Below, piece after piece: positions 1-64,000 of a DNA stretch of 64,000 nucleotides (positions are counted from its first letter, which is position 1; the number at the start of each line of letters is the position of its first letter). A program made the position numbers and the translations under genes. The stretch comes from Burkholderia anthina. GTDB taxonomy: Bacteria > Pseudomonadota > Gammaproteobacteria > Burkholderiales > Burkholderiaceae. The stretch lies in the NCBI RefSeq assembly GCF_001547525.1, contig NZ_LNJP01000003.1:62001-126000 (forward strand), read 5' to 3'. The notes beneath the pieces are model-generated. The model ran no database searches and was not told the origin of the DNA. It saw nothing but the letters and a program-made list of their open reading frames with translations.

Positions 1-160
1 GGCGCGCGGTCGGATCGGCGACGTAGCCCATTTCCCGCGCGGCCTTCGCCACGCGCTCGCGCGTCGCCTCGCTGACGTCGTCGTAACCGTTCAACGCACG
101 GCTGACCGTCGTGCGCGACAGACCGAGCGCGTCCGACAGCGCCTTCAGATTCACCTTCAC
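1..160 (-). CDS. LacI-family transcriptional regulator, N-terminal part (runs off the window)
   Basis: Only the first 53 codons are inside the window. They encode a LacI-type DNA-binding headpiece: a helix-turn-helix (LKALSDALGLSRTTVSRALNG) and then the hinge-side stretch ending GYVADP. I chose the GTG at 160 because a GAGGAG Shine-Dalgarno lies 6 nt upstream and the headpiece starts two residues later. An in-frame ATG at 175 also has a GGAG upstream and is possible. The gene is divergent from the levansucrase operon, and the spacer contains two LacI-type palindromes, so it is probably the sugar-responsive repressor of that operon and of itself. The ligand-binding domain is not visible, so the effector is unknown. 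Confidence 0.9.
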   Translation of the reverse strand, partial: MKVNLKALSDALGLSRTTVSRALNGYDDVSEATRERVAKAAREMGYVADPTAR

Positions 161-273
161 CGTCACTCCTCGCATTCGCCGCTCCGGCTGGCCGCCCGAC
201 CATCGGGACACACCGACCAGGTAATTATTTCCAATTGGTAACGATTACCGTCAATTAAATATCTTTTGCGTTC

Positions 274-309
274 CAAACCGGTTTGAAATAGCATCCAAAC
301 CGGTTTGGA
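274..309. promoter_or_regulatory. Pair of LacI-type operators upstream of the levan operon
   Basis: Two copies of CAAACCGGTTTG lie at 274-285 and 296-307. The second extends to a perfect 16-bp palindrome, TCCAAACCGGTTTGGA, at 294-309. Their centres are 22 bp apart, about two helical turns, so both would face the same side of the DNA. The central CG and about 16-bp dyad are typical of LacI-family operators. They lie between the divergent LacI-type gene and the levansucrase start at 363. A further weaker dyad around CCAATTGG (231-238) and a GGTAA/TTACC repeat (237-249) lie closer to the regulator. Confidence 0.8.
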
Positions 310-362
310 CATCGATGCCCACTCAGCCGTTCACTTTCACCTTTCCAGGAAACAACGACGAG

Positions 363-1946
363 ATGACATACTTTCCCCTTTTCCGCCCGCTCGCGGCCAA
401 ACGTTTGCTGCTCGCTGGCGGCGCACTCGCCGCCTTCGCGTCCGTCGCGCACGCGCAGTCCGGCGGCAGGGGCGCGCCCCTGCCCACGCCCCACACGCAG
501 CAAGCCTACGATCCCGAAGGCAACTTCACGATGCGCTGGACGCGGGCGGACATCCGCCAGATCGTCGCGCAATCGCACACCGCCGGTGCCGACAAGAACT
601 CGCTGCCGCAAGCACTGACGATGCCGGACATCCCGCAGGACTTCCCGCTGATCAACTCGAACGTGTGGGTGTGGGACACGTGGCCGCTGGCCGACCTGCG
701 CGCGAACCAGCTCAGCTACAAGGGCTGGGAGGTGATCTTCTCGCTCACCGCCGATCCGCACGCGGGCTACACGTTCGACGACCGGCACGTGCACGCCCGC
801 ATCGGCTTCTTCTATCGCCGCGCGGGCATCCCCGCGTCGCAACGCCCCGCGAACGGCGGCTGGACCTGGGGCGGCCACCTGTTCCCGGACGGCGCGAGCG
901 CCAAGGTGTTCGGCACCGCGCCGATGACCAACAACGCCGAATGGTCGGGCTCCGCGCGCCTCACGCACGGCAGCAACGTCAGCCTGTACTACACCGCGAC
1001 GTCGTTCAACCGCTCGGCGCCCGGCGGCGCCGACATCACGCCGCCGCAGGCGATCATCACGCGCGCCGACGGCAACATCCACGCCGACGACAAGCACGTG
1101 TGGTTCACCGGCTTCGGCGATCACAAGGCGCTGCTGGAACCGGACGGCAAGTACTACCAGACCGGCCAGCAGAACACCTACTTCTCGTTCCGCGATCCGT
1201 TCGTGTTCACCGACCCAGCGCATCCGGGCAAGACCTACATGGTCTTCGAAGGCAACACCGGCGGCCCGCGCGGCGCACGCACCTGCACCGAGGCCGATCT
1301 CGGCTACGCGCCGAACGATCCGAACCGCGAAGACCTCAACGCGGTGATGAATTCGGGCGCAGTGTATCAAAAGGCCAACGTCGGCCTCGCGGTCGCGACG
1401 AACCCGCAACTGACCGAGTGGAAGTTCCTGCCGCCGATCCTGTCGGCGAACTGCGTCGACGACCAGACCGAGCGCCCGCAGATCTATCTGAAGGACGGCA
1501 AGTACTACCTGTTCACGATCAGCCACCGCACGACGATGGCGGCCGGCGTCGACGGCCCGGACGGCGTGTACGGCTTCGTCGGCAACGGCATCCGCAGCGA
1601 CTTCCTGCCGCTGAACGGCGGCAGCGGCCTCGTGCTCGGCAACCCGACCGATTTTTCCGCCCCGGCCGGCGCGCCGTATTCGCAGGACCCGAACCAGAAC
1701 CCGCGCGAATTCCAGTCGTATTCGCACTACGTGATGCCGGGCGGGCTCGTCGAGTCGTTCATCGATGCGATCGGTCCGCGCCGCGGCGGCACGCTCGCGC
1801 CGACGGTGAAGGTGAACATCAACGGCACGTCGACGTCGGTCGACCGCGCGTATGGACGCGGCGGCCTCGGCGGCTACGGCGACATCCCGGCGAACCTGCC
1901 CGCGACGGGGGCCGGCCACAACGACGGCAACACGCAGGCCAATTAG
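363..1946 (+). CDS. Levansucrase, glycoside hydrolase family 68, secreted
   Basis: Predicted to split sucrose and transfer fructosyl units to a growing levan chain outside the inner membrane. From the ATG at 363 the protein is 527 aa and begins with a signal peptide (basic FRPLAAKR, hydrophobic core, AHAQS cleavage region). An upstream in-frame ATG at 315 would bury this signal and is less likely. The GH68 nucleophile motif VWDTWP has its Asp at residue 105, RDPF provides the transition-state-stabilising Asp, and DQTERPQ carries the acid/base Glu. The length suits proteobacterial levansucrases. It is followed by a GH32 enzyme in the same direction and preceded by two LacI-type operators. Inulosucrase activity cannot be excluded from sequence alone. 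Confidence 0.93.
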   Translation: MTYFPLFRPLAAKRLLLAGGALAAFASVAHAQSGGRGAPLPTPHTQQAYDPEGNFTMRWTRADIRQIVAQSHTAGADKNSLPQALTMPDIPQDFPLINSNVWVWDTWPLADLRANQLSYKGWEVIFSLTADPHAGYTFDDRHVHARIGFFYRRAGIPASQRPANGGWTWGGHLFPDGASAKVFGTAPMTNNAEWSGSARLTHGSNVSLYYTATSFNRSAPGGADITPPQAIITRADGNIHADDKHVWFTGFGDHKALLEPDGKYYQTGQQNTYFSFRDPFVFTDPAHPGKTYMVFEGNTGGPRGARTCTEADLGYAPNDPNREDLNAVMNSGAVYQKANVGLAVATNPQLTEWKFLPPILSANCVDDQTERPQIYLKDGKYYLFTISHRTTMAAGVDGPDGVYGFVGNGIRSDFLPLNGGSGLVLGNPTDFSAPAGAPYSQDPNQNPREFQSYSHYVMPGGLVESFIDAIGPRRGGTLAPTVKVNINGTSTSVDRAYGRGGLGGYGDIPANLPATGAGHNDGNTQAN

Positions 1947-2113
1947 GATCACCAACAATAACCGTCTTCGATAAAGGCACGAGGTTCAGGAGGCGCGTAT
2001 CGCGCGTGTCGCGTGTGCGCCTCCTCTTTTTTCTTTCCTCCATTGCGCATGCCGCCGTTGCAGCGGCATTCGCCCTCCTTTCCCGCTTCGCCCGACGGAG
2101 CACCGGATCACGC

Positions 2114-3769
2114 ATGAGATCGATGTTGTTCGGCCTTTCCGGCCCTTCCGGCCTTTCCGTCCGTTTCGCCGCGCTGCTGCTTGCCGCGGCCGCCTGCTCG
2201 CATGCCGCCGCCGCACCCTGCGGCGCGCCGGCCGAAAACGGCACGCCGCAATGGCGCCCGGCCCTCCACTACACGCCGCAGCGCAACTGGATGAACGACC
2301 CCAACGGGCTCGTGTACGAGAACGGCCGCTATCACCTGTTCTATCAGTACAACCCGCTCGGCAACGACTGGGGCAACATGTCGTGGGGCCATGCGACCAG
2401 CACCGATCTCGTCCACTGGCGCGAGCAGCCGGTCGCGATGCGCGCGAACGCCACCGAGGAAATCTTCTCCGGCTCGATCGTCGCCGATACGCTGAACACG
2501 TCCGGCCTCGGCACACCGGGCCACACGCCGCTCGTCGCGCTTTACACGAGCGTCTACAAGCCCGGCTCGGGTCACGCACCCGGCATACAGGCGCAGTCGC
2601 TCGCGTACAGCCTCGATCGGGGCGCGACCTGGCAGCCGTATGCGCACAATCCGGTGCTGACGCTCGACCCGGAATCGAAGCAATTTCGTGATCCGAAAGT
2701 GTCGTGGTATGCACCCGGCGGCTACTGGTTGATGACGACGGTCGTCGCCGACGCGCACGTCGTGAAGCTCTATCGTTCCGACGACCTGCTCCACTGGTCG
2801 TTCCTGAGCGACTTCACGCTGCCCGACGTGCCGCATGCGGGCGCGCTGTGGGAAATGCCGGATCTCGTGCCGCTGCCGCTCGACGACGATCCGGAGCGAA
2901 TCAAATGGGTGATGATCGTCAACGTCAACCCGTGGTCGATCGCCGGCGGTTCCGGCGCGATGTATTTCGTCGGCAACTTCGACGGCCGCACGTTCGTGCC
3001 CGACCGCGTCGCGCCGGCCGGCTCGGATCCCGCGCAATTCCGCTGGGTCGATCACGGCGCCGATTTTTATGCGGCTGGCACGTTCTCCGGCGCGCCCGGC
3101 GCCCGGCCGGTCGCGATCGCATGGATGAGCAACTGGGATTACGCGGCGAAAGCGCCGACCGCCCCGTGGCGCGGCGCGACCACGCTGCCGCGCGAGCTGT
3201 CGCTGAAGACGATCGACGGCGAGCCGACCCTCGTCGTCGCGCCAGCCGCCGCCTTCGACGCATGGGCCGACGGCCGCCCCGCCGTGCACGAAGGCGACGT
3301 CACGGTCGACTCCGCGACGCGGGTGCTGTCGGCCGCCACGCGCGGCGTCGTCCAGCGCATCACGGTGACGATCTCGCCTCGGCATGCGGCGCGCGCGGGC
3401 CTGATCGTCCGGCGCTCGGCCGACGGCTCGACCGGCACGCGGATCGTGTACGACACGACGAAGCGCACGCTGACGCTCGACCGGTCGCAGTCCGGCGACG
3501 CGAATTTCGCCGGCACGTTCAGCCGCGAGCACATCGTCGATCTGCCGCTCGAGCACGGGCAACTGCGGCTCGAAATCGTCGTCGATCGCGGGTCGGTCGA
3601 AGTATTCGCGAACGGCGGCCGCGTGGCGCTGACCGACCTGATCTTTCCGCCGCTCGAGGCGGACCGCGTGGCCGTGTTCGCCGAGCACGGCCGCGCGACG
3701 TTCTCGGGATTGACGGTGACGCAGCTGAAAGCCGGCGACGATACGCGTGGCGCCTGCGCGTCCCGATAG
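2114..3769 (+). CDS. GH32 exo-fructanase (levanase/sucrose-6-phosphate hydrolase family), secreted
   Basis: A 551-aa GH32 enzyme with a signal peptide (AALLLAAAACSHAAAAP), so it should act outside the cytoplasm on levan or sucrose rather than on sucrose phosphate. The three GH32 signatures are present: WMNDPNG with nucleophile Asp62, RDPK with Asp193, and WEMPD with acid/base Glu247. After the five-bladed propeller there is a C-terminal beta-sandwich (LEIVVDRGSVEVFANGG). It lies 167 bp after levansucrase with no evident terminator, so the two are probably one operon that makes and later harvests fructan. The ATG at 2114 is the first Met before the signal peptide. Confidence 0.9.
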   Translation: MRSMLFGLSGPSGLSVRFAALLLAAAACSHAAAAPCGAPAENGTPQWRPALHYTPQRNWMNDPNGLVYENGRYHLFYQYNPLGNDWGNMSWGHATSTDLVHWREQPVAMRANATEEIFSGSIVADTLNTSGLGTPGHTPLVALYTSVYKPGSGHAPGIQAQSLAYSLDRGATWQPYAHNPVLTLDPESKQFRDPKVSWYAPGGYWLMTTVVADAHVVKLYRSDDLLHWSFLSDFTLPDVPHAGALWEMPDLVPLPLDDDPERIKWVMIVNVNPWSIAGGSGAMYFVGNFDGRTFVPDRVAPAGSDPAQFRWVDHGADFYAAGTFSGAPGARPVAIAWMSNWDYAAKAPTAPWRGATTLPRELSLKTIDGEPTLVVAPAAAFDAWADGRPAVHEGDVTVDSATRVLSAATRGVVQRITVTISPRHAARAGLIVRRSADGSTGTRIVYDTTKRTLTLDRSQSGDANFAGTFSREHIVDLPLEHGQLRLEIVVDRGSVEVFANGGRVALTDLIFPPLEADRVAVFAEHGRATFSGLTVTQLKAGDDTRGACASR

Positions 3770-3777
3770 GTGCGGGT

Positions 3778-3824
3778 GACGGGGCCGCGCGTCCGGCATC
3801 GCATCGCCGGCGACGGTCCCCGTC
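3778..3824. terminator. Hairpin between the convergent levanase and SDR genes
   Basis: Outer arms GACGGGG (3778-3784) and CCCCGTC (3818-3824) enclose an inner CCGGC/GCCGG stem (3793-3797 and 3806-3810). It sits just after the levanase stop and just before the convergent SDR stop. There is no clear T-tract, so bidirectional termination is likely but not certain. Confidence 0.45.
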
Positions 3825-3835
3825 CATCTGGCTCG

Positions 3836-4585
3836 TCAGAGCAACCCCATCCCGCCCGACGCGATGATTTCCGCACCGACGATGAACGCGGATTCCGGCG
3901 CGCTCAGGTGCAGCACCGTCGACGCGATTTCATCCGGCGTGCCGAAGCGGCCGATCGGCACGAGGCCCTTGATTTTGTCGGCCGTCTCGTCGAGCGTCGC
4001 CGCATCTAACCCGAGCTTGCCGTACAGCGGCGTCTGCACGGGCCCCGGGCTCACCACGTTCACGCGCACGCCGTGCGGCAGCAGTTCCGTCGACAACGTC
4101 TTCGCGAACGAATTGACGGCCGCCTTGCTCGCCGCGTACACCGACGAGCCGGGCATCCCGACATGCGCGTTGATCGAGCCGTTGATCACGATCGAGGCGC
4201 CGCGGTTCAACAGCGGCACGAGCGACTGGATCTGGAAATACGCGCCCTTCACGTTGGTGTTGAACACGAGATCCCACATCGCTTCGTCGCTGTCGGCGAA
4301 CGGCGCGAGTTTCGCGACGCCCGCGTTGACGAATACGGCGTCGAGCCGCACGCCGGCGGCGGCGAGCGCATCGGCCAGCGCGCGGGCCGACGCGACGCTG
4401 CCGGCTTCGTTGCGAATCGCGAGCGCCCCTTCGCCGAGCGTTTGGCGGGCGGCTTCCAGCGTCTGGGCGTCGCGCCCGGTGATGATGACCCGCGCGCCTT
4501 CGGACGCGAATGCCCGGGCGGCCGCCAGGCCGATGCCGCTGTTGCCGCCCGTGACGAGGACCGTCTTTCCTTCGAAGCGTTGCAT
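3836..4585 (-). CDS. SDR-family NAD(P)-dependent oxidoreductase
   Basis: A 249-aa classical short-chain dehydrogenase/reductase of normal length. It has the cofactor motif TGGNSGIG near residue 12, an NxG-type segment (FVNAG), the active-site Ser in INGSIN, and the catalytic YAASK pair. The GRD segment after strand 2 suggests NADP(H). The start at ATG 4585 is supported by an AGGAG 7 nt upstream. The leader contains two identical 12-bp palindromes, and a LysR-type regulator gene lies upstream on the same strand. The substrate cannot be told from sequence. Confidence 0.88.
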   Translation of the reverse strand: MQRFEGKTVLVTGGNSGIGLAAARAFASEGARVIITGRDAQTLEAARQTLGEGALAIRNEAGSVASARALADALAAAGVRLDAVFVNAGVAKLAPFADSDEAMWDLVFNTNVKGAYFQIQSLVPLLNRGASIVINGSINAHVGMPGSSVYAASKAAVNSFAKTLSTELLPHGVRVNVVSPGPVQTPLYGKLGLDAATLDETADKIKGLVPIGRFGTPDEIASTVLHLSAPESAFIVGAEIIASGGMGLL

Positions 4586-4665
4586 GATGTTCTCCTGTGA
4601 ACCGATGAGTTGACCGTGAACACAGGATGCGCGCGGCGCCCGGCCTTGCCGTACGACGGGCGCGA

Positions 4666-4696
4666 CGAACATGTTCGAAAACGTCGAACATGTTCG
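4666..4696. promoter_or_regulatory. Two identical palindromes upstream of the SDR gene
   Basis: CGAACATGTTCG occurs at 4666-4677 and again at 4685-4696, 19 bp centre to centre. The spacer also creates TTCGA...TCGAA (4674-4688), which fits the LysR T-N11-A layout. The block is 81-111 bp upstream of the SDR start and just downstream of the LysR-type gene. It is a strong candidate operator, but which regulator binds it is inference. Confidence 0.6.
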
Positions 4697-4707
4697 CTCG
4701 GGCGCGT

Positions 4708-5625
4708 TCAGCCGACCACGTCGATCCCGTCGAGCAGCCGCCGTGCGAGTCTCGGCCCGCGCAATTGCTCGAGCCACCATTGCAGTGCGCGGCCGTCGCG
4801 GTCGCCGTGCCACGCGACGTACAGCAGGTTCGGCTCGCGCGGATCGGCCGTCTGCTTCTCGACCAGTTCGCCGCGCGCGAGCAGCGACGCGACGCGCCGC
4901 CGAGGCACCCAGCCGACGCCGAGCGCATCGCGCTGCGCGAGGATCTTCGCGCGCATCGACGGCACCGCGAGCACGGCCTGCCCGCCGAGCAGGCCATACG
5001 CGCGGCCGGCCGCGCGCCGCGACGAATCGGCGACGACGACCGAGCGGTGCGCACCGATCGCGTCGCGCGTCAGCGGGCCGCGCGCGGACGCCAGCGGATG
5101 GCGCGGCGACACCGCGAACACCCACTCCATCGCGCCGAGTTCGAACCACTTGAGGCCCGGAATCGCCGGCGGCTCGTTGGTCGCGCCGACGACCAGATCC
5201 GCGCGGCCGTCGCGCAACGCTTCCCAGGTCCCGCCGAGCACCTCGTGCGTAAAACGCAGCGACACGCCCGAATCGAGCGCATCGAAGGCGCGGACGACCG
5301 GCACGAGCGTATCGAACTCCAGCACCTCGTCGCTGACGATCCACAGCCGGTCCTCCCAGCCGCTCGCGACCTGCCGCACGCGCTGCGTCAGCCGGGCGAC
5401 GTCGAGCGCGAGCCGCGCCGCCTCGTCGGCCAGCAGTTGTCCGGCCGGCGTGAGCTGCAGCCGGTAGCCGCGCCGGTCGAACAGCAGCGCGTCGAAGCGC
5501 GTTTCGAGCTGGCGCGCCGCGTGCGACACCGTCGACGGCGCCTTGCCGAGCCGCGCGGCGGCACGCGACAGGCTGCCGGTGGCGCGGATCGCGTCGAGCA
5601 GCGCCAGTTCGTCTTCGGACAGCAT
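4708..5625 (-). CDS. LysR-family transcriptional regulator
   Basis: A 305-aa LysR-type regulator of normal length. The N-terminal winged HTH is clear (LLDAIRATGSLSRAAARLGKAPSTVSHAARQLE, about residues 8-41), followed by a type 2 periplasmic-binding-like effector domain with the usual GRADLVVGA motif. The start at ATG 5625 has a GGAG upstream. It lies upstream of the SDR gene on the same strand and is divergent from the MocR-type gene. It may control the SDR gene through the LysR-like dyad at 4674-4688. Effector unknown. Confidence 0.9.
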   Translation of the reverse strand: MLSEDELALLDAIRATGSLSRAAARLGKAPSTVSHAARQLETRFDALLFDRRGYRLQLTPAGQLLADEAARLALDVARLTQRVRQVASGWEDRLWIVSDEVLEFDTLVPVVRAFDALDSGVSLRFTHEVLGGTWEALRDGRADLVVGATNEPPAIPGLKWFELGAMEWVFAVSPRHPLASARGPLTRDAIGAHRSVVVADSSRRAAGRAYGLLGGQAVLAVPSMRAKILAQRDALGVGWVPRRRVASLLARGELVEKQTADPREPNLLYVAWHGDRDGRALQWWLEQLRGPRLARRLLDGIDVVG

Positions 5626-5790
5626 GAGGTCGCTCCGCGGTGAGGTTTGTCGTGGATCGTAAGGCAGCAGCGCACGGCGGTCCAATCGCGCGATGGCGGC
5701 CGCGGCCGCGAGCCACGAACCGCCGCCGGCGCGCTCGACTTCCGGTATGCTGGCCGAGGCGAAATGACACGAATCGAGGTAACCACTGCG

Positions 5791-7275
5791 ATGGACATCG
5801 CGATCCGCATCGAAGGCCGTCACGACCTGACGGGGCAAATCTTCCGGCAACTGCGCACCGCGATCGTCGACGGGCGTCTCGAAGCCGGCGCGCGGCTGCC
5901 GTCGACGCGCGACCTCGCGAAACAGCTCGGCGTGTCGCGCAAGACGACGCTCGACGCGTTCGAGCGCCTGGTGGCCGAGGGTTACCTGAATACGCGCGCC
6001 GGCGACGGCACGTTCGTCGCGGCGGGCCTCGCGCGCGTGCCGCACGCCGCGGCCGCGTCGGCGCCGTCGATCGTCGACGAGATGCCGCGCATCGACGCGG
6101 TCGATGCGCGCGCAATGTGGAACGACCTGCCGGACGCGCTCGCGATGCCCGCGCCGCACGATTCGCCCGGCTTCGACTTTCGCGGCGGCGTGACCGACAA
6201 GACGCTGTTCCCGTTCGACGCATGGCGGCGCTGCCTGCATCACGCGCTGCGCCAGCAGGCGCGCGGCCCCGGCCAGTACCACGATCCGGCCGGCGACCCG
6301 CAGTTGCGCGGCGCGATCGCGCGCTACGTCGGATTCAGCCGCGCGGTCGCATGCAGCTGGGACGACGTGCTCGTCACGCAAGGCGCGCAACAGGCGCTCG
6401 ACCTGATCGCGCGCGTCGTCGTGCGGCCAGGCGACGTCGTCGCGGTCGAGGATCCCGGCTATCCGCCCGCGCGCGCCGCGTTCGCGTCGCTCGGTGCGAC
6501 GGTGACCGGCGTGCCGGTGGACGCGCACGGCCTCGTCACGGAACGGCTGCCGGACGACGCACGGCTCGTCTACGTGACGCCGTCGCACCAGTTCCCGCTC
6601 GGCATGCCGATGACGCTCGACCGCCGCGTCGCGCTGCTCGAATGGGCGCAGCGCCGCCGTGCGGTGATCATCGAGGACGACTACGACGGCGAATTCCGCT
6701 TCGAAGGCCGCCCGGTCGAATCGCTGAAGAGCCTCGACCGCACGGGCCTCGTCGCGTACGTCGGCACGTTCTCGAAGACGATCTTTCCCGAGCTGCGGAT
6801 CGGCTACGCGATTCCGCCGCGCGCGCTGCGCGGCGCGCTGGCCAAGGCGAAGCAGATCGTCGACTGGCACACGTGCACGCTGACGCAGGCGGCGCTCGCG
6901 CGCTTCATGCACGATGGCGATTTCGCGCGGCACCTGAAACGCGTGCAGAAGCACTACGACGCGCGGCGCAAGGTGCTGATCGCGCACCTGCGCGGCGAAC
7001 TCGCGCCGTGGTTCGACGCGATCGTGCCGACCGCCGGCATCCATCTCGCCGCGCACCTGAAGCCGGGGCTCGACGAAGCGGCGCTGGTCCGCGCGGCGCG
7101 GGCGCAGGACATCGGCCTGTACGGAATTTCGGCGTTCCACGCGGGCGTGCCGGTGCGTGCCGGGCTGCTGTTCGGCTATGGCGGGATCGACGCGCTGCGC
7201 ATCGACACGGCGCTCGCGAAGCTGGCCCGGCTGCTGGAAGCCGGCATCGCGGGCGGGCCGTCACTGGTTACCTGA
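5791..7275 (+). CDS. MocR/PdxR-type regulator (GntR HTH fused to an aminotransferase-like domain)
   Basis: A 494-aa fusion. The N-terminal GntR winged HTH is at about residues 12-72 (QLRTAIVDGRLEAGARLPSTRDLA, then SRKTTLDAFERLVAEGYL). The rest is a fold-type I aminotransferase-like domain with the PLP-site Asp in EDDYDGEF and the PLP-binding Lys329 in TFSKTIFPELRIGY. Such proteins are PLP-sensing regulators, not true transaminases. Start 5791 has AGGT about 10 nt upstream; an in-frame ATG at 5764 has a GAGG only 4 nt away. The gene lies 96 bp before the AhpD-like/cupin genes, the usual neighbours of this regulator subtype, so it probably controls them. Confidence 0.9.
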   Translation: MDIAIRIEGRHDLTGQIFRQLRTAIVDGRLEAGARLPSTRDLAKQLGVSRKTTLDAFERLVAEGYLNTRAGDGTFVAAGLARVPHAAAASAPSIVDEMPRIDAVDARAMWNDLPDALAMPAPHDSPGFDFRGGVTDKTLFPFDAWRRCLHHALRQQARGPGQYHDPAGDPQLRGAIARYVGFSRAVACSWDDVLVTQGAQQALDLIARVVVRPGDVVAVEDPGYPPARAAFASLGATVTGVPVDAHGLVTERLPDDARLVYVTPSHQFPLGMPMTLDRRVALLEWAQRRRAVIIEDDYDGEFRFEGRPVESLKSLDRTGLVAYVGTFSKTIFPELRIGYAIPPRALRGALAKAKQIVDWHTCTLTQAALARFMHDGDFARHLKRVQKHYDARRKVLIAHLRGELAPWFDAIVPTAGIHLAAHLKPGLDEAALVRAARAQDIGLYGISAFHAGVPVRAGLLFGYGGIDALRIDTALAKLARLLEAGIAGGPSLVT

Positions 7276-7330
7276 ATTTCCACGGAATTGGCTATTCAAG
7301 CAGGCCAGTACGCGTCCTAAAGTGGGTCCT
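7262..7330. promoter_or_regulatory. Candidate MocR binding region upstream of the AhpD-like gene
   Basis: CACTGGTTACCT (7262-7273) overlaps the MocR stop codon. Its reverse complement matches 11 of 12 bases of AGGTAACCACTG at 5777-5788, at the MocR start. Further on, GTCCT occurs at 7314-7318 and 7326-7330, a 12-bp direct repeat. MocR regulators usually bind spaced repeats upstream of their targets. The link to this regulator is inference. Confidence 0.4.
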
Positions 7331-7371
7331 GTCGCGCCACCCCGGCGCTACCCAACCGAAAAGGACCTGCC

Positions 7372-7809
7372 ATGCAACCGCGCCTGAACTTCTATGCCGC
7401 CAGCCCGAATGCGATCAAGGTGATGCGTAACGCCGAGGAATTCCTCGCGAAGTGCTCGATCGAGAAGCCGCTCGCCGAACTCGTCCGTCTGCGTGCGTCG
7501 CAGATCAACGGCTGCGCGTTCTGCGTCGACATGCATACGACCGACGCACGCAAGGGCGGCGAAACCGACCGCCGTCTCGCGACCGTCGTCACGTGGCGCG
7601 AAACGCCGTTCTTCACCGAACGCGAACGCGCGGCGCTGGAATGGACCGAGGCGCTGACGCTGGTGGCCGGCAACCACGTGCCCGACGCCGTCTGGGAAGC
7701 CGTGAAGCCGCATTTCACCGACGAGGAACTGTTCGACCTGTCGATGCTGATCGCGACGATCAACTCGTGGAACCGCTTCGCGATCGCGTTCCGCAAGATG
7801 CCCGAGTAA
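7372..7809 (+). CDS. AhpD/carboxymuconolactone decarboxylase-family protein
   Basis: A 145-aa protein of the AhpD-like family with the redox motif CAFCVDMH (CxxC followed by a conserved His three residues later). In AhpD this supports thiol-dependent peroxidase activity. The all-helical C-terminal half (LSMLIATINSWNRFAIAF) is typical. The start at 7372 has an AAAAGGACC Shine-Dalgarno. It lies 96 bp after the MocR-type regulator and 10 bp before a cupin gene, a common Burkholderia arrangement. A detoxification or antioxidant role is inferred; the real substrate is unknown. Confidence 0.88.
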   Translation: MQPRLNFYAASPNAIKVMRNAEEFLAKCSIEKPLAELVRLRASQINGCAFCVDMHTTDARKGGETDRRLATVVTWRETPFFTERERAALEWTEALTLVAGNHVPDAVWEAVKPHFTDEELFDLSMLIATINSWNRFAIAFRKMPE

Positions 7810-7819
7810 GGCGGCGACG

Positions 7820-8239
7820 ATGATCCGCTCCCCGCTCCATCGCATCGCGCCGTGCATCGGGCTCGTGCTCGCCGCGGCACTGCCGGCCGCCGGCAACGCG
7901 CACGACGCCGGCGACAGCGTGCACGCGATCATGCAGCAGGCCGTGCCCGAAGCGCCCGGCAAGCTCGTCGTCGTCGCGACGGTCGACTATGCGCCCGGTC
8001 AGGCGTCCGACGCGCACCGGCATCTCGGCTCGGTGTTCGCGGTCGTGTCGAAAGGCGAAGTGCTGTCGCAGGTGAACGGCGGCCCGCTGCGCCGCTATCG
8101 CGCCGGCGAAGGCTGGTACGAGCCGCCCGGCTCGCGCCATCAGGTATCGCGCAACGCGAGCGCGACCGAGCCCGCGCAACTGGTCGTGTTCGGGCTGACG
8201 GGCGAGCATCAGCCGCTGAAATCGCCGATCGATCAGTGA
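7820..8239 (+). CDS. Exported cupin-domain protein
   Basis: A 139-aa single-domain cupin with an N-terminal signal peptide (CIGLVLAAALPAAGNAHDA), so it is predicted to be periplasmic. Cupin motif 1 can be seen as HRHLGSVFAVVSKGE and motif 2 as PPGSRHQVSRN, together giving three candidate metal-binding His. It begins 10 bp after the AhpD-like stop and is probably co-transcribed and translationally coupled. A perfect-stem terminator follows at 8293-8320. Function beyond the cupin fold is not clear; a quercetinase-like or sugar-binding role is possible. Confidence 0.85.
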   Translation: MIRSPLHRIAPCIGLVLAAALPAAGNAHDAGDSVHAIMQQAVPEAPGKLVVVATVDYAPGQASDAHRHLGSVFAVVSKGEVLSQVNGGPLRRYRAGEGWYEPPGSRHQVSRNASATEPAQLVVFGLTGEHQPLKSPIDQ

Positions 8240-8292
8240 TCCGGAGAATCGGACGAAGCGGGCGAATCGGGCGAATGCTCGCGACGTAAACG

Positions 8293-8320
8293 AAAAAACC
8301 GGCTCGAAAGCCGGTTTTTT
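8293..8320. terminator. Bidirectional intrinsic terminator between the cupin and porin genes
   Basis: A perfect 12-bp stem, AAAAAACCGGCT (8293-8304) with AGCCGGTTTTTT (8309-8320), closed by a CGAA loop. A-tract and T-tract flank the GC core, so it should terminate both convergent genes. Confidence 0.92.
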
Positions 8321-8362
8321 CATACCGCATGCCGTGAGCGGCGCTCGCGCGCCGCGCGACGT

Positions 8363-9562
8363 TTAGAAGCGGTGGATCATGCCGACGCCGACAGCGATCT
8401 GGTTCTGCTTCGAACCTGCCGCCACGCCGTCGCCGATCTGCGTCGTTGCTGCCTGGATGGTGCCAGTCTTGCTCAGCGTATTGCCCGACGCGTGCTGGTA
8501 AGCCTCGAGTGCGTACAGGCCCGTGCGCTTCGACAGGCTGTAGTACTGCGACAGCGTGACCTGATGGTACTTGGCCGCGCTCGTGATGCCGTTCGACTGC
8601 GTCGCCGCCGTGTACGAGTAGCCCACCGCGAAGTCCCACTGAGCCGCTGCCTTCCAGTGCAGCACGGCGCCGGCCGTGTTGAAGATCGCGCTGTTGCGGA
8701 ACACCGAGCCGACGCCCGGCGTGTACTTGACGTTCGTGTACGACGCCGACACATCCCACGCCGGCGTGAACTGGTAACCGGCCGTCACGCCGATGCGCTG
8801 CTGCGACTGCGCCGTCTGATAACCGGCATTGAGCGCCGACACCGCCGGCTGGCCGCCGCTCGTGACCGTCGAGTTGTCGCCCCACACGCCGCCGCCGAGC
8901 GTCGAGTTGTTGACCTTCTGATAGCCGACCGCGATGCCTGCCGGGCCGTTCAGGTACTGGACCGCCGCGCTCCACGTCGAGCCGCGGTTGACGCTGCCCG
9001 GCACGCCGCCGAACGAGTACGAACCGCCGACCGTGAAGCCGTAGAACTTCGGCGACATGTAGACGAGCGAGTTGTTCGCGCGGTAGCTGGTATCCAGCGA
9101 ATCGATATCGCCCGGGTGCGCGCCGTATGCGCCCGTCAGCCACGTCGTCGGGCTGTACGGCGACAGCAGCGTGTAGTACGCCGTGTACTGACGGCCGGCC
9201 GTCAGCGTACCGTACGCCTGGTTCGTCATACCGACCCATGCCTGGCGGGTGAAGATACCGCCTGCCCATTGCGACGCGCCGGTCGCCGAGTTCACGCCTG
9301 CTTCCAACTGGAAGATCGCCTTCGTGCCGCCGCCGAGATCTTCGCTGCCCTTCAGGCCGAAGCGGCTGCCTGCCCATACGCCGGTGGACATCGATACCTT
9401 CGAGTGACCGCCGGTCGTCGCACCCGTCGACGGGGCCGCGTTGTTCTGGTATGCCAGGCCGTTGTCGACGATACCGTACAGGGTCACGCTGCTCTGGGCG
9501 TGGGCGGCGGTAGCGGCTGCGAGACCCACTGCCGTCATGGCGAAAGCGACGCGCTTTTTCAT
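8363..9562 (-). CDS. Gram-negative trimeric porin (OmpC/Bcs type)
   Basis: A 399-aa outer-membrane porin, normal for Burkholderia. It has a signal peptide (MKKRVAFAMTAVGLAAATAAHAQS), then SSVTLYGIVDNGL, the usual first beta-strand. The RFGLKGSEDLGGG motif follows, and the protein ends in GMIHRF with the terminal Phe recognised by the BAM machinery. The start at 9562 follows a GGAG; longer readings upstream would break the signal peptide. It forms a general diffusion channel for small hydrophilic solutes. It is monocistronic and ends at the bidirectional hairpin. Confidence 0.95.
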   Translation of the reverse strand: MKKRVAFAMTAVGLAAATAAHAQSSVTLYGIVDNGLAYQNNAAPSTGATTGGHSKVSMSTGVWAGSRFGLKGSEDLGGGTKAIFQLEAGVNSATGASQWAGGIFTRQAWVGMTNQAYGTLTAGRQYTAYYTLLSPYSPTTWLTGAYGAHPGDIDSLDTSYRANNSLVYMSPKFYGFTVGGSYSFGGVPGSVNRGSTWSAAVQYLNGPAGIAVGYQKVNNSTLGGGVWGDNSTVTSGGQPAVSALNAGYQTAQSQQRIGVTAGYQFTPAWDVSASYTNVKYTPGVGSVFRNSAIFNTAGAVLHWKAAAQWDFAVGYSYTAATQSNGITSAAKYHQVTLSQYYSLSKRTGLYALEAYQHASGNTLSKTGTIQAATTQIGDGVAAGSKQNQIAVGVGMIHRF

Positions 9563-10048
9563 TGATTCTCCGTCCTCAAAGAATGTTTCTTTTCTGGTGT
9601 GGTTTTGTGACCGACACATGTGCGAGTACATGCCGACGCGATTCTGACGGATTACCAATTGTTTCCCAACATGTGCAGTCGGTCATCGTATGATCGACGC
9701 AACGCGGGCGTTCACCAAACGGTTACATAACAGCTCGAAATGCTTGTGCGGCGGGCCTTTCCGGCATTTGCCGGTGAAAACCCTAGCTTTACATTTTTAC
9801 GGGTGCAACGCGACCGTCCGATGTCGTCAGACGCCTTCGGCAACAAAACATCTTACAAATGCGCGATCGAAGCTGACGCCGCGATTCACGCCGCCGCGCA
9901 GGATCGCCGACGTTCGTGACACCCACATTTCGAGACACGTAATCATGAAAACGTTTTTGTCCGTGCGCGGGGCACGGCGGATCGGACGGGAACGGCCCGG
10001 CGAGCGCGGGCCGGGACGCGATGCCGGCGCCGGTCGCACCGACGCGCT
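9563..10048. other. Intergenic region upstream of the porin
   Basis: 485 bp without a convincing gene. It is less GC-rich than its surroundings near 9590-9800, as expected for the porin promoter and 5' leader. GACCGAC (9609-9615) and GTCGGTC (9678-9684) form a widely spaced inverted repeat, each next to an ACATGTG-like element. The distal part (about 9970-10040) holds GC-rich inverted sequence after the squalene-synthase stop that may act as its terminator. Confidence 0.4.
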
Positions 10049-11116
10049 TCAGTGCTGCGACGCGGGGCGCGCGAGCCGCGCGGTCACGGCGTCGGCGAGC
10101 GCGCTCAGGCGCGCGCGGATCGCCGTGTTCGAACCGACCAGCGCGAGCGACGCCGCCATGATCCGGTAGACGCGCTTTCTCGGCACCTTGGCCGGCTGCG
10201 CCGGGTCGAGCCACGCAGCGTGGCCGGCCAGCAGTTCGAGCGTTTCGAGGCCGATCATGATCGGCCACAGGCAGGCGAGCCGAAGCCGCACGAAACGGCG
10301 CGGGATCGCGAGCGTATACAGGCATGCGTCGCGATACTGGTCGAGCGCGCCGCGCAGCAGGTCGACCAGCACGCCGCGCGCGCGCGCCGACGCATCGGGC
10401 TGCATCAGGTCGGCCACGACGAGCCCGTGCGCGCGCAGCACGTCGTCGGGCAGGTAGCAGCGGCCGATGCGCAGGTCCTTCGCGCAATCGCGCAGGATGT
10501 TGGTCATCTGCAGCGCCTTGCCGAAACGGATGCCCTTCTCGCGCATGTCCGGCAGATCCCAGCCGCGCGCGGCGCGCGTGTGCGCGCCCGTCATGTCGGT
10601 CCAGAATTCGCCGACGCAGCCGGCGACGAGGTACGTGTAGCGGTCGAGTTCGCCGCGCGTGGGCAGCGATGCGACCTGCCCCGACCGCTCGTCCGGAAAC
10701 GTGCGCAGGTCGAATTCCATCCCCGCGGTGAGCGTCGCGACGACCTTGCGGATCGACGCGCGATCGACCTCCGACTGCGCGCGCAGCAGCGCGAGCATCG
10801 GTTCCATCGAACCGAGCAGCAGGTGTTCGTGCGAATCGGTCTGCATCCGCGTCACGTCCTCGAGCGAACGCGACAGCGCCGCGCCGTCGCCGAGCCGCTC
10901 GATGTCGTCGCGCAGGTCGGTCAGCAGCGCCGCGCGCCGCTCGGGCGCGACGAGCGCCGTGTCGGCGATCGTATCGGCCGCGCGTGCAAGCAGATACGCG
11001 AGGCCGACCGGGTCGCGCATGCCGTCGGGCAGCACGCGCAGCGTCAGGTAGAAGGAGCGGGAAACGTTCTTCAGCAGGTCGCCGAGCAGATAGGCGGGAT
11101 CGGTATGGGTCGTCAT
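10049..11116 (-). CDS. Phytoene/squalene synthase family protein (head-to-head isoprenyl synthase)
   Basis: A 355-aa all-helical prenyl synthase. The two aspartate-rich motifs of the family are visible: DTIAD near residue 48, and DCAKD within TNILRDCAKDLRIGRCYLP. Known members condense two farnesyl diphosphates to presqualene diphosphate or squalene, or two geranylgeranyl diphosphates to phytoene. The length and C-terminal extension fit a squalene synthase. Start ATG 11116 is chosen because the conserved region begins soon after; the ribosome-binding site is weak. No other hopanoid or carotenoid gene is beside it, so it probably supplies squalene to a hopanoid pathway encoded elsewhere. Confidence 0.83.
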   Translation of the reverse strand: MTTHTDPAYLLGDLLKNVSRSFYLTLRVLPDGMRDPVGLAYLLARAADTIADTALVAPERRAALLTDLRDDIERLGDGAALSRSLEDVTRMQTDSHEHLLLGSMEPMLALLRAQSEVDRASIRKVVATLTAGMEFDLRTFPDERSGQVASLPTRGELDRYTYLVAGCVGEFWTDMTGAHTRAARGWDLPDMREKGIRFGKALQMTNILRDCAKDLRIGRCYLPDDVLRAHGLVVADLMQPDASARARGVLVDLLRGALDQYRDACLYTLAIPRRFVRLRLACLWPIMIGLETLELLAGHAAWLDPAQPAKVPRKRVYRIMAASLALVGSNTAIRARLSALADAVTARLARPASQH

Positions 11117-11486
11117 GAGTCGGGAAAAATCGGCCGGCGCGGGCCCCGGACGCACACGGGCGCCGGGCGCCCGCGCCGGCCCGCGAGTCGCCGCATCGTC
11201 GCGCGCGGCGGGCAGCGGCCCCGGTGCGGCGATGCAAAATTCCCGCAAGTTTAGTGCATCCGGCGCGCGGGTTCGCTGTGACGGCCGGAATGCGATGCAC
11301 GCAAGGCTGCCGTCGCTCGCGCTGCCGTGCATGTCGCCCCTTCAAAACAGAACGGAAAGGTCGAAGTAATACATATGTAATTATTCGATGCGACGATCGC
11401 GCACCGTTCGATTCCGTTCTGCCCGGCTTCCCGCCGGGCCGCCGACTCGAGCGCCCTTTCCGACTCCGTTTCGAAGGTTCAACGAC
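11117..11486. other. Divergent promoter region, squalene synthase / GlpQ-like gene
   Basis: 370 bp. The half next to squalene synthase is very GC-rich. The GlpQ-side half contains an AT-rich segment around 11368-11388 with the palindrome TACATATGTA, a likely promoter or operator element. No gene is supported. Confidence 0.35.
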
Positions 11487-12632
11487 ATGCTCCTCAAGCG
11501 CCCGACCTCCCTGCGCTATGCCCCGTTCGCCTGCGCCGCCGCGCTCCTGCTCGCCGCGTGCGGCGGCGACGACGCTCTGACGCGCGATCCCACGCAGCCG
11601 ATCTCCGCGAAGGTCCAGGTGGTCGGCCATCGCGGCGCGAGCGCGCTGCGCCCCGAACACACGCTCGCGTCGTATCGCAAGGCGATCGAGGACGGCGCGG
11701 ACGTGATCGAGCCCGACCTCGTGTCGACGCGCGACGGCGTGCTCGTCGCGCGCCACGAGAACGAGATCTCGGGCACGACGAACGTGTCGGCGCTACCGCA
11801 GTTCGCAAGCCGCAAGGCGACCAAGACGATCGACGGCGCGCAGTTGACCGGCTGGTTCACCGAGGATTTCACGCTCGCAGAGCTGAAGACGCTGCGGGCG
11901 CGCGAGCGCATTCCGCAGGTGCGCCCCGCGAACACGGCCTACAACGACCAGTTCGAGATTCCGACGTTCGACGAGATCGTCGCGCTCGCGAAGCAGATGT
12001 CCGCGCAGACCGGCCGCACGATCCATCTGTATCCGGAAACCAAGCATCCGACCTACTTCCAGTCGATCGGCCTGCCGCTCGAGGACCGTCTCGTCGACGC
12101 GCTGCTAAAGGATTCGTACACGTCGCGCACCGCGACCGTCTACATCCAGTCGTTCGAAGTCGCGAACCTGAAAGCGATCCGCAACCGGATCAAGTCGAGC
12201 CAGCCGAACTGGCGGCTCGTGCAGCTGATGGACGAAGCCGGTCAGCGCCCGTACGACTTCGTGAAGGCGAACGACACGCGCACCTACGGCGACCTGTCGA
12301 CGCGCGACGGCATGCGCGAGATCGCGACCTATGCGAACGGCGTCGGGCCGTACAAGACGTCGATCATCGCGGTCGCCGCGGACGGCACGCTGCAGCAGCC
12401 GACGCCGTTCGTGCGCTACGCGCACGAGGCCGGCCTCGTCGTGCATCCGTACACGTTCCGCCCGGAAAACAACTTCCTGCCCGCATCGCTGAAGGACGGC
12501 GGCACGCCGGCCACGCGCAACACGGCCGGCTCGGTGCGCGAGATCCAGGCGTACCTGCGCGCGGGCATCGACGGCTTCTTCACCGACGATCCGGCCGTCG
12601 GCCGCACGGCCGTCGATACGTTCAAGCGCTGA
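11487..12632 (+). CDS. Glycerophosphodiester phosphodiesterase, lipoprotein (GlpQ-like)
   Basis: A 381-aa GDPD enzyme predicted to hydrolyse glycerophosphodiesters to glycerol-3-phosphate and an alcohol. Catalytic motifs are clear: HRGAS with a conserved Glu in LRPEHT, and EPDLVSTRDGVLVARHE with the metal-binding acid residues and second catalytic His. The N-terminus has a lipoprotein signal ending LLAAC, so the mature protein should be tethered by Cys. The large insert before YPETKHP is typical of periplasmic GlpQ rather than cytosolic UgpQ. The start at 11487 begins the signal sequence; the Shine-Dalgarno is weak. It probably scavenges phospholipid breakdown products. Confidence 0.92.
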   Translation: MLLKRPTSLRYAPFACAAALLLAACGGDDALTRDPTQPISAKVQVVGHRGASALRPEHTLASYRKAIEDGADVIEPDLVSTRDGVLVARHENEISGTTNVSALPQFASRKATKTIDGAQLTGWFTEDFTLAELKTLRARERIPQVRPANTAYNDQFEIPTFDEIVALAKQMSAQTGRTIHLYPETKHPTYFQSIGLPLEDRLVDALLKDSYTSRTATVYIQSFEVANLKAIRNRIKSSQPNWRLVQLMDEAGQRPYDFVKANDTRTYGDLSTRDGMREIATYANGVGPYKTSIIAVAADGTLQQPTPFVRYAHEAGLVVHPYTFRPENNFLPASLKDGGTPATRNTAGSVREIQAYLRAGIDGFFTDDPAVGRTAVDTFKR

Positions 12633-12655
12633 CACGAAGCGCCGACCCGCACGCG

Positions 12656-12688
12656 ACCGGGCGCCGCGCACGAGGTGCCGCGCCCGGT
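12656..12688. terminator. Hairpin between the convergent GlpQ-like and rhodanese genes
   Basis: Arms ACCGGGCGC (12656-12664) and GCGCCCGGT (12680-12688) give a 9-bp perfect stem with a 15-nt loop. It lies between two convergent stops. There is no long T-tract, so termination is probable rather than certain. Confidence 0.5.
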
Positions 12689-12701
12689 TCCACCGCGTCG
12701 G

Positions 12702-14327
12702 TCAGATCACGTTGAAGTGGTGCGTGCCGTCCCGCTTCAACTGGTCGACCAGCCCGTATTCCCAGTCGAGATACGCCTGCATCGCCGCGGCCGCGTTGTC
12801 GGTGCCTTCGTACGGGCGCCGATAGCGGTCGATGCGCGGCGACGCAAGACGGGTCTCGCCGCTCTCCAGCGGCAGCCCGGCGTCGATCCACGCGGCCGTG
12901 CCGCCGGTCAGCACGCGGATCTCGGCCGACGCCGGCAACAGCGCGCGGGCGTCATCCGCCGCGAACCGCGCGAGCAGGCTCGATCCGCACGTGAACACGT
13001 ACCGCTTCGCGGGCGGAATCGCGGCCAGCGCGTCGCGCAACTGCGCACGCACGGCAAACCACGCGCCCGGCACATGACGCTTCACGTAGTTCGCGCTGGC
13101 CGTCACGTCGACGATCGCGAGCTCGCCGGGCGCGGCCTCCTTCAGCCAGCCGGCGAGCGTCGCGGGCGACACGTCGGCAGCGGGCGGCGCCGCGGGCACG
13201 TCGCGCGGCGGCTGGCCGCGCTCGACGAATGCCGCGGCGCCGGCCGGCTCGACCACGCGCACGTCCCAGCCCATCTGCGCGAGCCACGACGCGGTCATGT
13301 CCGCGCGCACGCCGTCGTCGTCGGCCAGCACGATCCGCGCGCCGCGCACGGCCGCATGATGGTCGGTCTCCTGCACGAGCTGGCCGCCCGGCGTGCTCAG
13401 GAAGCCCGGCAGGTGGCCGGCTTCGTATTCCTCCGGCGTGCGCACGTCGAAGCGGTACAGCGTGCGGCCCGGTTCGGCGAGCGCGGCGACGTCGGCCAGC
13501 GCGATACGCGGCACGCCGGCGCGCTCGGCCACCGCGCGGGCGGCCCGACGCGCTTCGGCGCGCTGCGTCGCGTCGATCTCGTCCGGAAAGCGCCGTGCGG
13601 CGCCGCGCTCGAGCGTCTGGCCGGCCAGCGTCCAGCCGATCGTGCCGTTGCGCAGCGCGGCGACGGGATTCGGCAGCCCCGCGTTGACGAGCGACTGCGT
13701 GCCGATGATGCTGCGCGTGCGGCCCGCGCAGTTGACGATCACCTGCGTGCGCGGGTCCGGCGCCAGCGCGCGCACGCGCAGCACGAGTTCCGCGCCCGGC
13801 ACGCTGGTCGACGTCGGGATGTTCATCGTCTGGTATTCGTCGAAGCGGCGCGCGTCGACGATCACGACATCGGCTTTCGCGTCGATCAGCGCCTGCACCT
13901 CCTGCGCGGACAGCGACGGCGTATGACGCTCGGCCTCGACCCATTCGCCGAACGACTTGCTCGGCACGTTCACGTCGATGAACAGTTCGCCGCCCGCGGC
14001 AACCCAGCCGGCGAGGCCGCCGTCGAGCAGCCGCACGTCGGTGTAGCCGAGCCGCGCGAGCGTCGCGGCCGCGCGCGGCGCGAGATCCTCGCCGCCCGCT
14101 TCGCCGAACACGACGATCGGCGTGTCGCGGCGCGGAATCCGCGTCCACGCGTCGAGTTCGAGCTTCGACAACGGAAAATTGGCGGCCCACAGCGGATGGC
14201 CCTGCGCGTACGGATCTTCCTCGCGTACGTCGATCAGCGCGATCTCGTCGCGGGCAAGCAGGCGCGCGCGTACGTCCTGGTACGACGCGACGGGAAAGCG
14301 GGAAAGGGAATCTGCGGAGTGCGTCAC
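12702..14327 (-). CDS. Four-domain rhodanese-type sulfurtransferase
   Basis: A 541-aa protein made of four rhodanese-like modules. Domain 2 keeps a catalytic Cys200 in the loop CAGRTRS, and domain 4 has Cys447 in TCGSSLLAR. The corresponding loops of domain 1 (FGEAGGED) and domain 3 (LADDDG) lack Cys and are probably structural. It would transfer sulfane sulfur to an acceptor such as glutathione or sulfite. It lies 118 bp downstream of a thiol dioxygenase gene on the same strand, suggesting joint handling of a small thiol. Four modules are more than the usual one or two. Confidence 0.9.
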   Translation of the reverse strand: MTHSADSLSRFPVASYQDVRARLLARDEIALIDVREEDPYAQGHPLWAANFPLSKLELDAWTRIPRRDTPIVVFGEAGGEDLAPRAAATLARLGYTDVRLLDGGLAGWVAAGGELFIDVNVPSKSFGEWVEAERHTPSLSAQEVQALIDAKADVVIVDARRFDEYQTMNIPTSTSVPGAELVLRVRALAPDPRTQVIVNCAGRTRSIIGTQSLVNAGLPNPVAALRNGTIGWTLAGQTLERGAARRFPDEIDATQRAEARRAARAVAERAGVPRIALADVAALAEPGRTLYRFDVRTPEEYEAGHLPGFLSTPGGQLVQETDHHAAVRGARIVLADDDGVRADMTASWLAQMGWDVRVVEPAGAAAFVERGQPPRDVPAAPPAADVSPATLAGWLKEAAPGELAIVDVTASANYVKRHVPGAWFAVRAQLRDALAAIPPAKRYVFTCGSSLLARFAADDARALLPASAEIRVLTGGTAAWIDAGLPLESGETRLASPRIDRYRRPYEGTDNAAAAMQAYLDWEYGLVDQLKRDGTHHFNVI

Positions 14328-14445
14328 GATGTCTCTGGGTTGAATACGTTGAAGTCGGTGAAGAAAACGGAACGGCTCGATCGTGGCCCTGCCGCCGCGC
14401 GCCCGCCACGGGCCGCGCGAGCGGGCTGGGCGTCAGACATTCGCG

Positions 14446-15012
14446 TCAGGCATTCGAATAGCCCGACACGAACGACTTCACGGTACCGTCGTCCAGGTAC
14501 ACCGCGCGCTCGACCTTGCCGATGTTCGCGCCGTACACGTGGATGCTGATCGATACGCGGTCGGCAAATGCGTTGGTCACGCGGTGAACGTCGCCGATGC
14601 GCGGCGACACGGCCTCGACCTCGCCCGGCCGCAACCGCACGGCGTCGCCCGCGGGCACCGGCCTGCCGGCCGCGTCGAACCGGTACGGCTGCGAGAACTC
14701 GCCGCCGCGCAGCATCCCGATCAGCCCCCACACCGTGTGATCGTGGATCGGTGTCGCCTGGCCCGGCCCCCACACGAAGCTGACGACCGAGAAGCGCTCG
14801 TCCGGGTCCAGATGCAGCAGGTACTGCCGGTAACGCTCGGGATCGGGCTGCGCGAACGCGTCGGGCAACCAGTCGTCGTGCTCGACGAGCGCGGCGAGCA
14901 GCGCGCCGCCCTCGTCGAGAATGCGCGCCTCGTTCGCGCCGGACGCGAGCAGCGCATCCAGACCATCGACGAACGGACGCAGCGGCGTCTGTTGCAACGA
15001 AAGCGTACTCAT
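14446..15012 (-). CDS. Cysteine dioxygenase-family thiol dioxygenase (possibly 3-mercaptopropionate dioxygenase)
   Basis: A 188-aa cupin-fold iron enzyme. The HxH iron ligands are in PIHDHTVWG and the third His is in GDVHRVTN, the standard cysteine dioxygenase arrangement. Such enzymes add O2 to a small thiol to give a sulfinate; bacterial members act on L-cysteine or 3-mercaptopropionate. The start at 15012 has AGGAG well placed upstream. A LysR-type gene starts 75 bp away in the opposite direction, and a multi-domain rhodanese follows. The exact substrate cannot be fixed by eye. Confidence 0.88.
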   Translation of the reverse strand: MSTLSLQQTPLRPFVDGLDALLASGANEARILDEGGALLAALVEHDDWLPDAFAQPDPERYRQYLLHLDPDERFSVVSFVWGPGQATPIHDHTVWGLIGMLRGGEFSQPYRFDAAGRPVPAGDAVRLRPGEVEAVSPRIGDVHRVTNAFADRVSISIHVYGANIGKVERAVYLDDGTVKSFVSGYSNA

Positions 15013-15024
15013 CGGCCGTCTCCT

Positions 15025-15057
15025 CGAATATGATGCCGAATATGATGGATCGTCATG
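15025..15057. promoter_or_regulatory. Candidate LysR operator in the thiol dioxygenase / LysR spacer
   Basis: CGAATATGATG occurs at 15025-15035 and 15037-15047, a 12-bp direct repeat. It is followed by ATGATGGATCGTCATGAT, in which ATGA/TCAT arms form a dyad. The 74-bp spacer therefore carries compact repeat structure expected of a divergent LysR-controlled promoter. Confidence 0.5.
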
Positions 15058-15086
15058 ATGCACCCGAAAGACCATGCAGAACAAAC

Positions 15087-16004
15087 ATGAAAATTAGCGA
15101 TATCGACGCTTTTGCAGCGGTCGTCCGCTGCCAGACCCTGAGCCAGGCCGCGGCCGAGCTCGGGATGACGCAGCCCGCGATCACGCGGCGCGTCCAGAAT
15201 CTCGAGGAAACGCTCGGCGTGACGCTGCTCGACCGCAACACGAAGCCGCCGCGCCCGACCGACATCGGCCGGCAGGTGTTCGAGCAGTGTCGCGCGATCC
15301 TGCGCGAGGTCGACGCGCTGCGCGAACTGACGGCCGGCCAGCAGCCGCCCGCCGGTGAATTCAGGATCGGGCTCACGCAGGGCCTCGGCGAACTGATGCT
15401 GCCCGCGCTGATCGCGGATCTCGCCGCGCAGTGGCCCGCGCTCGCGACGCAGGTCACGACTGCATGGGGCGGCCTGCTCGTCGACCGCATCGCCCGCCGC
15501 GAACTCGATGCGGCGCTGGTCTTCCTCGCGCGCGAGATGGTGCTGCCGGCGCAGGTCGAGGGTGAACGCTTGCTGGCCACGCGGCTCGTCGCGGTCGGCC
15601 GCAAGGGCGACTGGCCGCGCCGCAGCTACCGGCTCGCCGATTGCCACGCGCGCGGCTGGGTGCTCAACCCGGACGGCTGCGGCTTTCGTGCGGGCCTGCG
15701 GCGCGCGCTCGACGCGCAGGGCCTGCCGATGCCGGTCACGCTCGATGCGTACGGCCGCGACCTGCAACTGCAGAGCGTCGCCAACGGCTTCGGCCTCGGG
15801 CTGATGCCGCTGCCGCTCGTCGAAGGCAGCCCGCTGCGCGACGCGCTCGATATCGTGCCGCTCGCCGATTTCAAGCCGCAGATCGATCTGTGGCTGCTGC
15901 GCCGGCACGATGCCGCGCGCCTCGACGCGCCGCTCGCGGCCGTCGCCGCGCGTGCGCGCACGGCGTTCGCGCTGCCCGAGCAATCGCACGACAAGGCCGC
16001 GTAA
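15087..16004 (+). CDS. LysR-family regulator divergent from the thiol dioxygenase
   Basis: A 305-aa LysR-type protein with a classic N-terminal HTH (VVRCQTLSQAAAELGMTQPAITRRVQNLEETLG, residues about 11-43) and an effector-binding domain. The start at 15087 aligns MKISDIDAF with the usual LysR N-terminus; Mets further upstream lack family support. The short divergent spacer and repeats at 15025-15057 indicate that it controls the dioxygenase/rhodanese pair and itself. Its effector is likely a sulfur compound, by inference. Confidence 0.9.
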   Translation: MKISDIDAFAAVVRCQTLSQAAAELGMTQPAITRRVQNLEETLGVTLLDRNTKPPRPTDIGRQVFEQCRAILREVDALRELTAGQQPPAGEFRIGLTQGLGELMLPALIADLAAQWPALATQVTTAWGGLLVDRIARRELDAALVFLAREMVLPAQVEGERLLATRLVAVGRKGDWPRRSYRLADCHARGWVLNPDGCGFRAGLRRALDAQGLPMPVTLDAYGRDLQLQSVANGFGLGLMPLPLVEGSPLRDALDIVPLADFKPQIDLWLLRRHDAARLDAPLAAVAARARTAFALPEQSHDKAA

Positions 16005-16020
16005 CGTAGCCTCGGTAGCC

Positions 16021-16064
16021 GCGCGGCGCCTGCGTCGCGCCGCGCCGTTGCCGTGCGCGGCAAC
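16021..16064. terminator. Tandem hairpins between convergent LysR and acyl-CoA dehydrogenase-like genes
   Basis: GCGCGGCGC (16021-16029) pairs with GCGCCGCGC (16037-16045). It is followed by GTTGCCG (16047-16053) pairing with CGGCAAC (16058-16064) over a 4-nt loop. Two stable stems lie back to back between convergent stops; no T-tract is evident. Confidence 0.5.
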
Positions 16065-16074
16065 CTGACCCGGC

Positions 16075-17433
16075 TCACGCATCGCGTCGACCGCGTTCGA
16101 TCCCGTTGCGTGACGTCGCGTCCGCCCCTGCATTCGTCTGCCCGCGCGTTGCCGCGTCGAGCACCGCCCGCCCCGCCGCCACCGCGATCGCATCGTCCTG
16201 CGGTGTATGCACGCGGCTGCACAGCACGTCGCGATAGTGGCGTTCGAGCGGATTGCCGCGGCTCAGCCCGTGATTGCCCGACAGCTTCAGCGCCTGCTCG
16301 ACCGTCCGGATCGCGTGCTCGGTCACGGTGCGCTTGACGAGGCCGCTGGTCGTCACCGACGGCGCGTTGCCGGCGTCGGTGCGCGCGATGTGATCGTCGA
16401 GCAGCACACGGTTCGCGTGCAGCCAGCCTTCGATTTCGCCGACCGCCTCCTGCACGCGCGGCAGCGTCGCGAGCGGGGCGCCGAGCCCGCTCGGCGCACG
16501 CGTCGTCGCGAATTCGACGAGCCAGTCGCGCGACGCACGCGCCACCGCGTCGTACAGGCTGCCGAGCAGCACGACCATCCACGCCTGCTGGTCCGCCTGC
16601 GCGTCGGCATCCGCATGAGTGGCGGCCGATACGGCCCATGCGTCCGGCGCGCGCACGTCCACTGCATGGTCGGCCGGCAGCGGCACGTCGTCGAACACGA
16701 CTTCGTGGCTGCCGGACGCACGCAGGCCGAGGTGATTCCAGCTTTCGATCACGCGGATGCGATCGCCGTCCACCGCGGGGTCGCGCGGCACGAGAAACAC
16801 GCCGACGCGCGGCGCCGGTTCGTCGGTGCGCGCCCACACGGCCAGCCAGCGCAGCGCCGGAATCCCGGTGCTGTAGAGCTTGTGGCCCGACAGCCGCCAG
16901 CCGTCGCCATCGCGGCGCGCGAGGGTCGCCGGCAGCCCGCCGCGCGACGGCGAGCCGAGCGCCGGCTCGACGCGCAGCGCGTTGATCAGCGCGCCGTGCG
17001 CGACCGCGCTGTCGAACACCGCGCGCCGGACCTGCGCGGGCCAGCGGTTGTCGGCGCGGCCGAGCGCGCGGTGCTGCAGATACGTCATCGTCAGCACCAG
17101 CGCGGTTGCCGGATCGGCCCGCGCGACGGCCGCGACGATCCGGCTCGCCCGCGCCAGCGTCGCCCCGGCGCCGCCATGCTCGCGCGGCACGACCTGCGCG
17201 ATCAGCCCGGCACGATGCAGTCGCGCGAAGTTCTCGTGCGGAAAACGGCCCTCGACGTCGTTGCGGGCCGCATCGGCGGCGAGTTCGGGGGCGAGACGCT
17301 CGAGCAGCGCGGCGAGGCGCGCGTCGTCCGTCTCGTCGATGGCGTCGGCGTGGGCGGGCTTGGCGGCGTCCGCGGGCAGCAGGCGCAGCGAGGGTTGCGG
17401 TGGCGGCGAGGAAACGGCAAGGCTGGCGGACAT
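16075..17433 (-). CDS. Acyl-CoA dehydrogenase-fold flavoprotein (SfnB/DszC type)
   Basis: A 452-aa protein with the acyl-CoA dehydrogenase fold: an N-terminal helical domain (LAPELAADAARNDVEGRFPHENFARLHRAGL), a central beta-domain (GWRLSGHKLYSTGIPA, NHLGLRASGSHEVVFDDV) and a C-terminal helical bundle. It lacks the usual catalytic Glu context and resembles the SfnB/DszC branch, FMNH2-dependent or sulfur-scavenging enzymes. Start 17433 has GGGA upstream; a longer reading to 17532 lacks family residues. It is divergent from a sulfonate monooxygenase operon, which supports a role in organosulfur use. Substrate unknown. Confidence 0.85.
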   Translation of the reverse strand: MSASLAVSSPPPQPSLRLLPADAAKPAHADAIDETDDARLAALLERLAPELAADAARNDVEGRFPHENFARLHRAGLIAQVVPREHGGAGATLARASRIVAAVARADPATALVLTMTYLQHRALGRADNRWPAQVRRAVFDSAVAHGALINALRVEPALGSPSRGGLPATLARRDGDGWRLSGHKLYSTGIPALRWLAVWARTDEPAPRVGVFLVPRDPAVDGDRIRVIESWNHLGLRASGSHEVVFDDVPLPADHAVDVRAPDAWAVSAATHADADAQADQQAWMVVLLGSLYDAVARASRDWLVEFATTRAPSGLGAPLATLPRVQEAVGEIEGWLHANRVLLDDHIARTDAGNAPSVTTSGLVKRTVTEHAIRTVEQALKLSGNHGLSRGNPLERHYRDVLCSRVHTPQDDAIAVAAGRAVLDAATRGQTNAGADATSRNGIERGRRDA

Positions 17434-17693
17434 CGAAACGGATTCCCTGGGTAGGTCGAACACGGCGGCGGAACGACGAAAACGGCGGGTGCAAACAGCA
17501 GGCGAAAACAGCGCCAACGCGCGCCCGATCATTCACGAGCCCACAGCGTATTCGCAACCCATACGGCCCCAAACCATGCAAATCTGATATTCAAATCGGG
17601 ATTGATTATTTCCATTCCGCATGATCCCGGCGTTAACCTGCGCTCCATTCCTGCCCGGCCGTGCGCCGGGACATCCCTGCACCGGAGACCCAG
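17434..17693. promoter_or_regulatory. Divergent control region of the sulfur-scavenging genes
   Basis: 260 bp between the SfnB-like gene and the SsuD-like operon. The segment 17575-17640 is AT-rich, with TTCAAATCGGGATTGATT, and is the likely promoter and activator site. In Burkholderia, CysB- or SsuR-type LysR proteins activate such promoters under sulfate limitation. Their presence here is inference; no perfect dyad was found. Confidence 0.4.
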
Positions 17694-18779
17694 ATGAGCG
17701 TCGAATTCATCGGCATGATCCAGAGCCAGAAGCAGTCGGAAATCCACCCGGCGTCCGGCCCCGTGGTCGATCCCGACTATGTGCGCGACTTTGCCCGCGC
17801 CCATGAAACCGCCGGTTTCGACCGGATTCTCGTGCCGCATCACTCGACCGGCCCGTCGGCGACGCTGACGATCGCGTTCGCGGCGGCCGCGACCGAGCGC
17901 ATCCATTTCATGCTCGCGCATCGCCCCGGCTTCACCGCGCCGACGCTCGCCGCGCGGCAGATCGCGACGCTCGACCAGTTCAGCCGCGGCCGGCTCGCCG
18001 TGCACTTCATCTCCGGCGGCTCGGACAGCGAGCAGCAGCGCGACGGCGATTTCCTCGATCACGACGCGCGCTATGCACGCACCGACGAATACCTGGGCAT
18101 CCTGCGGCGAATCTGGACGGAAGCGCAGCCGTTCGATCACGACGGCGCGCATTACCGGTTCAAGCAGGGTTTCTCGGAAGTGAAGCCGTTCCAGCAGCCG
18201 CACGTGCCGATCTACTTCGGCGGCGCGTCGGAAGCCGCGCTCGCGGTGGCCGGCAAGCACGCGGACGTGTACGCGCTGTGGGGCGAATCGCTCGACCAGG
18301 TGCGCGACCTGACGACGCGCGTGCGCGCCGAAGCCGCGAAACACGGCCGCCAGGTGCGCTTCTCCGTATCCTTCCGCCCGATCCTCGCGGCGACCGAGGA
18401 CGAAGCGTGGGCGCGTGCGCACCGCATCCTCGACGAAACGCGCCGGCTGCGCGAAGCGGCCGGGCTCGGCGCCGGCGGCCCGCAGCAGAGCGAAGGCGCA
18501 CGCCGCCTGCTCGCCGCGGCCGAGCGCGGCTCACGCGTCGACAAGCGGCTGTGGACCGAGATCGCGAAGCTCACCGGCGCGCGCTCGAACTCGACGGCGC
18601 TCGTCGGCACGCCCGAACAGGTCGCCGACGCGCTGCTCGACTACTACGACCTCGGCGTGACGACGTTCCTGATCCGCGGCTTCGACCCGCTGGAAGACGC
18701 GATCGACTACGGCCGTGAACTGATTCCGCGTGTGCGCGGCGCCGTCGCCGCACGCGACGCGGCACGCCGCGCCGCCTGA
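17694..18779 (+). CDS. LLM-class FMNH2-dependent monooxygenase (SsuD-like)
   Basis: A 361-aa bacterial-luciferase-like monooxygenase resembling alkanesulfonate monooxygenase. Supporting stretches are MSVEFIGMI at the N-terminus, ISGGSDSEQQRDGD, YARTDEYLGILRRIW, and PIYFGGASEAALAVAGKHADVYALWGE. SsuD-type enzymes use FMNH2 and O2 to cleave the C-S bond of an alkanesulfonate, giving an aldehyde and sulfite. The start at 17694 has GGAG six nt upstream. It leads an operon with a class II aldolase and a sulfonate-type ABC transporter. No flavin reductase is present, so FMNH2 must come from elsewhere. The sulfonate substrate is unknown. Confidence 0.9.
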   Translation: MSVEFIGMIQSQKQSEIHPASGPVVDPDYVRDFARAHETAGFDRILVPHHSTGPSATLTIAFAAAATERIHFMLAHRPGFTAPTLAARQIATLDQFSRGRLAVHFISGGSDSEQQRDGDFLDHDARYARTDEYLGILRRIWTEAQPFDHDGAHYRFKQGFSEVKPFQQPHVPIYFGGASEAALAVAGKHADVYALWGESLDQVRDLTTRVRAEAAKHGRQVRFSVSFRPILAATEDEAWARAHRILDETRRLREAAGLGAGGPQQSEGARRLLAAAERGSRVDKRLWTEIAKLTGARSNSTALVGTPEQVADALLDYYDLGVTTFLIRGFDPLEDAIDYGRELIPRVRGAVAARDAARRAA

Positions 18780-18811
18780 GCCAACGGAGCCCAACGGAGC
18801 CATACGCGATC

Positions 18812-19651
18812 ATGTCCGCCGTCCTGTCCTCGCCCCACCGTACCGCATCGGGCCTCGTGCTCGCCGACACCCCGCGCCAGCACTTCTGGTTCGATCCGCC
18901 CGCGCCGCGCCTCGACGTCGCCGCCGAGCGTCGCCACCGGCAGGAGCGGCTCGCGGCCGCGTTCCGCCTGTTCGCGCGCTTCGGCTTCGCGGCGGGCCTC
19001 GCGGGCCACATCACCGCGCGCGATCCGGAGCTGCCCGATCATTTCTGGGTGAACCCGCTCGGCGTACATTTCTCGCAGATCAAGGTCTCCGACCTGCTGC
19101 TCGTCAACGCACGCGGCGAAACCGCGATCGGCCAGCGGCCGCTGAACAAGGCCGCGTTCGCGATCCATGCGGCGATCCACGAAGCCCATCCGCACGTGGT
19201 CGCCGCCGCGCACACGCATTCGACCTACGGCAAGGCATGGTCGACGCTCGGCCGCCCGCTCGATCCGCTCACGCAGGACGCGTGCGTGTTCTACGAGGAT
19301 CACGCGCTGTTCGACGATTTCACCGGGATGGTCGTCGACACCAGCGAAGGCGCGCGGATCGCCGATGCGCTCGCGAAGCCGGACGGCACCACGCACAAGG
19401 GCGTGATCCTGAAGAATCACGGGATCCTGACGGCCGGCCCGACGGTCGAGGCCGCCGCGTGGTGGTACATCGCGCTCGACAACGTCGCGCACACGCAGTT
19501 GCTGGCCGAAGCGGCCGGCACGCCGCGGCCGATCGATCACGCCACCGCGCGCCATACGCACGGCCAGATCGGCGGCCCCGACGGCGCGCTGCATGCGTTC
19601 GACAGCCTGTTCGCACGCGTCGTCGCCGACGAACCCGACCTGCTCGATTAG
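18812..19651 (+). CDS. Class II aldolase/adducin-family protein
   Basis: A 279-aa class II aldolase-fold protein. The zinc-binding His pair is in AAHTHSTYGKAWSTLGRPLDP and a third conserved His is in ILKNHGILTAG, typical of fuculose/ribulose-phosphate aldolases and epimerases. The N-terminus (LFARFGFAAGLAGHITARDP) matches the family. It lies 32 bp after the SsuD-like gene and 48 bp before an ABC binding protein. Its place suggests processing of the carbonyl product left after desulfonation, but that is inference; a decarboxylase or epimerase role is also possible. Confidence 0.87.
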   Translation: MSAVLSSPHRTASGLVLADTPRQHFWFDPPAPRLDVAAERRHRQERLAAAFRLFARFGFAAGLAGHITARDPELPDHFWVNPLGVHFSQIKVSDLLLVNARGETAIGQRPLNKAAFAIHAAIHEAHPHVVAAAHTHSTYGKAWSTLGRPLDPLTQDACVFYEDHALFDDFTGMVVDTSEGARIADALAKPDGTTHKGVILKNHGILTAGPTVEAAAWWYIALDNVAHTQLLAEAAGTPRPIDHATARHTHGQIGGPDGALHAFDSLFARVVADEPDLLD

Positions 19652-19699
19652 GGCCTGTTCACGCCAATAACGGACTTGCGCCACACCGGAGACCAGACC

Positions 19700-20734
19700 A
19701 TGACCCGAACCACCGCACCCACGCCCGCCGACGCGCACGACGACCAACGCCGCCGGCTGCTGCGCGCGGCCGGCGCCGCCGCGCTCGCCGTGCCGGCGAT
19801 CACGCTCGGCCGCCACGCGTGGTCGGCGCCGCCGCTGAAGAAGCTCACGTTCGCGTGGAACCAGAACGCGTTCTGCCTGACGCCGATCGTCGTCGCGCAG
19901 GAGCGCGGCTTCTTCGAGAAGAACGGGCTGCAGGTCGAGCTGATCAACTACAGCGGCTCGACCGATCAACTGCTCGAATCGATCGCGACCGGCAAGGCCG
20001 ACGCGGCGGTCGGGATGATCCACCGCTGGCTGAAGCCGCTCGAAGCCGGCTTCGACGTGAAGATCATCGGCAGCTCGCACGGCGGCTGCGTGCGGCTGCT
20101 CGGCGCGAAGGCGGCCGGCGTCACGACGCTGCAAGCGCTGAAGGGCAAGACGGTCGGCGTCAGCGATCTGGCCGCGCCCGGCAAGCACTTCTTCTCGATC
20201 CTGCTCGCGAAGAACGGCGTCGATCCCGAGCGCGACATCACGTGGCGGCAGTATCCGGCCGACCTGCTCGGCGTCGCGGTCGACAAGGGCGAGATCCACG
20301 CGATCGCCGACGGCGACCCGAACCTCTACCTGCTCGAAAAGCGCAGCAACGGCGCGTATACCGAACTCGCGACCAACCTGTCCGGCGAATACGCGCGCAA
20401 GGTGTGCTGCGTGATCGGCGCGCGCGGCGACCTCGTGCGCAACGACCGGCCGACGGCCGCCGCGCTCGCGCGCTCGATCGTGCAGGCCACCGAGTACACG
20501 CACGACAACCCGAACGAAGCCGCGAAGGTGTTCGCGAAGTATTCGCCGAAGATCAGCCCCGAGGATCTGCGCAAGCTGTACGCGACGCTCACCTACACGC
20601 ACCACCCGACCAACGTCGACCTGCAACAGGAAATCGCGTTCTATGCGGACGATTTCCGCCGCATCAGCGTGCTGAAGAAGAGCACGGACCCGCAGCGCTT
20701 CGCGCAGCAGGTCTATGCGAACGTACTGGGGTAA
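19700..20734 (+). CDS. ABC transporter substrate-binding protein (sulfonate/nitrate/taurine type), Tat-exported
   Basis: A 344-aa SsuA/TauA-type periplasmic binding protein. A twin-arginine signal is visible (DDQRRRLLRAAGAAALAVPAITLG). The mature part has typical motifs: LTPIVVAQERGFFEKNGLQVELINY, IATGKADAAVG, and GKTVGVSDL. Start 19700 has GGAG upstream, the same leader style as the first operon gene. It should capture an organosulfur ligand for the permease and ATPase that follow. It is 4 bp from the permease start. Confidence 0.9.
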   Translation: MTRTTAPTPADAHDDQRRRLLRAAGAAALAVPAITLGRHAWSAPPLKKLTFAWNQNAFCLTPIVVAQERGFFEKNGLQVELINYSGSTDQLLESIATGKADAAVGMIHRWLKPLEAGFDVKIIGSSHGGCVRLLGAKAAGVTTLQALKGKTVGVSDLAAPGKHFFSILLAKNGVDPERDITWRQYPADLLGVAVDKGEIHAIADGDPNLYLLEKRSNGAYTELATNLSGEYARKVCCVIGARGDLVRNDRPTAAALARSIVQATEYTHDNPNEAAKVFAKYSPKISPEDLRKLYATLTYTHHPTNVDLQQEIAFYADDFRRISVLKKSTDPQRFAQQVYANVLG

Positions 20735-20738
20735 CGCG

Positions 20739-21833
20739 ATGTCGACGATCGAACATGCGTCCGCCGCACGCGCCGCATCGGCCCCGGCCGGCGCCGCCAA
20801 CGCCAATGCTTCCGCGCGAGCGGCCTGCACGACCTGCGACGCCGCGCTGACCGCGGAAGCGCGGCGCGCGCGCACCTGGCCGACCGGCATCGCCGCCGCA
20901 TTCGCGTGGGCCGCGCTCGGCGCGCTGACGCACCTGTGGCCGAACCGGATCGTCGGCTTCAGCGACTGGGCGTACACCGACACGTTCGGCACGGCCGCGT
21001 GGACGATCGCCGCGCTGCTGCTCGTCGCCGCGACGCTCGGCCATCGCGTTCCCGCGACCCGCACGCGGCTCGCACACGTGCGCCCGGCCGGCCCGTGGCT
21101 CGTCGCGCTGCCGCTCGTGCTCGCCGCGTGGGAAATCGTCACCGCCAAAACCGGCTGGCTGCCGACGCCGTTCTTCGCGCCGCCGCAGGCCCTGATCGAG
21201 GTCTACGTCGACGACTGGCCGCGCCTCGCCGGCAGCGCCGGCAACACGCTGAAGCTGCTCGCGCTCGGCTTCGCGTATGGCGTCACGGTCGGCTTCGCGG
21301 TGGGCGTGTCGATCGGCTGGTCGCGCCGGATCGGCTACTGGGTGCATCCGGTGCTGCGCGTGCTCGGGCCCGTGCCGGCCACCGCGCTGCTGCCGCTCAC
21401 GTTCTACTTCTTCCCGTCGAGCTATTCGGCCGCCGCGTTCCTGATCGCGCTTGCAACCGGCTTCCCGGTCGCCGTGCTGACGTGGTCGGGCGTCGCGAGC
21501 GTGAACAAGCAGTACTACGACGTCGCGCGCACGCTCGGCGCGAACGCGCGCTTCCTCGTGCTGCGCGTCGCGATTCCGGCCGCGCTGCCGCACGTATTCG
21601 TCGGCATCTTCATGGGGCTGAGCGCGTCGTTCACGGTGCTGGTCGTCGCCGAGATGATGGGCGTCAAGTCGGGGCTCGGCTGGTATTTGAGCTGGGCGCA
21701 GGGCTGGGCGTCGTACGTGAACATGTATGCGGCGCTGATCGTGATGGCGCTGCTGTTTTCCGGGTTGATCGCGCTGCTGTTCGCGGTGCGCGACCGCGTG
21801 CTCGCCTGGCAGAAAGGAACCGTCAAATGGTAA
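20739..21833 (+). CDS. ABC transporter permease (SsuC/TauC type)
   Basis: A 364-aa inner-membrane permease. After an unusually long Ala-rich N-terminus come two hydrophobic helices, then the BPD_transp_1 domain with its coupling loop (YDVARTLGANARFLVLRVAIPAALPHVFVG, the EAA motif). The N-terminal extension (about 110 residues with two extra helices before WEIVTAKTG) makes it about 100 residues longer than a typical SsuC. Its stop overlaps the ATPase start. It pairs with the binding protein upstream and ATPase downstream in one importer. Confidence 0.9.
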   Translation: MSTIEHASAARAASAPAGAANANASARAACTTCDAALTAEARRARTWPTGIAAAFAWAALGALTHLWPNRIVGFSDWAYTDTFGTAAWTIAALLLVAATLGHRVPATRTRLAHVRPAGPWLVALPLVLAAWEIVTAKTGWLPTPFFAPPQALIEVYVDDWPRLAGSAGNTLKLLALGFAYGVTVGFAVGVSIGWSRRIGYWVHPVLRVLGPVPATALLPLTFYFFPSSYSAAAFLIALATGFPVAVLTWSGVASVNKQYYDVARTLGANARFLVLRVAIPAALPHVFVGIFMGLSASFTVLVVAEMMGVKSGLGWYLSWAQGWASYVNMYAALIVMALLFSGLIALLFAVRDRVLAWQKGTVKW

Positions 21834-22648
21834 GCGCCGCCGTACTCGAACCGTCCGCCGCCACTGCTGCGGCGCCCGCCGTCGCGCCGCCGCGCGGCGC
21901 ACGCATCGACATCCGCGGCGTGAGCCATGCGTTCGACGGCCCCGGCGGCGCGCTGCCGGTGCTCGACGACGTGTCGCTGTCGGTCGCGGCCGGCGAATTC
22001 GTCGCGCTGCTCGGCCCGAGCGGCTGCGGGAAATCGACGCTGCTGCGCCTCGTCGCGGGGCTCGACGCCGCGCGGCAAGGCGGAATCGCGCAGGACGGCG
22101 TGCCGATCGAGCGCCCCGATCCGTCGCGCATCGTCGTGTTCCAGGACCCGACGCTGTACCCGTGGCGGCGCGTGCGCGCGAACGTCGCGCTCGGCCTCGA
22201 AGCGCGCGGCGTGGCACGCACCGCGCAGCATCGCGTCGACGATGCGCTCGCGCGCGTCGGGCTGGAGGACTTCGCGAACGTGTTTCCGCATCAGTTGTCC
22301 GGCGGGATGGCGCAGCGCGTCGCGCTCGCCCGCGCACTCGTCAACGATCCGCGCCTGCTGATTCTCGACGAACCGCTCGGCAAGCTCGATTCGCTGACGC
22401 GGCTCACGATGCAGGCCGAGCTGACCGCGCTGTGGCAACGCGACGGTTTCTCCGCGCTGCTCGTCACGCACGACGTGGAAGAAGCGCTGTTTCTCGCGCA
22501 GCGCGTGATCGTGTTCGGGCCGCGCCCGGCACGGATCGTCGCCGAACTACGCGTCGACCTGCCCTACCCGCGCCATCGCGGCGACCCGCGCCTCGCCGAA
22601 TTGCGCCACGACGCGCTGCGGCATCTCGGGCTCGATGCGAGCTGGTAG
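21827..22648 (+). CDS. ABC transporter ATP-binding protein (SsuB/TauB type)
   Basis: A 273-aa ATPase. Walker A is GPSGCGKST, the signature is LSGGMAQRVALARAL, Walker B is LLILDEP, and the switch His is in LLVTHDVEEAL. Start ATG 21827 overlaps the permease stop by 7 bp and has AAAGGAA upstream, so translation is probably coupled. It powers the organosulfur importer. The N-terminus carries about 20 Ala/Pro-rich residues before the fold begins. Confidence 0.93.
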   Translation: MVSAAVLEPSAATAAAPAVAPPRGARIDIRGVSHAFDGPGGALPVLDDVSLSVAAGEFVALLGPSGCGKSTLLRLVAGLDAARQGGIAQDGVPIERPDPSRIVVFQDPTLYPWRRVRANVALGLEARGVARTAQHRVDDALARVGLEDFANVFPHQLSGGMAQRVALARALVNDPRLLILDEPLGKLDSLTRLTMQAELTALWQRDGFSALLVTHDVEEALFLAQRVIVFGPRPARIVAELRVDLPYPRHRGDPRLAELRHDALRHLGLDASW

Positions 22649-22698
22649 ATGCCGGGCGCCGTTCGACGTTCGAATGCGGTCCGCCGGAGGCGCGCGCG

Positions 22699-23880
22699 AT
22701 GAACGCGCCGCCGTTCGCCGACTGGGCCATCGCGTTCCTGCAACTGCTGTATCGCGCGCAAATCGCGTTGGCGCATGGGTTGCACGCGATCGGCCTGACC
22801 GGCGACGCCGACGGCCAGGCCGCGTGGCCGTGGGCACACCGCATCGCGCTTGAAACGCTGCGCATCGACGCGGGGCTCACGCGGCAACTCGCGTTCGCGT
22901 GTACGTTGACGGCGCTGGCCGTCGGGCTCACCTGCGCCGCGCTGGCTTCGCGCAAGTGGCGTGTCGCGACGGCCATCGCCGCGCTGGCCGTCGCGTGGTT
23001 CGCGCCGTGGCCGCCCGCTTCGCTGTGGCTCGCGCCCGCCGTGCCGACTAGCTTCCAGCGCGACCCCACGCCGTTTTCCGTGTCGAACGTGATGCGCGGC
23101 GCGCACCTGTATGCGCAACATTGCGCGGCCTGCCACGGCGCGGACGGGCGCGGCGAAGGCCCGCTCGCGGCCACGCTCGCGCACTGGCCGCCGACCTTCG
23201 CCGGCGCGCTGCTCGCGCGTCGGCTCGACGGCGAACTGTTCTGGCGCGTGCGCCACGGCACGCGGGACGAGCACGGTGCGTCGACGATGCCCGGCTTCGC
23301 GGCGACGCTCGGCCCGCAGGACACATGGGCCGTGCTCGATTACCTGAAAGCGCTGGCCGCGGGCAGCGGCGCGCAGGCGGAAGGCGCGTGGCCGGTGCCC
23401 GTCCCGCTGCCGGCGCTCGACGTGCGGTGCGGCGACGCCGCGCCCCAGGCGCTCGAGCGCTGGCGCGACGGCCAGCGCGTGCGCGTCGTCGCGCTCGCGG
23501 CCGGCGCGACGCCACCGCAGGAAGACGCGCGCTGGCAAACCTTGCTCGTTACCGAACGCGGCGCGCCCGTGCCGCCGTCAGCCGGCCCGCGCGCGAACTG
23601 CGTCGCGACGACCGCCGATGCGTGGCTCGCGTTCGCGACGATCGCCGGCGTCGCGCCCGATGCGCTCGGCGGCACGCAACTGCTCGCCGATCGGCGCGGC
23701 TGGCTGCGGGCGCGCGCATTGCCGGGCAGCGCCGGCTGGTCGGATGCCGACCTGCTGTGCCGCTCGGACGCGGTGGCCCGCCCGGCCGCGCGCGCCACGA
23801 GCGGCGACGCACTGACCGCGCTGCTGCTGCGCGTCGACCAGGAACCCGTGCGCGACGTACAGGCCGGGCTTCCGCATTGA
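22699..23880 (+). CDS. Membrane-anchored cytochrome c with an unassigned C-terminal domain
   Basis: A 393-aa protein. Two hydrophobic helices (AFACTLTALAVGLTCAAL and VATAIAALAVAWFAPW) precede a class I cytochrome c domain with the haem motif CAACH near residue 143 and a distal Met in TMPGF. The last 150 residues contain several Cys (DVRCGD, RANCVATT, LLCRSD) and match no domain I recognise. Start 22699 has a GGAGG upstream. It sits 50 bp after the ATPase and 32 bp before a second binding protein, so it is part of the sulfonate operon. A membrane cytochrome is unexpected there; it may pass electrons from periplasmic oxidation to the respiratory chain. Confidence 0.8.
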   Translation: MNAPPFADWAIAFLQLLYRAQIALAHGLHAIGLTGDADGQAAWPWAHRIALETLRIDAGLTRQLAFACTLTALAVGLTCAALASRKWRVATAIAALAVAWFAPWPPASLWLAPAVPTSFQRDPTPFSVSNVMRGAHLYAQHCAACHGADGRGEGPLAATLAHWPPTFAGALLARRLDGELFWRVRHGTRDEHGASTMPGFAATLGPQDTWAVLDYLKALAAGSGAQAEGAWPVPVPLPALDVRCGDAAPQALERWRDGQRVRVVALAAGATPPQEDARWQTLLVTERGAPVPPSAGPRANCVATTADAWLAFATIAGVAPDALGGTQLLADRRGWLRARALPGSAGWSDADLLCRSDAVARPAARATSGDALTALLLRVDQEPVRDVQAGLPH

Positions 23881-23912
23881 ATCCCTGAACCTTTCTTGAA
23901 CCGAACTTCACG

Positions 23913-24866
23913 ATGAATCCGACCCGACGCCATTTCCTCGCGCAGGCGAGCGCCCTTGCCACGATCGCCGCCGCCCCGGCCGCCGTGCGCGCGCAGTCGG
24001 GCACCCGCCCGCTGCTGCGCGCCGGCGACCAGAAAGGCGGGCTGCGCGCGCTGCTCGAAGCGGCCGGCGAACTGAACGGCCTCGCGTACGACATCGCGTG
24101 GACCGAATTCCCGGCCGCCGCGCCGCTCGCGGAAGCGCTGAACGCGGCCGCCGTCGACTGCGGGCCGATCGGCGACGCGCCGGTGATCTTCGCGCTCGCC
24201 TCGGGCGCCCGCATCAAGGTGATCGGCGCGAACCGTTCCGATCCATACGGCACGGCCGTGCTCGTGCAACCCGACGCCGCGCTGAAAGGCGCGGCCGACC
24301 TGAAAGGCAAGCGCATCGGCACGACGCGCGGCTCGATCGGCCATTTCGTCACGCTGAAGGCGCTCGATGCGGCCGGCCTGCCGCCCGATGCGGTGTCGTT
24401 CCGCTTCCTGCCGCCGGCCGACACGATGCTGGCGCTCGCCACCGGTTCGATCGACGCGTGGGCCACCTGGGAGCCCTACACCGCGCTCGCCGAAACGAGC
24501 GGCCGCGCGCGCGTGCTGGTCAACGGCCGCGGGCTGTGGTCGGGCCTCAGCTATCTCGCGGCGACCGACGCGGCGATCGCCTCGAAGCGCGACGTGCTGC
24601 ACGATTTCCTGCGGCGCGTCGTGCGCGCGCAGGCCTGGTCGTACCGGCACGCCGACGCGTATTCGGCGGCGCTCGCGCGCATCATCGGCATTCCGCCGGC
24701 CGCCGCGAAGCTGCAGTTCGAGCGCCGCGGCACGCGCTGGCAGCCGATCGACGCGACGGTGATCGCCGAGCAGCAGCGCACGGCCGACTTCTACCTGAAG
24801 GCCGGGCTGCTGCGCCAGCCGCTCGACGTGCGCACGACCTTCGACACCGGCTTCCCGCTCGCCTGA
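23913..24866 (+). CDS. Second ABC substrate-binding protein (SsuA-like), Tat signal
   Basis: A 317-aa periplasmic binding protein of the aliphatic sulfonate type. The signal contains the twin-arginine motif TRRHFLAQA. Typical motifs follow: LRAGDQKGGLRALLEAAGEL, WTEFPAAAPLAEALNAAAVD, KGKRIGTTRGSIGHF, WATWEPYTAL. It ends the operon and has no permease of its own, so it may widen the ligand range of the importer encoded upstream. It is clearly different from the first binding protein in length and sequence. Confidence 0.9.
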   Translation: MNPTRRHFLAQASALATIAAAPAAVRAQSGTRPLLRAGDQKGGLRALLEAAGELNGLAYDIAWTEFPAAAPLAEALNAAAVDCGPIGDAPVIFALASGARIKVIGANRSDPYGTAVLVQPDAALKGAADLKGKRIGTTRGSIGHFVTLKALDAAGLPPDAVSFRFLPPADTMLALATGSIDAWATWEPYTALAETSGRARVLVNGRGLWSGLSYLAATDAAIASKRDVLHDFLRRVVRAQAWSYRHADAYSAALARIIGIPPAAAKLQFERRGTRWQPIDATVIAEQQRTADFYLKAGLLRQPLDVRTTFDTGFPLA

Positions 24867-24959
24867 GGAACGCGTGGCGGCGCACGACCGCCCGAACGGC
24901 TCACGCATGATCTGGCACAATCGCGATTCGATCATCCCGCCTCCAGCCAGCGTCACGTC

Positions 24960-25826
24960 ATGCCAGCCATCGCCGAACTCTTCGTCTACCCGATCAAATC
25001 CTGCGCCGGCATCGCGCTGTCGCGCGCGCAACTGCTCGAAACGGGCCTCGCGTACGACCGTCACTGGCTGATCACCGATCCGCACGGGCAGATGCTCACG
25101 CAGCGCACGCACCCGCGCCTCGCGCTGATCCGCCCGACGCTCGACCGCGATGCGCTCGTGCTGAACGCGCCGGGCATGCCGGAGATCCGCACGCCGCTCG
25201 ACGGCGACGCGACGCCGGCCACGCCGAAGATGGCCGCGACGGTGTGGCGCGACACCGTCGAAGCGATCGACACGGGCGCCGAAACGGCCGCGTGGCTCAC
25301 CGCATTTCTCGGCGCGCCGACGAAGCTCGCGCGCTTCGGCCCCGACGCACGCCGCGGCTGCAACCGCAAATGGACCGGCGACATCGATACGCATACGCAG
25401 TTCGCGGACGGTTATCCGCTGCTGGTGATCGGCCAGTCGTCGCTAGACGACCTGAACGCGCGGCTTGCCGCGAAGGGCGCGCCGGCGATCCCGATGAACC
25501 GCTTCCGGCCGAACATCGTCGTGTCGGATCTCGATGCGTACGAAGAAGATTTCGTCGAGCATCTCGACGCCGGCGGCGACACGCCGGTGCGGCTGCGGCT
25601 CGTCAAGCTGTGCACGCGCTGCCCGGTGCCGACGATCGACCAGGCCACCGGCACGCCGGACCCGGCATGGCCGCACGAGCCGACCGACACGATGCAGACC
25701 TATCGCGCGAACCCGAACTACGACGGCGCGCTGACGTTCGGCATCAATGCGATCGTCGTCGAAGGCGCCGGCGCGTGGCTCGAAGTCGGGCAGCCGGTCG
25801 AAGCGGAGATCGGGTTCGGCGATTGA
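24960..25826 (+). CDS. MOSC-domain protein with N-terminal beta-barrel (YcbX-like)
   Basis: A 288-aa MOSC protein. The N-terminal beta-barrel domain is seen in AELFVYPIKSCAGIALSRAQL and TGLAYDRHWLITDPHGQMLTQRTHPRL. The C-terminal MOSC domain includes RFRPNIVV, the conserved Cys in KLCTRCPVPTID, and FGINAIV. Such proteins bind molybdenum cofactor via a conserved Cys and take part in N-hydroxylated base reduction or related oxidoreductase chains. There is no ferredoxin domain, unlike full-length YcbX. It follows the sulfonate operon by 93 bp and is probably transcribed separately. Confidence 0.9.
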   Translation: MPAIAELFVYPIKSCAGIALSRAQLLETGLAYDRHWLITDPHGQMLTQRTHPRLALIRPTLDRDALVLNAPGMPEIRTPLDGDATPATPKMAATVWRDTVEAIDTGAETAAWLTAFLGAPTKLARFGPDARRGCNRKWTGDIDTHTQFADGYPLLVIGQSSLDDLNARLAAKGAPAIPMNRFRPNIVVSDLDAYEEDFVEHLDAGGDTPVRLRLVKLCTRCPVPTIDQATGTPDPAWPHEPTDTMQTYRANPNYDGALTFGINAIVVEGAGAWLEVGQPVEAEIGFGD

Positions 25827-25905
25827 GCGGCCCGCCAGGACAACTGCCGGACAGGCGTGCACATGCCCCGGCAGATCAGGTCTCGGCTCTTCACCCACCA
25901 TTTAT

Positions 25906-25919
25906 TGAATGATTGTTCC
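25906..25919. promoter_or_regulatory. TetR-type operator upstream of the TetR gene
   Basis: TGAATGATTGTTCC at 25906-25919 lies 20 bp before the TetR start. It matches 12 of 14 positions of TGAATGATCGTTCA, the reverse complement of the dyad upstream of the neighbouring quinone reductase gene. It is therefore probably the autoregulatory site. Confidence 0.65.
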
Positions 25920-25939
25920 TGAATTGATATAGTTCGCGC

Positions 25940-26506
25940 ATGGCAAGACCAAGGGAATTCGACACGGATGCCGCGCTTGACCGCGCGATCGCCGTTTTCA
26001 GCGAGCATGGGTTCGAGGGCAGTTCGGCCCAGATGCTCGTCAGCGCGATGGGCATCGGGCGGCAGAGCCTCTATGCGGCGTTCGGCGACAAATGGCAGCT
26101 TTACCTGTCGGCCGTGCGCCGCTACGGGATGGGCGAATGCGCTGCGCATTTCGACGCTCTGCGCAGCGGCGCACGCGCGATCGACGGGATCGACGCATTG
26201 CTTCGCCGCGTGGTCGAAACGGCCGCCCAACCCTGCCTTGGCACGATTTCCGTCTACGAATTCGGCGCGTCCCGCCCCGAGCTCGCGGAGATCCATGCGG
26301 TGCTGGCCCATAGCTTGATCACCGCAATCGCCGCCCGCGTCCGCGATGCGCAGCGCGAAGGCGACGTGGCCGCGAGCCTCGTCCCCGAAGCGACCGCCCA
26401 GTTCCTGATTGCGAACATCACCGGCATCCGCGTGGCCGGTCGCGGCGGCGCCGACCACGCGAGCCTGAGCGCGTTGGCCGACATGACGCTGCGGGCGCTA
26501 CGGTAG
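25940..26506 (+). CDS. TetR-family transcriptional repressor
   Basis: A 188-aa TetR-type regulator. The N-terminal HTH is clear (ALDRAIAVFSEHGFEGSSAQMLVSAMGIGRQSLYAAFGDK, residues about 12-51), followed by a helical ligand domain. It lies 47 bp upstream of a quinone-reductase-like gene on the same strand, and both genes carry the same TGAAYGATYRTTC dyad in their leaders. It most likely represses the pair in response to an electrophile or quinone. Confidence 0.92.
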   Translation: MARPREFDTDAALDRAIAVFSEHGFEGSSAQMLVSAMGIGRQSLYAAFGDKWQLYLSAVRRYGMGECAAHFDALRSGARAIDGIDALLRRVVETAAQPCLGTISVYEFGASRPELAEIHAVLAHSLITAIAARVRDAQREGDVAASLVPEATAQFLIANITGIRVAGRGGADHASLSALADMTLRALR

Positions 26507-26524
26507 ATTTTTTTGGCACGTTAA

Positions 26525-26538
26525 TGAACGATCATTCA
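26525..26538. promoter_or_regulatory. TetR-type operator upstream of the quinone reductase gene
   Basis: TGAACGATCATTCA is a 14-bp dyad with one mismatched pair, centred on GATC. It is 15 bp before the reductase ATG and would block its ribosome-binding region or promoter. It matches the site in front of the TetR gene. Confidence 0.7.
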
Positions 26539-26553
26539 ACAACAAGGTAAATC

Positions 26554-27522
26554 ATGAAAGCCATCGTGATGAACGGCGCCGGCGGCCACGACATGCTGGA
26601 GCAGGTCGAGCGGCCTGCCCCGGTGGCGCGTACGGGCGAGGCGCTGGTCGAGATCGCCTGCGCCGGCGTCAACTTCATGGACATCGGCGTGCGACGGGGC
26701 ATGGCCTGGACGGGATGGCCCAACCCGAAGATTCTTGGCGTCGAAGGCGCGGGCCGGGTGCTGGCGGTCGGCGACGGCGTCGAGGACATCACACCCGGCC
26801 AGCGCGTCGCGTGGGCCTACGCGCCCGGCAGCTATGCGGAGCAGATTGCGATCCCCGCCACGTCGCTGGCTGCGATTCCGGATACGATCGACGATCGCAC
26901 GGCCGCTGCCGTGATGATGCAGGGTCTCACCGCCAGCCATTTCGCAACCGACTTCTATCCCATACAGCCGGGCGACGTCGCTTTCGTCCACGCGGCGGCC
27001 GGCGGGCTGGGCCTGCTGTTGACGCAGATCATCAAGCTGCGCGGCGGCCGGGTAATCGGGCGCGTCTCGTCCGAAGACAAGGTCGCCGCGGCCAGGGAAG
27101 CGGGCGCGGATCATCTGATCGTCGATACCGGCGGACGGTTCGCCGCGAAGGCACTGCGCCTGACCAACGGCGAAGGCGTGCACGTCGTCTACGACGGCTC
27201 CGGGCCGAAGACCTTTCAGGGATCGCTCGACGTGCTGCGCCGCTCGGGAACCTTCTGCTGGTACGGTCCAGTGCTCGGCGGGCCGGGGCCGATCGACCTC
27301 ATGAGCCTGCCGAGGAGCATCAAGATCGGCTATACGACCTTCTTCGATCATATCTACACGCCCGAACTGCTCCGCGCACGCACGGCGCAGCTGTTCGACT
27401 GGATCGAGGAAGGCCGGCTCAAGGTCCGAATCGGCGCCGAATACCCGCTGGCGGACACGGCGCGCGCGCATGCCGACATGGAAAGCCGCAACTCCATCGG
27501 CAAGCTGCTGCTGAAGCCGTGA
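26554..27522 (+). CDS. NADPH:quinone oxidoreductase, zinc-free MDR family
   Basis: A 322-aa medium-chain reductase of the quinone oxidoreductase type. It has GVNFMDIGVRRG near residue 45, the Rossmann motif AAAGGLGLLLTQIIK at about residue 149, and lacks the structural-zinc Cys cluster and catalytic Cys/His of alcohol dehydrogenases. RVSSEDK after strand 2 suggests NADPH preference. It probably reduces quinones or enals in detoxification. Start 26554 has AAGGT upstream. It follows the TetR gene and shares its operator. Confidence 0.9.
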   Translation: MKAIVMNGAGGHDMLEQVERPAPVARTGEALVEIACAGVNFMDIGVRRGMAWTGWPNPKILGVEGAGRVLAVGDGVEDITPGQRVAWAYAPGSYAEQIAIPATSLAAIPDTIDDRTAAAVMMQGLTASHFATDFYPIQPGDVAFVHAAAGGLGLLLTQIIKLRGGRVIGRVSSEDKVAAAREAGADHLIVDTGGRFAAKALRLTNGEGVHVVYDGSGPKTFQGSLDVLRRSGTFCWYGPVLGGPGPIDLMSLPRSIKIGYTTFFDHIYTPELLRARTAQLFDWIEEGRLKVRIGAEYPLADTARAHADMESRNSIGKLLLKP

Positions 27523-27598
27523 GTGCCGTGGCGCCCTGTCGCCAGGCCGCGCGCCCGCCACGCGGCTGGAACAGCCGCGACTCGTCTGGAAACCGTCC

Positions 27599-29005
27599 CT
27601 AACGATGGCTCGCCGCCGGCAGCCGGATCGTCACGATCAGCCCGCCGCCGGCCGCATCGGCCAGCGTCACGCTGCCCTGATGCACGCGCGCGATTTCCCG
27701 CACGATCGACAGCCCGAGCCCGGTGCCTTCGACCGTCTGCGTCTTGCTGCCGCGATGGAAACGCTCGAACACCGCGTCGCGTTCGTCGGCCGGAATGCCC
27801 GGCCCGTCGTCGATCACGTCGAGCCGCGCCGCTTCGCCGTCGCGCGAGACGCGCACCGTGATCACCGCATGGTCGCCCGCATAACGGATCGCGTTGTCGA
27901 TCAGATTGCCGATCATCTCGCCGAGCAGGTCGGACTGCCCGAGCACGTCGACATCGGCTTCGTGCTCGAAGCCGAGATCGATGTCATGCGCGCGGGCGAC
28001 GGGCGACCAGTCGAGCGTCACGCTGCGTGCGAGCCGGTGCAGCGCGACCGGCTTGTGCGCGACCGCATGACCGCTGTCCGAATCGAGCCGCGACAGCGAC
28101 AGCAGTTGCTGGACGATCTTCGCGGCCTGCCGCACCGCGCCGTTCGCGCGCCGCAGGTGCACGTTCATGCGCGGCTGCTCGTCGGGCCGCAGCGCGAGCT
28201 CGACGCCCGCCTGCACCGCCGCGAGCGGCGTCTTCAACTGATGGGCCGCATCGGCGAAGAAGCGGCGCCGCGCCACCTGCATCCGCTGCGTGCGGCCGAT
28301 GTACTGGTTGATCGAATCGACGAGCGGCGCGAGTTCGCTCGGCATCGCGCCCGTGTCGAGCGGCGTCGTGTCGTCCTCGCTGCGCGCGGCGACGGTCGCC
28401 GACAGCCGGTTCAGCGGCCGCAGCCCGCGCCCGACGCCGAGCCACACGATTCCGAGCGCCAGCACGACGAGCAGCCCTTCCTGCAGCAGCGACCCGATCA
28501 GGATCTCGCGCGCGAGCGCCTGGCGCGCCTCGATCGTCTCGCCGACCATCACCCACACGATGCGCGACTGCGCGGTCGGCACGTCGTGCACCGGGATGCG
28601 CAGCGCGGCCATCCGCAATTGTTCGCCGCGATACACGACGTCGTAGTAGCGCGTGACGAACAGCGCGCCGTCGCCCGCGTCGCGCCCGCGCGGCAGCGGC
28701 AGGTCCGGGTAGCCGGTGACCGTGCGGCCGTTGTCCTCGCGGATCAGGTAGTAGATCTTGCCGCCGTCGCTCGATTCGAGCATTTCGAGCGCGAGATACG
28801 GAAGGTCGACCTGGATCTCGCCGTCGTTGAGCCGCACGCCTTCGCGGATCGACTTCAGCGACGACGACAGCGTGCGGTCGAACGCGACGTGCGCGGCGCT
28901 CATCGCGCGCTGGTACGTGAGCCACGAGTCGAGCGCGAGCAGGCCGAGCAGCGGCAGCAGCAGCCACAGCGCGACCTGCGCGCGCAGGTTCGGGCGGGTC
29001 ATCAT
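27599..29005 (-). CDS. Sensor histidine kinase (TctE/QseC-like)
   Basis: A 468-aa membrane kinase. Transmembrane segments are at about residues 10-30 (VALWLLLPLLGLLALDSWL) and about 165-190 (LLVVLALGIVWLGVG), bounding a periplasmic sensor domain. Cytoplasmic parts in order are HAMP, the H-box FFADAAHQLKTPLAAVQAG, the N-box GNLIDNAIRY, and G-boxes DDGPGI and GTGLGLSIV. The sensor domain with EMLESSDGGKIYYLI resembles TctE. ATGs at 29005 and 29002 are equally possible; no strong Shine-Dalgarno is seen. It follows its response regulator by 76 bp. Confidence 0.92.
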   Translation of the reverse strand: MMTRPNLRAQVALWLLLPLLGLLALDSWLTYQRAMSAAHVAFDRTLSSSLKSIREGVRLNDGEIQVDLPYLALEMLESSDGGKIYYLIREDNGRTVTGYPDLPLPRGRDAGDGALFVTRYYDVVYRGEQLRMAALRIPVHDVPTAQSRIVWVMVGETIEARQALAREILIGSLLQEGLLVVLALGIVWLGVGRGLRPLNRLSATVAARSEDDTTPLDTGAMPSELAPLVDSINQYIGRTQRMQVARRRFFADAAHQLKTPLAAVQAGVELALRPDEQPRMNVHLRRANGAVRQAAKIVQQLLSLSRLDSDSGHAVAHKPVALHRLARSVTLDWSPVARAHDIDLGFEHEADVDVLGQSDLLGEMIGNLIDNAIRYAGDHAVITVRVSRDGEAARLDVIDDGPGIPADERDAVFERFHRGSKTQTVEGTGLGLSIVREIARVHQGSVTLADAAGGGLIVTIRLPAASHR

Positions 29006-29081
29006 GCGTTCGGCCGGGCCGCGCGAACGATCGCAGGCGCCGCGTCGGCCGCCGGCGAGCACGAACGAGCGCGACGGGCGC

Positions 29082-29762
29082 TCATTCGGCCGCCCCCGCC
29101 TTTGCTTCGAGCAGATAGCCGAGCCCGCGCAGCGTGACGATCGCAACGCCGGTGTTCTCCAGCTTCTTGCGCAGCCGGTATACGTAGATCTCGATCGCAT
29201 CGGCGTTGACCGACTCGTCGAGCCCGAAGATCTTCTCCGACAGCGTGTCCTTGTTGATCGCGCGGCCGTTGCGCAGGATCAGCACCTCGAGCACCGAGCG
29301 CTCGCGCGGCGTGAGCGACAGCGGCTCGCCCGCGAGATGGAAGCTGCGATCGATACTGTCATACGAAAGCGGCCCGCATTCGACCCGCGAATGCTCGTGG
29401 CCGAGGCTGCGCCGGATCAGCGCGCGGGCGCGCGCCTCGAGTTCGGTCAGCTCGAACGGCTTCGCGAGATAGTCGTCGGCGCCGAGATCGAGCCCTTTCA
29501 CGCGGTCCTCGACCGAACCGTGCGCGGTGAGAATCAACACCGGCACCGGATTGCGGCGCGCGCGCAGCCGCCGCAGCACCTCGAGCCCGTCGAGCTTCGG
29601 CAGCCCGAGATCGAGGATCACCAACGCGTAATCCTGCGTGCGCAGCACGTGGTCCGCCGCCTCGCCGTCGGCCATGTGATCGACCGCGAAGCGCGCGGCG
29701 CTCAGCGCATCGCTCAGCGACTGGGCCAGGTTCGGGTTGTCTTCGACGAGCAGCACACGCAT
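29082..29762 (-). CDS. OmpR-family response regulator (TctD-like)
   Basis: A 226-aa two-domain regulator. The receiver has the acidic pocket VEDN, phospho-acceptor Asp51 in ILDLGLP, and Lys101 in LAKPF. The C-terminal winged HTH is complete (LTPRERSVLEVLILRNGRAINKDTL, then IEIYVYRLRKKLENTG, LRGLGYLLE). It is the partner of the downstream kinase and is divergent from an ABC transporter operon. A direct repeat with 11-bp spacing upstream of that operon is a candidate binding site. Confidence 0.94.
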   Translation of the reverse strand: MRVLLVEDNPNLAQSLSDALSAARFAVDHMADGEAADHVLRTQDYALVILDLGLPKLDGLEVLRRLRARRNPVPVLILTAHGSVEDRVKGLDLGADDYLAKPFELTELEARARALIRRSLGHEHSRVECGPLSYDSIDRSFHLAGEPLSLTPRERSVLEVLILRNGRAINKDTLSEKIFGLDESVNADAIEIYVYRLRKKLENTGVAIVTLRGLGYLLEAKAGAAE

Positions 29763-30134
29763 GGGGATTCCGGTAAGGTCAGCGACAGCCCGCTACATTA
29801 CATGATCCTTTCCGTCTCCACGCCTCGCGCAAACACGGGTTGCGCGGGTGCCGCGAACGGGCCGCGTCGGCGGCGGCGGCGTCGGGTATGCGGCGCGGAC
29901 GGCCGCGTACGCGCGGCATGGTGGCCAAGTCCTCGGGCAACTGCTGGCCGCGCCCGCGTAGCCGGTCAGCCCGCGTCGCGTCCCCCTGTTGCGCCGCGAA
30001 AGCCGCGGTCGCCCCCCCGGGAAATCCATGACGCGAACGGCGCAATCGCGAACGGAAATGAAAGCGGGCTGAAAGTGCCCCGCCCGTAACATCCGCGTCA
30101 TTCGAACAACATCAACGCATCACTGGAGGAAGAC
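29763..30134. promoter_or_regulatory. Divergent control region with an OmpR-type direct repeat (30059-30075)
   Basis: 372 bp between the response regulator and the ABC binding-protein gene; no gene is supported. TGAAAG occurs at 30059-30064 and 30070-30075, exactly 11 bp apart, the spacing bound by OmpR-family dimers. The repeat lies 60-76 bp upstream of the transporter start, well placed for activation. The rest is GC-rich and holds no other clear element. Confidence 0.6.
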
Positions 30135-31235
30135 ATGCCGTTTGCACCGAAGCACCTCGCCGCCGCGCTGGCGGTCGTCCTGGGCACTGCCGCCGGCGGC
30201 GCCGCCGCGCAGGTTCCGGCCGGCTACCCGGGGAACTACCAGGGCGTGATCGACGCCGCGAAGAAGGAAGGCAAGCTGATCGTCTACTCGACGACCGACA
30301 CGGGCCTCGTGCGTCCGCTGATCAAGGACTTCGAAAGCCTGTACGGCGTGAAGGTCGAGTACAACGACATGAACAGCACCGAGCTGTACAACCGCTACAT
30401 CAGCGAGAACGCGGCGAGCAGCACCAGCGCCGACGTGCTGTGGAGCTCGGCGATGGACCTGCAGGTCAAGCTCGTCAACGACGGCCTGATGGCGACGTAC
30501 GATTCGCCCGAAAGCCCGAACGTGCCGCAATGGGCGCAGTACCAGAAGCAGGCGTACGGCACGACGTTCGAGCCGCTCGCGATCGTCTACAACAAGCGGC
30601 TGATCCCCGAGAACGAGGTGCCGAAAACCCGCGCCGACCTGATCAAGCTGCTCACCACGCAGGCCGACAAGTTCAAGGGCAAGGTCACGACCTACGACAT
30701 CGAGAAATCGGGCGTCGGCTTCAACTACCTGACCCAGGACGCGCACGTGAACGAGAAGGTCACGTGGGAACTCGTGAAGGCGATCGGCGCGACCGGCCCG
30801 AAGCTGCAGTCGAGCACGGGCGCGATGATGGAGCGCATCTCGTCGGGCGAGAACCTGATCGGCTACAACATCATCGGCTCGTATGCGTACGCGAAGGCAA
30901 AGAAGGACAAGTCGATCGGCTACGTGTTTCCGAAGGACTACACGCAGGTCGTGAGCCGCCTCGCCACGATATCGAAGAAGGCGAAGAACCCGAACGCCGC
31001 GAAGCTGTGGGTCGACTACCTGCTGTCGAAGCGCGGCCAGACGCTGATCGCGAACCAGGCGAACCTGTACGCGATCCGCGCGGACGTGACCGGCGAAACG
31101 TCGGCCGCGAGCCTCACGAAGGAACTCGGCGATTCGCTGAAGCCGATCCAGATCGGCACCGGCCTGCTCGTCTATCTCGACCAGTCGAAGCGCCTCGCGT
31201 TCCTGAAGCAATGGCAGCAGGCGATCAAGCGCTGA
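30135..31235 (+). CDS. ABC transporter substrate-binding protein (FbpA/AfuA-like family)
   Basis: A 366-aa periplasmic binding protein with a signal peptide (LAAALAVVLGTAAGGAAAQ). YPGNYQGVIDAAKKEGKLIVYSTTD, VEYNDMNSTELYNRYISE, and ADVLWSSAMDLQVKLVNDGLM identify the FbpA/AfuA fold. The classic Fe-binding double Tyr is not evident, so the ligand may be an organic anion rather than iron. The regulator pair next door resembles TctDE, which senses tricarboxylates. Start 30135 has a strong GGAGGAAG. A stable hairpin follows before the permease gene. Confidence 0.9.
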   Translation: MPFAPKHLAAALAVVLGTAAGGAAAQVPAGYPGNYQGVIDAAKKEGKLIVYSTTDTGLVRPLIKDFESLYGVKVEYNDMNSTELYNRYISENAASSTSADVLWSSAMDLQVKLVNDGLMATYDSPESPNVPQWAQYQKQAYGTTFEPLAIVYNKRLIPENEVPKTRADLIKLLTTQADKFKGKVTTYDIEKSGVGFNYLTQDAHVNEKVTWELVKAIGATGPKLQSSTGAMMERISSGENLIGYNIIGSYAYAKAKKDKSIGYVFPKDYTQVVSRLATISKKAKNPNAAKLWVDYLLSKRGQTLIANQANLYAIRADVTGETSAASLTKELGDSLKPIQIGTGLLVYLDQSKRLAFLKQWQQAIKR

Positions 31236-31247
31236 GCCGCTGACGCC

Positions 31248-31279
31248 GGGCCGCCCGCCGCACGGCGCGCGGGCGGCCC
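31248..31279 (+). terminator. Intercistronic hairpin between binding protein and permease
   Basis: GGGCCGCCCGC (31248-31258) and GCGGGCGGCCC (31269-31279) form a perfect 11-bp stem with a 10-nt loop, 12 bp after the binding-protein stop. There is no long T-tract, so it may act as a partial terminator or mRNA-stabilising element that raises binding-protein expression over permease and ATPase. Confidence 0.7.
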
Positions 31280-31335
31280 CTTCCCCTTACCGACTTCCTT
31301 GAGGCGGCCATCCGGATGGCCGCAGGGGCGAACTC

Positions 31336-33108
31336 ATGCTTTCCACCAGCACACGCGGCACGGCACCGGCCGTTCCGCCCGCCACCGGCCCGCGCGACGC
31401 GATTCCCGCGCTGCCGGTCAGCAGCCTGCAGCCGCTCGCCGGCATGCTGCGCTGGATCGTCGTCGCGGTACTGACCGTCGCGGTCGCGCTGCCGCTCGGC
31501 TTCATCCTGTTCCAGAGCCTGCTGTCCGCGCCGTTCTTCGACGCGAACAAGACGCTCGGCGTCGAAGGCTTCCGCTTCATCTTCAGCGATCCCGATTTCT
31601 GGTCGGCCGTGAAGAACTCGTTCATCATCGCCGGCGGGATGCTGTTCATCTCGATCCCGCTCGGCGGCATCCTCGCGTTCCTGATGGTGCGCACCGACCT
31701 GCCCGGCCGCCGCTGGCTCGAACCGCTGCTGCTCACGCCGGTGTTCGTGTCGCCGATGGTGCTCGCGTTCGGCTACGTGGTCGCGGCCGGCCCAGTCGGC
31801 TTCTACTCGGTGTGGTTCAAGGAGCTGTTCGGGGTGCAGAGCGTGCCCTGGAACGTGTATTCGATCTTCGCGATCACGGTGATCGTCGGCCTCACGCACG
31901 TGCCGCACGTGTACCTGTATTCGTCGGCCGCGCTGCGCAACCTCGGCTCGGACGTCGAGGAAGCCGCGCGCGTGGCGGGCGCCCGCCCGTTCCGCGTCGC
32001 GCTCGACGTGAGCCTGCCGATGACGATGCCCGCGCTGCTGTTCGCCGGCGTGCTGGTGTTCTTCCTCGGCTTCGAGGTGTTCGGGCTGCCGCTCGTGCTC
32101 GGCGACCCGGAAGGCCACCTCGTGCTCGCGACCTACCTGTACAAGCTGACCAACAAGCTCGGCGTGCCGTCGTATCACCTGATGGCCGCGGTCGCCGTGT
32201 GCATCGTCGCGATCACCTTCCCGCTCGTGCTGCTGCAGCGCCGCCTGCTGAAGACCGCGAATCGCTTCGTCACCGTGAAGGGCAAGGCCGGCCGCGCGAC
32301 CGTGCTGCCGCTCGGCGTGTGGCGCTGGGTCGCGCTCGCGATCGTCGCGCTGTGGCTCGCGCTGACCGTGATCGTGCCGATCTCGGGCATCGTGCTGCGC
32401 GCGTTCGTCACCAACTGGGGCGAAGGCGTGCCGCTCGCCGAAGTGCTGACGCTGGCGAACTTCGTCGAGCTGTTCGAGCAGGACAACCTGGTGCGCGCGA
32501 TCGTCAACACGCTCGGCATCGGCGTGATCGGCGGCGCGCTCGCGATCGGCTTCTACTCGCTCGTCGCGTTCGCCGGCCACCGCCGCCCCGACTGGGCGAC
32601 CAGGCTGCTCGACTACCTCGTGCTGCTGCCGCGCGCGGTGCCGGGCCTGCTCGCCGGTCTCGCGTTCCTGTGGATCTTCCTGTTCGTGCCGGGCCTGCGC
32701 GAACTGAAGAACTCGATGTGGAGCATCTGGATCGCGTACACGGTCGTGTGGCTCGCGTACGGGATGCGGCTCATCCAGAGCGCGCTGCTGCAGGTCGGCC
32801 CCGAGCTCGAGGAAGCCGGCCGCAGCGTCGGCGCGACGCGCAGCCGCGTGTCGCTCGACGTGACGCTGCCGCTCGTGCGCTTCGGCCTGCTCGCCGCGTG
32901 GCTGCTGATCTTCATGATCTTCGAGCGCGAATACTCGACCGCCGTCTACCTGCTGTCGCCCGGCACCGAAGTGATCGGCGCGCTGCTCGTGTCGCTGTGG
33001 GCGACCGGCGCCGTCGACCAGGTCGCCGCGCTCTCTGTCATCAACATCGCGATGGTCGGCGCCGGTCTCGGCGTGGCCCTGCGCTTCGGAGTGAAACTTC
33101 ATGGATAA
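31336..33108 (+). CDS. ABC transporter permease, two fused domains (FbpB/FutB-like)
   Basis: A 590-aa permease with two BPD_transp_1 units in one chain, about 12 membrane helices. The EAA coupling loops are seen twice: VEEAARVAGARPFRVALDVSLP near residue 215 and ELEEAGRSVGATRSRVSLDVTLP near 495. A single protein can thus supply both transmembrane halves. Its stop overlaps the ATPase start by 8 bp. The length is normal for FbpB-type permeases. Confidence 0.93.
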   Translation: MLSTSTRGTAPAVPPATGPRDAIPALPVSSLQPLAGMLRWIVVAVLTVAVALPLGFILFQSLLSAPFFDANKTLGVEGFRFIFSDPDFWSAVKNSFIIAGGMLFISIPLGGILAFLMVRTDLPGRRWLEPLLLTPVFVSPMVLAFGYVVAAGPVGFYSVWFKELFGVQSVPWNVYSIFAITVIVGLTHVPHVYLYSSAALRNLGSDVEEAARVAGARPFRVALDVSLPMTMPALLFAGVLVFFLGFEVFGLPLVLGDPEGHLVLATYLYKLTNKLGVPSYHLMAAVAVCIVAITFPLVLLQRRLLKTANRFVTVKGKAGRATVLPLGVWRWVALAIVALWLALTVIVPISGIVLRAFVTNWGEGVPLAEVLTLANFVELFEQDNLVRAIVNTLGIGVIGGALAIGFYSLVAFAGHRRPDWATRLLDYLVLLPRAVPGLLAGLAFLWIFLFVPGLRELKNSMWSIWIAYTVVWLAYGMRLIQSALLQVGPELEEAGRSVGATRSRVSLDVTLPLVRFGLLAAWLLIFMIFEREYSTAVYLLSPGTEVIGALLVSLWATGAVDQVAALSVINIAMVGAGLGVALRFGVKLHG

Positions 33109-34168
33109 GCTCATCGTCGACGATCTGCACCTCAGCTACGGCGCCAACCCGATCCTCAAGGGCGTGTCGTTCGAACTGAAGGCCGGCGAAGTCGTGTGCC
33201 TGCTCGGCGCGTCGGGCAGCGGCAAGACCACGCTGCTGCGCGCGGTGGCCGGCCTCGAACAGCCGTCCGACGGCCGTATCCAGCTCGACGAGCGCGTGTT
33301 CTTCGACGGCGCGCGACGCATCGACCTGCCGGTCGAACAGCGCTCGCTCGGCCTCGTGTTCCAGTCGTACGCGCTGTGGCCGCACCGCACCGTCGCCGAC
33401 AACGTCGGCTACGGGCTCAAGCTGCGCCGCGTGGCGCCTGCCGAACAGAAACACCGCGTGCAGGCCGCGCTCGACCAGCTCGGCCTCGGCCATCTCGCCG
33501 AACGCTTTCCGCATCAACTGTCGGGCGGCCAGCAGCAGCGCGTCGCGATCGCCCGTGCGCTCGTCTACAACCCGCCGGTGATCCTGCTCGACGAGCCGCT
33601 GTCGAACCTCGACGCGAAGCTGCGCGAGGAAGCGCGTGCGTGGCTGCGCGAGCTGATCGTGTCGCTCGGACTGTCGGCCCTGTGCGTGACGCACGACCAG
33701 ACCGAAGCGATGGCGATGTCCGATCGCATCCTGCTGCTGCGCAACGGCCGCATCGAGCAGGAAGGCACGCCGGCCGAGCTGTACGGTGCGCCGCGCTCGC
33801 TGTATACCGCCGAATTCATGGGCAGCAACAACCGCATCGACGCGCGCGTCGCGGCCGTCGACGGCGAACGCGTGACGCTTGCCGGCGACGGCTGGGAGTT
33901 GCAGGCGCTGGCCCGCGACACGTTCGCGCCGGGCCAGGACGCGCAGGCCGTGATCCGTCTCGAGCGCGTGCAGGTGGCCGACGGCCCGGGCGCGAACCGG
34001 CTGCAGGCCGACCTCGTCACGTCGATGTATCTCGGCGACCGCTGGGAATACCTGTTCCATTGCGGCGAGATGCGCCTGCGCGCGTTCGGCCACGTGCCGC
34101 GCGCGGCCGGCAAGCACTGGATCGAATTCCCGGCCAACGACTGCTGGGCGTTCGCGAAAGCGGGCTGA
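33101..34168 (+). CDS. ABC transporter ATP-binding protein with TOBE-like C-terminus (FbpC-like)
   Basis: A 355-aa ATPase. Walker A is GASGSGKTT, the signature LSGGQQQRVAIARAL, Walker B VILLDEPLSNLDAKLREE, and the switch His is in LCVTHDQTEAM. Residues after about 235 form the regulatory TOBE-like region (MGSNNRIDARVAAVDG). The ATG at 33101 lies inside the end of the permease gene, so translation is coupled. It completes the importer with the binding protein and fused permease. Confidence 0.94.
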   Translation: MDKLIVDDLHLSYGANPILKGVSFELKAGEVVCLLGASGSGKTTLLRAVAGLEQPSDGRIQLDERVFFDGARRIDLPVEQRSLGLVFQSYALWPHRTVADNVGYGLKLRRVAPAEQKHRVQAALDQLGLGHLAERFPHQLSGGQQQRVAIARALVYNPPVILLDEPLSNLDAKLREEARAWLRELIVSLGLSALCVTHDQTEAMAMSDRILLLRNGRIEQEGTPAELYGAPRSLYTAEFMGSNNRIDARVAAVDGERVTLAGDGWELQALARDTFAPGQDAQAVIRLERVQVADGPGANRLQADLVTSMYLGDRWEYLFHCGEMRLRAFGHVPRAAGKHWIEFPANDCWAFAKAG

Positions 34169-34175
34169 TCCGCAT

Positions 34176-34257
34176 CGCGGCGGCTCGCGTGCCGCCGCGC
34201 CGGCTTTCAACCGCCCCTTTGCGACTCGCATCGGCGGACGCTTCACGGCGTCCGCCG
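34176..34257 (+). terminator. Two strong hairpins between the ABC operon and the porin gene
   Basis: CGCGGCGGC (34176-34184) pairs with GCCGCCGCG (34191-34199), and CGGCGGACGC (34232-34241) pairs with GCGTCCGCCG (34248-34257). Both loops are 6 nt. They lie 8-90 bp after the ATPase stop. Neither has a true T-tract, so the porin may be partly read through or have its own promoter. Confidence 0.6.
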
Positions 34258-34322
34258 CTGGCGCGCCGCGCATCCGTTTTCTGTTTCAACCCGCCCACAA
34301 TAATCTAGGAGACACCGTCAAA

Positions 34323-35414
34323 ATGAAGTCACGCGCAGAACGCTCGATTCGAACAGTAGTCCTCACCAGTTCAGCCGCGGCAGCCTGTCTCGCCGCGCCG
34401 GCCGCGCACGCGCAGTCGTCGGTCACGATATACGGGATCATGGACGCGGGCATCGAATACACGAACCATGCGGCCCCGGAGGGCGGCAATGCGTTCAAGC
34501 TGAAGTCGGGCAACAAGAACACGTCGCGCTGGGGCTTGCGCGGCGTCGAGGATCTCGGCGGCGGATTGAAAGCCGTGTTCCGCCTCGAAAGCGGCATCGA
34601 TCTCGCGAATGGCGCGTCCGACGACGGCCCCGACTCGATCTTCGCGCGCCGCGCGACGGTCGGCCTGAAAGGCAAATGGGGCGAGCTGTCGCTCGGCCGC
34701 AACTTCACCGTCACCTACGACTACATGCTGCCGTTCGACCCGATGGGCTACGCGCAGAACTACTCGTGGGCGACCTCGTCGATGGCGACGGGCGGCCGCA
34801 AGGACGGCCTGTTCACGCGCTCGTCGAACGCGGTGCGCTACGACGGCGAATTCAGCGGCTTCAAGTTCGGCGCGCTGTATGGTTTCGGCAACGTGCCGGG
34901 CAGCATCAAGACCAGCTCGAAATACGATTTCGCGGTCGGTTACGAGACAGGGCCGTTCGCGGCCGTCGTCACGTTCGACCGGCAGAACGGCGCGGCCGAC
35001 AGCGTCACGCCGGCCGATACCGTCAACTACATTCAAGGCATCCACGCGGGCCTGAGCTACGACTTCGGTAACCTGAAGACGATGGCCGGCTATCGCAACT
35101 ATCGGCGCACGTATCACACCACGGCCGCGAACCAGTTGAGCGACATGTATTGGCTCGGCGGGTCGTACCAGTTCACGCCGACGTTCTCGTTGATCGCGGC
35201 CGTCTACCACCAGAACATCAAGGGCGGCACGGATGCCGACCCGACGCTGGTGTCGGTGCGTGCGCAGTACGCGCTGTCGAAGCGCACGGTGCTGTATGCA
35301 GCCGGTGCGTTCGCGATCGCGAAGCACGACCAGAAAGTCGGCGTGTCGCGCGATTTCAATGGGTACGGCACCACGCAGGTGGGGGTCACGGCGGGGATTC
35401 AGCAGCGGTTCTGA
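34323..35414 (+). CDS. Gram-negative porin, second in the window
   Basis: A 363-aa outer-membrane porin. The signal peptide ends AAPAAHAQS, followed by SSVTIYGIMDAGIEY, SRWGLRGVEDLGGGLKAVFRLESG, FARRATVGLKGKWGELSLGRN, and a C-terminal GIQQRF with the terminal Phe. Start 34323 has TAGGAGA about 10 nt upstream. Its place after an FbpABC-like importer suggests it delivers the same solute across the outer membrane, by inference. It is quite different in sequence from the porin at 8363-9562. Confidence 0.94.
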   Translation: MKSRAERSIRTVVLTSSAAAACLAAPAAHAQSSVTIYGIMDAGIEYTNHAAPEGGNAFKLKSGNKNTSRWGLRGVEDLGGGLKAVFRLESGIDLANGASDDGPDSIFARRATVGLKGKWGELSLGRNFTVTYDYMLPFDPMGYAQNYSWATSSMATGGRKDGLFTRSSNAVRYDGEFSGFKFGALYGFGNVPGSIKTSSKYDFAVGYETGPFAAVVTFDRQNGAADSVTPADTVNYIQGIHAGLSYDFGNLKTMAGYRNYRRTYHTTAANQLSDMYWLGGSYQFTPTFSLIAAVYHQNIKGGTDADPTLVSVRAQYALSKRTVLYAAGAFAIAKHDQKVGVSRDFNGYGTTQVGVTAGIQQRF

Positions 35415-35585
35415 CCGCTCCGACATGACGGCGGGCAGAGGACGGTGCAAGCGTTTCGGGGCGCGTCGCCCTCTGCTTCGTCGCATGTCGGGGCGCGGCA
35501 CGGGCGACCGAAGAAACACGTTGAAACGGATGCGCGAGCAACGTGCCGGCGATTCGCTGAGCACGCGAACACCATGGCGGCTCGT

Positions 35586-36161
35586 TCAGAGAATCGCCCG
35601 GTAAGCTTCGAGCGCCTTGCAGGTCTGAACCATCCCCTGCCGCTGCAGGATGTCGAGGTAGCGATCCACCATCATCGGAGGATGCTCGAGCATTTCGCGT
35701 TGTCGCCGTGCTGCGCCGACAACCGCAGCCGGCTCGAGATCGAACAGATTGTCGACGAACACGTCGGGATGCTGCGCCCCCACCCCGTACGCCGACAGCA
35801 CTGCGTCGGGAAAGTCCTTCTGGTTGAACGTCACGATCACACTGGCGTTGCAGCGGATCGCGGCGGCCAGTACATGCCGATCATCGGCATCCGGCAGCCT
35901 CAGGCCCTCGATCAACGCTTCGTACCCGGTCACCAGCGCATCAGGTATCGCGCGATCCATCAGACTCGCAGTCCGGTCGAGTTGTGCGGCGCCGAGGTCC
36001 GGGCGCTTGCGCAACAGGTTCCGTTTCCATTCGTTATGGATATCGGCACTCCAGCGAGCCCTGAAACACCCGCTCAATGCGAGCCACATCAGGAAATCGC
36101 GCAACGGTGCCGGGTACAGCACGCAGGCATCATAGACCGCCGTGAATGGCGAACTCGTCAT
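35586..36161 (-). CDS. PIN-domain toxin
   Basis: A 191-aa PIN-like ribonuclease. The acidic active-site residues are visible: Asp in AVYDACVLYP, Glu in DIHNEW, Asp in LPDADDRHVLAAAI, and a terminal Asp in VTFNQKDFP. The ATG overlaps the stop of the upstream HTH gene by 4 bp, as in toxin-antitoxin modules. It should cleave RNA when free of its partner. It is longer than a VapC (about 130 aa), with an extra C-terminal helical part (DRYLDILQRQGMVQTCKALE). Confidence 0.88.
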   Translation of the reverse strand: MTSSPFTAVYDACVLYPAPLRDFLMWLALSGCFRARWSADIHNEWKRNLLRKRPDLGAAQLDRTASLMDRAIPDALVTGYEALIEGLRLPDADDRHVLAAAIRCNASVIVTFNQKDFPDAVLSAYGVGAQHPDVFVDNLFDLEPAAVVGAARRQREMLEHPPMMVDRYLDILQRQGMVQTCKALEAYRAIL

Positions 36162-36625
36162 TCGTAGCCCATCCCGAATTCCTGCGCTTGCCGCCCCAAC
36201 TCTTCCATCGCATTGGCGCTCGCCTGATCGCGTTCGGTCTTGTAACGCATCAGATCGGAAAAGCGCACACGACGATGCTTGCCGGTCTTGTGATACGGCA
36301 GCGCCTTCGATTCGAGCAGCTTGATCAGGTGTGGACGGGACACATTGAGCAGGTCGGCTGCTTCCTGCGTGGTCAGTTCCGCGTGAACGGGCACGACCTT
36401 GACCGCATTGCCATCTGCAAGCTCCGCGAGGATGTCGACCAGCAGACGCAGTGCAGAAGTCGGAAGCTCGACCTGATGGGCGCGATTTTCGTCATCGAAA
36501 ATCTGGATGCGCTGTATTTCCGTTCGCGTGGCCAGATAAGCCGCCAGCGCACGCTGTCCTTCGACCGCCGCCTGCACCTCGCGCTCCACCGGCAAGATCG
36601 TATCGGACATCGAGGTATGGGCCAT
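36158..36625 (-). CDS. Antitoxin with excisionase-type HTH
   Basis: A 155-aa DNA-binding antitoxin. The N-terminal half (ALAAYLATRTEIQRIQIFDDE) probably contacts the toxin or dimerises. The HTH is excisionase/MerR-like (LTTQEAADLLNVSRPHLIKLLESKALPYHKTGKHRRVRF, about residues 84-122), and a charged C-terminal helix follows. The ATG at 36625 has GGGAG upstream; a second ATG at 36610 is possible. It is the first gene of the pair and most likely autorepresses through the 16-bp tandem repeats just upstream. Confidence 0.87.
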   Translation of the reverse strand: MAHTSMSDTILPVEREVQAAVEGQRALAAYLATRTEIQRIQIFDDENRAHQVELPTSALRLLVDILAELADGNAVKVVPVHAELTTQEAADLLNVSRPHLIKLLESKALPYHKTGKHRRVRFSDLMRYKTERDQASANAMEELGRQAQEFGMGYE

Positions 36626-36665
36626 CGCGCGCTCCCAAGCAGGGTTCTCAAATGCGCCATCTTAT

Positions 36666-36697
36666 TCGAAATAAACGAAAATCGCAATAAACGAAAA
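36666..36697. promoter_or_regulatory. Tandem 16-bp repeats upstream of the PIN toxin-antitoxin operon
   Basis: On the minus strand TTTTCGTTTATTGCGA is followed directly by TTTTCGTTTATTTCGA, 15 of 16 identical. On the plus strand the shared AATAAACGAAAA is at 36670-36681 and 36686-36697. The repeats are AT-rich in otherwise GC-rich DNA and end about 40 bp before the antitoxin start. They are the likely promoter and autoregulatory site. Confidence 0.7.
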
Positions 36698-36809
36698 ACG
36701 ATAGAGCCCTTATAAGACCGCCGAACCTCGATATCAGTCAATACGCGCCGTCACCCGGCTTCTGGTCCTTCCGCGTGCAGAGTGACGACCGCTGCCCGCT
36801 CGTCGCCGT

Positions 36810-37772
36810 TCAGTCACCACGCATCGTGAACACCAAACGCACGGCGCTGCTCGTATCGCCCCAGTGCTCGCCGACAGCCGACAGCGGCACCGTGCGCGTG
36901 TCGATCGTCAGGCCCGCCGGCCCCGCCGCTTCGAATACGCCGCGCACCGATGCGAGGAAGCCCGGCAGCGACACGCTGCCCAGGCCGCTGCCCATCAATT
37001 CGATCGCGGTCGCACGCAGCACGGCGCCAGGCAGCAACACGTCCGCGCCGCCGATCGAACCGATCTGCACGAAACGCAGCCGCCGGGCGCCGGGAGTCGC
37101 CTTCGCGGCAGCCGCCAGTAGCGTCTGCGCGCTGGCGCCCCACAGATAATCGAGCACGACATCCACGCCCGCACGGAAATGCGGTTCGAGCGCCCGCGCC
37201 AGATGCGCGTCGTCCTGCTGCAGCGACACCACGGCGTCCGCGCCGGCATTCAGCAACGCCTGCAACGCAGCCGCGTTGCGACCCGTCGCGATGATCTTCG
37301 CCGCGCCGAGATGCTTCGCAATCCGCACCGCGAGCCGCCCGGACGTACCCGTTGCACCGTTGACGAGCACCGTCTCGCCCGCGACGAACCGCGCGCGTTC
37401 GGTCAGCGCGGCCCATGAAGACATCCCGGGAATCGCGATCGCCGCGGCCGTGACATCGTCGAGCGCGTCCGGCAGCGGCACGCACTGCGTCTCGGGCACG
37501 AGCGTGCGTTCGGCCATCGCGCCGAACGGCACGGGCGCGCCGAAGAAGTAGACGCGCCGGCCGTCGTCGAGACGCCCCACGCCGTCGACACCGACGACGA
37601 ACGGATAGCGTCGATCCGACGAGTAATGCGTGCCGGCCGCGCGCCCCTGTGCGATGCGGCTCAGCGCGGACGCCGTCACGTCGATCAGGCTGTGGCCCGG
37701 CATCGCGCGCGGCGCGTCGAATTCCATATGGACCGGGCGCTCGCCGGCGCCCGTCACGACTGCTGCTTTCAT
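36810..37772 (-). CDS. MDR-family oxidoreductase (quinone reductase/alcohol dehydrogenase-like, no zinc ligands)
   Basis: A 320-aa medium-chain reductase. The N-terminal GroES-like half has KAAVVTGAGERPVHMEF and PFVVGVDGVGRL. The Rossmann part carries VNGATGTSGRLAVRIAKHLGA and ATGRN after strand 2, favouring NADPH. No structural zinc Cys cluster is seen. The start at 37772 has AAGGAG upstream. It is preceded by a small unknown gene with a 31-bp gap, and both are divergent from an AraC-type regulator. Substrate unknown; reduction of an enone or quinone is possible. Confidence 0.88.
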   Translation of the reverse strand: MKAAVVTGAGERPVHMEFDAPRAMPGHSLIDVTASALSRIAQGRAAGTHYSSDRRYPFVVGVDGVGRLDDGRRVYFFGAPVPFGAMAERTLVPETQCVPLPDALDDVTAAAIAIPGMSSWAALTERARFVAGETVLVNGATGTSGRLAVRIAKHLGAAKIIATGRNAAALQALLNAGADAVVSLQQDDAHLARALEPHFRAGVDVVLDYLWGASAQTLLAAAAKATPGARRLRFVQIGSIGGADVLLPGAVLRATAIELMGSGLGSVSLPGFLASVRGVFEAAGPAGLTIDTRTVPLSAVGEHWGDTSSAVRLVFTMRGD

Positions 37773-37803
37773 GGTGGCTCCTTCGATCCTGAGTGATGGG
37801 TCT

Positions 37804-38055
37804 TTACCGGGCATCGAGCCACGCGCGCAGCGCGGGATCGCGCACTTCCAGCACGTCGAACAGGCCGAGCGCGCGCAGCGCGGGCAGCGCATCGATCGCA
37901 TCGGCCTCCGCGCGCGCCCTGTCCGCCGGCGCGGCATTCGGATCGGTCAACACACGTGCATTGACCAGAAAAGCGCCAACCGTGCCCTTGCGGATCGTCG
38001 TTCCGCCGGCGTCGATCTGGTTGGCATGGTCGGGAAGCATTTGTTCGGCTCGCAT
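37804..38055 (-). CDS. Small conserved-looking protein of unknown function
   Basis: An 83-aa soluble protein I do not recognise. It has an N-terminal segment with DHANQIDAGGTTIRKGTVGAF and an acidic, Ala-rich C-terminal part. Coding character and position support it as real: it sits 31 bp before the MDR reductase on the same strand and 95 bp from the divergent AraC gene. The start may be 38055 or the in-frame ATG at 38040. No signal peptide or membrane segment is present. Confidence 0.6.
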   Translation of the reverse strand: MRAEQMLPDHANQIDAGGTTIRKGTVGAFLVNARVLTDPNAAPADRARAEADAIDALPALRALGLFDVLEVRDPALRAWLDAR

Positions 38056-38103
38056 CGAGTCGTACTCCGGTTGTCATCGATGGACGCAGTGTAGGCATGC
38101 AAA

Positions 38104-38150
38104 TCCGGCCGTTCTCCGGTATAACGGCCATTCGATACCGATATCCGGCC
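38104..38150. promoter_or_regulatory. Candidate AraC binding region
   Basis: TCCGGCC occurs at 38104-38110 and again at 38144-38150, with an inverted ACGGCCAT-like element between them. The 95-bp spacer separates the divergent AraC gene from the small protein/reductase pair. The repeats are plausible AraC-type half-sites, but spacing and orientation are not diagnostic. Confidence 0.35.
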
Positions 38151-38942
38151 ATGTCCGATCCGCTTCTGCCCGCCCGCTTCGTCACGTCCGACGACGGCCC
38201 GTTCGTGGTCGCCGCCGCCCTGTCGCAACGCGCCCCCCGTATCACCGCGCCGCATTCGCATGCGCGCGGCCAGCTCGTCGGCGCGCTGAGCGGGCTCGTG
38301 ACGATCGGCCTCGACGATCAGGAGTGGGTCGTGCCCGCGATCCACGCGATCTGGATTCCGCCGCACTGCCGGCATTCGCTGCGCTCGTTCGGGCCGATTT
38401 CCGGCTGGTCGGCGTTCGTCGCCGAAGCGCGCTGCGCGGCGCTGCCGGCCACGCCGCGTGCGATCCGCACGACGCCGCTGCTGCGCGAAGCCGTGCAGCG
38501 CGCGGCAAGCTGGGGCGATTCCGAATTGGATGCCGCGCAGACACGGATCGCCGACGTGATCCTCGATGAAATCGCGGCATCGGAAGCCGAGGCGCTGGGG
38601 CTGGTGCGACCGCGGGACCCGCGGCTCGTGAAGATCACCGATGCGCTGGCCGCGGATCTCGCGAACGACCGGCGGCTGGAGGAATGGGCCGAATGGGCCG
38701 GCATCGGCGCACGGACGATGAGCCGCCGCTTCGTCGCCGAAACCGGGCTGACGTTCGCGCAATGGCGTCAGCAAGCGAGGCTGCTGCGGGCGCTGGAGCG
38801 CATCGCCGACGGCGTGCCGGTGACGACGATCGCGCTCGATCTCGGATACGACAACGTGAGCGCGTTCATCGACATGTTCCGGCGCGCGCTGGGGACGACG
38901 CCAGGGAGATATTTGGCGGGGGGAAGCCAGGCGCAGGGATAG
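38151..38942 (+). CDS. AraC-family regulator with N-terminal cupin domain
   Basis: A 263-aa AraC-type regulator. The N-terminal cupin sensor is visible in APHSHARGQLVGALSGLVTIGL and PAIHAIWIPPHCRHSLRSFG. The C-terminal double HTH is complete (LEEWAEWAGIGARTMSRRFVAETGLTFAQWRQQARLLRALE and VTTIALDLGYDNVSAFIDMFRRALGTTPGRYL). Start 38151 gives the usual length; an in-frame ATG at 38097 is possible. It is divergent from the small protein and MDR reductase, which it probably regulates. Confidence 0.9.
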   Translation: MSDPLLPARFVTSDDGPFVVAAALSQRAPRITAPHSHARGQLVGALSGLVTIGLDDQEWVVPAIHAIWIPPHCRHSLRSFGPISGWSAFVAEARCAALPATPRAIRTTPLLREAVQRAASWGDSELDAAQTRIADVILDEIAASEAEALGLVRPRDPRLVKITDALAADLANDRRLEEWAEWAGIGARTMSRRFVAETGLTFAQWRQQARLLRALERIADGVPVTTIALDLGYDNVSAFIDMFRRALGTTPGRYLAGGSQAQG

Positions 38943-38983
38943 CTGCGGCGATGCGCGCGCATGCAGCCGCACGGCGAAAATCC

Positions 38984-39011
38984 GGCGGGCGGCAGACAAC
39001 AACCGCCCGCC
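38984..39011 (-). terminator. Terminator at the end of the hpa operon
   Basis: GGCGGGCGG (38984-38992) pairs with CCGCCCGCC (39003-39011) over a 10-nt loop. Read on the minus strand it is followed by GGATTTTC. It lies just past the hpaI stop and also faces the convergent AraC gene. Confidence 0.65.
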
Positions 39012-39017
39012 GCCGCG

Positions 39018-39824
39018 TCAATACGTGCCGTCGCCCTTCTTCGCGGCGGCGTCGCCGCCCTTCTTGAACTGCGCCGCAAGCCGCTCCGCGCTCCTCGCCA
39101 GCAGCGTCGTATCGACACCGACCGCGACGAACAACGCGCCCGCTTCCAGATAGCGCCGCGCGGCCGCTTCATCCGCGCTCAGGATGCCCGGCGCCTTGCC
39201 GGCCGCCTTGATCGCGCGGATCGCGCCGTCGATCGCGGCCTGCACATCGGGGTGGCCTGGATTGCCGAGTTGCCCGAGATCGGCGGCCAGATCGGCCGGG
39301 CCAATGAACACGCCATCGACACCGTCGACCCGCGAGATCGCATCGATCGCGTCGAGCCCTGCCCGCGTCTCGACCTGCACGAGCACGGCCATCTCGTCGT
39401 TCGCGCGATGCAGGTACTCGCCGACGCGATTCCACCGCGATGCGCGCGCGAGCGCGCTGCCGACGCCGCGCATCCCGTGCGGCGGATAACGGGTCGCGGC
39501 CACCGCCGCGCGCGCCTCGTCCGCGTTCTGCACCATCGGCACGAGCAGCGTTTGCGCGCCGAGATCGAGCACCTGCTTGACGATCACCGGATCGTTCCAC
39601 GGCACGCGCACGACCGGATGCGACGGATACGGCGCGATCGCCTGCAGTTGCGCGAGGATCGTCGGCACCGTGTTCGGTGCATGCTCGCCGTCGATCAGCA
39701 GCCAGTCGAAACCGGCGCCCGCGACCACTTCCGCGCTGTAGGGATTCGCGAGGCCGAGCCACAGGCCGATCTGCGCGTCGCCGCGCGCGAGCGCGGCCTT
39801 GAAGACATTCGACGGAATCCGCAT
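39018..39824 (-). CDS. hpaI: 4-hydroxy-2-oxoheptane-1,7-dioate aldolase (HpaI/HpcH)
   Basis: A 268-aa HpcH/HpaI-family metal-dependent class II pyruvate aldolase. It splits 4-hydroxy-2-oxoheptanedioate into pyruvate and succinate semialdehyde, the last step of homoprotocatechuate meta-cleavage. Family motifs are [61 protein letters not shown], and [13 protein letters not shown] with the metal-binding Glu, then [14 protein letters not shown]. The length is as in E. coli HpaI. It is the last gene of the operon, 12 bp after hpaH, with GAGGTGAG as its Shine-Dalgarno. A strong hairpin follows. Confidence 0.95.
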
Positions 39825-39836
39825 CGTTCGCTCACC

Positions 39837-40640
39837 TCACTCGAAGTAGCACTGGATCGTCCCGAGCGGGCCGTAGTCGACGCTGAACGTATCGCCCGAA
39901 CGCGCCGCGCAGGGCCGCGTAAACGATCCGCCGAGCACGATCTGCCCAGGCTCCAGCGTGACGTCGAAACGCGACAGCCGGTTCGCGAGCCACGCGACGC
40001 CGTTCGCCGGATGGTTCAGCACGCCGGCCGCGACACCGGTTTCCTCGACCACGCCGTTGCGCGACATGATCGCCGCGACCCAGCGCAAATCGACGTCCCG
40101 TGGGCGCACCGGCCGGCCGCCGATCACGACGCCCGCGTTCGCCGCGTTGTCGGCGATCGTGTCGAACACCTTGCGCGGCCGCTTCGTATCGGGGTCGATC
40201 GACTGGCTGCGCGCGTCGATGATCTCGAGCGCCGGCACGACGTAATCGACCGCGTCGTACACGTCGAAGATCGTGCAGTTCGGGCCGGTGAGCCGCTTGC
40301 CGAGCACGAACGCGAGTTCGACTTCCACACGCGGCACGATGAAGCGGCCGGTCGGGATCGTGCCGCCGTCCTCGAAGAACATGTCGTCGAGCAGCGCGCC
40401 GTAGTCGGGCTCGTCGATCTGCGACGTGTTCTGCATCGCCTTCGACGTGAGGCCGATCTTGTGCCCCTTCAGCGTGCGGCCTTCCGCGAGCTTGAGCGTC
40501 ACCCACGCGCGCTGGATCGCATACGCGTCGTCGATCGTGATGTCGGGATGGTCGAGCGAGATCTGGCGGATCTGCGTGCGCGCGCGCTCGGCGTCGTGCA
40601 GACGGTGCGCGAGCTGGTCGATGATGGCGGGTTCGAGCAT
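39837..40640 (-). CDS. hpaH: 2-oxo-hept-4-ene-1,7-dioate hydratase (HpaH/HpcG)
   Basis: A 267-aa hydratase of the fumarylacetoacetase-like/MhpD family that hydrates OHED to 4-hydroxy-2-oxoheptanedioate. Typical stretches are [32 protein letters not shown], and [18 protein letters not shown] with the metal-binding acids, then [17 protein letters not shown]. The start at 40640 ([14 protein letters not shown]) matches family N-termini; longer readings run into hpaF. It lies between hpaF and hpaI in the operon order seen in other hpa clusters. Confidence 0.95.
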
Positions 40641-40660
40641 GGTCGGATCGAAAATGGGGT

Positions 40661-41053
40661 TCAGCCGGCCCGCTTGTAGCGGGCGTGAATGTTGTTGTGC
40701 TTGTACGAGCCGCTTTCGCTGAACTCGATCAATTCCATCGACAGAGCGAGATAACGCTTCGCGTACAGCTCGGCGAAATGGGCCTTGATCGCGTCGAACA
40801 GCGCGTCGCATGCGGCTTGCTTCGTTTCGTCGCTGCGGCCCGCGCCGATCTTCAGTGTCACGTGGACGAACGCGTCGTCCTCCGCGCCGTCGGCGATGCA
40901 GTAGTCGTGCAGCTCGATCGCGCGCGAACGGATGCCGCCGGTCGGGAACACGCCGCCCTGCGCGATCAGCGTCGCGTTGATCGTGCGCAGCAGCGCGGGA
41001 ATGCGTGCGTCGTCGCGGATGTTCGCGGTGTATTCGACGACGATGTGTGGCAT
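40661..41053 (-). CDS. hpaF: 5-carboxymethyl-2-hydroxymuconate delta-isomerase (HpaF/HpcD)
   Basis: A 130-aa member of the CHMI family. It isomerises 5-carboxymethyl-2-hydroxymuconate in the homoprotocatechuate pathway. The N-terminal Pro1 after Met ([12 protein letters not shown]), the catalytic base of the tautomerase superfamily, is present. [28 protein letters not shown] is characteristic. The length is as in E. coli HpaF. Start 41053 has GGAG upstream. It lies 44 bp after hpaD and 20 bp before hpaH. Confidence 0.95.
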
Positions 41054-41097
41054 GGCAAGTCTCCGGTCGGATTCGAAGGCGTGGAGCGCGGCAATGC

Positions 41098-41946
41098 TCA
41101 GGGCAGCGGGAAGATCGCGTTGATCTGCCCGGTGCCCGAACTCGCGAAATAGTCGGTGACGATTTCGACGGGCTTGTCGTAGCGATCCCAGCCGAGCAGC
41201 CCGAGCAGCATCGCGGTATCGTGCATGCCGCCTTCGCCGTGGCAATGCACGTTGTACTCGGGCAGCATCGCGCAAAACGTCCTGAAATCGCCCTGCTTCC
41301 ACAGTTCGACCACGCGCAGGTCGACCTGCCGGAAGAATTCGCGGCTGATCTGGTGGATCGATTCCTCGGGGCTGCCGTTGTCGTTGAAGCGGTGCGACAG
41401 CGAACCGCTCGCGAGGAACGCAACGTTCGAATCGCTCTTCTCTATCGCTTCGAGCAGCGCCTCGCCGAAGCGCCGGCTCTCGTCGAGTTGGTGCCACATG
41501 CACCAGCCGGCGATCGACACGACCTTGAAGTGCTGGTCGCCGTTCATGTAGCGCATCGGCACGAGCGTGCCGTACTCGAGCTCGAGGCTGTCGATCTCGT
41601 GCGCGCGCGTCGCGATGCCGCGCTCGGTGGCCGTTTCGGCGATCAGCCGGCCGAGCGCCGGGTTGCCTGGGTACGCGTACTGCATGTCGCGGATGAAATG
41701 CGGCAGCTCGTTGCTCGTATAGGTGCCGGCGAACCGCGCATTGCAGTTCACGTGATAGCCCGCGTTGACGAGCCAGTGCACGTCCGACACGACGATCGTA
41801 TCGACGCCGAGCGCGCGGCAGCGCTCGCCGATCAGCCGGTGGCCGCGGATCGCCGCATCACGGCAGCCGTGATGCTTGCCGGGCAGTTCCGACAGGTACA
41901 TCGACGGCACGTGCGTGATCTTCGCGGCGAGGGACAGTTTGCCCAT
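41098..41946 (-). CDS. hpaD: 3,4-dihydroxyphenylacetate 2,3-dioxygenase (HpaD/HpcB)
   Basis: A 282-aa extradiol ring-cleavage dioxygenase of the LigB/class III type. It opens homoprotocatechuate next to the hydroxyls. Putative Fe ligands are the His pair near the N-terminus ([24 protein letters not shown]) and Glu in [18 protein letters not shown], with [17 protein letters not shown] between. Length and order match E. coli HpaD. Unusually, a 116-bp spacer with two hairpins separates it from hpaE upstream, whereas other genes of the operon are nearly touching. Confidence 0.94.
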
Positions 41947-41964
41947 CGTTCAAGTCTCCCTGTC

Positions 41965-42025
41965 GGCCGGAGTTAGCGCTTTAGCGGTTACTCCGGCCCC
42001 ATGCTTGGCCGGCGTGCCGGCCAAG
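41965..42025 (-). repeat. Two hairpins in the hpaE-hpaD spacer
   Basis: GGCCGGAGT (41965-41973) pairs with ACTCCGGCC (41990-41998), and CTTGGCCGGC (42004-42013) pairs with GCCGGCCAAG (42016-42025). They occupy most of the 116-bp gap inside the operon. They may be REP-like elements, a partial terminator, or an mRNA processing site. No T-tract follows. Confidence 0.6.
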
Positions 42026-42062
42026 GAATCGTTCGTTCTTGCGGCGACACCACCCGCTTCCG

Positions 42063-43526
42063 TCACACGCCCCAGCGCGGAATGTGATGCGAACCCATCG
42101 AGATGCATACGTTCTTGATCTCCGCGAACACCTCGAAACTGTACTCGCCACCCTCGCGCCCGGTGCCCGATTCCTTCACGCCGCCGAACGGCTGGCGCAG
42201 GTCGCGCACGTTCTGGCTGTTCACGAACACCATCCCGGCCTCGATGCCGCGCGCGAGCCGATGCACCTTGCCGACGTCCTGCGTCCAGATGTACGACGCG
42301 AGGCCGTACGACGTGTCGTTCGCGAGCCGCAGCCCTTCGTCTTCGTCCTCGAACGGGATGATGCACGCGACCGGCCCGAAGATCTCCTCCTGCGCGATGC
42401 GCATCCGGTTGTCGACGTCGGCGAATACGGTCGGCCGCACGAAGTTGCCGTTGCGCAGACGGTCGGGCAACCCGGCCGGCTTGTCGGCGCCGCCCGCGAC
42501 CACGCGCGCGCCTTCCTTCTCGCCGATGCGGATGTAGCCCGTCACCTTTTCCCAGTGCTGGCGCGTGATCATCGCGCCGAGGTTGGTGCCCGGATCCGCT
42601 GGATCGCCGACCACCAGGTTGTTCGCGCGGCGCGCGAATTCCTGCACGAAGCGGTCGTAGATCGTGCGCTGCACGAAGATCCGCGAGCCGGCGGTGCAGC
42701 GTTCGCCGTTGATCGAGAAGATCGTGAACAGCGACGCGTCGAGCGCGCGGTCGAAATCGGCGTCGTCGAAGATCAGCACCGGCGACTTGCCGCCAAGCTC
42801 CATCGAATATTTCTTGAGGCCCGCGCGCTCCATGATCCGCTTGCCGGTGACGGTGCCGCCGGTAAACGACACCGCGCGCACGTCCGGATGGCGCACGAGC
42901 GCGTCGCCGGCCGTCGCGCCGTAGCCCTGCACGACGTTCAGCACGCCCGGCGGGATGCCGGCTTCGAGCGCGAGCCGGCCGAGCTGGTCGGCCGTCAGCG
43001 GCGACAGCTCCGACATCTTCAGCACGGCCGTGTTGCCGAGCGCGAGGCACGGCGCCGTCTTCCACGTGGCCGTCATGAACGGCACGTTCCACGGCGACAC
43101 CAGCGCGCATACGCCGACCGGCTGGTACAGCGTGTAGTTCAGCATCTGGTCGTCGACGGGATAAGTGCGGCCGTTCATCTGCACGCACACCTCGGCGAAG
43201 AAGTTGAAGTTCTCCGACGCGCGCGGAATCAGCTGCTTGCTCGTCTGCGCGATCGGCAGGCCGGTGTCCTGCGTCTCCAGCGCGGCGAGCATCGGCACGT
43301 TCTTCTCGATCAGCTCGCCGAGCCTGCGCATCAGCTTCGCGCGCTCCTTCGCCGGCGTGTTCGCCCATTTCGGGAACGCTTCCTTCGCCGCGCGCACGGC
43401 CGCGTCGACCTCGGCCTCGCCGCCCGACGCGACGTCGGTGATGACTTCACCCGTCGCCGGGTTCAGCGTCGTGAAGGTGTCGCGGCTCTCCACTTCGCGG
43501 CCGCCGATCCAGTGCTTGATGGTCAT
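42063..43526 (-). CDS. hpaE: 5-carboxymethyl-2-hydroxymuconate semialdehyde dehydrogenase (HpaE/HpcC)
   Basis: A 487-aa NAD-dependent aldehyde dehydrogenase. It oxidises the ring-cleavage semialdehyde to the dicarboxylate. Key residues: Asn in SPWNVPFM, Glu in MELGGKSPV, and the catalytic Cys in NGERCTAGSR; the NAD-binding GGTVTGKRI follows FTG. The C-terminal PFGGVKESGTGREGGEYSFE is typical. Start 43526 has AAGGAG upstream. It lies 26 bp after hpaG2 and matches HpaE in length. Confidence 0.95.
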   Translation of the reverse strand: MTIKHWIGGREVESRDTFTTLNPATGEVITDVASGGEAEVDAAVRAAKEAFPKWANTPAKERAKLMRRLGELIEKNVPMLAALETQDTGLPIAQTSKQLIPRASENFNFFAEVCVQMNGRTYPVDDQMLNYTLYQPVGVCALVSPWNVPFMTATWKTAPCLALGNTAVLKMSELSPLTADQLGRLALEAGIPPGVLNVVQGYGATAGDALVRHPDVRAVSFTGGTVTGKRIMERAGLKKYSMELGGKSPVLIFDDADFDRALDASLFTIFSINGERCTAGSRIFVQRTIYDRFVQEFARRANNLVVGDPADPGTNLGAMITRQHWEKVTGYIRIGEKEGARVVAGGADKPAGLPDRLRNGNFVRPTVFADVDNRMRIAQEEIFGPVACIIPFEDEDEGLRLANDTSYGLASYIWTQDVGKVHRLARGIEAGMVFVNSQNVRDLRQPFGGVKESGTGREGGEYSFEVFAEIKNVCISMGSHHIPRWGV

Positions 43527-43552
43527 GTGCTCTCCTTCCTTGGGCGACGGCT

Positions 43553-44317
43553 TCAGCCGGCGCGATAGTAGTCCGCTTCGCCGACGATCATGTTCACGAG
43601 CCGGCCGATCCCTTCGATTTCGGTCACGACCTCGTCGCCCGGCTTCGTGTCGGCCAGCCCCTCGGGCGTACCGGTCAGGATCAGGTCGCCCGGCGAGAGC
43701 GTCATGAAGCTGCTGATGTGCTCGATCAGCGCCGGCACGTCGAACACCATGTCGCGCGTGCTGCCGCGCTGCGTCTCGCGGCCGTTCACCGTCGTGCGCA
43801 GCGTGAGGTCGCCCGCGTCGCCGATCTCGTCGCGGCTGACGAACCACGGCCCGAGCGGCGTGCAGGTGTCGCGGTTCTTCACGCGCAGGTTCGGCCGGTA
43901 GTAGTTCTCGAGATAGTCGCGGATCGCGTAGTCGTTCGCGACCGTATAGCCGGCCACGTAGTCGATCGCCTGCGCGCGGCTCACGTGGCGCGCGGGCCGG
44001 CCGATCACGACGGCCAATTCGCACTCGTAGTGCATGTGCGTGGCGTCCGCCGGGCGCACGGTCAGCGACCGGTGGCCGATGAACGTGTTCGGCCCCTTCA
44101 GGAAAATCAGCGGTTCGCTCGGTGCGTTGAACGCGAGTTCCTTCGCGTGGTCCGCATAGTTCAGCCCGAGCGCGAACGTCGTGCGCGGCGCGACGGGCGG
44201 CAGCCATGCCACCGCGTCCTCGGCCACCACGCGCCCCGTATCGAGGCGGATCGCGCCGTCGCCGGCCGGTTCGGCCGCGTGGAGTGCGCCGTTGTAGATC
44301 ACGCGCGCCGTCTTCAT
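43553..44317 (-). CDS. hpaG2: Fumarylacetoacetase-family HpaG2 (HHDD isomerase/OPET decarboxylase half)
   Basis: A 254-aa fumarylacetoacetase-fold protein. It corresponds to one half of the bifunctional E. coli HpaG, which decarboxylates OPET and isomerises HHDD. Metal ligands are in MHYECELAVVIGRPAR (two Glu) and VANDYAIRDYLENYYRPN (Asp). GTPEGLADTKPGDEV and an N-terminal LGLNYADHAKEL confirm the family. The start at 44317 has GGAGG upstream and overlaps the hpaG1 stop by 4 bp. Confidence 0.93.
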   Translation of the reverse strand: MKTARVIYNGALHAAEPAGDGAIRLDTGRVVAEDAVAWLPPVAPRTTFALGLNYADHAKELAFNAPSEPLIFLKGPNTFIGHRSLTVRPADATHMHYECELAVVIGRPARHVSRAQAIDYVAGYTVANDYAIRDYLENYYRPNLRVKNRDTCTPLGPWFVSRDEIGDAGDLTLRTTVNGRETQRGSTRDMVFDVPALIEHISSFMTLSPGDLILTGTPEGLADTKPGDEVVTEIEGIGRLVNMIVGEADYYRAG

Positions 44318-45003
44318 CGTGCTTCCTCCGCCATCAGCGTATGCCGCAACGTGCCGATGCTGGCCGCGGCGATCTCGATCGTGCTGCCCGCGCGGGCACG
44401 CGGTGCGCCGCCCGCGACGCCGAGCAGCAGCACATCGCCCGCGTCGAACGACATGAAGGCCGTCACGTCGGCGATCAGCGCGCGCACCGGGCGAATCAGC
44501 GTCGCGGTCGACGCGGACGCGGCCACCGCGCCGTCGATCCGCACCGTCAGGCCGATCGCGTCGACATCGGCGAGCGCGGCGGCCGGCACGATCGCCGGGC
44601 CGAGCGGGCAGAAGCCGTCGCGGCACTTGAAGCGCACGGCCGGGCGGTAGTAATGGGGATGCGGCACCGACACGTCGCTCGCGAGCGTGAAGCCGTGCAC
44701 GTAGTCGAGCGCGTGCGCGGCCGGCACGCGCGTCGCACGCCGCGCGAACACGACGGCCACCGATGCGCCGATCTCCAGCGCGTCGACGCCGGCCGGCACG
44801 ACGACGGCCGCGCCGTCGGCCGCATGCGTGTTGGCGGATTTGATGTACAGGATCGGCGCCTGCGGCGGGCGGCCGTAAGGCGGCGCGTTCACGGCGTCGC
44901 CGAGCGCGTCGAGCGCCGCGCGCTCGTTGAGCAACGCGCCGTAGACGGTACCGATGGCGACCGGCAACGGCGGCGCCCCGGCGTTCGTGCAAGACAGCTC
45001 CAT
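44314..45003 (-). CDS. hpaG1: Fumarylacetoacetase-family HpaG1 (other half of HpaG)
   Basis: A 229-aa fumarylacetoacetase-fold protein, first gene of the hpa operon. It resembles the other half of E. coli HpaG (VAIGTVYGALLNERAALDALG at the N-terminus, PPYGRPPQAPILYIKSANTH, FTLASDVSVPHPHYYRPAVRFKCRDGFCPLGP). The residues near EIGASVAVVFARRA still carry the family acid. Start 45003 has GGGA upstream; the longer reading to 45078 crosses the operator. It ends with an ATGA overlap with hpaG2. Confidence 0.92.
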   Translation of the reverse strand: MELSCTNAGAPPLPVAIGTVYGALLNERAALDALGDAVNAPPYGRPPQAPILYIKSANTHAADGAAVVVPAGVDALEIGASVAVVFARRATRVPAAHALDYVHGFTLASDVSVPHPHYYRPAVRFKCRDGFCPLGPAIVPAAALADVDAIGLTVRIDGAVAASASTATLIRPVRALIADVTAFMSFDAGDVLLLGVAGGAPRARAGSTIEIAAASIGTLRHTLMAEEAR

Positions 45004-45041
45004 GCGTCGTTCCCCTGCCGCGCGTCGCGGCGCATCGTCAA

Positions 45042-45059
45042 TACTTAATATCTTAAGTA
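45042..45059. promoter_or_regulatory. HpaR (MarR-type) operator between hpaG1 and hpaR
   Basis: TACTTAATATCTTAAGTA at 45042-45059 is a dyad with perfect 7-bp arms (TACTTAA, TTAAGTA) and a 4-bp centre. It lies 39 bp upstream of hpaG1 in the divergent hpaR-hpa spacer, as MarR-family operators usually do. It would repress the catabolic operon until 4-HPA or homoprotocatechuate is bound. Confidence 0.8.
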
Positions 45060-45155
45060 AACAATCGTGCGCTGGCAACCTCGATTACCCTGATACGCGA
45101 AATTCATCAGCTTCGGCTGTTAAGATTGATGCGTCCCCGACCTCTGCCCACCCCG

Positions 45156-45596
45156 ATGAACCGTACGCTCGACCATCGCAACCTGGCCATGCTGCTGCTC
45201 GAGGCCCGCGAAACGCTGATGGGTCTGTTTCGCCCCATTCTCAAGGAATTCTCGCTGACCGAACAGCAATGGCGGATCATCCGCGTGCTCGACGGCGAAC
45301 CGGCGCAGGCGCTCGAAGCCGGGCAGATCGCGAAACGCTGCTGCATCCTGAGCCCGAGCCTGACCGGCGTGCTGGAACGGATGGAGCGCGACGGCCTGAT
45401 CACGCGCACGCGCGCGCAGGAGGATCAGCGCCGGCTGCTGGTCAGCCTGACGCCGCAAAGCAGGAAACTGGTGACGGAAATCGGTCCGCGCATCGACGAG
45501 CAATACCGGCAACTCGAGTCGCGGTTCGGCGAGGACGGCCTCGAGGACATCTACCGCGCGCTCGACCGGCTCATCGAGCTCGGCAGCGACGCGTGA
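45156..45596 (+). CDS. hpaR: MarR-family repressor of the hpa operon (HpaR)
   Basis: A 146-aa MarR-type regulator closely resembling HpaR (LLLEARETLMGLFRPILKEFSLTEQQWRIIRVL, then LEAGQIAKRCCILSPSLTGVLERMERDGLITRTRAQEDQRRLLVSLT, the winged HTH). Known HpaR proteins repress homoprotocatechuate genes and are relieved by aromatic substrates. Start 45156 fits family length, but 45129 is an in-frame ATG and neither has a good ribosome-binding site. It is divergent from hpaG1 with a clear dyad between. Confidence 0.93.
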   Translation: MNRTLDHRNLAMLLLEARETLMGLFRPILKEFSLTEQQWRIIRVLDGEPAQALEAGQIAKRCCILSPSLTGVLERMERDGLITRTRAQEDQRRLLVSLTPQSRKLVTEIGPRIDEQYRQLESRFGEDGLEDIYRALDRLIELGSDA

Positions 45597-45599
45597 CGG

Positions 45600-45636
45600 C
45601 GGCGCCCGCTTCCGCGGCCTGCGGGAACGGGCGCCG
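45600..45636. terminator. Hairpin between convergent hpaR and the reductase-like gene
   Basis: CGGCGCCCG (45600-45608) pairs with CGGGCGCCG (45628-45636), and the loop contains a further TTCCGC/GCGGGAA stem. It lies between two convergent stops. No T-tract, so it is a probable rather than certain terminator. Confidence 0.5.
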
Positions 45637-45651
45637 GTGCGACACGGGCGA

Positions 45652-46863
45652 TCAGTGGAACGCGCCGCGCATCAGCTCGGTCACGGCCACCCCGCGTGAC
45701 GTGCGCATGCACTCCTCGACGTAATCGATGAACGGCAACGGTTCGAAATCGATTTCGTCGCGCACGCGGCGATTGTCGAATACGCGATCGACCGTCGCGA
45801 ATTCCCCGCAGCGCTGCAGCGCCCGGCCGATCACGCGCTCCAGGGCCGGATCGCGGCGCCCGAGCACGTCGCGCACGACGAGCGGCAGTTCGGCCGGCGC
45901 GCATGCCGCGTAGCGCGGCGCCCCGGTCATTCCCGCCGCCTCGTCCATCGCGCGCACGATCTGCGCGACCTGCGGCGCCTCGTCGCCGGCCGACACGTGA
46001 TAGACGTCGTGCGCGAGCGTCGGCTTGACGGCCAGCAGCATCGTCGCGCGCGCCACGTCGTCCACCGACACGATGTCGATGCGCGTCATCGGCCGCGCGG
46101 TGAAGCGGCGCGCCGCATGCGCGAGCCGGAACATCCAGAACGAATTCGGCGCGGGCCGCGTGCCGAGCACCGTGTGGCCGACCACGTGCGACGGCCGCAC
46201 GACGACGAGCGGCAGCCCGAGCGCGCGCAGGCGCTGCTCCGTTTGCGCCTTCGCGTGCAGGTAATCGGCGGCGAGCACCGCGCCCGGCAGGCCTTCAGCG
46301 CCCGGCGCGGCATCGTTGCCCGTGGCGCGTTCCGCCTCTTCCTGCACGATCCCGCCGCGGCCCGCGTGCGCGTAGGCCGTGCCCACGTACACGAAGCGCT
46401 GCAGGCGCGGCGCGCGCGCAAAGCGTTCGGCGAAGCGCACCGCATCGGCGATGTCGGCCTGCAGGTGCGCGCCGTCGGCCGGCGATGCGTGGCCCGCGCA
46501 GTGAATCACGTGCGTCGCGCCGGCCAGGCGCGGCGCGTCGGCGCCGTGCCACACGTCGCCGAGCGCGCCGACGATCACGTTCGCGTCGGTCAGGCGCGAC
46601 GCCCAGTACGGCGCGAGCCCCGCGCGCAGCGCGGCTTCACGCAGCCGCGCGACCGCATGGCCGCGGTCCTGCGCGCGCACGACGCACACGACGCGTTCGA
46701 GCAGCCCGGCATTGACGAGCGCGGTCAGCACGGTACTGCCGATGAAGCCGGTGGCGCCGGTCAGCACGAGCCGGCCGACGTTCGCCGCCGCGACCGGCGC
46801 GCTGGCCGGCGACACGAGGCTCGTGCGCCAGTTGAGCGACAACGCGGTTTTCCAGATCAGCAC
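45652..46863 (-). CDS. Extended SDR/acyl-reductase-like NAD(P)-binding protein
   Basis: A 403-aa protein of the NAD-binding-4 (thioester reductase/male-sterility) branch of extended SDRs. It has the Rossmann motif TGATGFIGSTVL near residue 36, CVVRAQDRGHAVARLREAAL, and the YVGTAYAH segment. Catalytic-like YLHAKAQTEQRL (Y-x-x-x-K) and VVVRPSHVVGHTVLG follow. Start GTG 46863 is chosen because AAGGAG lies 6 nt before it. Without adenylation or carrier domains it is a stand-alone reductase or epimerase, perhaps for an acyl carrier-bound or lipid substrate. It is monocistronic. Confidence 0.82.
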   Translation of the reverse strand: MLIWKTALSLNWRTSLVSPASAPVAAANVGRLVLTGATGFIGSTVLTALVNAGLLERVVCVVRAQDRGHAVARLREAALRAGLAPYWASRLTDANVIVGALGDVWHGADAPRLAGATHVIHCAGHASPADGAHLQADIADAVRFAERFARAPRLQRFVYVGTAYAHAGRGGIVQEEAERATGNDAAPGAEGLPGAVLAADYLHAKAQTEQRLRALGLPLVVVRPSHVVGHTVLGTRPAPNSFWMFRLAHAARRFTARPMTRIDIVSVDDVARATMLLAVKPTLAHDVYHVSAGDEAPQVAQIVRAMDEAAGMTGAPRYAACAPAELPLVVRDVLGRRDPALERVIGRALQRCGEFATVDRVFDNRRVRDEIDFEPLPFIDYVEECMRTSRGVAVTELMRGAFH

Positions 46864-47512
46864 GATAGTCTCCTTCGAAGAATCGGCCGGGCGGCGCGGC
46901 GCCCGCGGTTGCGGGCCGGCGCACGGCTCACCGGCCGGGCCGGGGCTGACGCGCGCCCCGGCGGCTCCCGATCGGGCGGACGCCCTGCGATCGCGTCGAT
47001 CGCGCGCTGGCACGAGGCGGCGGCAGCCGGCGCGGACGGGCGTCCGCGCACAGGATCGGGAAGTTCCCAGTGTGGGGCTCGAACGCGTGCAAGTCTGTCC
47101 CGAAAGTTTCGTGAAAGTGTGCCGATTTGTACGCGATTGTCGGAGTGTGTCGTGCCGGCCGCCGCGTCGGAACGCTGAAACGTTCGGTGCGGCCGTGTTC
47201 GGACGGTGCCCGATGGCGTCGGGCGGCCCCGATTCGACGGCGGCCGGCGCGCGACAGATCGACGCGGGTGTCCGCCCCGTCATCCCATCTCTTGACCGCC
47301 GCGGGCGTCCGGCCAGGCGCCGCGATCGCCGCTATCGCCCGTGTGTGCTGACGCATCGGGAATGACCATGCATCATCAGACGTCCTTTCATCTGAAACCG
47401 AAATGGACGCAATACGGATTTATTGCGGTTTATCACTTGCGTTTCACACCAGTCTATCTAGACTGTTCAAGTCAAATCGGTCGAACGTTTCAACTTTTCA
47501 GGAGAGGATCCA
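46864..47512. other. 649-bp intergenic region with a dyad at 47450-47465
   Basis: No gene is supported; readings in this stretch are compositional artefacts of GC-rich DNA. The right third (about 47370-47500) is much richer in AT and contains CAGTCTATCTAGACTG (47450-47465), with perfect 7-bp arms CAGTCTA/TAGACTG and a TC centre, 48 bp upstream of the next gene. This looks like an operator or promoter element. Confidence 0.5.
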
Positions 47513-47860
47513 ATGCGCCTCACCATTCGGATTAATGGCAGCGAATCGGCAACCCGGCATTCCTTCGCGGTCTTGTGGGTCGATACCGACGAGGGACTGT
47601 GGTCGCGCGAGGCACATCAGGGCATCGACCTTCCGACCTGGGGCAAGGTCCGCGACGTGGAGGGCGCGATGGCGCTCTGCGCGGCCGACAGCGGCAATGC
47701 CGTCTGTCAATTGAAGGGGCTGTCGTTCGACGCGATGCGGCGCGAACACGGCCCCGCGGTGCTCGCCGGCGAGCATCCCGCAGGCGCGTGGCGGCTGCAG
47801 GCGGTCGATACCTGCACGACCCAGCCGGAATACCGCGAATTTATTTCCGTGGCCCGATAG
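47513..47860 (+). CDS. Small protein of unknown function
   Basis: A 115-aa protein I do not recognise. It has no signal peptide or membrane segment, three Cys (MALCAADSG, AVCQLKG, DTCTTQ), and a predicted beta-rich start (MRLTIRINGSES, FAVLWVDTDEGLW). It is supported as a real gene by a strong CAGGAGAGG Shine-Dalgarno, an AT-rich promoter region with a dyad upstream, and its own intrinsic terminator downstream. It is monocistronic. Nothing around it suggests a function. Confidence 0.72.
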   Translation: MRLTIRINGSESATRHSFAVLWVDTDEGLWSREAHQGIDLPTWGKVRDVEGAMALCAADSGNAVCQLKGLSFDAMRREHGPAVLAGEHPAGAWRLQAVDTCTTQPEYREFISVAR

Positions 47861-48277
47861 GTATTATTGACCTGAATCGTCTGCGGTTTTCGGGTTTATT
47901 CCGACATCCACGATATTAATTTCGATATTCAGCATGAATGGCGCCTCGGCTCGAGGCGCTTTTCATTTTCGAGATTAAAGAAATAACCGGAACACGGGCA
48001 ATTGATCGCGTGCGGGGCAATCGCGAATCGATCGATGCCGGTCACCCCGTGCCCCGCCTCGGCGCACGGCGAATCGTCCGTGTTTCCCCCGCCGCAGCCG
48101 CCGCCGCATTCCGTTACGGCGCCGCCCTGCCCCCTTTCGCTCCATTCTCGGGATCACCTACCATTCGCCTTTTTGCGGGGCCGGAACATACTTTCCCCAC
48201 ACGTTGTTTACTCATTTATTACAATCGCATTATTCAGACTGACCCGCCGCCGTCCGGCGGCCCGACCCGGCCTTTGC
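47861..48277. other. Intergenic region between the small protein and the PBP gene
   Basis: 417 bp. It holds the terminator of the small gene (47941-47963) and then an AT-rich stretch near 48196-48236 that is a likely promoter for the PBP gene. No gene supported. Confidence 0.4.
47941..47963 (+). terminator. Intrinsic terminator of the 115-aa protein gene
   Basis: GCGCCTCG (47941-47948) pairs with CGAGGCGC (47952-47959) over a 3-nt loop and is followed directly by TTTT and ATTTT. A textbook rho-independent terminator. Confidence 0.88.
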
Positions 48278-50140
48278 ATGAGCGTGAAAAAAAAGACCCA
48301 CCCCGCCGATCCGTACGCAGCGGCGACCAAGAATCCGATGCTCGCGTCGCGGCTGCCGATGTGGCGCTCCCGGCTGATCGTGGTCGTCGTGTTCCTCGCG
48401 TTCGCCGCGTTGATCGCCCGCGCTTTCTGGGTGCAGGTCGCGAACCAGGATTTCTACGTCGGCCAGGGCCAGAAGCGTTACCAGCGCACGATCGAGCTCG
48501 ACGCGATGCGCGGGCGCATCGTCGACCGCAACGGCGCGATGCTCGCGGTCAGCCTGTCGACCTACGAAATCTGGGCGAACCCGAAACAGGTCGCCGACAC
48601 CGATTATCCGCAGATCGCGAAGCTGCTCGACATGCCGCTCGTCGAGGTGAAGCGGCGTCTCGGCAACGACAAGACGTTCGTGCTGCTCAAGCGGCAGGTC
48701 GATGCGGACACCGCGAGCCGGCTCGACAAGCTTGCGATCGACGGCATCACGCAGATCGCCGATTCGAAGCGTTTCTACCCGGAAGGCGAATCGGCCGCGC
48801 ACGTGGTCGGCTTCACGAACGTCGAGGACAAGGGCCAGGAAGGCGTCGAGCTGGCGGCGAATGCGCGCCTGCAAGGTACGTCCGGCCAGCGCGAGGTGAT
48901 TCGCGACCGGCTCGGCCGCATCGTGTCGGACACGCGCCCGCTCGTGCCCGCGCAGCACGGCGCGACGATCGAACTGACGATCGACCGCCGCATCCAGCAG
49001 CTCGCCTTCAGTCAGCTCAAGGCGGCCGTGATCGAAAACAACGCGGTGGCCGGCAGCGTCGTCGTGCTCGACGCGCAGAACGGCGAGATTCTCGCGCTCG
49101 CGAACTATCCGACCTTCGACCCGAACGATCGCGCCCGCCTCACCGGCCAGCAATTGCGCAACCGCGCGGTGGTGGACACGTTCGAACCGGGCTCGACGAT
49201 CAAGCCGCTCGTCGTCGCGCTGTCGATCGACGAGCGCAAGGTCACGCCGAACACGATCATCAACACGTCGCCGGGCACGTACAAGATCGGCCCGGCCGTG
49301 ATCCACGACACGTCGAACCACGGGTCGCTGACGGTGTCGCAGGCGCTGCAGAAGTCGAGCAACGTCGCGCTCGCGAAACTCGCGCTGAACCTGCCCGCCG
49401 AAACCATCTGGAACAAATACCAGGAATACGGGATCGGCCGCGCGCCGGAACTGACGTTCCCCGGCGTCGCGTCGGGCCGGCTGCGCGGCTACAAGCGCTG
49501 GCGGCCGATCGAGCAGGCGACGATGGCGTACGGCTACGGGCTGTCGATGTCGCTGCTGCAGATCGCGCAGACCTACACCGCCTATGCGGGCGACGGCACG
49601 CTGCATCCGGTGTCGCTGCTGAAGAACGGCACCGACCAGCAGACGATCGACGCGCACCGCGGCCACCGCGTGACGTCGCCGCAAACGGCCGCCGCGATCC
49701 GCTCGATGCTCGAGATGGCGGTGGGTGAAGGCGGCACGGGGCGCCGCGCGCGCGTCGACGGCTACCGGATCGGCGGCAAGACGGGTACCGCGCGCAAGCA
49801 GGTCGGCGCGAGCTACGCGAAGGGCAAGTACCGCGCGCTGTTCGCGGGGATGGCGCCGATGAGCAACCCGCGCCTGATCGTCGCGGTGATGATCGACGAG
49901 CCGCGCGGCAAGGGCTACTACGGCGGCACGGTGGCCGGCCCGGTGTTCGCGTCGGTCACGAGCGGCGCGCTGCAGTTGCTCGGCGTGCCGCCCGATGCAC
50001 CGGTCGAACCGGAAGAGAATGCGCCGGCGAAGGCCGGCGCGCCGCAGAAGACGGTCGCGGCGCCGAAACCGGGGGCGCCGGCAACGACGGCCGCGCAATC
50101 CGCCCGCCCCGCGCCCGCGAAAGTGGCCGCCGCAGGCTGA
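48278..50140 (+). CDS. FtsI/PBP3-type peptidoglycan transpeptidase (class B PBP), additional copy
   Basis: A 620-aa class B penicillin-binding protein. A short basic cytoplasmic tail precedes one membrane helix (LIVVVVFLAFAALIARAFW). The pedestal begins with RGRIVDRNG. The transpeptidase has S306-T-I-K, S360-S-N, and K501-T-G-T, the three active-site motifs. A low-complexity Pro/Ala/Lys tail of about 50 residues follows. It cross-links septal peptidoglycan. It is not in a dcw cluster, so it is probably a second, non-essential copy. The start has a weak ribosome-binding site and an A8 run soon after. Confidence 0.93.
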   Translation: MSVKKKTHPADPYAAATKNPMLASRLPMWRSRLIVVVVFLAFAALIARAFWVQVANQDFYVGQGQKRYQRTIELDAMRGRIVDRNGAMLAVSLSTYEIWANPKQVADTDYPQIAKLLDMPLVEVKRRLGNDKTFVLLKRQVDADTASRLDKLAIDGITQIADSKRFYPEGESAAHVVGFTNVEDKGQEGVELAANARLQGTSGQREVIRDRLGRIVSDTRPLVPAQHGATIELTIDRRIQQLAFSQLKAAVIENNAVAGSVVVLDAQNGEILALANYPTFDPNDRARLTGQQLRNRAVVDTFEPGSTIKPLVVALSIDERKVTPNTIINTSPGTYKIGPAVIHDTSNHGSLTVSQALQKSSNVALAKLALNLPAETIWNKYQEYGIGRAPELTFPGVASGRLRGYKRWRPIEQATMAYGYGLSMSLLQIAQTYTAYAGDGTLHPVSLLKNGTDQQTIDAHRGHRVTSPQTAAAIRSMLEMAVGEGGTGRRARVDGYRIGGKTGTARKQVGASYAKGKYRALFAGMAPMSNPRLIVAVMIDEPRGKGYYGGTVAGPVFASVTSGALQLLGVPPDAPVEPEENAPAKAGAPQKTVAAPKPGAPATTAAQSARPAPAKVAAAG

Positions 50141-50167
50141 CGAAGCCAGGCGCGCCGCCGCGCGCCG

Positions 50168-51883
50168 TCAATGCGCGGCCGCGACCGGCTTCACCATCCG
50201 GCCGAGCACGTGCTCGGTCATCCCGCGCGCGAGCTCGGTCTCGCCCATGAACACGGTGCCGATGCCCTCGTTCGACAGCAGCGCGGCCTCGTCGCCGCTG
50301 TTCGTGCAGAGCACGACCTCGAGCGTCGGGTTGAGCGTGCGCGAGATCTCGACGATCTGCCGCACGTCGAATACGTCGGGCAGCGTGACGACCAGCATCC
50401 CGGCGCGGGCGATATGCGCCTGCACGAGCACGATCGGCTCGATCGCGTCGCCCGACACGGCCGCGATGCCGTCCGCGCGCAGCTTCTCGACGAGCTCGCG
50501 ATTCTGCTCGACGACGACATACGCAATCCCGCGCTCGTCCAGCGCATGTGCGATCCGCGTGCCGACCTTGCCATAGCCGACGATCACGACCTGCCCGGTC
50601 AGGTGCGTCTGCGGCGTCGACATCGGCAGCGCGGCGAGCGGATCGTCGCGCGCCTCGAGCTTGCGCGCGAACGCCGAATGCTTGCGGATCCATGCGAGCG
50701 CCGGATCGATCATCGCGAACAGCAGCGTGTTCATCGCGATCGAGATCAGCGCGACCGCGAGAATCAGGCTCTGCCCCTCGGCCGACAGCAGCCCGAGCGC
50801 GCGGCCGAGCCCCGCGAGGATGAACGAGAATTCGCCGATCTGCGCGAGGCCGGCCCCCACCGTCAGCGCGGTATTCAGCGGATAGCGGAACGCGATCACG
50901 AGCGCGACGGCTGCGAGCGTCTTGCCGATCAGCACGATGCCCGCGACCTCGATCACGTGCAGCGGCTCGTCGAGCAGCACCTTCGGGTCGAACAGCATGC
51001 CGACCGAGATGAAGAACAGCACCGAGAACGCATCGCGCAGCGGCAGCGTCTCTTCGGCCGCGCGCCGGCTGAATTCCGATTCGCGCATCATCATCCCGGC
51101 GAAGAAGGCGCCAAGCGCGAACGACACGTCGAACAGCTTCGCGGCGCCGAACGCGATGCCGACCGCGGCCGCGATCATGCACAGCGTGAACAGCTCGCGC
51201 GAGCCCGTGCGCGCGACGAGCCACAGAATGCGCGGGAACACGCGCTTGCCGACCACCAGCATCAGCGCGATGAACGCGGCGACCTTCAGCATCGTGACGC
51301 CGAGCGTGCCCCACACGCTGCCGCCGGCCGCCTGCGCGTCGCCGGGCGGCGTGCCGCCGAGCAGCCCCGCCACCGGCGGCAGCAGCACCAGCACGAGCAC
51401 CATCACGAGATCCTCGACGACCAGCCAGCCGACCGCGATGCGCCCGTTGACCGTCTCGACGAGCCCGCGCCCCTCGAGCGCGCGCAGCAGCACGACGGTG
51501 CTCGCGACCGACAGCGCCAGCCCGAACACGAGCGCCGCACCGAGGCTCCAGCCCCAGGTGAGCGCGAGCCCGCCGCCGAGCAGCGTCGCGACGGTGATCT
51601 GCACGATGGCGCCCGGCAGCGCGATCTTGCGCACCGCGAGCAGATCGCCGAGCGAGAAATGCAGGCCGACGCCGAACATCAACAGCATCACGCCGACTTC
51701 GGCGAGTTGCTGCGCGAGCGACAGGTCGCCGACGAAGCCGGGCGTGCCGGGGCCGATCACGATCCCGGCGAGCAGATAGCCGACGAGCGGCGGCATTTTC
51801 AGCAGCGACGCGAGGTAACCGAAAATCATCGCGAGACCGAAACCGGCCGCGAGCAACGCAATCAGGCTGACGTCATGAGGCAT
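50168..51883 (-). CDS. CPA2-family monovalent cation:proton antiporter with RCK/TrkA-N domain (YbaL/KefB-like)
   Basis: A 571-aa membrane protein. The N-terminal 390 residues form about 12 helices with family motifs: YLLAGIVIGPGTPGF, GVMLLMFGVGLHFS, and FGAAKLFDVSFALGAFFAGMMM. A cytoplasmic TrkA-N/RCK Rossmann domain follows (VVIVGYGKVGTRIAHALDERGI, then GDAIEPIVL). Such proteins exchange K+ or Na+ for H+. Start 51883 has GGGAGGGG directly upstream. It is convergent with the PBP gene. Glutathione-gated KefB/C identity is not certain; YbaL-like is nearer. Confidence 0.92.
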   Translation of the reverse strand: MPHDVSLIALLAAGFGLAMIFGYLASLLKMPPLVGYLLAGIVIGPGTPGFVGDLSLAQQLAEVGVMLLMFGVGLHFSLGDLLAVRKIALPGAIVQITVATLLGGGLALTWGWSLGAALVFGLALSVASTVVLLRALEGRGLVETVNGRIAVGWLVVEDLVMVLVLVLLPPVAGLLGGTPPGDAQAAGGSVWGTLGVTMLKVAAFIALMLVVGKRVFPRILWLVARTGSRELFTLCMIAAAVGIAFGAAKLFDVSFALGAFFAGMMMRESEFSRRAAEETLPLRDAFSVLFFISVGMLFDPKVLLDEPLHVIEVAGIVLIGKTLAAVALVIAFRYPLNTALTVGAGLAQIGEFSFILAGLGRALGLLSAEGQSLILAVALISIAMNTLLFAMIDPALAWIRKHSAFARKLEARDDPLAALPMSTPQTHLTGQVVIVGYGKVGTRIAHALDERGIAYVVVEQNRELVEKLRADGIAAVSGDAIEPIVLVQAHIARAGMLVVTLPDVFDVRQIVEISRTLNPTLEVVLCTNSGDEAALLSNEGIGTVFMGETELARGMTEHVLGRMVKPVAAAH

Positions 51884-52094
51884 CCCCCCTCCCAAGCTCT
51901 TGTAACGATTTAGTAAGGTTCAAGAGTGAAAGGATACGGGATGAGGCGGAAGAATGGCGCGCGGCCGCGAAAATTTCGCGCGGCGGCGCGGGTTGGCGGG
52001 GCGCGACCCCGGCGAAAACTGAGGCGTCGCGGGCCCGGTCACGCATCGACGCGGACCAGGTGACAGGCGGGGCCGGCGCCCCGCCGCCCCGCCG

Positions 52095-53507
52095 TCAGCG
52101 CGCCGCTTGCGGGAATCGCGCGCCCGGCGGCGGCTCGGGCCGCGTCGACGGCACGCTCTTGCGCACCTTCGCGACCTGCGCGGCCGTCACCGGCGCGCCC
52201 GTGTTGCCCCAGCTCGTGCGCACGAAGTTCGACACGTCCGCGACTTCCTGGTCCGACAGGCGCCAGCCGAACGGCGGCATCGTGAAGGTCGACGGCGCGG
52301 TGCGCGTGCCCTGCAGCGCGCTGCCTTCCAGCACGACGTGAATCAGCGACGTCGGATCGTCGCCCTGCACCACCGGGTTGCCGGCGAGTGCCGGGAACAC
52401 GCGCGTGTAGCCGTGGCCGTCGCTGCGGTGGCAGGCCATGCAGTTGTCGCGATAGACGGCCGCGCCCGGCTTGCTCGCGTCGCCCGTCTGCAGCGCCTTC
52501 GCCGCGGCCGCGTCGTACACGTGCGGCTGCTCGCCCTGCACGCGCGGCGGCAGCGTCTTCAGGTAGCGCGCGATCGCGTTCAGGTCGTCGTCGGTCATGT
52601 GCTGCATGCTGTGGCCGACCACGTCCGTCATCCCGCCGAACGCGGCCGTGCGCAGCGTGCGGCCCGTCTTCAGGAACTGCACGATCTCGGTTTCGCTCCA
52701 CGTGCCGAGGCCCGTGCGCGGCTCGCCGCGCAGGCTCGTCGGCACCCAGCCGTCGATCGCCGCGCCGCCGGCCAGGAAGTCGAGGCCGTCCGCGTCGGTC
52801 AGCCCGCGCTCCTGCATCGTCGGCGCGCGCGGCGTGTGGCACGCGCCGCAGTGGCCGAGGCCCTGCACGAGATACGCGCCGCGTGCGACCGCCGGGTCGC
52901 TGTACGACGCCGCGTCGAACGGCTTCGGCGACGGCGCGAACATCTTGCGCCAGATGCCGAGCGGCCAGCGCATCGACAGCGGCCACACGATGTCGACCGC
53001 GCGGTTCTCGTGCTCGACCGGCGCGACGCCGTGCATGAAGTATGCGTACAGTGCCTTCATGTCGTCGTCGGTCAGCCGCGAATACGACGGGAACGGCATC
53101 GCCGGATACATCGTGTCGCCGTTCTTGCGCACGCCTTCGCGCACCGCGCGGGTGAAGTCCTCGTAAGTCCAGCCGCCGAGGCCCGTCTTCGGGTCCGGCG
53201 TGATGTTCGTCGAGTAGATCGCGCCGATCGGCGTGTCGAACTTCAGGCCGCCCGCGTACGGCTTGCCGCCGCTCGCGGTGTGGCATGCGATGCAGTCGCC
53301 GGCGCGGGCGAGGTATTCGCCGCGCTTGATCAGGCCCGCGTCGGCGGATGGGGCGGCCGGTGCGGCCGCCGGGCCGGAGGCTGCCGCGGGGGCCGCCGGT
53401 TGCGCAAGCGCCGCCGAGCCCGCGAAGCCGAACGCGGCCCAGGCCACACCGGCCGCCAGCGCGCGCGACATCCGGCGCGCGACGTTGTGGTTCATCGTCC
53501 TCTTCAT
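52095..53507 (-). CDS. Membrane-bound dehydrogenase, cytochrome c subunit (three haems)
   Basis: A 470-aa triple cytochrome c, exported by a signal peptide (MSRALAAGVAWAAFGFAGSAALAQ). Haem motifs are CIACH, CGACH and CMACH, one per cytochrome domain, as in alcohol and gluconate dehydrogenase cytochrome subunits. It takes electrons from the flavoprotein and passes them to ubiquinone or an oxidase. The ATG at 53507 overlaps the flavoprotein stop (ATGA). An in-frame ATG at 53492 is a shorter alternative. It is the last gene of a three-gene operon. Confidence 0.93.
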   Translation of the reverse strand: MKRTMNHNVARRMSRALAAGVAWAAFGFAGSAALAQPAAPAAASGPAAAPAAPSADAGLIKRGEYLARAGDCIACHTASGGKPYAGGLKFDTPIGAIYSTNITPDPKTGLGGWTYEDFTRAVREGVRKNGDTMYPAMPFPSYSRLTDDDMKALYAYFMHGVAPVEHENRAVDIVWPLSMRWPLGIWRKMFAPSPKPFDAASYSDPAVARGAYLVQGLGHCGACHTPRAPTMQERGLTDADGLDFLAGGAAIDGWVPTSLRGEPRTGLGTWSETEIVQFLKTGRTLRTAAFGGMTDVVGHSMQHMTDDDLNAIARYLKTLPPRVQGEQPHVYDAAAAKALQTGDASKPGAAVYRDNCMACHRSDGHGYTRVFPALAGNPVVQGDDPTSLIHVVLEGSALQGTRTAPSTFTMPPFGWRLSDQEVADVSNFVRTSWGNTGAPVTAAQVAKVRKSVPSTRPEPPPGARFPQAAR

Positions 53508-55282
53508 GCGGTCACCAGCGGGGCGGGATTTTTCAGGTACTGCTCGCGGATCGCCCGTGCCGACCAGTAGGCCAGCGCCGCGATGATCCCGGTCGGGTTG
53601 TAGCCGATGCCCTGCGGCAGCGCGGACGCGCCCATCACGAACACGTTGTGCACGTCCCAGCACTGCAGGTAGCGGTTCAGCACGCTCGTCTTCGGGTCGG
53701 TGCCCATGATCGCGCCGCCGACGAGATGGGTCGTCTGGTACTGGCGCGAGTCGAAGTGCTTGCCGAACTCGCGCGTCGACACGCCGATCGCCTTCGGCCC
53801 CATCGCTTCCGCAATCTTCTTCATCTGGCCGGTCACGTACTGCGCCATCCTGATGTCGTTGTCCTTCCAGTCGAACGTCATCCGCAACAGCGGCTGGCCG
53901 TACGAATCGCGATAGGTCGGATCGAGGTCGAGATACACGTCGCGGTACGACATGTTGGTGCCGTGCGCGTCCATCGAGATCGTGTGCGCGTAGTTGTCCT
54001 TCACGGCCTTCTTCCATGCCGAGCCCCATTGCGGCGTGCCGGGCGGTGTCGCGATGCCGCTGATCGGCTTCACGCCGGCCTGGTTCACCCACAGCGGCGA
54101 GCCGCCGACGAAGCCGAGCGGGCCGTGGTCGAAGTTGTCCGCGTTGAAATCGTCCACCGCGACGCCGTTGCCGCCCGCGCCGATGAACGGATTCGTGTAG
54201 GTGTCCTTGTCGAAGAACGCCTTGATCGTCGACAGGTTCTGGTACGCAAAATTGCGGCCGACCACGCCTTCGCCCGACACCGGGTCGTACGGCTTGCCGA
54301 TGCCCGACAGCAGCAGCAGGTGCACGTTGTGATACTGGAACGCGGCCACGATCACGAGATCGGCCGGCTGGTGCACTTCACGCCCGGCCGGATCGACGTA
54401 GGTCACGCCGGTCGCGCGCTTCTTCGTGTCGTCGAGATCGACGCGCAGCACGTGGCACTTCGAGCGCAGCTCGAAGTTCGGCGCCTGCTTCAGCGCCGGC
54501 AGGATGTTCAGGTTCGGCGACGCCTTCGAATACATGTAGCACGCGTAGCCGCTGCAGTAGCCGCAGAAGTTGCACGGGCCCATCTGCACGCCGTACGGGT
54601 TCGTGTACGGCCCCGACGTGTTCGCGGACGGCAGCCGGTACGGATGCAGGCCGAGCGAGCGGGCCGCATCGAAGAAGCGCTGCGCCGAATACGTATTGAG
54701 CTGCGCGGGCAGCGGGAAGTGGTCGCTGCGGTCGGCCTCGAACACGTTGCCGTCGCCGACCACCTTGCCGCCGACCTTGTACGCCTGCCCCGACGTGCCG
54801 AACACCTTCTCGGCGAAATCGAAATGCGGCTCGAGTTCCTCGTACGTGACGCCCGTGTCCTGGATCGTCATCCCTTCGGGGATGAACTTCTTGCCGTAGC
54901 GCTCTTCGTAGTGGCTGCGCAGGCGCAGCTCTTCCGGCGTGATCCGGAAGTGCACACCCGACCAGTGCAGCCCCGCGCCGCCCACGCCTTCGCCCGGCAG
55001 GAACGCGGCGAGCTGCCGGTACGGCAGCGCGGTGTCCTGCAGCCCGTGGCGAATCGACACGGTCGTCTTCGACAGGTCGAGAAACAGCTTCTTGCGGATG
55101 TTGTAGGTCAGCTCGTCGATCGTGTTCGGGTACGCGCCGTCCGGGTAGGTGTCGCGATATTCGCCGCGCTCGAGCGCGACGACGTTCAAACCGGCTTCGG
55201 TCAGTTCCTTCGCGAGAATCGCGCCGGTCCAGCCGAACCCGACGATCACCGCGTCGACATGCGGCTTCTTGTCTGCGGCCAT
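53504..55282 (-). CDS. GMC-family FAD dehydrogenase, large subunit (gluconate 2-dehydrogenase type)
   Basis: A 592-aa GMC oxidoreductase. The FAD motif is VIVGFGWTGAILAKEL with the acidic ALERG after strand 2. A Cys cluster (CNFCGYCSGYAC) matches the site that holds a 3Fe-4S cluster in FAD-glucose dehydrogenase. The catalytic HLVGGAIMG and GYNPTG regions are near the C-terminus. It lacks a signal peptide, so it should be exported with the Tat-bearing small subunit. Length is nearer gluconate 2-dehydrogenase than the 539-aa glucose dehydrogenase. The sugar substrate is not certain. Start overlaps the small-subunit stop. Confidence 0.92.
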   Translation of the reverse strand: MAADKKPHVDAVIVGFGWTGAILAKELTEAGLNVVALERGEYRDTYPDGAYPNTIDELTYNIRKKLFLDLSKTTVSIRHGLQDTALPYRQLAAFLPGEGVGGAGLHWSGVHFRITPEELRLRSHYEERYGKKFIPEGMTIQDTGVTYEELEPHFDFAEKVFGTSGQAYKVGGKVVGDGNVFEADRSDHFPLPAQLNTYSAQRFFDAARSLGLHPYRLPSANTSGPYTNPYGVQMGPCNFCGYCSGYACYMYSKASPNLNILPALKQAPNFELRSKCHVLRVDLDDTKKRATGVTYVDPAGREVHQPADLVIVAAFQYHNVHLLLLSGIGKPYDPVSGEGVVGRNFAYQNLSTIKAFFDKDTYTNPFIGAGGNGVAVDDFNADNFDHGPLGFVGGSPLWVNQAGVKPISGIATPPGTPQWGSAWKKAVKDNYAHTISMDAHGTNMSYRDVYLDLDPTYRDSYGQPLLRMTFDWKDNDIRMAQYVTGQMKKIAEAMGPKAIGVSTREFGKHFDSRQYQTTHLVGGAIMGTDPKTSVLNRYLQCWDVHNVFVMGASALPQGIGYNPTGIIAALAYWSARAIREQYLKNPAPLVTA

Positions 55283-56022
55283 CAGCTGCGCTCCCCGTTG
55301 ATCGAGACGGGGCCGTACGGATAGGGCTTGCCGCTCTGGTTGACGAAATCCATGAAGTCCGCGCGCGCGCCCGGGAAACCGATCATCTTCCACGCGGCCA
55401 TGTCGCGATTGCCGCCATGCACCGGATCGCAGAAGTAGCCCTCGCGCGTGTTCTGCAGCAACTGGCCGAGAAACACGCCGGGCGGCACGTCGTCGATCTG
55501 CGCGCCGCCCTTCTCCAGCGCGCCGAGCACCGTGTCGCGCGTCGGCGCGTCGAGATCCGCGAACGCCTTGCCGTGCGCCTTTTCGCAATAGCGGTTGACG
55601 GCCGCGATGCCGAGCCGGTAGATGTCGCGCGGCACGAGCTTCAACTGGTAGCCGAGCTCGGGCACGCCCTGCTGGAACGGCCCCTGCATGTACCACGTCG
55701 CGCCGTGCGCATACGGTGTCTCCATCTGGCGATCGATGAATTCGGGCACGCCGGCTTCGAGCGCGCCGGGGCCTTCGGCATCGGCCGGAATCAGCCGGTC
55801 GACGGCGGCCTGGACGAACGCCCATTCCTTCGCATCGAAAAAGGTCGGCTTGTACGGCGCGCGCTCGGCGCCGGCCGACGCGGCGGATGCATTGCCGGCC
55901 GTCGTCGCGGACGGCGACGACGAGCGCAGGTCGCAGCCGGCGACCGACGCGATCGGCACGAGCGCGACCGACGTGCGCAGGAAACGGCGACGCGAATTGG
56001 GTTTGTCAGGTGGCGTGGACAT
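55282..56022 (-). CDS. Small subunit of the GMC dehydrogenase (gluconate 2-dehydrogenase subunit 3 family)
   Basis: A 246-aa hitch-hiker subunit. It starts with a Tat signal (NSRRRFLRTSVALVPIASVAGC) that also contains a lipobox-like VAGC, so it may be a Tat-exported lipoprotein. The body has the subunit-3 motifs FFDAKEWAFVQAAVDRLIPAD and GVPEFIDRQM, then YFCDPVHGGNRDMAAWKMIGFPGA. It carries the folded flavoprotein across the membrane. First gene of the operon; the ATG at 56022 has a weak Shine-Dalgarno. Confidence 0.92.
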   Translation of the reverse strand: MSTPPDKPNSRRRFLRTSVALVPIASVAGCDLRSSSPSATTAGNASAASAGAERAPYKPTFFDAKEWAFVQAAVDRLIPADAEGPGALEAGVPEFIDRQMETPYAHGATWYMQGPFQQGVPELGYQLKLVPRDIYRLGIAAVNRYCEKAHGKAFADLDAPTRDTVLGALEKGGAQIDDVPPGVFLGQLLQNTREGYFCDPVHGGNRDMAAWKMIGFPGARADFMDFVNQSGKPYPYGPVSINGERS

Positions 56023-56483
56023 GGTCGGATGTTGATCGTTGGGGATCGGGGTTCGGACGCGCGCATTCCGCATGCCGCGTGCCCGGCAGGCAGCCGTGCC
56101 GCACGCGGCCGGTCGCCCTGTTCTTTCGTGTGTTGCGCACAACCTCGATTGCAGGCGCCCGGCCGCGAGCCGCGGTGGCGCCGTCATTGCAGCCGCACCC
56201 CGCCCCGGTACCGGTGGCGCTGTGCGGATCGACCTCTTCGCGGGCCCTATCGTCGGACAAATACCGGCATCAGCCTGCATCTCTCCGTCATCGCCCATGA
56301 CCCTTGTTCAACTTAGACGTCACGTCTGCCCACGGCAAGCGCAACGTGCACGACCCTCTTTCGGGTCCGGCGACGAGTGCGGCGAATTATATATGGAACC
56401 GGTTCCATTGGTAGCGGGATCGATGCAATTCAGTGCATCGAAATCAGCAACAATGGGAAATTGAGAAGCCGGAATGTGCAAGG
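56023..56483. promoter_or_regulatory. Leader of the dehydrogenase operon with two dyads
   Basis: 461 bp with no intact gene. ATGGAACCGGTTCCAT (56393-56408) is a perfect 16-bp palindrome with the AACCGGTT core of LacI-family operators. TCGATGCA (56420-56427) and TGCATCGA (56434-56441) form a second dyad with a 6-bp centre. An AT-rich TTATATAT lies just before the first. If the operon promoter is here, its leader is about 370 nt long. Confidence 0.6.
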
Positions 56484-56666
56484 ATGGGAAGACGGCGGAC
56501 GGCGTTGGCCGTCGGCGCGCGCTACGGCGTGCCCGTGATCCTCGAAGTCGATGCGCGGCGCATGCACCGGCAGGGCCATGCGTTCTTCGTCGCCGAAAAC
56601 AGTGTCTGGCTGACCGATGCCGTGCCGGCCGAATATCTCGAGTTGATCGATACGCGCGCCGAGTGA
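56484..56666 (+). pseudogene. Remnant of RNA 2'-phosphotransferase (KptA/Tpt1), C-terminal third
   Basis: A 60-codon reading whose sequence (AVGARYGVPVILEVDARRMH, HAFFVAENSVWLTDAVPAEY) matches the C-terminal NAD-binding part of KptA, which removes a 2'-phosphate from RNA using NAD. Intact proteins are about 180 aa; the N-terminal RNA-binding two-thirds, including the HG(T) motif, is missing and was not found upstream in any frame. The ATG at 56484 has no convincing context of its own. It is best read as a decayed copy. The family assignment is by eye. Confidence 0.7.
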
Positions 56667-56685
56667 GCCGTGCGCCAGTCGCCAT

Positions 56686-57102
56686 TCACCACGGCCAGAA
56701 CATCGACGCGATCGACAACGCCAGCGCCGCGCACAGCGGCGAGTAATACAGCGTGTCCATCCGCGCGAAACGCGACCCGCGGATCCGCTTGAAGAAGCCG
56801 ACGTAGCGGAAATCGCCGACGGCACGCACCGCGAAGATCAATGCGAGCGCAACGGCCGCGAATGCGATCGTGCATGGATGCGCGTTGCGCCCGAGCCAGC
56901 CGGCACGCACGGCGACCACGCACGCGCCGCCCAGCAGGGCGGCCGCGACGGCAAGCGTGCCGACGGCGGTCGGCCGCAGCAGCGGTACGCCGTCCTGCTC
57001 CGGAATGGCCGCACGCTTGCCCAGCCGCCCGCCGAACGCCCAGTAGACGTGCACGAGCGCGAGGGCGCAAAGCGTCGGCACGCTGAAATACGCACCGGTC
57101 AT
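56686..57102 (-). CDS. DUF3995-like four-helix membrane protein
   Basis: A 138-aa integral membrane protein with four predicted helices (TLCALALVHVYWAFGG; AVGTLAVAAALLGGACVVAV; CTIAFAAVALALIFAV; LYYSPLCAALALSIASMF). The signature VHVYWAFGGRLGKRAAIPE and the region FRYVGFFKRIRGSRFARMD, placing a basic loop before the last helix, match DUF3995-like proteins. Function unknown. Start 57102 has GAGGAC upstream. It is divergent from alanine dehydrogenase and lies just after the kptA remnant. Confidence 0.8.
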   Translation of the reverse strand: MTGAYFSVPTLCALALVHVYWAFGGRLGKRAAIPEQDGVPLLRPTAVGTLAVAAALLGGACVVAVRAGWLGRNAHPCTIAFAAVALALIFAVRAVGDFRYVGFFKRIRGSRFARMDTLYYSPLCAALALSIASMFWPW

Positions 57103-57384
57103 GTCGATCGATGTCCTCGTGTCGTTGTCTCGTCGTCTTGCCGAAAAACGTTCGGCCCGCGACACGCATGACGATACCGAAACCCGATCACGCGCGCATT
57201 GCGACGTCCGGTCGCAACCGGTGGCCGCGCATGCTGCGCTGCAGTGCGCATGCATCGCGCGCAGGCCGCACGCTTGACTTCCGTCGGCGCGCTACTACCC
57301 TGTTATTCCAGTACTGCGGTCGGCACGCCGCCGCGCAACCGCCTGCCCGCACGACGACGATAACGAAGGCCATGGAGGCGACTC

Positions 57385-58500
57385 ATGCTGGTCGGTGTGC
57401 CGAAAGAGATCAAGAACCACGAATACCGTGTCGGCCTCACGCCGGCCGGCGCGCGCGAACTCACGCGGCACGGCCATCGCGTGCTCGTGCAGCGCGGCGC
57501 GGGCACGGCGATCGGCCTGCTCGACGACGACTACACGGCCGCCGGCGCATCGCTCAGCGACGGCGCCGACGAGATCTTCGCGCGGGCCGACATGATCATC
57601 AAGGTGAAGGAGCCGCAGCCCGCCGAATGCGCGATGCTGCGGCGCGGCCAGATTCTCTACACGTACCTGCATCTCGCACCCGATCCCGATCAGGCCGCCG
57701 CGCTCGTGAAATCCGGCGCGGTGTGCATCGCGTACGAAACCGTGACGGGCCCCGGCGGCGGCCTGCCGCTGCTCGCGCCGATGAGCGAAGTCGCCGGCCG
57801 CATGTCGATCCAGGTCGCGGCGACCCACCTCGAAAGCCCGCGCGGCGGCCGTGGCCTGCTGATGGCCGGCGTGCCGGGCGTGCCGGCCGCGCACGTCGTC
57901 GTGCTCGGCGCGGGCGTCGTGGGCACCGGCGCGCTGCAGATGGCGGTGGGCCTCGGCGCGCGCGTCACCGTGCTCGACAACAACGTGAACCGGTTGCGCC
58001 AGCTCGATCTCGTGTTCGCCAACCGGATTGCAACCGTCTGCTCGAATGCGCATACGGTCGACGAAGCCGTGCGCGATGCCGACGTCGTGATCGGCGCCGT
58101 ACTCGTGCCTGGCGCGTCGGCGCCGCGGCTCGTCACGCGCGACATGATCGCGACGATGCGCAAGGGGGCGGTCGTCGTCGACGTCGCGATCGACCAGGGC
58201 GGATGCTTCGAGACCTCGCATGCGACCACGCACGCGGCGCCGACCTTCGTCGTCGACGGCGTGGTCCACTACTGCGTCGCGAACATGCCCGGCGCGGTCG
58301 CGCGCACGTCCACCTTTGCGCTGAACAATGCGACGCTCGGCCATGCGCTCGCGCTCGCCGACAAGGGCTGGAAACAGGCGATGCTCGACGATCCGCACCT
58401 GCGCGCGGGCCTGAACGTGTGCGACGGCCACATCACGTACGAAGCCGTCGCGCAGGCGCTTGCGCTGCCGTACGTCCCGGCCACCGGCGTGCTGGCATGA
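57385..58500 (+). CDS. ald: Alanine dehydrogenase
   Basis: A 371-aa NAD-dependent L-alanine dehydrogenase that interconverts alanine with pyruvate and ammonia. Catalytic Lys75 (KVKEPQP) and His96 (TYLHLAPD) match the known active site. The NAD domain has VVVLGAGVVGTGALQMAVGLGARVTVLD. The ending VCDGHITYEAVAQAL is typical. Length is as in Bacillus and mycobacterial enzymes. Start 57385 has GGAGG upstream. Monocistronic, ending at a long perfect palindrome shared with the convergent gene. Confidence 0.96.
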   Translation: MLVGVPKEIKNHEYRVGLTPAGARELTRHGHRVLVQRGAGTAIGLLDDDYTAAGASLSDGADEIFARADMIIKVKEPQPAECAMLRRGQILYTYLHLAPDPDQAAALVKSGAVCIAYETVTGPGGGLPLLAPMSEVAGRMSIQVAATHLESPRGGRGLLMAGVPGVPAAHVVVLGAGVVGTGALQMAVGLGARVTVLDNNVNRLRQLDLVFANRIATVCSNAHTVDEAVRDADVVIGAVLVPGASAPRLVTRDMIATMRKGAVVVDVAIDQGGCFETSHATTHAAPTFVVDGVVHYCVANMPGAVARTSTFALNNATLGHALALADKGWKQAMLDDPHLRAGLNVCDGHITYEAVAQALALPYVPATGVLA

Positions 58501-58517
58501 CCGTGCCGGCATGAACC

Positions 58518-58547
58518 GAACGCAACGCGGCCGGCCGCGTTGCGTTC
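58518..58547. terminator. 30-bp perfect palindrome between convergent ald and the PolX/PHP gene
   Basis: GAACGCAACGCGGCC (58518-58532) is followed directly by its exact reverse complement GGCCGCGTTGCGTTC (58533-58547). The right end overlaps the stop codon of the convergent gene. It would form a stem of up to 13 bp with a GGCC-type tetraloop in either RNA. There is no T-tract. Confidence 0.75.
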
Positions 58548-60303
58548 ACGCGCCTTTCGACCGGCTCCGCTTGCCGCCGCCCATCGTGCGCGCCAGCAGC
58601 GGCCGCAGTTGCGCGAGCGTGCGCGTGTTCAGAACGTCGTGCCGCGTCAGCCAGCCGCGCCGCGCCTGGTCGACGCCGAACGCGAGATTGTCGAGTTCGT
58701 CCGCGCTGCATGCATCCGAACCGATCGCGACCGGCACGCCGGCCTTCGCGGCCTCGCGGCACCAGACGTCCGGCAGGTCCAGGCGCCGCGGCTGAGCATC
58801 GAGTTCGACGAAACAGCCGCGCGCGGCAACCTGCGCGAGCACGCGCGGCACATCGAGTTCGCAGGCGTCGCGCTCGCCGAGCATGCGACCGGTCGGATGC
58901 GCGAGAATCGTGAAATACGGATGGTCCATCGCGCGCAGCATGCGATCGGTCTGCACGCCGCGCGGCAGGTCGAAACCGTCGCGTACCGCGCCCACCACGA
59001 GATCGAGCCGGCCGAGCATCGCGTCGGGCACGTCCAGGCTGCCATCCTCGCGAATGCCCGCTTCCACGCCCTTGAGCAACACGAAATCGTCGAACGTCGC
59101 GTTGACGCGATCGATGTCGTCGAGCTGCCGCGCGAGCCAGTCGAAGCCGCCTCGAGCGCCGCCGTCGGGCGGGACGCGATCGGTGACGGCCAGATACGCG
59201 AGCCCGCGCGCACGCGCTGCCGCGGCCATCGCGCGCAGGCCGTCGCGGCCGGCCGACACGTCGGTATGCGCGTGCAGGTCGCCATGCAGATGCTTGCGCT
59301 CCACCAGCGCCGGCAGCGTGCCGGCACGGCACGCATCGACCTCGCCGCGATCCTCGCGCAACTCGGGCGGCACCTCGTGCAGCCCGATGGCCGCGTAGAC
59401 CGATGCCTCCGTCGCGCCGGCAATCCGCTCGTCGCCGCGAAACACGCCGTATTCGTTGATCTTCAGGCCACCGGCCTGCGCGAGCCGGCGCAGCGCGATG
59501 TTGTGCGCCTTCGATCCGGTGAAGTAGACGAGCGCCGCGCCGAACGCATCGGCATCGACGACGCGCAGGTCGACCTGCAACCCGTTGGCGAGCATCGCGC
59601 TCGACCGGGTCTTGCCGTGTGCGAGCACGCGCGCCACGTCGCCGTAGCCGACGAACGCGTCGGCGACCGCGGCAGCGTCGCGTGCGGTGACGAGGATGTC
59701 GAGATCGCCAACCGTCTCGCGGCGGCGGCGGAAGCTGCCGGCCGGCACGGCCTTGCCGACGCCGGCCACCGCGCGCAGGCGTTCGAGCAACGGCGTCAGC
59801 GCATGCGCGGCGTCGGGCAGCAGGAAGCGTTGCGGCTCACGCTGCAGGCGATCGTCGATCGCCTCGATCAGATGGGCTTCGGTTTTCGCACCGAAGCCCG
59901 GCAGTTCGCGCACATGCCCGCTCTTCGCTTCGGCGCGCAACTGCTCGAGCGAATCGACGCGCAGCGCGTCGTGCAGCGCCTTCACGCGTTTCGCGCCGAG
60001 CCCGGGCACGTCGAGCAGCGAGACGATCGCGCCCGGTAGCGCATGCCGCAAGGTTTGCTGCAGTTCGCAGGTGCCGGTCGCGGCGATCTCGCGCAGCTTC
60101 GACGCGAGATCGGCCCCGATCGACGGAATCTTCCCGAGATCGTCGCCGTTCGCGATCATCGTCGGGATATCGCGGCCGTAGTCGGCGATCGTGCGGGCGG
60201 CGTTGCGGTATGCCCGCACGCGAAACGGGTTGGCGCCCTGGATCTCGAGCATGTCGGCGATTTCGGCGAACACGGCCGCGCACTCGGCATTGTGGATCGG
60301 CAT
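58546..60303 (-). CDS. DNA polymerase X/PHP-domain protein (PolX-like)
   Basis: A 585-aa bacterial family X protein. Order: an 8-kDa-like N-terminal domain (FRVRAYRNAARTIADYG), two HhH motifs (IPSIGADLASKLREI, VPGLGAKRVKALHDAL), and a nucleotidyltransferase palm (GSFRRRRETVGDLDILVTA) with catalytic Asp pair and a third Asp in LQVDLRVVD. A C-terminal PHP phosphoesterase follows (DLHAHTDVSAGRDGLRAM, VTDR, AHPTGRML, IGSDACSADEL). It probably fills gaps in base-excision repair and trims 3' ends. Start 60303 has AAGGGGG upstream. Confidence 0.92.
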   Translation of the reverse strand: MPIHNAECAAVFAEIADMLEIQGANPFRVRAYRNAARTIADYGRDIPTMIANGDDLGKIPSIGADLASKLREIAATGTCELQQTLRHALPGAIVSLLDVPGLGAKRVKALHDALRVDSLEQLRAEAKSGHVRELPGFGAKTEAHLIEAIDDRLQREPQRFLLPDAAHALTPLLERLRAVAGVGKAVPAGSFRRRRETVGDLDILVTARDAAAVADAFVGYGDVARVLAHGKTRSSAMLANGLQVDLRVVDADAFGAALVYFTGSKAHNIALRRLAQAGGLKINEYGVFRGDERIAGATEASVYAAIGLHEVPPELREDRGEVDACRAGTLPALVERKHLHGDLHAHTDVSAGRDGLRAMAAAARARGLAYLAVTDRVPPDGGARGGFDWLARQLDDIDRVNATFDDFVLLKGVEAGIREDGSLDVPDAMLGRLDLVVGAVRDGFDLPRGVQTDRMLRAMDHPYFTILAHPTGRMLGERDACELDVPRVLAQVAARGCFVELDAQPRRLDLPDVWCREAAKAGVPVAIGSDACSADELDNLAFGVDQARRGWLTRHDVLNTRTLAQLRPLLARTMGGGKRSRSKGA

Positions 60304-60451
60304 GATCGGCGTGCCCCCTTCCACGTGGATGGCGCCGCGCGCCGGCGCGACGGCGTCTGCCCGCCCGGCGTCGCGTGTCGACGACGCCCGGCGCCCGTTG
60401 GTCATCCTGCGCCGGCCGCCCGGCGCGTGCAGCGCGGTGGATACCGCGACG

Positions 60452-60844
60452 TCAGAGCGACGCGCGCGGCGTCGTCGCGTAGCGGCGCTCGTACAGCAAC
60501 TGGCAATGCGTGCAGCGTTCGGCGGTCGGGCGCGCCAGCAGGCGCTCGTAGCCGACCGAGCCGTCGCAGTCGATGCATTCGCCGTAGCTGCCGTCGCGCA
60601 TCCGCTGCTGCGCGCGGCCGACCGCGCGCAGTTCGGTCAGCTTCATGCCGATCAACGCGTGATCGACGTCGACGAACAGATCGGCGTTCGCCTCGTCGCC
60701 CTCGTCCGGCGCCGCGCCGGCAAGGTCCGCATAGGATTCCAGCGCGCGCTGGTCCTCGCTCGCGCGGATCTCCGCACGCAGCGCCTGCTCGCTCTCGTTC
60801 AGCCGCTGTTTCAGCGTCTGCCGTTGTTGTTGGTCGAGCGACAT
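60452..60844 (-). CDS. DksA/TraR-family C4 zinc-finger protein
   Basis: A 130-aa protein: an N-terminal helical coiled coil (LDQQQRQTLKQRLNESEQALRAEIRAS), then a C4 zinc finger with Cys90, Cys93, Cys111 and Cys114 (CIDCDGSV, CTHCQLLY). DksA-family proteins bind RNA polymerase through the secondary channel. The tip acidic pair of true DksA is not obvious (AAPDEGDEANAD is a candidate), and the length is shorter than E. coli DksA (151 aa). So it is a paralogue, perhaps stress-related. Start 60844 has AGGAG upstream. Confidence 0.9.
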   Translation of the reverse strand: MSLDQQQRQTLKQRLNESEQALRAEIRASEDQRALESYADLAGAAPDEGDEANADLFVDVDHALIGMKLTELRAVGRAQQRMRDGSYGECIDCDGSVGYERLLARPTAERCTHCQLLYERRYATTPRASL

Positions 60845-61225
60845 GGCCGTCTCTCCTGTTCCGGGTTCCGCGCGAAAAAGTGAGGCGCGCGGTATCGCGC
60901 CGGTACGCGGCGCGCAGGCATGACCTGCGTCGCCGCATCCGGATGCGCGGCCGGACGTGCAGAACGCCGGACGCATTCGACGCAGGATAAACCCATTGAA
61001 CATGCGTGTGTTGACCGGAATCAGCGTGCGGGTCACGCAGCGTCAGCGGTGAGGAAACTGGGGACGGACGCGCAATCCCGACCCGCGGCTCGCGCCGCGC
61101 GGCCCGTCCGCGCAACCGCGGCGCGCAATTTCCGCGCGGCCGCGCGCGTCTTCCCGTGCCCGCGAACCGGCATCAGGCCGTCGGTACGATCGCTCGCGCG
61201 GCGCCGACTCGATCATTCGTTTTCC
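60845..61225. other. Intergenic region upstream of the DksA-like gene
   Basis: 381 bp between the DksA-like start and the end of the sugar-transferase gene. GC-rich throughout. I see no gene, strong hairpin or obvious operator in it. Confidence 0.35.
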
Positions 61226-62641
61226 TCAGAATGCATTGCGGCCGATGAAGCCGCGAACCACCGTCAGCAGGATGATCTTGATGTCGAACCAGAAGCTCCA
61301 GTTCTGCATGTAGAACAGATCGAACTTCACGCGCGCCGCCATCGCCTCGACCTTGCGCGTCTCGCCGCGATAGCCGTTCACCTGCGCCCATCCGGTGATG
61401 CCGGGCCGCACACGGTAGCGGTACATGTAGCAGTCGACCAGTTGCCGATAGAAGTCGTCGTGTTCGATCGCATGCGGGCGCGGGCCGACCACCGACATCT
61501 GCCCGAACAGCACGTTGAAGAACTGCGGCAGCTCGTCGAGCGAGGTGCGCCGCAGGAACGCGCCGACGCGCGTGATGCGCGCATCGTTGCGCGACGCCTG
61601 CCGCAGGACGCCCGGCTGCGCGCGATGCACGCGCATCGTCCGGAACTTCAGGATATCGAACTCACGGCCGTCGACGCCCTTGCGGCGCTGCCTGAACAGC
61701 ACGGGCCCGGGCGAAGACAGCTTGACCGCGATCGCGAGCATCGTCAGCAGCGGCAGCAATGGAATCAGCACGGCGAACGCGAACAGCCGGTCGAACGCGA
61801 ACTTCGCCCACAGCTCCGGCGCGGAGCGCGGCGTGGTCGCGAGATTGATCGCCGGCATGCCGAGCACGTCGGTCGCGGAGCGATCGACGACCGCCATCTG
61901 CCGCACGTCGGGCAACAGCCGCAACTCGACGAACTCGTCGCGCAGTTCGCGCACGATGCGCTGGATCCGCCACTCGTGCGACATCGGCAGCGTGAGCCAG
62001 ACCTCGTCGATGTCACCGCCGCGAATCCGGTCGCGCAACGCGTTCCAGTCGTCGATCACCGGCACGCCGCCGATGCCGCTCGCGGCGGCCGCCGCATCGT
62101 CGTCGAATACGCACGCGGCCACGAACGGGCCGTTCGGCGCAAGCTGCATCCGCTCGATCGCCACGCGCCCGTAGGCCGTTGCGCCGACGACGGCGACGCG
62201 GCGTTGCCGTGCGCGCGGGTCGCCGCGCGTCAGCGCGAGCGCCAGCAGCGCCGCGCGGCCGAGCAGCAGCGTCGCGTCGCCGGCCAGCACCGTTTGCACG
62301 ATCCAGCGCGTCGTGACCGTGCCGCCGCGATTCATCATCCATACCGTGCCGGCCACCGTCAGCACGCTCGCGCACATCACCGCCACCAGCGTGTGCGTCA
62401 GCACGTGCGCGCCGCCCTGCACCGCCACGCCGCCGCGCACGGTGCGCAGGTAGCGCGGCAGCAGCGCCACCGTCAGCACGCACAGCAGCGCGATCGCGCC
62501 GCGCTGCGCGTCGGACAGCGCATGCCAGCCGAGGCCCGACGCCGCCTGTGCGGCGAGCGCCCCCGCCAGCACGAGCACGACGTCGGCCGCCGCGATCGCG
62601 GCACGCCGCATCGCATTCGTTCCACCGGACATCGGCTGCAT
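61226..62641 (-). CDS. Undecaprenyl-phosphate sugar-1-phosphate transferase (WcaJ/BceB-like)
   Basis: A 471-aa polyprenyl-phosphate hexose-1-phosphate transferase that starts exopolysaccharide repeat units. Four N-terminal helices and a CoA-binding-like Rossmann domain (VAVVGATAYGRVAIERM) precede a re-entrant helix and catalytic domain: SSPGPVLFRQRRKGVDGREFDILKFRTM, LDELPQFFNVLFGQMSVVGPRP, RPGITGWAQVNGYRGET. These are the signature motifs of the family. Start 62641 lies 2 bp after the Crp-family stop (TGACGATG), so the two are coupled. No other polysaccharide gene is in the window. Confidence 0.93.
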   Translation of the reverse strand: MQPMSGGTNAMRRAAIAAADVVLVLAGALAAQAASGLGWHALSDAQRGAIALLCVLTVALLPRYLRTVRGGVAVQGGAHVLTHTLVAVMCASVLTVAGTVWMMNRGGTVTTRWIVQTVLAGDATLLLGRAALLALALTRGDPRARQRRVAVVGATAYGRVAIERMQLAPNGPFVAACVFDDDAAAAASGIGGVPVIDDWNALRDRIRGGDIDEVWLTLPMSHEWRIQRIVRELRDEFVELRLLPDVRQMAVVDRSATDVLGMPAINLATTPRSAPELWAKFAFDRLFAFAVLIPLLPLLTMLAIAVKLSSPGPVLFRQRRKGVDGREFDILKFRTMRVHRAQPGVLRQASRNDARITRVGAFLRRTSLDELPQFFNVLFGQMSVVGPRPHAIEHDDFYRQLVDCYMYRYRVRPGITGWAQVNGYRGETRKVEAMAARVKFDLFYMQNWSFWFDIKIILLTVVRGFIGRNAF

Positions 62642-62643
62642 CG

Positions 62644-63426
62644 TCACGCACCGTGTGCCGGGAATCCGCGACGGCTCTCCAGCATGCGCGGGTGGACCGT
62701 CGCCGGCCTCGCATTCCCGCGCGTGCCGAGCAGCCGGCGATAGTCCGCGCGAATCAGGTCGTAGCATTCGCACGCATGATGTTCGAGGCCGTCGCGGTCG
62801 AGCACCGTGATGCGGCCGCGGCGCTGCCGGATCAGCCCGGCTTCCTGCAGGTTGCCGGCCGCCTCCGTCACACCCTCGCGCCGCACGCCGAGCATGTTCG
62901 CGATCGTCTGCTGCGTGACCGTTAGCTCGTCGCCGTCGATCCTGTCATGCGCGAGCAGCAGCCAGCGGCTGAGCTGCTCGCTGACCGAGTGGTGGCGGTT
63001 GCACAGCGCGCTGCGCGAGATTTGCGCCATCGTCGCCTGGCAAGTGTTCAGCAGCAGCCGGTAGGTCTGCGGCGACCGCTCGAACTCGGCGCGCATCACG
63101 CAACTCGGCACGCGATAGGCCATTCCGCCGATGCGCACCTCGACCCGGCTCGACGCCGCGATGCCGCCCACCAGCGTCCCCAGCCCGACCACCCCCTCGC
63201 GGCCGACCACCGCCACCTCGACCATCGCACCGTCCTCCATCAGGTGCTGCACCGACATCATCGCCGTCGTCGGAAAGTGCAGATGACGCATCGGTTCGCC
63301 GACCCGGTCGAGCATCCCGGCCTTGATCCTGACCAGTTCGAGATGCGGTGCGATGGTGCGGATGCTGTCCTCCGGGAGGGCAGCAAGGATGGCGTTCGCC
63401 GAGTAGCTCGAGTGAAGATGAAGCAT
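62644..63426 (-). CDS. Crp/Fnr-family transcriptional regulator
   Basis: A 260-aa Crp/Fnr-type protein. The cNMP-binding-like jelly roll is seen in ILAALPEDSIRTIAPHLELVRIKAGMLDRVGEPM and VEVAVVGREGVVGLGTLVGG. The C-terminal HTH is present (LTVTQQTIANMLGVRREGVTEAAGNLQEAGLI), with SRWLLLAHDRI before it. No Fnr Cys cluster is seen, and the cAMP phosphate-binding Arg/Ser pair is not clear. Start 63426 has AAAGGGA upstream. It is followed within 2 bp by the sugar transferase gene, indicating control of exopolysaccharide. Confidence 0.92.
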   Translation of the reverse strand: MLHLHSSYSANAILAALPEDSIRTIAPHLELVRIKAGMLDRVGEPMRHLHFPTTAMMSVQHLMEDGAMVEVAVVGREGVVGLGTLVGGIAASSRVEVRIGGMAYRVPSCVMRAEFERSPQTYRLLLNTCQATMAQISRSALCNRHHSVSEQLSRWLLLAHDRIDGDELTVTQQTIANMLGVRREGVTEAAGNLQEAGLIRQRRGRITVLDRDGLEHHACECYDLIRADYRRLLGTRGNARPATVHPRMLESRRGFPAHGA

Positions 63427-64000
63427 GTCTGTATCCCTTTTATCGTCCGCGCCGCCTGCAGCCGCGTGCACGGAACTCGTTATCGCGATGCGCGTCCGGA
63501 CATTGATGCGGTTGCGGCCCACAACCCCGAATCCGACTGACCATCGGCTTGTCATCGCCGGATTGAGTCCACTGCCACGTTTCGACACGCCAGCCCGAAT
63601 AAGCGATTTACGTGCCAATACCCGTCCATCCTTAATATATGAATCACATTCGATTTAGAGCCCCCGAATAACCGGCCCCAAAAGCAAAAAAACGTCTCAT
63701 TTCCGGACACTCGCCCACGCAACGGACACAGCAGGCATTCGACCGGTCAATCCCCATGCATCGGGCCGGCACGGTCGCGTGGGGCCACGATGCTTATCGT
63801 TCAAATACTTACAGCGGATTTTCAATTGTTTCCATGATGTGCAGCGCAGCATTCCCCGACGTCGGCGCGCCGCGCACGTTCGTTTCAAACTGTCTCAAAT
63901 TTGAATCGGCACACTAATTCAGCCCTCTGTCGGTTAGCGCACATATCGCTTACAAGCCATTGATTCAATTGCAAAATCAGGCGATCCCCATTTTTTGTCA
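63427..64000. promoter_or_regulatory. Promoter region of the Crp/sugar-transferase operon and window end
   Basis: 574 bp with no supported gene. Several AT-rich stretches (about 63615-63655, 63800-63835 and 63880-64000) contrast with the flanking GC-rich genes. Small dyads are present: TTCAAA (63884-63889) with TTTGAA (63900-63905), and CAATTG near 63966. It probably contains one or more promoters, including for whatever lies beyond the right edge. Confidence 0.4.

Follow-up and report, generated by a model that had tools for sequence, protein, structure and literature searches.

The window, the whole 64-kb stretch of DNA that was analysed, carries seven genes on the plus strand that the earlier note had read as a sulfonate operon, together with a divergent group of sulfur-related genes upstream. 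The features of this region are as follows.

12702..14327, minus strand: four-domain rhodanese-like sulfurtransferase (PF00581, four stretches; GTG start at 14327)
14446..15084, minus strand: Gln-type thiol dioxygenase, 3-mercaptopropionate dioxygenase-like (70.0% identity to 4qma)
15087..16004, plus strand: LysR-type regulator (NCBIfam LysR models, all below cut-off in a search with a piece one codon shorter)
16075..17532, minus strand: SfnB-like acyl-CoA-dehydrogenase-fold flavoenzyme (PF08028/PF02770/PF02771)
17533..17693, no strand: spacer between the divergent genes, in which a block (about 17570-17612) shows conservation within Burkholderia
17694..18779, plus strand: LLM-class FMNH2-type monooxygenase (PF00296; in a tree, a clade apart from SsuD/MsuD/SfnG)
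18812..19651, plus strand: class II aldolase-fold protein, NovR/TqaM-like (PRK06208, 442.6 against a cut-off of 255)
19700..20734, plus strand: ABC substrate-binding protein 1, NMT1/THI5-like (PF09084)
20739..21833, plus strand: ABC permease with an N-terminal extension (PF00528)
21827..22648, plus strand: ABC ATPase (PF00005)
22699..23880, plus strand: membrane cytochrome c (PF13442/PF00034)
23913..24866, plus strand: ABC substrate-binding protein 2, SsuA family (TIGR01728, 211.5 against a cut-off of 163.5)

The operon at 17694-24866 is real, and its seven gene families were confirmed with Pfam and NCBIfam. The intergenic gaps, in operon order, are 32, 48, 4, -7, 50 and 32 bases; the short gaps described previously are present, whereas overlapping starts, under the starts chosen here, are confined to the permease and ATPase genes. 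The divergent SfnB-like, thiol dioxygenase and rhodanese genes are equally real. Comparison with relatives points to an inner start near 17436 for the SfnB-like gene, and an inner ATG at 15012 better matches the length of the relatives of the dioxygenase. The rhodanese has just two cysteines, at 200 and 447. The LysR gene occurs in the Burkholderia loci and, in Klebsiella/Pseudomonas-type loci, lies beside the dioxygenase. No regulator could be tied to the conserved intergenic block, which comes from an alignment of 28 upstream regions, and neither Rfam families nor tRNA genes were detected when the window was scanned.

Conservation was counted in 67 full-length related loci, which remained from a set of 80 after the exclusion of 13 that were shorter than 20.5 kb. 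The ten-gene set, comprising the seven operon genes and the divergent SfnB-like, thiol dioxygenase and rhodanese genes, is complete in 58 of the 67 loci, so the cluster is not the peculiarity of one strain that the earlier note had allowed for; with identical order and orientation in 57 of them, the grouping is not due to chance. The rhodanese is found in 62 loci, and in four (L054, L056, L065 and L066) the aldolase-fold gene occurs in an unrelated setting.

The monooxygenase had been called SsuD-like and taken as a sign of sulfonate chemistry, a reading that the data do not support: its score of 239.3 bits lies under both SsuD cut-offs (TIGR03565, 518.2; NF001939, 510), and its SfnG score of 162.6 (TIGR04021) is below the cut-off of 382.95, against 576 for the genome's own SfnG. 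According to one report, the sulfonate-binding motif consists of a barrel Trp and Arg and an RGGA-loop Arg and Ala/Ser, and both arginines are essential in MsuD, the R225A and R296A variants giving no measurable sulfite (PMC8234197). All 105 aligned members of the LLM clade have Ser at the position of SsuD Arg226 and Arg at that of His228, while Arg297 is kept in 0 of 104 members and is replaced by Thr, Ile, Val or Leu; the published motif has therefore been lost in this clade. Arg228 might hold a sulfonate by another mode. Trp196 is retained in 104 of 105 members, and the closest LLM relatives with known function are still SsuD and MsuD.

These residues bear directly on a reading in which the enzymes act in the reverse order, with an imported thiol oxidised to a sulfinate by the dioxygenase, the sulfinate to a sulfonate by the SfnB-like enzyme in the manner of MsuC, and the sulfonate cleaved to an aldehyde and sulfite by the LLM enzyme. 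The linkage of the LLM, SfnB-like and dioxygenase genes and the SsuA-like binding protein 2 agree with such a series, as does a report in which equal enzyme types work one after the other, MsuC converting sulfinate to sulfonate and MsuD sulfonate to sulfite (PMC8234197). The arginines essential in MsuD are, however, gone in every ungapped member of the LLM clade, and we regard this order as unlikely.

The best-scoring solved structure for the aldolase-fold protein is NovR, an iron oxygenase and oxidative decarboxylase (47.7% identity), and identity to TqaM is 38.8% over the aligned part. All 85 ungapped relatives keep the metal-binding histidines 134, 136 and 203, as do NovR and TqaM. A retro-aldol cleavage of a hydroxylated sulfonate, as proposed earlier, is thus not supported, but 4xxf is 50% identical over 220 positions, a shorter stretch than the NovR alignment; since it is about as close as NovR, the protein might yet catalyse an aldol reaction. 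The 4xxf entry is a fuculose-1-phosphate aldolase by its depositors' label. At the position equivalent to Glu73 of FucA, which we take to be the catalytic residue of fuculose aldolase, 85 of 85 ungapped relatives have Ala or Gly, FucA itself lying outside the alignment. This Glu is also missing from two further aldolase-fold proteins encoded in the genome (another two, L160 and L161, fell outside this comparison); the residue therefore discriminates poorly, and we dropped its absence as proof against aldol chemistry.

Within the importer, most components fall short of the sulfonate-specific models: binding protein 1 scores 82.8 for the SsuA family (TIGR01728), the permease 82.3 for SsuC against a cut-off of 347, and the ATPase, whose best NCBIfam models are SsuB and TauB, is under the cut-off of both (SsuB, 231.8 against 395). 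The second binding protein is SsuA-like, as the earlier note had it; it exceeds its cut-off and matches SsuA 2x26 (E 4.7e-42), which favours a sulfonate ligand. As read from the sequence, each of the two begins with an RR-containing signal, RRRLL in binding protein 1 and RRHFL in binding protein 2. The proposal of SsuD-type desulfonation of a hydroxylated or sugar-like sulfonate, followed by cleavage of the carbonyl product by a class II aldolase, can thus point to an LLM gene adjoining an SsuABC-like importer and an aldolase-fold gene, and to the labelled aldolase 4xxf. The LLM active site and the kinship with NovR weaken the idea of a sulfonate operon with an ordinary aldolase, and the Glu73 position argues the same way, with the weak point noted above; we consider this proposal improbable. 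The earlier interpretation is accordingly supported in part, namely for the conserved sulfur-related operon with the divergent rhodanese, thiol dioxygenase and SfnB-like arm, for the SsuA-like second binding protein and for the lack of a local flavin reductase, and is not supported in its SsuD-type sulfonate and retro-aldol parts.

The thiol dioxygenase shares 64.8% identity with the 3-mercaptopropionate dioxygenase of P. aeruginosa. Gln62, His89/91/142, Ser155-His157-Tyr159 and Arg168 are conserved in 82 of 82 ungapped rows; we take Gln62 to be the replacement of the cysteine dioxygenase Arg, the three histidines to be the Fe ligands and Ser155-His157-Tyr159 to be the triad. By this signature the enzyme is classed as a thiol dioxygenase of the 3-mercaptopropionate (Gln) type. 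Across the phylum a dioxygenase lies within 5 kb of the LLM gene in 12 of 24 genomes, as against 0 of 84 true SsuD places, a count that omits one split-frame case (G308), where a dioxygenase-like match split over two frames is some 1.1 kb away from an SsuD gene and 4.1 kb away from the LLM gene. In locus L090 an ssu operon is 5.0 kb from a dioxygenase. Because the LLM clade and 3-mercaptopropionate-type dioxygenases are neighbours across the phylum, the divergent arm is a component of the system and not mere background. The aldolase and the cytochrome are not part of the core, since each occurs in only 4 of 25 phylum-wide regions.

The two arms could also be separate sulfur-starvation units that share a regulator, or just a neighbourhood, with the LLM operon acting on its own sulfonate, sulfone or sulfonate-like ligand. 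They are divergently transcribed here, the LLM gene has no nearby dioxygenase in the other 12 of the 24 genomes, and Sodalis has a dioxygenase-rhodanese pair without an LLM gene. Against such independence stand the linkage counts, Paraburkholderia, where LLM, aldolase, dioxygenase and rhodanese lie on one strand in an apparent operon, and locus L135, where the LLM gene is directly followed by dioxygenase and rhodanese; we find it rather unlikely, about on a par with the reverse order.

The dioxygenase is also found without an LLM gene in other settings, among them beside a CoA transferase and a 3-sulfinopropanoyl-CoA desulfinase. A further reading is that the cluster serves the use of 3-mercaptopropionate or 3,3'-dithiodipropionate as a carbon source, as in Advenella and Variovorax. 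The dioxygenase type would suit such a pathway, and the SfnB-like protein scores about equally for the two models concerned; both scores are, however, far under the cut-off (99.8 against 430.9 for SfnB, TIGR04022; 103.1 against 600 for the desulfinase, NF042439), and no CoA transferase is present among the genes of 12.7-24.9 kb, whereas the Advenella and Diaphorobacter clusters carry CoA transferase and desulfinase beside the dioxygenase. This pathway was rejected on these grounds as highly improbable. With neither model reaching its cut-off, we named the enzyme neither SfnB nor desulfinase; its best solved relatives, 5z8t and 5gj7, are labelled merely acyl-CoA dehydrogenase type 2 domain protein. 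The absence of a flavin reductase from the operon is confirmed, the genome's best SsuE-like match lying elsewhere, at C2:503445 (100.5 bits against a cut-off of 164). That match adjoins a gene above the SfnG cut-off.

The cytochrome has N-terminal hydrophobic helices at 58-83 and 88-100 in the model, a single CAACH haem-c domain at about 117-225 and a C-terminal domain at about 229-355 with a predicted thioredoxin-like fold (AlphaFold2; Foldseek/VIA-align). The C-terminal part was modelled alone because the second whole-protein fold look-up covered mainly residues 117-225; the pLDDT values of the models are 85.6 and 79.3. Single cysteines at 244, 301 and 354 are invariant in this part, and no CXXC occurs in residues 229-393. 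The Sco/TlpA/ResA periplasmic proteins have the fold predicted for this domain; unlike them, it lacks CXXC and is joined to a monohaem cytochrome c with a membrane anchor. The earlier suggestion of a periplasmic redox step is extended by this predicted domain but matches no known reaction.

The reading that we prefer, at a probability of roughly 0.4, is that the operon makes up one of the two arms of a conserved cluster for scavenging organosulfur acids, in which the LLM enzyme cuts a C-S bond and the Gln-type dioxygenase oxidises the freed thiol. The scavenging would depend on O2, and the imported compound is probably not an ordinary sulfonate. The gene content, conservation, linkage, active-site signatures and fold matches are established here, whereas the substrate, the order of the steps and every reaction are inferred, as follows. 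The ABC importer would take up a small sulfur-carrying acid, with the two binding proteins offering a choice of ligand. The LLM enzyme, receiving FMNH2 from a reductase encoded elsewhere, would split the C-S bond by oxygenation to give an aldehyde or keto product and a 3-mercaptopropionate-like thiol, which the dioxygenase would convert to a sulfinate. The SfnB-like flavoenzyme, its flavin likewise supplied from elsewhere, would oxidise or desulfinate the sulfinate, and the sulfite so freed would enter cysteine synthesis, while the rhodanese may deal with sulfane sulfur. The aldolase-fold protein would be an iron oxygenase of the NovR/TqaM type catalysing the oxidative decarboxylation of a 2-hydroxy or 2-oxo acid, either before or after C-S cleavage, and the cytochrome c with its thioredoxin-like domain could pass electrons to or from thiols or disulfides in the periplasm. 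A specific oxygenase series, to which we give little credence, would have the NovR-type enzyme convert a methionine-type 2-hydroxy or 2-oxo acid (e.g. 2-hydroxy-4-methylthiobutyrate) to 3-methylthiopropionate, the LLM enzyme demethylate this thioether to 3-mercaptopropionate and formaldehyde, the dioxygenase form 3-sulfinopropionate and the SfnB-like enzyme liberate sulfite. Counting against the two-armed scavenging cluster are the SsuA-like binding protein 2, SsuD/MsuD as nearest characterised relatives of the LLM enzyme and its kept Trp196, as well as the LLM genes and dioxygenases found apart, the G308 and L090 cases and the rarity of aldolase and cytochrome in the phylum-wide regions.

Pipeline annotation calls genes of the cluster alkanesulfonate monooxygenase, cysteine dioxygenase and class II aldolase. 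Should the two-armed reading hold, a sulfur-scavenging system that is widespread in Proteobacteria acts on another class of compound, a 3-mercaptopropionate-type dioxygenase is tied to sulfur starvation and not to carbon catabolism, and a NovR-type enzyme is at work outside natural-product synthesis; the cluster would offer a testable setting for the role of such dioxygenases in Pseudomonas and Burkholderia relatives. No paper on the cluster as a unit was found in the open-licence PMC literature. It shares with ssuEADCB/msuEDC an LLM-class FMNH2-type monooxygenase, an SsuABC-like importer and an SsuA-family binding protein, and differs in a monooxygenase under the SsuD cut-offs and without the Arg/Arg motif, in an operon without a reductase, and in the additional aldolase-fold protein, cytochrome c and dioxygenase/rhodanese arm. 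Advenella mimigardefordensis (Mdo, Acd, CoA transferase) has the same type of thiol dioxygenase with an acyl-CoA-dehydrogenase-fold enzyme adjoining, but its cluster includes a CoA transferase, TTT-type binding proteins and methylcitrate genes, while the present one has an ABC importer, an LLM enzyme and a rhodanese. The non-haem iron oxidative decarboxylases CloR/NovR and TqaM have in common with the aldolase-fold protein the class II aldolase fold and three His metal ligands; those known so far act in the biosynthesis of antibiotics and peptaibols, whereas this relative sits in a sulfur cluster.

Three papers place in P. aeruginosa PA2594-PA2603 a 3-mercaptopropionate dioxygenase (PA2602), a sulfurtransferase (PA2603) and a flavin-dependent oxidoreductase (PA2600), and count PA2594 in the sulfate-starvation response (PMC12947264, PMC4731081, PMC7760384). 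By the locus tags given there, the dioxygenase adjoins the sulfurtransferase, and the oxidoreductase is two tags off. From the tags, we presume that the full gene order of this region matches the cluster. Another paper, PMC6851120, was set aside as a lead on PA2600, the PA2600-like names in it being those of patient isolates. Two Pseudomonadaceae-like loci (L128 and L139), in which cytochrome c was not found, have the order rhodanese, dioxygenase, LysR, LLM enzyme and binding protein. An Acinetobacter plasmid version of the cluster adjoins genes for a MetQ/MetI/MetN-type methionine transporter.

The earlier note read positions 17694-24866 of the window as a seven-gene sulfonate operon with an SsuD-like monooxygenase, and gene reading, Pfam and NCBIfam bear out all seven genes. 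By Pfam and NCBIfam, one encodes an LLM monooxygenase, one a class II aldolase-fold protein and one a haem-c protein; the other four encode a permease, an ATPase and two NMT1-like binding proteins. The genes are spaced by 32, 48, 4, -7, 50 and 32 bases.

Features of the window used in the analysis
17694-24866, + strand, seven-gene operon
17694-18779, + strand, LLM-class FMNH2-type monooxygenase (LLM)
18812-19651, + strand, aldolase-fold protein
22699-23880, + strand, membrane haem-c protein with a predicted C-terminal thioredoxin-like domain (cytochrome)
24960-25826, gene directly downstream of the operon, present in 23 of 67 full-length loci

Three enzymes are encoded upstream on the minus strand: a thiol dioxygenase, a rhodanese of four domains and an SfnB-like enzyme with the acyl-CoA-dehydrogenase fold. 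A LysR gene lies between these minus-strand genes. With an importer that includes an SsuA-family protein, an FMNH2-type LLM, the SfnB-like enzyme, the thiol dioxygenase and the rhodanese, the cluster is best explained as a sulfur-scavenging system. The genome measures 7.27 Mb in four contigs, and Burkholderia sp. MS389 (locus L009) has counterparts of the cluster proteins at about 92-98% identity.

The LLM scores below the NCBIfam cut-offs of both the SsuD models (239 bits; cut-offs 510-518) and the SfnG model (163 bits; cut-off 383). MsuD is reported to contact the sulfonate through Trp195, Arg225 and the Arg296/Ser299 loop, and sulfite was not measurable for its mutants R225A, R296A and W195A (PMC8234197). 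Our alignment holds 105 LLMs, 82 close and 23 distant and not mutually independent, in which the positions of SsuD Arg226 and His228 carry Ser and Arg, respectively, in all 105, that of Tyr331 carries Phe in 104 of 104, that of Arg297 lacks Arg throughout (63 Thr, 33 Ile, 5 Val, 3 Leu) and Trp196 is retained in 104 of 105. Arg226, His228, Arg297 and Tyr331 are all present in the SsuD of the same genome, in E. coli SsuD and in MsuD; by this comparison the LLM clade has lost the sulfonate motif. A quick tree, which drew a long-branch warning from the program, groups 40 cluster LLMs as a single clade (SH-aLRT 99, branch 1.53) separate from SsuD, MsuD and SfnG. A second member of the clade, 58% identical, is encoded on another contig of the genome (C4:552832-553914; loci L002, L134) with an SsuA-like binding protein upstream, and dioxygenase, rhodanese and aldolase-fold genes were not matched near it. 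On a further contig (C2:502280-503957; L004, L143), an SsuE-like flavin reductase adjoins a gene scoring above the SfnG cut-off and may supply flavin to the monooxygenases of the window.

The thiol dioxygenase, the only gene of its type in the genome, shares 70.0% identity with 4qma and 64.8% with the 3-mercaptopropionate dioxygenase of P. aeruginosa; cysteine dioxygenase is much more distant. Gln62 and Arg168 are invariant in 82 of 82 ungapped rows, as are the Ser-His-Tyr triad and the three Fe histidines. In P. aeruginosa the dioxygenase is PA2602 and the sulfurtransferase PA2603 (PMC12947264), PA2600 is a putative flavin-dependent oxidoreductase (PMC4731081) and PA2594 is reported as enriched in the sulfate-starvation response (PMC7760384); from the locus tags we infer that these four would form a cluster like the window's.

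A phylum-wide survey of 398 genomes (LLM clade at E <= 1e-100, dioxygenase at E <= 1e-40) found the LLM clade in 24 and the dioxygenase in 23; both occur together in 16, against 1.4 expected under independence, and lie less than 5 kb apart in 12 of the 24 LLM genomes (13 of 29 LLM places). The control, a search for true SsuD with the query from the window's genome, gave 84 places in 68 of the 398 genomes; none has a listed dioxygenase within 5 kb, and one (genome G389) has one at 24 kb. Two cases count against an exclusive linkage to the LLM relative to SsuD: genome G308 has a dioxygenase-like match in two reading frames about 1.1 kb from SsuD and 4.1 kb from the LLM, too weak for the dioxygenase list and hence outside the control count, and at locus L090 a dioxygenase lies 5.0 kb from an ssu operon. 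Since the sulfonate motif is lost and the LLM is linked to a 3-mercaptopropionate-type dioxygenase, the LLM would likely cut the C-S bond of a sulfur acid other than a sulfonate, and would likely pass the released thiol onward. The reverse order, from thiol through sulfinate and sulfonate to sulfite, would parallel MsuC/MsuD as described in PMC8234197, but it requires a sulfonate-cleaving LLM and we consider it less likely.

Presence counts in 25 fetched LLM regions separate a core (LLM, SfnB-like enzyme, dioxygenase, rhodanese and binding proteins) from the aldolase-fold protein and cytochrome, which are additions found mainly in Burkholderiales.

Genes present in the 25 fetched LLM regions
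SsuA-like binding protein, 20
SfnB-like enzyme, 15
Rhodanese, 14
Dioxygenase, 12
Importer of the window type, 10
Aldolase-fold protein, 4
Cytochrome, 4

The aldolase-fold protein exceeds the PRK06208 cut-off (442.6 vs 255). Its top-scoring solved relative is NovR (9ryg; 47.7% over 256 positions); it is 50% identical over 220 positions to 4xxf, labelled fuculose-1-phosphate aldolase, and 38.8% to TqaM. NovR/CloR are described as using a three-His iron site for two oxidative decarboxylations of a 2-oxo acid, and TqaM as a non-haem iron oxidative decarboxylase (PMC13111500, PMC12192607). This kinship and the three metal histidines, which 85 of 85 ungapped relatives share, favour a putative oxygenase rather than an aldolase.

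Conservation beyond a single strain was confirmed by a scan with the aldolase-fold protein, which gave 80 loci, 67 of them counted after 13 shorter than 20.5 kb were excluded; as this protein chose the loci, the frequency of LLMs without it is not readable from the set. By identity thresholds all ten genes (the operon and the three upstream enzymes) are present in 58 of the 67, with the same order and orientation in 57, and in 4 of the 67 the aldolase-fold gene has an unrelated setting.

Loci with all ten genes, by genus
Burkholderia, 24 of 24
Pandoraea, 11 of 11
Variovorax, 11 of 15
Ralstonia, 7 of 8
Xenophilus, 3 of 3
Cupriavidus, 1 of 5
Another Comamonadaceae, 1 of 1

In Paraburkholderia sprentiae WSM5005, the LLM, aldolase-fold protein, dioxygenase, rhodanese, binding protein and an acyl-CoA dehydrogenase-like protein are encoded one after another on a single strand, and a flavin reductase gene lies about 3.6 kb farther along. 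For dioxygenase neighbourhoods, seven records were opened among the matches listed (40 of 45). Sphingobium has an SsuB-like ATPase on one side and the LLM on the other of the dioxygenase and sulfurtransferase; on an Acinetobacter plasmid, MetQ/MetI/MetN-type genes adjoin the LLM, binding protein, dioxygenase and rhodanese; and a Klebsiella record holds rhodanese, dioxygenase, LysR, LLM, SfnB-like enzyme, binding proteins and importer. The dioxygenase occurs without the LLM in Diaphorobacter (with a CoA transferase and desulfinase), in Sodalis (with TTT transporter genes) and in Azospirillum and Bradyrhizobium (other settings). In two Pseudomonas-like loci (L123:8036-8830, L124:10333-11199) the place between LLM and LysR is taken by another aldolase-fold protein (31-32% identity), as if a distant relative had replaced the window type.

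At locus L141, a two-frame dioxygenase-like match (14802-15325) is flanked by the cluster LLM on one side and an SsuD-type gene on the other. The protein encoded at 24960-25826, which we take to be MOSC-domain-like, matched no model in the NCBIfam search. In the thioredoxin-like domain predicted for the cytochrome, Cys 244, 301 and 354 are invariant, and none of them belongs to a CXXC. Finally, 5' of the LLM gene, a block at 17570-17612 is nearly constant across 28 Burkholderia upstream regions and is perhaps a regulator site.
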